This document shows, in pieces, positions 1-20,477 of a stretch of 20,477 nt of DNA. Position 1 is the first letter of the stretch. Each line of letters starts with the position of its first letter. This DNA comes from a virus. A program made the translations under genes and the position numbers. The DNA lies in the IMG/VR virus record IMGVR_UViG_3300022198_002427, positions 1-20,477 of that record; one strand, written 5' to 3'. Below the pieces are notes generated by a model. That model was not told the DNA's origin and did no database searches. It saw only the letters and a list, made by a program, of their open reading frames with translations.

Positions 1-2
1 CT

Positions 3-938
3 ATTGTAAACGGCAGTTGGGGCCTTAGACAATTTGTTTCTTATGGAGCTCCATATCAAGTAAATTTTAGAGGATCATCATATTCTTCTGGAGACATAGA
101 AGGATCTAATTCATTTTTACCTCCAGTTTATAATATTTCTACAACTGGTGGTTATTATCAATTTTCTTCAGTTCATGCAACATCTCAAGCAACAGTTGAT
201 GAAATATTTGATGATCCTGATTGTAAAGACATAACTTTTATCTTTACTGCAGGTAATACGGGAAATCCTAGTGGTAAACATGATATTTTTAATGGAGTTG
301 ATTACAATAATCAATTTACTAGTGGAACTTTTTATTATGGAGGTGATATTGCTGAACCTTTTGGTGCGGTAGGTGAATATTTTAATCGTGCTGGAACTCC
401 ATCTATAGCACATCAGGGTCAAAATGATGCCGCTATTAGAGTTGGTTCTCTTGATAATGTTGTAGTTACAAGTGGAATAACTTCAGAAAGAAAAAGTAAT
501 TTTTCAAATACTGGGCCAGCAATTGATATTTGGTCAGCAGGATCGAACGTATTAAGTTCATATGGAACTGGATATGCTGATCCAAGAAATGGAACGTATT
601 TGAACGGTTATATAAGTGGAACAAGTATGGCAGCACCTCAGGTTACTGGAGTTATTGCATTATATTTGGAATCAAATCCATCAGCTACTAGAGTTGATTC
701 TAGGAATTGGTTATTAAAACATGGATCAGTTTTATTAGAAAATGGTCCAGGAAATCCTATTCTAGATACTTATAAAAATGTCAATCCAATTGGAGCAGGA
801 ACTTCAGTTTCTTACTGGTCAGATACTTATGGATTGAAAGGAGCTACAGCAAGAATTTTATATAATCCATTTGCAAATAATACTAGACCTTCAATTAGTG
901 GAGTAAATATTTCTGGCATATCGTTTAAACAATCATAA
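3..938 (+). CDS. Subtilisin-like serine protease (S8 family), 5' end outside the window
   Basis: The reading frame is open from the left edge and gives 311 residues of a peptidase S8 domain. Visible family motifs in order are VNGSWG near the edge, the oxyanion-hole region FTAGNTGN (Asn codon 255-257), SNFSNTGPAIDIWSAG, and the catalytic serine motif GTSMAAPQVTG (Ser codon 624-626). The catalytic Asp and His normally lie before the VNGSWG block, so they should be upstream of this window and cannot be checked. About 75 residues separate VNGSWG from AGN, and they are rich in Gly, Ser and aromatic residues. After the protease core there is a tail of about 70 residues ending in SGVNISGISFKQS. The gene is followed directly by small virion-type genes and then gp15, so a tail- or virion-associated protease is likely. 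The role could be processing of tail proteins or digestion of host surface protein; the sequence does not decide. Family call is firm, role is inference. Confidence 0.88.
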   Translation: MVNGSWGLRQFVSYGAPYQVNFRGSSYSSGDIEGSNSFLPPVYNISTTGGYYQFSSVHATSQATVDEIFDDPDCKDITFIFTAGNTGNPSGKHDIFNGVDYNNQFTSGTFYYGGDIAEPFGAVGEYFNRAGTPSIAHQGQNDAAIRVGSLDNVVVTSGITSERKSNFSNTGPAIDIWSAGSNVLSSYGTGYADPRNGTYLNGYISGTSMAAPQVTGVIALYLESNPSATRVDSRNWLLKHGSVLLENGPGNPILDTYKNVNPIGAGTSVSYWSDTYGLKGATARILYNPFANNTRPSISGVNISGISFKQS

Positions 939-941
939 ATA
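935..941 (+). promoter_or_regulatory. Candidate phage late promoter (ATAAATA)
   Basis: ATAAATA, preceded by C, overlaps the stop codon of the protease gene and lies 15 bases before the next start codon. It matches 7 of 8 positions of the T4 late consensus TATAAATA, which is read by gp55. In AT-rich DNA one such match is weak on its own; its place directly before a gene is the main support. Confidence 0.4.
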
Positions 942-956
942 TCTAAAAAATCTCAA

Positions 957-1298
957 ATGGCAGATAAAAATTTTGGCGTAAAAGATATAAATTTGATAGG
1001 TGCTTCAGGAACTCCAACTATTGAAAGTCCTAATAATTTAAATCTAAATGCAACAACTGTCGCTATAAGTACTGATGTTAGTATTGGTGGAGAAGTTGTT
1101 TCGAATGTAATTGTTGGAACTGGATATTCTATAGGGATTGGAACTACATCAGCAACAACTTTACTAGATGTAAGAGGAGATGTAAGAGCCGGAATAGACA
1201 CATCGAATGGACTGGTTTTAACATCTCCAAATGGAACTACTTTCAGAATAATAGTTGATAATTCTGGAGTTCTTTCAACAACATCAATAACTATTTAA
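957..1298 (+). CDS. Small fibre-like virion protein (113 aa)
   Basis: This short protein starts MADKNFGVKDINLIGASGTP. It is rich in Gly, Ser, Thr, Val and Ile, with the pattern of a beta-structured, probably trimeric fibre segment. Residues about 60-80 (SIGIGTTSATTLLDVRGDV) resemble the GIGTT..P...LDV.GD stretch that often precedes chaperone or tip domains in phage tail-fibre proteins. The C terminus contains SPNGTTFRIIVDNSGVLS, a motif I associate with virion proteins of T4-like cyanophages, from memory. It lies 18 bases after the protease gene and 6 bases before the next gene, so it sits in a virion-protein block. There is no good Shine-Dalgarno sequence before this ATG. Exact role unknown; fibre or structural protein is the best guess. 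Confidence 0.65.
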   Translation: MADKNFGVKDINLIGASGTPTIESPNNLNLNATTVAISTDVSIGGEVVSNVIVGTGYSIGIGTTSATTLLDVRGDVRAGIDTSNGLVLTSPNGTTFRIIVDNSGVLSTTSITI

Positions 1299-1304
1299 TT
1301 AAAG

Positions 1305-1988
1305 ATGAGAACAGTTCCAGGATCGGGTGCAGTTGTAACCCCAAATTTTAATATTGATTATGGTGTAGAATCATTTACTATTGTAAATGGTGGAACTGGA
1401 TACGCAGCAACAGATCCTCCACAAATAAACATTTTAAATACACAACCACCAACTATTTCCGGATCATTTTTTCCAGTAATTGTTGGTGGTGGAATTACAA
1501 ATATTACAATTTTAGAACCAGGTAGAGGATATTTTCCTCTTGCAGTTGGTGTTACTGCTGTTGGAATTGCATCTCTTGGAAGTGACCAAAACGTTGTTGC
1601 TGTACACATAATAAATCCTGGTATTGGATATACAGAAAACCCTTCAGTAACAATTTCTGCAGCATCTACTACTGGTATTGGAACTTTCGTATTTAATGAA
1701 ATTGTTACTGGTCAAACATCAGGAACAATAGCAAGAGTTAAAGATTTTAGAACAGAAGCATCAAGTATTCCTGGAGTTCTTTCTTCTACAAACTTAAGAG
1801 TTGCAATAAATAGTGGTAAATTTATACCTGGAGAGATTATAGTAGGATCAATTTCTTCAGCAAGATACGCTGTAGAAGAATATGATGATAGTAGTCACGC
1901 AGATACCTACGATAGAAATGAAGAAATAGAATTGGAGGCTGATTCTATACTTGATTTTACAGAATCCAATCCTTTTGGAGATTACTAA
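1305..1988 (+). CDS. Repeat-built virion structural protein with acidic C-terminal tail (227 aa); possible neck-protein relative
   Basis: No enzyme motifs are visible. The first half has three copies of a G-x-G-Y unit followed by a beta-strand-like stretch: GGTGYAATDPPQINI (Tyr33), EPGRGYFPLAVGV (Tyr76) and NPGIGYTENPSVTIS (Tyr109). The next part has two copies of a different unit, NEIVTGQTSGTIARV (about 131-145) and GEIIVGSISSARYAV (about 176-190). Such repeats are common in marine T4-like phage tail and structural proteins. The last 35 residues are acidic and end in ADSILDFTESNPFGDY. T4 neck protein gp14, encoded just before gp15 in T4, has an acidic C terminus ending in a similar ESSPF...D pattern (from memory), so this protein may carry a gp14-type tail. 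Its stop overlaps the gp15 start by one base (TAATG), and the Shine-Dalgarno GGAG for gp15 lies within its last codons, suggesting translational coupling. Structural role likely; identity with gp14 is not established. Confidence 0.6.
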   Translation: MRTVPGSGAVVTPNFNIDYGVESFTIVNGGTGYAATDPPQINILNTQPPTISGSFFPVIVGGGITNITILEPGRGYFPLAVGVTAVGIASLGSDQNVVAVHIINPGIGYTENPSVTISAASTTGIGTFVFNEIVTGQTSGTIARVKDFRTEASSIPGVLSSTNLRVAINSGKFIPGEIIVGSISSARYAVEEYDDSSHADTYDRNEEIELEADSILDFTESNPFGDY

Positions 1989-2785
1989 TGTTAGGAACTT
2001 ATTTTTATCACGAAATTATTCGTAAAACAATTATTGGATTTGGAACTCTATTCAATAATATTTTTATTCGTCATGAGAATAAGGACGGATCGACTTTATC
2101 TGAAACTAAAGTTCCATTGGGTTATGGACCAATGCAAAAATATCTTGCAAAAATTGAAGAGCAGTCCCAATTGGATAGGGCAATTGCTTTAGTTTTACCA
2201 AGAATGTCATTTGAAATGACATCTATTGCTTATGATCCAACAAGAAAATCTGGTATTACACAAACTTTTAAAGCCTCTGATGGTAACAATTTAAAAAAAG
2301 TTTATATGCCGGTTCCTTACAATATTGGATTTGAATTGAGCATTCTTACAAAACTGAATGATGATGCTTTACAAATAGTTGAACAAATACTACCATTTTT
2401 CCAACCATCATTCAATTTAACAGTTGATTTAATCAGTTCAATAGGTGAAAAAAGAGATGTTCCGATTGTTTTAGATAGTGTAACATTTCAAGATAATTAT
2501 GAAGGAAATTTTTCGACTCGTCGCGCTCTAATTTATACTTTAAGATTTACTGCAAAGACATACTTGTTCGGACCAGTTGCAGAAAGCACTGATGGATTGA
2601 TTCGTAAAGTTCAAGTCGATTATCATTTAGACACCAATACTTCAACTGCAAAACGAGAGATGAGGTATACTGCAGTTCCAGATCCAATTGATGCTGGTGT
2701 TGATGATGATTTTGGATTTACAGAAACTTTAGAATTTTTTAATGACTCTAAAGTTTATAGTCCAACATTACAAAGAGACGTATAA
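1988..2785 (+). CDS. gp15: gp15 tail sheath stabiliser / tail terminator
   Basis: At 265 residues it is close to T4 gp15 (272). It caps the finished tail as a hexamer on sheath and tube, and provides the surface that joins tail to neck. Recognised by the N terminus MLGTYFYHEIIRKTIIGFGTL, equivalent to the FGYFYNSSFRRY start of T4 gp15, by FELSILTKLNDDALQIVEQI followed by LPFFQPSFN (T4 has YELSIFTRYEDDMFQIVEQI and LPYFQPHFN), and by the conserved EGLIRKVQVDYH-like segment (here DGLIRKVQVDYH). The start has a Shine-Dalgarno GGAG at 1977-1980, seven bases upstream. Only five bases separate it from gp16, matching the T4 gene order 15-16. Confidence 0.95.
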   Translation: MLGTYFYHEIIRKTIIGFGTLFNNIFIRHENKDGSTLSETKVPLGYGPMQKYLAKIEEQSQLDRAIALVLPRMSFEMTSIAYDPTRKSGITQTFKASDGNNLKKVYMPVPYNIGFELSILTKLNDDALQIVEQILPFFQPSFNLTVDLISSIGEKRDVPIVLDSVTFQDNYEGNFSTRRALIYTLRFTAKTYLFGPVAESTDGLIRKVQVDYHLDTNTSTAKREMRYTAVPDPIDAGVDDDFGFTETLEFFNDSKVYSPTLQRDV

Positions 2786-2790
2786 AAGTT

Positions 2791-3204
2791 ATGAGTAATT
2801 ATGATCCTTTAAATGAAGCTTTGAATATTGATGGAGATATTGTAGAGGTAGAAAAAAATCATTTAGATATTTCTCCGGCAAGATCTGACGATATTCAGAA
2901 AGATTATGAGTATACGAGAGCAAATTTATATTCATTAATTGAAAAAGGTCAAGAAGCAATTAATGGAATTATGGAATTAGCAGGTGAGGGAGGAAGTCCT
3001 CGTGCGTATGAAGTTGCCGGTCAATTGATTAAAAGTGTTGCTGATACAACAGACAAACTTGTTGATCTTCAAAAAAAACTTAAAGACGTTGAAGAAAATA
3101 CAGTAAAAACCACAAACAATGTTACAAACAATGCAGTTTTTGTTGGTTCAACTTCAGATCTATCAAAACTACTTAAGCAAGGTTTTCTAAATAATAAGGA
3201 GTAA
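2791..3204 (+). CDS. gp16: gp16 small terminase subunit
   Basis: At 137 residues this is somewhat shorter than T4 gp16 (164). The small terminase forms a ring that recognises concatemeric phage DNA and regulates the ATPase and nuclease of gp17. The centre is predicted helical: YEYTRANLYSLIEKGQEAIN, GIMELAGEGGSPRAYEVAGQ, and KSVADTTDKLVDLQKKLKDV, giving the helical hairpin expected for the oligomerisation core. The C terminus ends with NNAVFVGSTSDLSKLLKQ, a pattern I recall from marine T4-like gp16. Position directly after gp15 supports the call. Unlike T4, the large terminase does not follow at once: three genes lie between. Confidence 0.88.
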   Translation: MSNYDPLNEALNIDGDIVEVEKNHLDISPARSDDIQKDYEYTRANLYSLIEKGQEAINGIMELAGEGGSPRAYEVAGQLIKSVADTTDKLVDLQKKLKDVEENTVKTTNNVTNNAVFVGSTSDLSKLLKQGFLNNKE

Positions 3205-3213
3205 TAATTTCCG

Positions 3214-4350
3214 ATGGGTTGGTCAGAAAAATATAAAAAGTCAATTGATTGTGATAATCCAAAAGGATTTTCTCAGAGAGCTCATTGCCAAGGAAAAAAG
3301 AAAAAAATGAATGAAGATCTTAGAAAGTGGTTTGGAAAAGGTGAAGAGGGTGGAGTAGGTGGTGGTGGATGGGATCGTTATAATGCAAAAGGAGAGCGTA
3401 TTGGAAAATGTGCTCGGGAACCAGGAGAACCAAAACCAAAATGCTTATCTAAAGAAAAAGCTGCAAAAATGTCTAAAGATGAAAGAGCAGCAGCTGTAAG
3501 AAGAAAAAGAGAGAAAGATCCAGTAGCAGATAGACCAGGAAAAGGAGGATCTCCAAAAATGGTATCAAATAAAATTGGTGAAGAATTTCTTTACGAAAAA
3601 AACGTTCCAACTAACCCATCTTTATGGTCAAGAGCAAAATCATTAGCAAGATCGAAATTTGATGTTTATCCATCAGCATATGCTAACGGTTGGGCAGCAA
3701 AATGGTACAAAAAAAGAGGTGGTGGTTGGAAATCCTCAAATAGCAATAATGAACAATTTTCAAATTGGAGAAAAGATTTAGAAGTAGAAAAAATTTCCGA
3801 AGAAAAAAGTCAAGATCATGAGTATTCAATGGCTCGTTCAGAATTATCCACAATTGTTTCTGCAGCAAAAAGACTACGTAAAAAGATGAAAGGAGAAGGT
3901 CAACTAAAAGCATGGGTTCAATCAAAAATTACAAAGGCATCTGACTATCTAGATACGGCTGCTGATTATGTTGATAGTGGAGAAATGAAAGAGCATGTTG
4001 AAAATATTCATGTTAATCCAATGTTTAAGATTGCAAATAAATTTTCTGATTGGAGATCAGAACTTGAACTTGATGAAGCAATTGATAAATCCAAAATGAA
4101 GTGTAATTCACCAAAGGCACAAGCAGTTGGAGACTCACTTACTGGAAAGTCTCATGTTGTAAAAGCATGTGAAGGTGGAAAAGAAAAGATTATTCGTTTT
4201 GGGCAAAGAGGTGTAAAAGGGTCTCCAAAAAAAGAAGGAGAATCTAAGGAATATGCTTCCAGGAGACATAGATTCCAATCTAGACATGCAAAGAATATTG
4301 CTAAAGGCAGAATGTCTGCAGCATACTGGGCAAACAAAGTTAAGTGGTGA
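3214..4350 (+). CDS. Large basic modular protein between the terminase genes; function unknown
   Basis: This 378-residue, Lys/Arg-rich protein seems to be assembled from several short modules. Residues 1-30 hold a Cys/His motif (DCDNPKGFSQRAHCQG). Residues 35-110 hold DLRKWFGKGEEGGVGGGGWD followed by GKCAREPGEPKPKCLSKEKA and a basic ARRK-like stretch. Residues 131-172 hold LWSRAKSLARSKFDVYPSAY continuing into ANGWAAKWYKKRGG, which resembles a small domain found in phages and large DNA viruses (I recall DUF5872, unverified). Residues 200-260 are helical (WVQSKITKASDYLDTAADYV). Residues 295-378 are very basic, ending RMSAAYWANKVKW. A motif is duplicated: FSNWRKDLEV (182-191) and FSDWRSELEL (277-286). 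EFLYE (124-128) is identical to the predicted gp21 cleavage site of gp23. A Shine-Dalgarno AAGGAG lies at 3196-3201. DNA-binding or internal head protein is possible, but unproven. Confidence 0.7.
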   Translation: MGWSEKYKKSIDCDNPKGFSQRAHCQGKKKKMNEDLRKWFGKGEEGGVGGGGWDRYNAKGERIGKCAREPGEPKPKCLSKEKAAKMSKDERAAAVRRKREKDPVADRPGKGGSPKMVSNKIGEEFLYEKNVPTNPSLWSRAKSLARSKFDVYPSAYANGWAAKWYKKRGGGWKSSNSNNEQFSNWRKDLEVEKISEEKSQDHEYSMARSELSTIVSAAKRLRKKMKGEGQLKAWVQSKITKASDYLDTAADYVDSGEMKEHVENIHVNPMFKIANKFSDWRSELELDEAIDKSKMKCNSPKAQAVGDSLTGKSHVVKACEGGKEKIIRFGQRGVKGSPKKEGESKEYASRRHRFQSRHAKNIAKGRMSAAYWANKVKW

Positions 4351-4356
4351 AATAGG

Positions 4357-4662
4357 ATGAAAAGTTTTCAACAATTTCTCTCAGAAAGCATCACCATTAA
4401 TGGTGATTTCAATGGAACTCTCAATGTAGGAGGTTCTCAACCAGAACAGGCACAAGAGTCATTCTTTGCCGATGTTGTTTGGGAGGGTAAATTATATCGT
4501 CTTGAAGTAGAAGGAAAAATGTTAACTAGAAATGAATTGGCAGAGCAGATTCAAGGAGAATATCCTGGAGCAATTGTTCATCAAATTTATCCAGGAAATT
4601 CTCCTTCAAAAATCAAAAATGCACAAAGATATCAACCAGAAAGATTAAGTTGGAGTGACTGA
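4357..4662 (+). CDS. Small protein with T4-type capsid-targeting leader; candidate internal head protein (101 aa)
   Basis: The N terminus MKSFQQFLSE-SITING closely resembles the capsid-targeting sequence of T4 internal proteins IPII and IPIII (MKTYQEFIAE-A, from memory), which sends them into the prohead core and is cut off by gp21 after the Glu. Here the L-S-E|S junction at residues 8-11 fits the gp21 rule (L/I)-x-E. The mature part would be about 91 residues. Its second half, FFADVVWEGKLYRLEVEGKM, LTRNELAEQIQGEYPGAIVH and QIYP, looks like a small alpha/beta domain. Function of that domain is unknown. The stop overlaps the next start (TGATG), so translation of the two is probably coupled. 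Internal head protein, possibly ejected with the DNA, is inference from the leader. Confidence 0.65.
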   Translation: MKSFQQFLSESITINGDFNGTLNVGGSQPEQAQESFFADVVWEGKLYRLEVEGKMLTRNELAEQIQGEYPGAIVHQIYPGNSPSKIKNAQRYQPERLSWSD

Positions 4663-5939
4663 TGGCACAGTGGAATAAAAATACCCAAGACTTTCTCAAC
4701 CAAGAAAGGAGTCTCTTTGAGGTATATAATATTGCAGATCATTGGGGGAACCAAACAGATTGGAGACCTCAGTTTTCTAATAATAACAGATTAAAGGTTG
4801 CTCCATATCAGACAGTATTTTTCAACACCTTCCAATATGGAAAGGAATCTGATGTCTGGGATGAGAGTGTAGTCGGAGTCGGTGCAACTGCTACTTATAA
4901 TGCAAATTCCAGTAATGTAGTAATGCAGGTTGGTTCTGCATCTGGAAGTAAAGTAATTCGACAAACCAAGAATGTAATGAGATACATTCCTGGCAGATCT
5001 GCTACTCTTGCGTTTGCAATTCGTCTTGATACTCCACAGGTCGGTATTCGTAGAAGATTTGGATTGTTTGATGAAAATAATGGTGCTTACTTTGAGGATG
5101 ATGGTGGCACTTATTCTTATGTAATTCGTAGTAATACAACAGGTATTGTTACAGAAACCAGAGTCACTAGAGACAATTGGAATGGTGAAAAGTTTGATGG
5201 TAATGGATATACTGGTGTAACTGCTGATGCAACAAAACAGCAGATGATTTCCATCAACTATGAATGGTATGGTGCTGGTCTTGTAGAGTTTGCCTGGTTA
5301 ATGAAAAATGAGACAATTGCATCTCACACATTTGAGAACTCAAATACTTTGGATAATGTTTGGTGTTCTACTCCATTCTTACCCATTCGTGTTGAAATTG
5401 AAAATGTAACTGGTGTTGCAGGAACTCATTACCTGTATCAGGGTTCCAATTCTCTGATTCAGGAAGGTGAACCAGAGAAACTTGGTATTCTTGAAAGTGT
5501 TGCTAATCCGATTACTGGCACTACACTGGCAGATGCAAATACATTTTATCCAGTCGTAAGTCTCAGATTAAAATCTGGTTCATTGGCTGCTGTTGCTTTG
5601 TTAAGATCTCTACAAACAGCAACGAATGATAATACTAATGTCTATTGGAGATTGATTGAGAACCCAACATTAACTGGTGCAAGTTGGACAGATCATCCAG
5701 ATCCAAACTCCTTTATCCAATACGACACAAGTGCTACTGCTATAACTGGTGGAAATATTATCCTGAGTGGATTTACGATTTCTGGTGGTTCTTCTCTTGT
5801 AGAGGTTGATGATAAGGCAGGACTACAGATTGGTAGAAGTGGTATTGGAACGATTAGTGATATATACACTTTAGCATGTGCTTCACCCAATACTAACAAA
5901 GCAGCACTCGCAGTATTAAACTGGATTGAACAAAGGTAA
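4662..5939 (+). CDS. Putative virion structural protein (425 aa)
   Basis: I recognise no enzyme motif. The protein is rich in Gly, Thr, Asn, Val and aromatic residues and has a predicted all-beta pattern, for example PGRSATLAFAIRLDTPQVGI followed by RRRFGLFDENNGAYFEDDGG. An internal AITGGNIILSGFTISGGSSL stretch near the C terminus suggests further beta structure. There is no obvious signal peptide or membrane segment. It is translationally coupled to the capsid-targeted small protein before it and followed six bases later by gp17. Proteins of this type are, to my memory, common in marine T4-like phages and annotated as structural. Capsid decoration or tail adhesin are both possible. Its codon use has noticeably more C- and G-ending codons than genes such as gp18, which may mean high expression or separate origin. 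Confidence 0.65.
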   Translation: MAQWNKNTQDFLNQERSLFEVYNIADHWGNQTDWRPQFSNNNRLKVAPYQTVFFNTFQYGKESDVWDESVVGVGATATYNANSSNVVMQVGSASGSKVIRQTKNVMRYIPGRSATLAFAIRLDTPQVGIRRRFGLFDENNGAYFEDDGGTYSYVIRSNTTGIVTETRVTRDNWNGEKFDGNGYTGVTADATKQQMISINYEWYGAGLVEFAWLMKNETIASHTFENSNTLDNVWCSTPFLPIRVEIENVTGVAGTHYLYQGSNSLIQEGEPEKLGILESVANPITGTTLADANTFYPVVSLRLKSGSLAAVALLRSLQTATNDNTNVYWRLIENPTLTGASWTDHPDPNSFIQYDTSATAITGGNIILSGFTISGGSSLVEVDDKAGLQIGRSGIGTISDIYTLACASPNTNKAALAVLNWIEQR

Positions 5940-5945
5940 TTTTTT

Positions 5946-7592
5946 ATGAGTGAAGTATATCTTGGTAATCCTAATCTAAAAAAAGCAAATACACAAATTG
6001 AGTTTACAGAGGAACAAATTATTGAGTTCCTCAAATGTAAAGAAGATCCCGTATATTTTGCAAGGAAATATATAAAAATTGTTTCTCTTGATGAAGGTCT
6101 TGTGCCTTTCGATATGTATCCGTTTCAAGAGAAGTTAATTCAAAACTTCCACGATAACAGATTCAATATTTGTAAGATGCCACGTCAGACGGGCAAATCT
6201 ACTACGTGCGTATCTTATCTGCTTCATTATGCAGTATTTAATGATAATGTAAACATTGCTATCCTAGCAAACAAAGCATCAACTGCTAGAGACCTTCTTG
6301 GAAGATTACAAACTGCATATGAAAACTTGCCTAGGTGGATGCAACAAGGTATTGTATCATGGAACAAAGGTAGTCTGGAATTAGAAAATGGGTCCAAAAT
6401 TTCGTCTAACTCTACTTCTTCATCTGCTGTCCGAGGCGGATCCTATAATGTCATCTTTCTTGATGAGTTCGCATTCATCCCGAATCACATTGCTGATGAC
6501 TTCTTTGCCTCTGTTTATCCTACTATTTCTTCTGGATCGAGCACGAAGGTAATTATCGTTTCTACCCCTCGTGGTATGAATCACTTCTACCGCATGTGGC
6601 ACGATGCGGAAAGAGGTAAAAATGAATATATACCAACAGAAGTTCATTGGTCAGAAGTTCCGGGTAGAGATACAAAATGGAAAGAGCAAACAATTGCAAA
6701 TACTTCTGAACAGCAATTTAAAGTTGAGTTTGAATGCGAATTTTTAGGTTCTGTCAATACTCTTATTAATCCAGCAAAACTTAAAAATCTTGTTTATGAA
6801 AATCCCATAAAAAGAAATGCAGGACTTGACATTTATGAAAATACAAAACCAGAAAATAATTATCTCATTACTGTTGACGTTGCTCGCGGTTTGGGGAACG
6901 ACTATTCTGCTTTTATCGTGTTTGATATCACACAATTCCCGTACAAGGTCGTTGCAAAGTACAGAAATAATGAAATCAAACCAATGCTCTTTCCAAACAT
7001 TATTGAAGAAGTTGGAAAAGCGTATAATGATGCCTGGTTACTAATAGAAGTTAATGACATTGGTGATCAGGTTGCAAGTATTTTACATTATGATTTGGAA
7101 TATGATAATCTTCTCATGGCATCAATGAGAGGTCGGGCAGGACAGATTGTGGGAACAGGATTTAGTGGAAAAAAATCTCAACTTGGTGTTCGAATGACAT
7201 CTGCAGTTAAGAAGTTGGGTTGCTCTAATCTTAAAACATTTTTAGAAGATGATAAATTATTGACAGTTGACTATGAAATTATTAATGAATTAACTACATT
7301 TTCTCAAAAACATAATACATTTGAAGCGGAAGAGGGTTGTAATGACGATTTGGCGATGTGTTTAGTTATATTCTCTTGGTTAGTTGCTCAAGATTATTTT
7401 AAAGAAATGACAGATAATGATATTCGTAAAAGAATATATGAAGAGCAAAGAAATCAAATAGAACAGGATATGGCGCCATTTGGATTTATATCTGATGGAT
7501 TCGATAATGTGGAAGAATTTGTAGATAATCAGGGTGATCGGTGGTATACAGATGAATATGGAGATAGATCTTTTATGTGGGAATATATGTAA
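5946..7592 (+). CDS. gp17: gp17 large terminase subunit (packaging ATPase/nuclease)
   Basis: At 548 residues it is shorter than T4 gp17 (610) but has all parts. It pumps DNA into the prohead through the portal and cuts the concatemer. ATPase domain: Walker A PRQTGKST at 79-86, Walker B VIFLDEF with Asp173/Glu174, and coupling motif VSTPRG (206-210) followed by MNHFY. RNase H-like nuclease domain: ITVDVARGLGNDYSAF with Asp311, LLIEVND with Glu368, and GCNDDLAM with Asp467/468, which correspond to the T4 acidic triad. The C-terminal part DNVEEFVDNQGDRWYTDEYG is acidic. The gene starts six bases after the preceding stop and is followed by a promoter-like gap before gp18. Confidence 0.97.
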   Translation: MSEVYLGNPNLKKANTQIEFTEEQIIEFLKCKEDPVYFARKYIKIVSLDEGLVPFDMYPFQEKLIQNFHDNRFNICKMPRQTGKSTTCVSYLLHYAVFNDNVNIAILANKASTARDLLGRLQTAYENLPRWMQQGIVSWNKGSLELENGSKISSNSTSSSAVRGGSYNVIFLDEFAFIPNHIADDFFASVYPTISSGSSTKVIIVSTPRGMNHFYRMWHDAERGKNEYIPTEVHWSEVPGRDTKWKEQTIANTSEQQFKVEFECEFLGSVNTLINPAKLKNLVYENPIKRNAGLDIYENTKPENNYLITVDVARGLGNDYSAFIVFDITQFPYKVVAKYRNNEIKPMLFPNIIEEVGKAYNDAWLLIEVNDIGDQVASILHYDLEYDNLLMASMRGRAGQIVGTGFSGKKSQLGVRMTSAVKKLGCSNLKTFLEDDKLLTVDYEIINELTTFSQKHNTFEAEEGCNDDLAMCLVIFSWLVAQDYFKEMTDNDIRKRIYEEQRNQIEQDMAPFGFISDGFDNVEEFVDNQGDRWYTDEYGDRSFMWEYM

Positions 7593-7604
7593 ATAGAGGA
7601 AATA

Positions 7605-7611
7605 ATAAATA
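7605..7611 (+). promoter_or_regulatory. Candidate late promoter for gp18 (ATAAATA)
   Basis: AATAAATA (7604-7611) lies in the 54-base gap between gp17 and gp18, 35 bases before the gp18 start. It matches 7 of 8 positions of the T4 late box. gp18 is needed in large amounts, so a promoter here makes sense. Confidence 0.6.
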
Positions 7612-7633
7612 CTTTTAGATAAATTTGGATTGC

Positions 7634-7638
7634 GAGGG
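7634..7638 (+). promoter_or_regulatory. Ribosome binding site of gp18
   Basis: GAGGG lies eight bases before the ATG at 7647. It is one of the few strong Shine-Dalgarno sequences here and fixes this ATG as the start. Confidence 0.7.
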
Positions 7639-7646
7639 AAGTTAAG

Positions 7647-9848
7647 ATGCCATTAAATTTAGCATCTCCTGGTATTGTAGTAAGGGAAATTGATTTAACA
7701 ACCGGAAGAACTGCTCCTGCACAAAATAGAACCGGAGCACTTGTAGCACCTTTCTCTCAGGGACCGGTCAACGTTCCAATTTTGATTGAAAATGAAAGTG
7801 ATCTTTTAAATACTTTTGGTCAACCATCTTCAACTAATAAGCAGTATGAATATTGGTTTACAGCATCTTCTTATCTCTCTTATGGAGGAAATTTAAGGGT
7901 CGTAAGAGCAAATGATACTAAGTTAAAAAATTCAGTAGCAGAAGGAACTGAAGTAAAAATTGATAGTTTAGATCATTATAATGATCTAGGATATGACGAA
8001 AATACTCTCTCAGGTAGATTTGTAGCAGCAAGAAATCCAGGAACCTGGGGAAATGATTTAAGAGTTTGTATTATTGACAATTTTGCCGATCAAATTTTAA
8101 CCGGAATTGATACATCAGCAAATAATATTGTAGTTGGGTATGGAGTTACTCAAGATCTGTCAGGTAAAGTATCTGCCGGTGTAGGAACAACTACAGTATT
8201 AGACGGATATTTAAAAGGTATCATAACTGGTATTGGAGCTTCCGTTGGATTAGGAACAAGTCAAATTTCCGTTAAAGTTCTTTCAAAGGTATCATCAGCA
8301 GGAACAGAAACTTCAGTAGAGTATCAAGAATCTAGCAATTATGCTTTCAAAGCAGATACTTTATATTTCTTAGATAACACAAAAGAAAATGGAGATTCAC
8401 CAACAGGATCTGCACAATCTGCTACATCAGCAATAGATTGGTTCAATTCTCAAAAAGTTGGTGTAACAAGTTCTTTAACTATTGATTGGAGTAGTGTTGC
8501 ACCAAGACCTGGAACATCATCTTTTGCCGCAGCAAGAGGATCTAAATTTGATGAAGTTCATATATTAGTTATTGATGCAAAAGGATCTGTTACAGGAAAT
8601 GCAGGAACAATTCTTGAAAAACATCTAAGTCTTTCAAAAGCAAAGGATGCAGAGTTTTCAGCTGGTTCGCCATCTTATTGGAGAAAGTATCTTGCCAATA
8701 ATTCCGAATATATTTTCGGTTTAGGAGAACCATTGGGAGTTACTTCAACTAGTTCTGGTTTCTTATCAAATGAATATACATTAATCACTGACAATGCTTG
8801 GGATCAAAACGCCGAAGGAATTACTTTCAAATCTGCTGGAGCAAAGGATTACTCCTTAACAAACGGAAAAAATTATGGTGGACAGGTTGGATTTGGAACA
8901 ACATCACTTTCCCTTAAAGCAAATTTGAGTGGATTATCTGAAGGATATGATTTATTTGAAAATACTGATAATTTTACTGTAGATTTTCTTTTAATGGGAT
9001 CTGCATTTCATACAAAAGAAGACTGCCAAGCTTTGGCAAATAAAATAATTTCAGTTGCTGAGTTGAGACAAGATGCGATAGCATTTGTTTCTCCAAATAG
9101 AGGTTCTTTACTTAGTGATACTTCAGACGAAACTGCTGTAAATGTTTATTCTGCAGCAACAATTACAAATAATTTAATCGAATATTACTCACCAATTACT
9201 TCATCTTCTTATGGAGTATTTGATAGTGGATACAAATACATGTATGATAGATTTAATGATACATTTAGATATATTCCTCTAAATGGCGATATTGCAGGTC
9301 TTTGTGCTAGAACTGATATTAATTTGTTCCCTTGGTATTCTCCAGCAGGAACAGCAAAAGGTGCCATCTTAAATGCAGTTAAACTTGCATACAATCCAAC
9401 AAAATCTCAAAGAGATAAATTGTACTCTGCAAGAATAAATCCTGTAGTATTCTCTCCAGGAGCTGGTATTATTCTTTTCGGAGATAAGACTGGATTAGCA
9501 AAAGCATCTGCGTTTGATAGAATTAATGTTCGTCGTCTATTCATCTATCTTGAGGAGGCAATTTCTGCGGCAGCAAAAGATGCAATGTTTGAATTTAATG
9601 ATGAAATAACAAGAACCAATTTTGTAAATACTGTCGAACCATTCCTTCGTGATGTTCAATCAAATAGAGGAATCACTGATTATGTTGTTATTTGTGATGA
9701 AACAAATAACACTGCTGCTGTGATAGATAATAATGAATTCGTTGCTGACATTTTCATTAAGCCAGCAAGATCAATTAACTTCATTGGTCTGACCTTTGTT
9801 GCCACCAAGACTGGTGTTGATTTTGAAGAAGTAATCGGAAACTTTTAA
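7647..9848 (+). CDS. gp18: gp18 tail sheath protein
   Basis: The contractile sheath subunit, 733 residues against 659 in T4. Many copies surround the tube and contract to drive it through the envelope. The N terminus LASPGIVVREID followed by TGALVAPFSQGPVNVP and ESDLLNTFGQP matches the T4 start (LLSPGIELKE ... ALVGKFQWGP ... VDLVNTFGQP). The C-terminal domain ends with ADIFIKPARSINFIGLTFVA and TKTGVDFEEVIGNF, the conserved sheath core; VRRLFIYLEEAISAAAKDAM at about 630-650 and FEFND just after are also typical. Extra length lies in the middle, where Gly/Ser/Thr-rich stretches around residues 165-290 suggest expanded surface domains. Flanked by gp17 and gp19 as in T4. Confidence 0.96.
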   Translation: MPLNLASPGIVVREIDLTTGRTAPAQNRTGALVAPFSQGPVNVPILIENESDLLNTFGQPSSTNKQYEYWFTASSYLSYGGNLRVVRANDTKLKNSVAEGTEVKIDSLDHYNDLGYDENTLSGRFVAARNPGTWGNDLRVCIIDNFADQILTGIDTSANNIVVGYGVTQDLSGKVSAGVGTTTVLDGYLKGIITGIGASVGLGTSQISVKVLSKVSSAGTETSVEYQESSNYAFKADTLYFLDNTKENGDSPTGSAQSATSAIDWFNSQKVGVTSSLTIDWSSVAPRPGTSSFAAARGSKFDEVHILVIDAKGSVTGNAGTILEKHLSLSKAKDAEFSAGSPSYWRKYLANNSEYIFGLGEPLGVTSTSSGFLSNEYTLITDNAWDQNAEGITFKSAGAKDYSLTNGKNYGGQVGFGTTSLSLKANLSGLSEGYDLFENTDNFTVDFLLMGSAFHTKEDCQALANKIISVAELRQDAIAFVSPNRGSLLSDTSDETAVNVYSAATITNNLIEYYSPITSSSYGVFDSGYKYMYDRFNDTFRYIPLNGDIAGLCARTDINLFPWYSPAGTAKGAILNAVKLAYNPTKSQRDKLYSARINPVVFSPGAGIILFGDKTGLAKASAFDRINVRRLFIYLEEAISAAAKDAMFEFNDEITRTNFVNTVEPFLRDVQSNRGITDYVVICDETNNTAAVIDNNEFVADIFIKPARSINFIGLTFVATKTGVDFEEVIGNF

Positions 9849-9855
9849 TTAGAAT

Positions 9856-9860
9856 AGAGG
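9856..9860 (+). promoter_or_regulatory. Ribosome binding site of gp19
   Basis: AGAGG lies ten bases before the ATG at 9871. No late-promoter box is seen between gp18 and gp19, so gp19 is probably read from the gp18 transcript. Confidence 0.5.
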
Positions 9861-9870
9861 TTCTAAAACT

Positions 9871-10461
9871 ATGGCAACTAGAAACCAAGTCAATAATATT
9901 CCGCTAAGAAAAATTACTGATTTTAAAAGTAAATTAACTGGCGGTGGCACAAGATCTAACCTATTTGAAGTTGAACTTTCTTTCCCAACAGCAGTTGGTA
10001 TTGATGCAGTAACTTTAGATAAGACAAGATTTTTAACAAAATCTGCTGCTCTTCCAGCATCAAGTGTTGCTCCTATTGAAGTAGCTTTCAGAGGAAGAAC
10101 ATTAAAATTAGCTGGAGATCGCACCTTTGAAAGTTGGACTATCACTATCATTAATGATGTAGATTTTTCAATTCGCTCATCTTTTGAAAAATGGATGAAT
10201 TATATTAACCGTCTTTCTGATAATACTGGTTCAATTGATCCATCTACATATCAGGCAGATGCTTTTGTTCATCAATTAAATCGTGATGGATCTATCCTCA
10301 GATCATATCATTTCTATGACATTTTCCCAACAAATATTTCAACAATCAATCTCTCTTACGATAGCGAAGCAATAGAAGAATTTACTGTTGAAATGCAAAT
10401 TCACTGGTGGGAAGCAATTAAAGGAAGTTCTCCAGTTGCTGGTGGTGAAAACATTAACTAA
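9871..10461 (+). CDS. gp19: gp19 tail tube protein
   Basis: Forms the inner tube inside the sheath through which DNA passes. At 196 residues it is longer than T4 gp19 (163). The fold pattern is clear: SNLFEVELSFP, RFLTKSAALPASSVAPIEVA followed by FRGRTLKLAGDRTFESWTIT and IINDVDFSIRSSFEKWMNYI, then HQLNRDGSILRSYHFYDIFP followed by TNISTINLSYDSEAIEEFTV. The DIFPTNIS...I..FTVE block (149-173) is the conserved C-terminal beta-hairpin region of T4-type tubes. The same block recurs in the 16617 gene product, which is evidently a paralogue. The gene follows gp18 after 22 bases, as in T4. Confidence 0.95.
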   Translation: MATRNQVNNIPLRKITDFKSKLTGGGTRSNLFEVELSFPTAVGIDAVTLDKTRFLTKSAALPASSVAPIEVAFRGRTLKLAGDRTFESWTITIINDVDFSIRSSFEKWMNYINRLSDNTGSIDPSTYQADAFVHQLNRDGSILRSYHFYDIFPTNISTINLSYDSEAIEEFTVEMQIHWWEAIKGSSPVAGGENIN

Positions 10462-10464
10462 ATA
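10458..10464 (+). promoter_or_regulatory. Weak candidate late promoter for gp20 (CTAAATA)
   Basis: CTAAATA overlaps the gp19 stop codon and lies 28 bases before the gp20 start. It differs by one base from ATAAATA. The same variant occurs before the 15924 gene. Chance is a real alternative because TAA plus AT-rich spacer makes such strings easily. Confidence 0.3.
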
Positions 10465-10492
10465 GTCAATAACAACGAGTTAAATTTATAAA

Positions 10493-12136
10493 ATGGCGAA
10501 ACTTTTTGGTTTTTCGATTGATGATGAAAAAGAAAGGTCTAAATCTATAGTATCCCCCGTTCCTCCTGCAGATGAGGACGGGGTTGACTATTTTATTCAA
10601 TCAGGATTTTATGGTCAATATGTAGACATTGAAGGTGTTTATAGAACTGAACATGATTTAATTCGTCGTTATAGAGAGATGGCTCTTCATCCAGAATGTG
10701 ATGGAGCTATCGAAGATGTAATTAATGAAGCAATCGTAAGTGATCTTTACGATTCTCCAGTAGAAATAGAATTGAGTAATTTAAATGCTAGTGATAAATT
10801 AAAGCAAGTTATTCGAGAGGAATTTAGATCCATTAAAGAAATGATGGATTTTGATAGAAAATCTCACGAAATTTTTAGAAATTGGTATGTTGATGGTAGA
10901 GTATATTATTTAAAAGTCATTGATATTCAAAATCCGCAAGAAGGGATCAAAGAGCTCAGATATATTGATCCCATGAAAATGAAGCATGTTCGTCAAGAAG
11001 TTAAAAAAAATGAAGATAATAAAATCAACAATTTAACATCGTCTCAGGATCCAGCACTAATTTATTCTCAAATCGAAGAATATTTTATCTACACTCCAAC
11101 TCCAAATTATCCGATGGGATCTATTTCAGGATCATCCAAAGGAGCAATTAAAATTGCGAAAGATTCAATTACATATTGCACTTCAGGTTTAGTAGATAGA
11201 AATAAAGGATCAGTTCTTTCTTACCTTCATAAAGCAATCAAAGCACTCAATCAACTTCGCATGATTGAGGATTCACTTGTAATTTACAGACTTTCAAGAG
11301 CACCTGAGAGAAGAATTTTTTATATTGATGTTGGCAATCTCCCTAAAGTAAAAGCGGAACAATACCTTAAAGAGGTTATGTCTCGTTATAGAAACAAACT
11401 TGTTTACGATGCAAATACCGGAGAAGTTCGTGATGATCGTAAATTTATGAGTATGCTTGAAGATTTTTGGCTTCCTAGAAGAGAAGGTGGGAGAGGAACG
11501 GAAATTACTACTCTTCCAGGTGGTCAAAATCTTGGAGAACTTTCGGATATTGAATATTTTCAAAAGAAACTTTATAGAGCATTAGGAGTTCCAGAATCAA
11601 GAATTGCTGCAAATGATGGATTCAATCTCGGACGTTCTTCTGAAATTTTAAGAGATGAACTTAAGTTTTCCAAGTTTGTTGGTCGTCTGAGAAAGAGATT
11701 TGCTCAATTATTTAATGACATGTTGCGCACACAGTTGCTGCTAAAAAATATTGTTACTCCAGAAGATTGGGAAATTATGGAAGATCATATTCAATATGAC
11801 TTCCTATATGATAATCATTTTTCAGAACTTAAAGAAGCAGAATTGTTACAAAATCGTTTATCTTTACTTACAACAGTTGAGCCATATATTGGAAAATATT
11901 ATTCAACTGAATATGTTCGCAGAAGAATTTTGCGTCAAACAGATTCTGAAATTATTGATATTGATACGCAAATTGATATGGAAATTGAAATGGGTATTCT
12001 TCCAGATCCAAATGCCCCGACAGATGAATTTGGAAATCCTATTCCACAAAATCCAGAACAATCTCTTGGGAATATCCCAAAAGATCCTGATGTAAGTGGA
12101 ACTTCTACTCAAGCTCCAGAAATAAAAGGAACATAG
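10493..12136 (+). CDS. gp20: gp20 portal vertex protein
   Basis: At 547 residues it is close to T4 gp20 (524). The dodecameric portal sits at one capsid vertex, starts prohead assembly, is the channel for packaging by gp17, and later binds the neck. Recognised by TEHDLIRRYREMALHPECDG, AIEDVINEAIVSD, EIFRNWYVDGRVYYLKVID, IKELRYIDPMKMKHVRQE, KALNQLRMIEDSLVIYRLSR and APERRIFYIDVGNLPK, the last being the best conserved block and typical of marine T4-like portals. The tail after residue 500 is rich in Pro, Asn and Asp and is probably disordered (PDPNAPTDEFGNPIPQNPEQ). The gene starts 31 bases after gp19. Confidence 0.97.
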   Translation: MAKLFGFSIDDEKERSKSIVSPVPPADEDGVDYFIQSGFYGQYVDIEGVYRTEHDLIRRYREMALHPECDGAIEDVINEAIVSDLYDSPVEIELSNLNASDKLKQVIREEFRSIKEMMDFDRKSHEIFRNWYVDGRVYYLKVIDIQNPQEGIKELRYIDPMKMKHVRQEVKKNEDNKINNLTSSQDPALIYSQIEEYFIYTPTPNYPMGSISGSSKGAIKIAKDSITYCTSGLVDRNKGSVLSYLHKAIKALNQLRMIEDSLVIYRLSRAPERRIFYIDVGNLPKVKAEQYLKEVMSRYRNKLVYDANTGEVRDDRKFMSMLEDFWLPRREGGRGTEITTLPGGQNLGELSDIEYFQKKLYRALGVPESRIAANDGFNLGRSSEILRDELKFSKFVGRLRKRFAQLFNDMLRTQLLLKNIVTPEDWEIMEDHIQYDFLYDNHFSELKEAELLQNRLSLLTTVEPYIGKYYSTEYVRRRILRQTDSEIIDIDTQIDMEIEMGILPDPNAPTDEFGNPIPQNPEQSLGNIPKDPDVSGTSTQAPEIKGT

Positions 12137-12141
12137 AAAAA

Positions 12142-12149
12142 TATAAATA
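12142..12149 (+). promoter_or_regulatory. Late promoter for the prohead cassette (TATAAATA)
   Basis: A perfect 8-of-8 match to the T4 late box, in the short gap between gp20 and gp67 and 25 bases before the gp67 ATG. It should start a transcript for gp67, the 89-aa protein and gp21. Confidence 0.75.
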
Positions 12150-12174
12150 AGTTTATAGTTATAGCATAGTTCAC

Positions 12175-12336
12175 ATGGAAGATCTTGTCGATTTGATTGC
12201 AACTGATGGATCCGCATCAGATGTTTCGGATAAAATTAAAGAAATTTTATATAATAAAGCTTCTGAAAGAATAGATAATGCAAGACCTGAAATTGCAGCA
12301 ATGATGTTTGATAACACACCAGAGGAAGAAGAATAA
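12175..12336 (+). CDS. gp67: gp67-like prohead core protein (53 aa)
   Basis: A small frame starting MEDLVDLIATDGSASDVSDK and ending in FDNTPEEEE. T4 gp67 (80 aa) is a prohead core protein encoded between gp20 and gp68/gp21. It starts MEGLIEAIKSND and ends in a long Asp/Glu tail (from memory). The present protein has the same position, the same kind of N terminus (short helix, Met-Glu-x-Leu-Ile/Val), a second helix IKEILYNKASERIDNARPEI, and a short acidic tail. It is cut down in the acidic part. The stop TAA overlaps the next ATG by one base. A perfect late promoter precedes it. In T4 most of gp67 is degraded by gp21 during maturation; that would fit here. Confidence 0.8.
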   Translation: MEDLVDLIATDGSASDVSDKIKEILYNKASERIDNARPEIAAMMFDNTPEEEE

Positions 12337-12605
12337 TGGCAAGAACTTTAATTAAAGGAAATGAAGTAGTTGTTCCAACATCTGCTGGTATTGGAATTAG
12401 TTTTTCTGAAGCAACCGTAGTTAGACTTGTAAACACAAGTTCTGATCCAAGAGTAATTACAGTTCAAGAAACTGCTGGTGGAACAGGAATTGGTTCATTT
12501 ACCATGCTAGGTTCGACTACAGAATATTTGGAAAAAAATCCATCATATACAGTATTTGCAAGTGCTAGTGGAGTTCTTGGAGCAAAAGTAGGATTTACCG
12601 TATAA
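12336..12605 (+). CDS. Conserved small beta-type protein at the gp68 position (89 aa)
   Basis: This protein starts MARTLIKGNEVVVPTSAGIG and continues with SEATVVRLVNTSSDPRVITV, then IGSFTMLGSTTEYLEKNPSY and TVFASASGVLGAKVGFTV. The alternating hydrophobic pattern predicts an all-beta sandwich, quite unlike helical T4 gp68, although it lies where gp68 is in T4. Short proteins with the same layout (charged start, V-R-L-x-N, G-x-x-E-Y-L-x-K-x-P) are, from memory, common at this place in T4-like cyanophages. A small capsid decoration or core protein is possible; there is no direct evidence. Coupled to gp67 by a 1-base overlap and followed six bases later by gp21. Confidence 0.7.
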   Translation: MARTLIKGNEVVVPTSAGIGISFSEATVVRLVNTSSDPRVITVQETAGGTGIGSFTMLGSTTEYLEKNPSYTVFASASGVLGAKVGFTV

Positions 12606-12610
12606 AAAAA

Positions 12611-13261
12611 ATGAAATTAATCACGGAAGAAATTCAAAAAGTAGAATTTATCACAGAAGGAAAAGGTGCAGATCAAAAACACTATATTAAAGGTGTTTTT
12701 CTTCAATCCGAATGTGTAAATCGCAACGGAAGAATGTATCCTTTTCCAATCATGGAAAAGGAAGTTAAAAGATATAGCGATAACTTCATTAGTAAGGGTC
12801 GCGCTTTAGGAGAACTTGGTCATCCTGATGGCCCTACCATTAATTTGGATAGAGTTTCGCATAAAATTTGTGAGCTAAATCAAAATGGAAACAATTTCAT
12901 TGGTAAAGCTCAACTTCTAGAAACTCCAATGGGAAAGATTGCAAAATCTTTAATTAAAGAAGGAGTTACTTTAGGTGTTTCTTCTCGCGGTGTTGGATCA
13001 CTTAAAATGACCAATCAGGGTCATAAAATTGTTGGTGATGATTTCATGTTAGCAACTGCTGCTGATATCGTTGCCGATCCTTCTGCTCCTGATGCTTTTG
13101 TTCAGGGAATTATGGAAGGAAAAGAATGGGTGTGGGAAGGTGGAATTCTTCGTGAACAACTTGCAGAAAGAACCCAGAAGACTATAAACACTCTTGTTGA
13201 TCAAAAAAGACTTGAAGAGCATAAACTTGCTCTCTTTCAAAGATTTCTTCTAGATCTTTAA
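12611..13261 (+). CDS. gp21: gp21 prohead core protease
   Basis: The maturation protease of the capsid, 216 residues against 212 in T4, a serine protease of family U9/S77 with the herpesvirus assemblin fold. It cleaves scaffold, capsid and internal proteins at (L/I)-x-E sites and then itself. Visible motifs are SECVNRNGRMYPFPIMEKEV (33-52), the catalytic-His block LGELGHPDGPTINLDRVSHK (66-85, His71), the catalytic-Ser block TLGVSSRGVGSL (120-131, Ser124/125), and ADIVADPSAPDAFV (151-164). FITE|G at 13-17 fits the protease's own rule and may be a self-processing site. The gene has only an A-rich leader, so its translation may depend on coupling to the gene before. Confidence 0.96.
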   Translation: MKLITEEIQKVEFITEGKGADQKHYIKGVFLQSECVNRNGRMYPFPIMEKEVKRYSDNFISKGRALGELGHPDGPTINLDRVSHKICELNQNGNNFIGKAQLLETPMGKIAKSLIKEGVTLGVSSRGVGSLKMTNQGHKIVGDDFMLATAADIVADPSAPDAFVQGIMEGKEWVWEGGILREQLAERTQKTINTLVDQKRLEEHKLALFQRFLLDL

Positions 13262-13263
13262 TT

Positions 13264-13271
13264 TATAAATA
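13264..13271 (+). promoter_or_regulatory. Late promoter for gp22 (TATAAATA, overlapping second box)
   Basis: A perfect TATAAATA directly after the gp21 stop, overlapping a second ATAAATA at 13269-13275. It lies 32 bases before the gp22 start. The scaffold is needed in many copies, which fits a promoter of its own. Confidence 0.75.
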
Positions 13272-13303
13272 AATATAGATTAATACAATAAATCTAAAAG
13301 CAA

Positions 13304-14401
13304 ATGTCCGTTGGTAGTAATTTACAAGAAATGGAAAACGTAGTAACCAAAGGGGCAGCACCTGCCGAACCAATGCAATCCGGTAACGCTTCTGGAGTAG
13401 CAACTCCTGGGCAAGGATATGAAGATTTAGGTGGTCCTACTCCAGAAAATTATAGAGTCGATGATGACTCTGCACGTCTTAAAACACCTGATCAAACTAT
13501 TGCGCAGGTAAGAGATGTGGTTAATGCTAAAGCAATGGCTGCTGAGCCAATGCAAGGCGTTAGAGAAGAATCTGAAGAAGAGGATTTGATTGATGATGAA
13601 GAAGAAGTATTTGAAAGTTCGGAAGAAGAGTATGAAGAAGAAATTGAAGAGGATACAGAATTCCAAGAAGAAATTGATATTGAAGAAGATGTAAATGCTC
13701 TTTTAGAGGGCGAAGAACTTTCTGAAGAATTCCAAGAAAAAGCGAAAACAATTTTTGAAGCTGCCATTAGATCTAAAGTATCTGAAGTAAAAGAGCAACT
13801 TCAAAGTGCTTATGAGGAAACACTGGTAGAAGAAATCATTTCTATTAAAGAAAGTTTAACTGAGCGTGTTGACGCTTATTTAGAGTATGTTGCAGACGAG
13901 TGGATTAAAGAAAATGCACTTGCTGTTGAGCAAGGTCTTAAGACCGAAATGACTGAATCATTCCTTGTTGGAATGAAGAGTCTTTTTGAAGATCATTATG
14001 TAACTATCCCTGAAGAGAAATATGATGTAATCGAGAGCATGGTAGATAAACTTGATGAAATGGAAGGAAAACTCAACGAGCAAATTCAAAAGAATGTTGC
14101 TCTTAATCAGAGATTAGCAGAGTCGGTTGCTGATGTAATCTTTGCTGAAGTCGCTGAGGGTCTTGCACTTTCTCAGAAAGACAAACTCGCTTCTCTTGCC
14201 GAAAATGTTGAGTTTGATGGTGAAGACAACTATCGTGAGAAACTAGTAACTTTAAGGGAATCATATTTCCCATCCGATGCTGGTACTCAAAGAAACGTTG
14301 GTGAGAATCTATCTGAAGAAACTGACTACACAATTAATGAGTCAGTAAGTAGCACAATGGGTGCTTACCTTCAGACTCTCCACAGAGTTTCTAAAAAGTG
14401 A
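13304..14401 (+). CDS. gp22: gp22 prohead scaffold (major core) protein
   Basis: The inner scaffold on which gp23 assembles, 365 residues against 269 in T4. Recognition rests on position between gp21 and gp23, a strongly acidic centre (residues 88-135, long Glu/Asp runs), and a helical, coiled-coil-rich second half (ELSEEFQEKAKTIFEAAIRS, then KVSEVKEQLQSAYEETLVEE, LTERVDAYLEYVADEWIKEN). EEF-x-K-A-x-x-I-F-E-A is the conserved gp22 core and also contains I-F-E152|A153, a site fitting gp21. LLE135|G is another. The extra length is mainly the N-terminal 130 residues, which include a duplicated AEPMQ motif (21-25 and 80-84). The product should be cut to small peptides during maturation. Confidence 0.93.
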   Translation: MSVGSNLQEMENVVTKGAAPAEPMQSGNASGVATPGQGYEDLGGPTPENYRVDDDSARLKTPDQTIAQVRDVVNAKAMAAEPMQGVREESEEEDLIDDEEEVFESSEEEYEEEIEEDTEFQEEIDIEEDVNALLEGEELSEEFQEKAKTIFEAAIRSKVSEVKEQLQSAYEETLVEEIISIKESLTERVDAYLEYVADEWIKENALAVEQGLKTEMTESFLVGMKSLFEDHYVTIPEEKYDVIESMVDKLDEMEGKLNEQIQKNVALNQRLAESVADVIFAEVAEGLALSQKDKLASLAENVEFDGEDNYREKLVTLRESYFPSDAGTQRNVGENLSEETDYTINESVSSTMGAYLQTLHRVSKK

Positions 14402-14410
14402 TTTTTAAAT

Positions 14411-14418
14411 TATAAATC
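14411..14418 (+). promoter_or_regulatory. Late promoter for gp23 (TATAAATC)
   Basis: TATAAATC matches 7 of 8 positions of the late box and lies 27 bases before the gp23 start, in the 44-base gap after gp22. The major capsid gene is expected to have a strong late promoter. Confidence 0.65.
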
Positions 14419-14430
14419 AAACTAACTTTA

Positions 14431-14436
14431 ACGAGG
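14431..14436 (+). promoter_or_regulatory. Ribosome binding site of gp23
   Basis: ACGAGG, with GAGG close to the anti-SD complement, lies nine bases before the ATG at 14446 and marks that ATG as the start. Confidence 0.65.
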
Positions 14437-14445
14437 TAAAATTCA

Positions 14446-15846
14446 ATGCAAATGTTCAATGCCGAGCAATTGCAGGAGAAGTGGTCCCCACTCCTAGACT
14501 ACGAAGGTCTTGATCCTATCAAAGATTCTCATCGTAGAGCTGTAACTGCAATCCTGCTCGAAAACCAAGAAACACAAATTCGCGAAGCACAAGAGTTTCT
14601 TTACGAGGCACCAACCAACAGCACCGGATCCGGTTCTAATCCTGGTCTTGGTGGTGCTACTACTGGAGCTCTTCAAGGTTTCGATCCAGTTCTGATCTCC
14701 TTGATCAGACGTTCAATGCCTAACTTGATGGCATATGACATCTGTGGCGTTCAACCAATGAACGGTCCTACAGGTCTTATCTTTGCAATGCGTTCACGTT
14801 ATTCTAGTCAGAGTGGAGCAGAAAACTTCTACAACGAAGTCGATTCTGCATTCTCTGGTCAGGATTCAGGATTCAACGAAACTGATGGTTTCGTTGATGG
14901 TTCTGTTGGTCTTGGTACTACTGCTCAGGGTGGAAGCAACCCTTCAATCCTTAGCCCAACTGATCAATCCACTAACGCTGGTACTGGCGCTAACCAGTAT
15001 AACGTTGGTCAAGGTCTTCGCACCGATGCTGCTGAAGGTCTTGGAGAGTCTGAGCACTTCAACCAGATGGCTTTCTCGATCGAGAAAGTTACTGTTACTG
15101 CTAAGTCACGCGCACTGAAAGCAGAATATAGTCTTGAACTTGCTCAAGATCTGAAGGCAATTCACGGTCTGAACGCTGAAGCGGAACTCGCAAACATTCT
15201 CTCTACTGAGATTCTTGCTGAAATCAACCGCGAAGTTGTTCGTACCATTTATAAGTCTGCTGTTCCTGGTGCTCAAGCAAACGTTGCTACCGCAGGAACC
15301 TTCGACCTCGACGTTGACTCCAATGGTCGTTGGTCTGTTGAAAAGTTCAAGGGTCTAATCTTCCAAATCGAGCGCGATGCCAACGCTATCGCACAGCAAA
15401 CTCGTAGAGGAAAGGGCAACACCATCATTTGCTCTGCAGACGTTGCTTCTGCACTTGCAATGGCTGGTGTTCTCGATTACACTCCTGCACTTAATGCAAA
15501 TCTTCAGGTAGATGATACCGGCAATACTTTCGCTGGTGTTCTTCAGGGCAAGTTCCGCGTTTACATTGACCCATATTCTGCTAACGTTGCTGCTAACCAG
15601 TATTACGTCGTAGGATACAAGGGTTCTAACCCTTATGACGCAGGTCTCTTCTATTGCCCATACGTTCCTCTCCAAATGGTTCGCGCCGTTGGTGAGAACA
15701 CCTTCCAGCCTAAGATCGGCTTTAAGACCCGTTATGGCATGGTTGCAAATCCATTCGCCAAGGGCGCAACTCTCACCAATCCTGGTGTTATTTCCACCAA
15801 CTCTAACGTTTACTACAGACGCACCAAGGTTACCAACCTTATGTGA
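14446..15846 (+). CDS. gp23: gp23 major capsid protein
   Basis: The main shell protein, 466 residues against 521 in T4. The N terminus EQLQEKWSPLLDYEGLDPIK (7-26) matches the T4 AELLNKWKPLLEGEGLPEI region. Next comes a cleavage site EFLYE54|APTN, equivalent to T4 FLTE65|A, so the mature protein would start at Ala55. Further conserved blocks are LIRRSMPNLMAYDICGVQPM followed by NGPTGLIFAMRSRY, FSIEKVTVTAKSRALKAEYS, LELAQDLKAIHGLNAEAELA, and RRGKGNTIICSADVASALAM. The C-terminal part has YYVVGYKGSNPYDAGLFYCP and YVPLQMVRAVGENTFQPKIG. Codon use differs from most neighbours: many C-ending codons (AAC, TTC, ATC, CGT/CGC) in otherwise AT-rich DNA, as expected for a very highly expressed gene. No separate gp24 vertex gene is seen nearby. 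Confidence 0.98.
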   Translation: MQMFNAEQLQEKWSPLLDYEGLDPIKDSHRRAVTAILLENQETQIREAQEFLYEAPTNSTGSGSNPGLGGATTGALQGFDPVLISLIRRSMPNLMAYDICGVQPMNGPTGLIFAMRSRYSSQSGAENFYNEVDSAFSGQDSGFNETDGFVDGSVGLGTTAQGGSNPSILSPTDQSTNAGTGANQYNVGQGLRTDAAEGLGESEHFNQMAFSIEKVTVTAKSRALKAEYSLELAQDLKAIHGLNAEAELANILSTEILAEINREVVRTIYKSAVPGAQANVATAGTFDLDVDSNGRWSVEKFKGLIFQIERDANAIAQQTRRGKGNTIICSADVASALAMAGVLDYTPALNANLQVDDTGNTFAGVLQGKFRVYIDPYSANVAANQYYVVGYKGSNPYDAGLFYCPYVPLQMVRAVGENTFQPKIGFKTRYGMVANPFAKGATLTNPGVISTNSNVYYRRTKVTNLM

Positions 15847-15868
15847 TTTAGATAACAAAGAGTTTTTT

Positions 15869-15896
15869 AGAGGGTTCTTCGGAACCCTCTTTTTTT
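15869..15896 (+). terminator. Strong intrinsic terminator after gp23
   Basis: A perfect 9-base-pair stem (15869-15877 with 15882-15890) closes on a C(UUCG)G tetraloop and is followed by a run of seven T (15890-15896). It starts 22 bases after the gp23 stop and should end the gp22/gp23 transcript. Confidence 0.93.
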
Positions 15897-15897
15897 A

Positions 15898-15905
15898 TCT
15901 AAATA
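15898..15905 (+). promoter_or_regulatory. Candidate late promoter after the terminator (TCTAAATA)
   Basis: TCTAAATA matches 7 of 8 positions of the late box and directly follows the terminator, 18 bases before the next gene. Because the upstream transcript should stop, a promoter is needed here. Confidence 0.5.
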
Positions 15906-15923
15906 TATTTAAAGACTACTATA

Positions 15924-16592
15924 ATGAAAACTTTTAATCAGTTTTGTGATGATGCAAATATTAATGAATTTTGGAATCCATTTGCATCCAAACCAAAACC
16001 ACCAAAACCAAAACCAAAAGGTGATGTAAAAGTTTTAGCATATAAAAATTATAAATCTGGAGAATTAAATAAAACAACAGGTGAATTTACGCCAAGATCA
16101 CATACTCCATCTGAAAAAGCAAGATATGGATGGAAACCTGTTAATACAAGTTCTTACGGACCCAAAGATACAACTTCTCAATCATATAATACTGGTAGAG
16201 ATAAAGTTCAGAGAACTGCTGATGGAACTCCATTTTCAGGTTCTACACGAGGTGTAGCTGTTCCTTATAAGTATAAAAAAAATGAAGTTCCAAAAGGTGA
16301 ATGGGCAGGAACTCCATCCAGAAAATTTGGATCTAAAGTAACATTTACTCAAAAACCAATGGGAACTGGTACAAGAAGTATCATAACCCAAGTAAAAGAT
16401 ACTGGCAATTTCGGACCTGCTGGAGCAGTTAATCGTTCTACAAGTTTTGATTTGATGAGACAAACTGCAAGAGACTTGACTGGCAATCCAAAATTGACAC
16501 CGACTCAATATGGAAAAAGAAAAGTTTATGTAAAATTGACTGAACCAACTAAATATGTTGCTCCTCATGGCGTAGGTCCGGTTATTAAATAA
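15924..16592 (+). CDS. Candidate internal head protein with double-psi-barrel/3D-like C-terminal domain (222 aa)
   Basis: The first residues MKTFNQFCDDANINE resemble the T4 capsid-targeting sequence (MKTYQEFIAE-A) and the leader of the 4357 gene product. I-N-E15|F16 could be a gp21 site, although position 10 is Asp and not Glu. A Pro/Lys linker (KPKPPKPKPKG) follows, encoded by a CCAAAA repeat, then a Lys/Tyr/Gly-rich region to about residue 110. The C-terminal part reads GEWAGTPSRKFGSKVTFTQK, RSIITQVKDTGNFGPAGAVN, RSTSFDLMRQTARDL and YGKRKVYVKL. The order FGSKV, then V-x-DTGNFG, then FDLM...A, then G-x-x-V-x-V resembles RlpA-type double-psi barrels and 3D domains of peptidoglycan-active proteins. 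That resemblance is by eye only. It stands between its own promoter and the gp3-like gene. Confidence 0.6.
   Translation: MKTFNQFCDDANINEFWNPFASKPKPPKPKPKGDVKVLAYKNYKSGELNKTTGEFTPRSHTPSEKARYGWKPVNTSSYGPKDTTSQSYNTGRDKVQRTADGTPFSGSTRGVAVPYKYKKNEVPKGEWAGTPSRKFGSKVTFTQKPMGTGTRSIITQVKDTGNFGPAGAVNRSTSFDLMRQTARDLTGNPKLTPTQYGKRKVYVKLTEPTKYVAPHGVGPVIK
15988..16019 (+). repeat. CCAAAA short tandem repeat inside the 15924 gene
   Basis: An imperfect tract of CCAAAA units (with one CCA interruption) encodes the Lys-Pro linker. Such a tract can change in copy number by slippage, but a hexamer unit keeps the reading frame. Confidence 0.7.
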
Positions 16593-16616
16593 TAGTTCCA
16601 ATACAAGTAAAAAACT

Positions 16617-17165
16617 ATGGCAACATCTTTTGACAAGCAGATACAAAATAGAAATTTTTTATCTCCTGTTGGATTTAAATTTCATCTCTCAAAGTATCCT
16701 AAAGTTTCATTCTTTTGCAATTCTACAAAAATTCCAGAAATTTCATTTTCAACTATTTCGCAATCCACTTATTTAAAAGATATTGATATTCCTGGAGGAA
16801 AAATTCAATATGGAGATTTAAATTTAAGATTTTTAGTTGATGAAAATATGGAAAATTATGCATTAATTCATAATTGGATAACTGGTTTAGGTTTTCCAGA
16901 ATCAACAGAACAATTTGGAAATTTTATTACAAATGATGATGGAATAAAAGATTATAAGGAACAATTTAGTGATGGAAGTCTACATATTTTAAATAGTAAT
17001 TTTAATACCGTATCAATTGTAAAATTTAAAGATTTATTTCCAACTTCATTATCATCATTAGATTTCCAAACATCTGATACTGATATCAATTACTTTACAG
17101 CAGAAGCATCTTTCAAGTATACTATCTACAATATATTAGCATCTGACGGTAGAACACCCTTATGA
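16617..17165 (+). CDS. gp3: gp3-like tail completion protein with tail-tube fold (182 aa)
   Basis: It is close in size to T4 gp3 (176), the tail-tube terminator, and it sits in the place where T4-like cyanophages carry a gene annotated gp3 (after gp23, before uvsY; from memory). The sequence shows a tail-tube layout: FLSPVGFKFHLSKYPKVSFF, KIPEISFSTISQSTYLKDID, GGKIQYGDLNLRFLVDENME followed by NYALIHNWITGLGFPE, then LHILNSNFNTVSIVKFKDLF followed by PTSLSSLDF. KFKDLFPTSLSSLDF (136-150) aligns with HFYDIFPTNISTINL of gp19 in this window, so the two are paralogues. The gene could instead be a tube-fold baseplate connector (gp54/gp48 type). Its stop overlaps the uvsY start by four bases (ATGA). 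Confidence 0.7.
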   Translation: MATSFDKQIQNRNFLSPVGFKFHLSKYPKVSFFCNSTKIPEISFSTISQSTYLKDIDIPGGKIQYGDLNLRFLVDENMENYALIHNWITGLGFPESTEQFGNFITNDDGIKDYKEQFSDGSLHILNSNFNTVSIVKFKDLFPTSLSSLDFQTSDTDINYFTAEASFKYTIYNILASDGRTPL

Positions 17166-17593
17166 ATCTTGAACAAATTCAGGAGATGTGGGAGAGGGAT
17201 TCTTTCATAGATCCAGATAACTTACATGATGAATCACTTAAAATACCTCAACTTCACTCTAAATACTATACCATATATAATACGATTACTCTTTTAAGAG
17301 AAAAGGCAAGAGAGTCTTTTAATCGTGTGAGATTGGAAAGATATAATTATTATGCAGGTAAAGCACCTGCAGAAGTGTATGAAGAAGATCCATTTCCTTA
17401 TAAGATAAGAGAAAAAGATGTGCTTCAACGCTATCTTGATGCTGATGAAAGATTAACAGCAGTAGATTTAAAAATTAAATATTACGATACTATGTTAAAG
17501 TTTCTTGAAGAGATTATTAAGAATATCTCCAATAGAACTTTTCAAATTAAAAATGCAATCGAGTGGCACAGGTTCCAAGCAGGGTTTAACTAA
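17162..17593 (+). CDS. uvsY: UvsY recombination mediator
   Basis: Loads the UvsX recombinase on single-stranded DNA covered by gp32, allowing recombination-dependent replication and repair. At 143 residues it is close to T4 UvsY (137). The N terminus MNLEQIQEMWERDSFIDPDN compares with T4 MRLEDLQEELKKDVFIDSTK; then come LHSKYYTIYNTITLLREKAR and RLERYNYYAGKAPAEVYEED (T4 has ARLDYYSGRGDGDEF), and the C terminus GFN after ..IKNAIEWHRFQA (T4 IKHIQDMRAFEAGK). It overlaps its neighbours by 4 and 1 bases, so it is in one transcript with the gp3-like gene and the 64-aa gene. Confidence 0.93.
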   Translation: MNLEQIQEMWERDSFIDPDNLHDESLKIPQLHSKYYTIYNTITLLREKARESFNRVRLERYNYYAGKAPAEVYEEDPFPYKIREKDVLQRYLDADERLTAVDLKIKYYDTMLKFLEEIIKNISNRTFQIKNAIEWHRFQAGFN

Positions 17594-17787
17594 TGGATGA
17601 AGAATCCAAGTTTATAATGGATTTTAGTATAGAAGATATTCATCTTTTATACGATTGTGTTTGTAAAAGAATAGAAACCTGGGAGGGATATCCTTCCAGG
17701 CATCCATTTGAGCAGGAGCATCTAAATTACCTCAGAACAGAATTATATAAGGCAGTTTTAGATTTCAAGTTTAATTGTGGAGAATAA
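17593..17787 (+). CDS. Small acidic protein of unknown function (64 aa)
   Basis: The frame starts by a one-base overlap with the uvsY stop (TAATG). MDFSIEDIHLLYDCVCKRIE looks like one amphipathic helix, and HPFEQEHLNYLRTELYKAVL like a second, with a WEGYPS turn between, so a small helical hairpin is likely. An inner ATG at 17617 (MDFSIEDI...) is a possible alternative start. I do not recognise the family. Its place between uvsY and uvsW suggests an accessory role in recombination or repair, but this is only position. The late-promoter-like box before uvsW overlaps its stop codon. Confidence 0.6.
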   Translation: MDEESKFIMDFSIEDIHLLYDCVCKRIETWEGYPSRHPFEQEHLNYLRTELYKAVLDFKFNCGE

Positions 17788-17790
17788 ATA
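17784..17790 (+). promoter_or_regulatory. Candidate late promoter for uvsW (ATAAATA)
   Basis: AATAAATA (17783-17790) overlaps the stop of the 64-aa gene and lies 23 bases before the uvsW start. T4 uvsW is expressed late, which fits. Confidence 0.5.
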
Positions 17791-17813
17791 CTTGTAATTA
17801 ATATTATGAGTAT

Positions 17814-19277
17814 ATGTCTCATTTGATTATTCAAAAGAAGAACGAAGTATATTTAACAGTAAAGGCAGATCCTCACGTCTATTATGAACTTGCAGATCAG
17901 TTCACGTTTGAGGTTCCTGGTGCAAAATTTATGCCTCAATTCCGTAGCAGACATTGGGATGGAAAAATTAGATTATTTAACGTTCAAAACGGCGAAGTAT
18001 ATGTTGGATTATTAGATAAAGTTACTCAATTTTGCAAAGATCATAATTATACTTTTGAATTTGTAGATAATAAGTTTTATGGTCTTCCTTTTGAATCTAA
18101 TGAAATGATTTCAAAAGAAGGTGTAAAAGATTATATGAAATCTATATGCAAATATTCTCCAAGGGATTATCAAGTAGAAGGTGTTTACGACGCCCTAAAA
18201 CATAATAGAAAGTTATTGATATCCCCAACTGCTTCGGGAAAGTCATTGATGATATACTCGATTGTGAGATATCACGTTGAGCGAGAACAAAATATTCTGA
18301 TAGTCGTTCCAACGACTTCCCTAGTAGAACAGATGTATAAAGATTTTGAAGACTATGGTTGGGATGTGGGTTCATTTTGCCACAAAATATACGCAGGAAG
18401 AGAAAGAGAGACAGATTCGCAGGTGATTATCACTACCTGGCAATCTATATACAAACTTCCACGCCAATATTTTTCAAGATTTAATGTGGTTGTTGGGGAT
18501 GAAGCACACCAGTTTAAATCAAAGTCTCTTATATCTATAATGTCAAAACTTGCTGATGCAAAGTATCGTTATGGATTTACAGGCACATTAGACGGAACAC
18601 AAACTCATAAATGGGTGTTGGAAGGTCTTTTTGGTCCTTCTTATAAAATTATAAAAACAGATGAATTGATGAAAAAGGGGCATGTTGCTCAATTAGATAT
18701 CAATGTGCTTCTATTGAAACATCCAGCACATAAATTTGAAAATTTTGAAGAAGAAGTTCAGTATATCATAAATCATGAACGAAGAAACAAATTTATTCGA
18801 AATCTTGCTCTCGATCTTAAAGGTAATACTCTTATTCTATTCTCCAGAGTAGAAGGTCATGGTCAACCTTTATATGAAATGATAAATAGCAATAGGATTG
18901 ATGATCGACATGTCTTTTTTGTTCATGGTGGAGTGGCAACAGAAGACAGAGAAAAAGTAAGAGAGATTACAGAGAAAGAGAATGATGCGATTATTGTTGC
19001 ATCTTATGGAACATTCTCTACTGGCATTAACATTAAAAACTTACACAATGTTATTTTTGCTTCTCCTTCTAAGTCAAGGATTAGAAATCTCCAATCAATT
19101 GGGAGAGTTCTCAGAAAAGGAAATAACAAAACAAAAGCAACGTTATATGATATTGCCGACGACATTTCCTATAAGTCTAGAAAAAATTATACTTTAAATC
19201 ATCTAATCGAAAGAATTAAAGTTTATAATGAAGAAAATTTTAATTACGACATAGTAAACATACCGCTTAAAAATTAA
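17814..19277 (+). CDS. uvsW: UvsW ATP-dependent helicase
   Basis: A superfamily 2 helicase that unwinds R-loops and branched DNA, switches replication from origin- to recombination-dependent mode, and helps repair. At 487 residues it is near T4 UvsW (about 500). The N-terminal 110 residues form the small substrate-binding domain (HVYYELADQFTFEVPGAKFM, PQFRSRHWDGKIRLFN). Helicase motifs: YSPRDYQ Q-like motif (114-120), Walker A SPTASGKSL (137-145), VPTTSLVEQM (165-174), DEAH (229-232), TGTLDG (256-261), TFSTGIN (400-406) and motif VI QSIGRVLRKG (427-436). No Shine-Dalgarno is near the ATG. A seven-codon frame starting at 17806 overlaps the start in another phase. Confidence 0.95.
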   Translation: MSHLIIQKKNEVYLTVKADPHVYYELADQFTFEVPGAKFMPQFRSRHWDGKIRLFNVQNGEVYVGLLDKVTQFCKDHNYTFEFVDNKFYGLPFESNEMISKEGVKDYMKSICKYSPRDYQVEGVYDALKHNRKLLISPTASGKSLMIYSIVRYHVEREQNILIVVPTTSLVEQMYKDFEDYGWDVGSFCHKIYAGRERETDSQVIITTWQSIYKLPRQYFSRFNVVVGDEAHQFKSKSLISIMSKLADAKYRYGFTGTLDGTQTHKWVLEGLFGPSYKIIKTDELMKKGHVAQLDINVLLLKHPAHKFENFEEEVQYIINHERRNKFIRNLALDLKGNTLILFSRVEGHGQPLYEMINSNRIDDRHVFFVHGGVATEDREKVREITEKENDAIIVASYGTFSTGINIKNLHNVIFASPSKSRIRNLQSIGRVLRKGNNKTKATLYDIADDISYKSRKNYTLNHLIERIKVYNEENFNYDIVNIPLKN

Positions 19278-19278
19278 T

Positions 19279-19689
19279 ATGGGAGATGAATTTTACGCAA
19301 TAATAAAATTAGTTTCTGGGGAAGAAATTCTATCAATAGTTGCTACTGATGATAATGGTGGAAATCCAGTTTTAATTTTGCAAAATCCAGTAATAATAAA
19401 ATTAATACAAGGTAAAATGGGAACCATAGCTAAAGTAAAGCCATGGATTGAACTTTCTAATGATGATTTTTATATAGTTAATTTTGATAAAATTATTACT
19501 ATGACAGAACTTGAAGATATGAATTTAATTTCAATATATGATGAATATATATCTGATGATAATAAATCTAGACCAGAGTCACCAGGACGTGTAAAGCCAG
19601 ATTCAAAGATGGGATATATATCTTCAGTAGAAGATGCACGTAAAAGACTAGAAGATATATTTAAACTTAAAGATAATAAAGAAAGCTAA
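19279..19689 (+). CDS. Sm-like (LSm-type) small protein (136 aa)
   Basis: Residues 6-21 (YAIIKLVSGEEILSIV) look like the first strands of an Sm fold (x-V-x-L-x-x-G-x-x-x-x-G/S-x-V), residues 29-42 (NPVLILQNPVIIKL) like the next strands, and residues 52-78 (KVKPWIELSNDDFYIVNFDK, IITMTEL) like the closing strands. I recall similar short Sm-like proteins in T4-like cyanophages near uvsW and gp55, unverified. The C-terminal 45 residues are charged, with a final helix ARKRLEDIFKLKDN, and are probably separate or disordered. Sm-fold proteins form rings and bind RNA or structure complexes, so a post-transcriptional role is possible; nothing here proves RNA binding. It starts two bases after uvsW. 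Confidence 0.6.
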   Translation: MGDEFYAIIKLVSGEEILSIVATDDNGGNPVLILQNPVIIKLIQGKMGTIAKVKPWIELSNDDFYIVNFDKIITMTELEDMNLISIYDEYISDDNKSRPESPGRVKPDSKMGYISSVEDARKRLEDIFKLKDNKES

Positions 19690-19738
19690 ATCTCATCCTT
19701 CAAACCCAACAAAGGTATTCTAGCGATATTTTGATTAC

Positions 19739-19767
19739 TTGTCAAGTCTTTCTCAGTATGATAAAAT
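19739..19767 (+). promoter_or_regulatory. Host sigma70-type promoter for gp55
   Basis: TTGTCA (19739-19744) matches 5 of 6 bases of the -35 consensus, TAAAAT (19762-19767) 5 of 6 of the -10, with exactly 17 bases between. It lies in the 113-base gap before gp55 and gives the expected early expression of the late sigma factor. Confidence 0.7.
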
Positions 19768-19802
19768 AAAAATAACCTATTAGATTAATAAAAAATGTCG
19801 CT

Positions 19803-20327
19803 ATGCCAAGAAAAAAGACAGAGCATTATGTTAACAATAAAGAGTTGTTGGAGGCAATGATCGTTTACCGTACAAAGGTCGAAAAGAAATATAAAGAGAT
19901 ATACGGCAAAGATTTACGAGAACAACCAAAGGAAGAAAGAGCACGAAGATGGGATGGTAAACCACCCATTCCAAATTATCTTGGAGATTGTTTTTTAAAG
20001 ATTGCAACTCACTTATCATATAAACCAAACTTTGTAAATTATATGTTTCGTGAGGATATGATTTCAGATGGAATCGAAAATTGCGTTCAATATATTCATA
20101 ATTTTGATCCTGAAAAATCCAAAAATCCTTTTGCTTACTTTACGCAGATCATTCATTATGCTTTTCTCCGTAGAATCCAAAAAGAGAAAAAGCAACTTGA
20201 CATTAAAACCAAAATTATTGAAAAGACGGGTTTTGATGAAGTCATGATGGTTGATGACAGTTTGCTTTCTGGGCATAGTTCAGACTACAACACCATTAAA
20301 GATAATATTCAATATAGAAACCGATGA
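19803..20327 (+). CDS. gp55: gp55 late-gene sigma factor
   Basis: Redirects host RNA polymerase to late promoters (TATAAATA). At 174 residues it is near T4 gp55 (185). [20 protein letters not shown] (7-26) aligns with T4 [40 protein letters not shown] followed by [20 protein letters not shown] (84-123) aligns with the T4 sigma region 2-like block ([20 protein letters not shown]...KNPHAYITQACFNAFVQRI). The C terminus ends [16 protein letters not shown] and does not show the SLDFLYE-type hydrophobic motif with which T4 gp55 binds the sliding clamp gp45. Its stop overlaps the gp47 start by four bases (ATGA). A sigma70-type promoter precedes it. Confidence 0.94.
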   Translation: [174 protein letters not shown]

Positions 20328-20477
20328 GCAAAGTAGCAATTTTAAGTGACACACATTTCGGCGCCAGAAAAGGTTCAAAGTTTCTTCATGATTACTTTGA
20401 ACTTTTCTACAAAAATGTCTTCTTCCCTGCTCTAAAGGAACATGGCGTAGAAACTGTGATTCATATGGGAGATGCTT
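20324..20477 (+). CDS. gp47: gp47 recombination endonuclease subunit (Mre11-like), 3' end outside the window
   Basis: Only the first 51 residues are here. MSKVAILSDTHFGARKGSKF carries metallophosphoesterase motif I (D-x-H, Asp9/His11), and VIHMGDA at the edge carries the start of motif II (G-D). This matches T4 gp47 (LNLGDWHLG ... WIQYGDIF), which with gp46 forms the phage Mre11/Rad50 complex that resects DNA ends for UvsX/UvsY recombination. Position after gp55 is as in T4-like cyanophages, where gp46 follows. Confidence 0.9.
   Translation, partial: MSKVAILSDTHFGARKGSKFLHDYFELFYKNVFFPALKEHGVETVIHMGDA

Follow-up and report, generated by a model that had tools for sequence, protein, structure and literature searches.

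The virus record IMGVR_UViG_3300022198_002427, analysed over its whole length of 20,477 bases (hereafter, the window), opens inside a gene for a Peptidase_S8 subtilase, which we read as the active enzyme of a two-gene tail module, carried on a tail appendage (probability roughly 0.6) and, less surely, acting on a host surface protein. The reading builds on near-invariant catalytic residues across the family, on a strict pairing of the protease gene with an upstream tail-fibre-like gene and on the virion label of one homologue. This pairing suggests an enzyme that rides the tail and that may cleave proteins of the host surface or complete the fibre.

The subtilase and its catalytic residues

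The protease open reading frame (ORF) occupies positions 3-938 on the + strand and encodes 311 aa, with its 5' end lost at the contig edge. A preliminary description had identified here a subtilisin-like protease with intact Ser and Asn motifs, which our analysis confirms: the ORF matches Pfam Peptidase_S8 (PF00082) with an E-value of 2.1e-16 and 60.5 bits (curated cut-off, 21.8), and both the oxyanion-hole motif TAGN (246-257, +; Asn codon 255-257) and the catalytic Ser motif GTSMAAPQ (618-641, +; Ser codon 624-626) were located. Since the window is the complete record, the catalytic Asp and His fall outside its 5' edge. The missing N-terminal part was recovered from the near-identical contigs L001, L002 and L007, with S8 identities to the window of 95%, 95% and 91%, respectively. 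In L001 and L002 the full subtilase has 633 aa (95.3 bits against Peptidase_S8 for the L002 protein, with the same cut-off of 21.8), and residue n of the window ORF corresponds to residue n+322 of the full protein, so that the window encodes the C-terminal half, residues 323-633. The catalytic set of L002 comprises Asp177, His259, Asn407 (oxyanion) and Ser530, that is, the subtilase order D-H-S plus Asn; of these, Asn and Ser are encoded within the window, while Asp and His are known from the near-identical contigs alone, where they lie in the motifs VVIMDNG and WHGTHVAG (L001/L002), respectively. The Asp motif is DNG here versus DTG in most close relatives. The presence of Asp177 and His259 upstream leaves the activity proposed in the preliminary description unrefuted.

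Conservation of these residues was assessed at two depths. A first-round set of 45 homologues (28 IMG/VR loci and 17 phage records, near-duplicates included) kept Asp in 43/43, His in 43/43, Asn in 44/44 and Ser in 44/44 covered rows. With the wider homologue searches, two of which supplied the best 80 of 517 and the best 80 of 187 loci, 282 loci were examined, with five S-SCSM1 chunks and L029, a copy of the window, set aside; an S8 ORF was found in 280 of them, L054 and L185 being without. Dereplication yielded 164 homologues with a median pairwise identity of 0.29, in which the covered rows retain Asp in 159/160, His in 161/161, Asn in 163/163 and Ser in 163/163. The sole Asp exception is S-CAM1, with Glu at this position, and the four catalytic positions rank with the most conserved columns of the family. 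This comparison of triads across homologues strengthens the earlier proposal that activity is plausible.

The AF2 model of the L002 protein, built from 18 sequences, has a low mean pLDDT of 53.5; compared with solved subtilases, this low-confidence model reached a best Z of 19.6 (5wsl; VIA) over 240 residues at 3.4 Å. Across 58 length-matched close S8 pairs the median dN/dS was 0.20, a rough, ungapped estimate in which some of the pairs draw on the same contigs and misalignment is the likely cause of the few values >1. The kept catalytic residues, the subtilase fold and this dN/dS together make it very likely that activity is under selection and, judged from sequence, the subtilase is in all probability a catalytically competent enzyme.

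Genomic context of the protease gene

Downstream of the protease, the window continues with a short fibre-like ORF (957-1298, +), a head closure Hc2 match (phrog_460; 1305-1988, +) and the gp15 tail sheath stabiliser (1988-2785, +; PF16724, E 1.5e-87). A prohead protease of gp21 type follows at 12611-13261 (+; PF03420, E 3.1e-38), and other T4-like genes in the window encode the terminase subunits and the tail sheath. These neighbours confirm the T4-like virion gene block recognised in the preliminary description. Further, the portal protein is nearest to those of Synechococcus phage S-SRM01 (80.6%) and Prochlorococcus phage P-SSM2 (75.2%), which places the window phage with the T4-like phages of the cyanophage group. 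The capsid-maturation protease of gp21 type is a gene separate from the subtilase: the S8 ORF gave no match to PF03420 (gp21 prohead protease, S77), PF00082 being its sole domain. The T4 sheath family PF04984 itself bears the name 'subtilisin-like domain'; the S8 ORF gave no match to PF04984 either, and the sheath is another gene.

The C-terminal segment of the ORF at 957-1298 (SPNGTTFRIIVDNSG) resembles the ends of the partner proteins encoded upstream of the protease in L025, L118 and L119, and 67 profile matches place related segments, in many loci, in the gene that directly follows the protease.

A strict gene pair with a fibre-like partner

The position beside fibre-like genes noted earlier is borne out and takes the sharper form of a strict gene pair. 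In the 158 of the 164 homologues that have upstream sequence, we scored the gene ahead of the protease, and in 144 of these its C-terminus carries either of two domains, 115 being of type A and 29 of type B. Partner and protease genes are separated by -25 to +9 nt, mostly -4, -1, +1 or +4. Among the 14 homologues without either partner type, L025, L118 and L119 share a third kind of C-terminus and the others are mostly distant relatives. Profiles of types A and B, derived from 13 and 9 members, respectively, of this data set itself, gave 147 matches over the 1.365 Mb of these loci, every one at the C-terminus of its own ORF and 144 directly upstream of the protease. Exactly one S8 gene is present in each of 21 whole records scanned, and domain A occurs in 11 of them, each time directly before the protease; S-SCSM1 has one further copy, in the gene directly after the protease.

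Reciprocal searches by domain alone (best 80 of 214 and best 80 of 574 loci, some of whose contigs also appear in the subtilase-homologue searches) yielded 66 and 64 distinct ORFs, three in each set having no room downstream. The subtilase was the next gene in 54/63 cases for type A and in 61/61 for type B, 115/124 in total, and five of the nine type A exceptions carry the protease elsewhere in the locus. The C-terminal tallies of these reciprocal sets, 47/66 and 49/64, are too low because the first domain listed per ORF was scored. Eight named records were reached via the domain alone, with the protease next in S-SSM7, S-SCSM2R, Sf-FS3, AG-345-F15 and S-CAM1; no S8 as next gene was found in the remaining three, S-SRM01, S-SM2 and S-CAM7. 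In S-SRM01 the partner is followed, in S8's place, by a fibre with an S74 chaperone domain. The structural block of S-SM2 encodes a protein with DUF192 and DUF6321 domains (L369:4665-6788).

On the S8 tree, a quick FastTree reconstruction with long branches, the partner type changes 4 times, the minimum being 3 and the mean of shuffled assignments 40.4. The surroundings of the pair differ among phages. In the window clade it lies just ahead of Hc2- and gp15-like genes, whereas P-SSM2 and S-SCSM1 have it within tail-fibre clusters; in S-CREM1 and S-H38 its neighbours are baseplate-wedge genes, and in S-SSM7 it is next to a gp9 gene. The same pair in such differing settings thus behaves as one unit.

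Structure prediction for the type A domain (95 residues; pLDDT 94.8, 87 sequences) points with high confidence to the beta-sandwich fold that gp9, the connector of the long tail fibre in T4, adopts in its C-terminal domain; the best solved match was gp9 itself (1qex, 184-283; Z 11.6, 1.8 Å over 90 residues, 13% identity). Many other phage fibres bear this gp9-like fold as well (62 BFVD matches at E <= 0.001); it therefore marks a fibre end or socket and is unspecific for protease partners. Types A and B are dissimilar in the profile comparison (hhalign probability 0.2), so that a docking scheme shared by both would be conjectural. A single domain common to the two partner types was considered and is unsupported by the profile comparison.

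The N-terminal region

As for the leader that had been envisaged upstream of the window, an N-terminal propeptide-like domain is seen, on evidence that is suggestive at most and consists of model topology and sub-threshold matches. Residues 22-91 of the L002 model follow the beta-alpha-beta-beta-alpha-beta order of the I9 propeptide, in a block with pLDDT of ~50-81. Inhibitor_I9 was the commonest sub-threshold match (5/21 members, best E 0.0082), remaining below the cut-off in the member displayed; an hhalign comparison with three bacterial propeptides picked by eye reached a probability of 61.6 over just 22 columns, and the BPN' propeptide aligned to the N-terminus with an E-value of 0.97. 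Foldseek matches to the L002 model include unprocessed pro-subtilisin E. The resemblance of the N-terminus to a subtilisin (I9) propeptide is therefore suggestive.

A hydrophobic, signal-peptide-like stretch was absent from the first 35 residues in 158/159 homologues. Four of five bacterial controls have such a stretch, the fifth scoring 1.59 against a line set at 1.6. The protein is thus probably not exported via an ordinary signal peptide.

Virion association and domain fusions

The S-SCSM1 report describes 45 virion proteins analysed by mass spectrometry (PMC9602691), and the GenBank record of this phage marks 48 CDS as virion protein, compared with the 45 of that text. Both the protease SSCSM1_228 and its partner SSCSM1_227 carry the mark, as does the prohead protease. 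NMNAT bears the mark and several genes predicted to belong to the baseplate lack it, so that the mark appears to follow the mass spectrometry data, inexactly. For this subtilase family the label comes from a single phage, S-SCSM1, with a homologue that shares 41% identity with the window ORF. S-CREM1 also carries the S8 gene, as SCREM1_165, and the passages of the main text that deal with its 14 detected virion proteins leave the peptidase unnamed (PMC9964418). The virion protease envisaged in the preliminary description hence gains indirect support from one labelled homologue, and we consider the subtilase a probable virion component.

Several family members carry additional domains. The S-SCSM1 protease is fused to C-terminal Laminin_G_3 lectin-type domains, and in the distant relatives L122 and L131 the fusion is to Gly_rich_2, a glycine-rich domain of a kind that occurs in tail-fibre tips. 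The AG-345-F15 subtilase (L057:5250-7703) has an insert that looks cupredoxin-like by eye (YNCEYHGPM), and S-CAM1 (L056), the homologue with Glu for the catalytic Asp, has a similar-looking stretch. The S-MbCM7 protease (L039:4140-7061) extends ~500 residues past the Ser, with weak esterase and plastocyanin matches. Lectin-type, glycine-rich and cupredoxin-like additions suit an exposed appendage.

Proposed mode of action and alternatives

In the course of events that we propose, the protease would be synthesised as a cytoplasmic proenzyme, its propeptide resembling I9, and would dock onto the terminal domain of its partner, as the fibre does onto gp9. By analogy with that connector, docking on the partner is reasonably likely. 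The docked protease would then travel on the phage tail and, after host contact, might cut a surface protein much as tailspike depolymerases cut surface glycans. This last step is the weakest: a substrate on the host surface, again argued by analogy, falls a little short of even odds. Virion enzymes that give access to the cell are known mainly for cutting glycans or the cell wall. Host-surface cutting is favoured over fibre maturation. A fuller picture, which we put forward tentatively, is that of a protease-tipped appendage in which a gp9-like socket holds an active subtilase that clears or tests a proteinaceous host surface, the pair being exchanged as a unit and related phages placing a passive fibre there. 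A conserved subtilase that many marine T4-like phages pair with a fibre of connector type would implicate picocyanobacterial protein layers as barrier or receptor, and the gene pair could be used for host-range and entry work in the cultured phages P-SSM2, S-SCSM1 and S-SSM7.

The alternative that survives best, although we regard it as unlikely, is a morphogenetic protease that, as particles assemble, cuts its partner fibre or another one nearby, its copies in virions being leftovers comparable to those of capsid proteases acting on the scaffold. The tight gene pair would fit such a role, and an enzyme with a propeptide-like N-terminus and no signal peptide could act inside the infected cell; maturation proteases can also stay in virions, as the label on the S-SCSM1 prohead protease illustrates. 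However, the conserved domain of the partner is its extreme C-terminus and is retained in the gene, so that a cut removing it would need explaining, and lectin-type and glycine-rich fusions would be odd for an assembly enzyme.

Much less probable is an intracellular effector that degrades host proteins at take-over and sits among the late genes by mere position. The near-general absence of a signal-peptide-like stretch (158/159) agrees with an intracellular site of action, but the strict pairing with fibre-like genes across differing surroundings and the virion label in S-SCSM1 speak against it. Least credible of all is the non-catalytic fold used as an adhesin that the preliminary description had also entertained: pseudoenzymes do occur in the subtilase superfamily, the CspC_non_triad model matched the P-SSM2 protein weakly and S-CAM1 has exchanged its Asp for Glu, but with D, H, N and S near-invariant in the homologues and all four among the most conserved columns an inactive fold is disfavoured.

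Relation to known systems

The records of P-SSM2 (PSSM2_297) and S-SSM7 (SSSM7_232) file the S8 family as T4-GC 292, and an S8 peptidase of P-HM1/P-HM2 (T4-GC518) is mentioned in print (PMC3037559). The family has thus already been annotated in cyanophages and the gene itself is not new. We found no paper on the function of this cyanophage S8 family in the open-access literature, where its strict pairing with a gp9-like fibre end also appears to be undescribed. The window ORF belongs to the same family as T4-GC 292, being 47% identical to the P-SSM2 protein and 41% to SSCSM1_228 of S-SCSM1, with the same catalytic residues and the same upstream type A partner in these loci. It differs from them in setting, since the P-SSM2 and S-SCSM1 modules lie in tail-fibre clusters and that of the window clade before Hc2-/gp15-like genes, and the S-SCSM1 protein has, in addition, long C-terminal lectin-type additions.

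Secreted bacterial subtilases of the proteinase K/aqualysin type share the fold and the catalytic machinery with the phage protein, whose N-terminus may also be a propeptide like theirs, whereas the phage protein has no signal-peptide-like stretch, contains large inserts and is encoded in a gene pair. A search of genome contigs, bearing on a possible bacterial origin, gave matches that were all partial and lay around the catalytic motifs, with a best E-value of 5e-10 among the best 80 of at least 134 relatives.

Among T4 proteins, gp9 is the one whose C-terminal fold the type A domain is predicted to adopt. In T4 the protein docked on gp9 is the fibre gp34 and no enzyme; here, the product of the following gene, the protease, would occupy the place of the fibre. 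Many partners are, unlike gp9, long fibre-like proteins, and the match is limited to the C-terminal domain. The T4 gp21 prohead protease (S77) is likewise a serine protease in the virion gene block, but it belongs to a different family and a gp21-type gene is separately present in the window. A possible likeness to tail-borne depolymerases is suggested by the one homologue labelled as a virion protein, that of S-SCSM1. A cyanophage virion peptidase has been described in A-1(L), whose hub peptidase domain is reported to lyse host cells (PMC10966104). It differs in being a baseplate-hub domain; the passages describing it do not use the term subtilase, and the word 'subtilisin' is absent from the main text.

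A diverged patch around the oxyanion residue

The window and L001 differ at 37 of 8,817 positions, 32 of which fall within window positions 44-548, leaving 5 mismatches in the ~8.3 kb outside this interval. Against L002, the divergence concentrates in a patch of the S8 gene at 144-439 (+), with 30 mismatches in 296 bp and near-identical DNA around it. The codon differences in the S8 ORF comprise 16 nonsynonymous and 10 synonymous codons. The patch has the appearance of an allelic exchange in the region of the oxyanion Asn, a residue that is itself unchanged. No donor for 144-439 was found among the compared loci, the best match being 90.7%. Judged from the 40 least-diverged of 120 other close pairs compared, out of 360, the S8 gene does not regularly exceed its flanks in variability. 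In view of this and of the low median dN/dS, we rejected both positive selection on the protease and a general hypervariability of it. Mismatches to L002 cluster densely once more at window positions 4182-4287 (14 in 106 bp), near the end of the ORF at 3214-4350; this cluster is absent in the comparison with L001.
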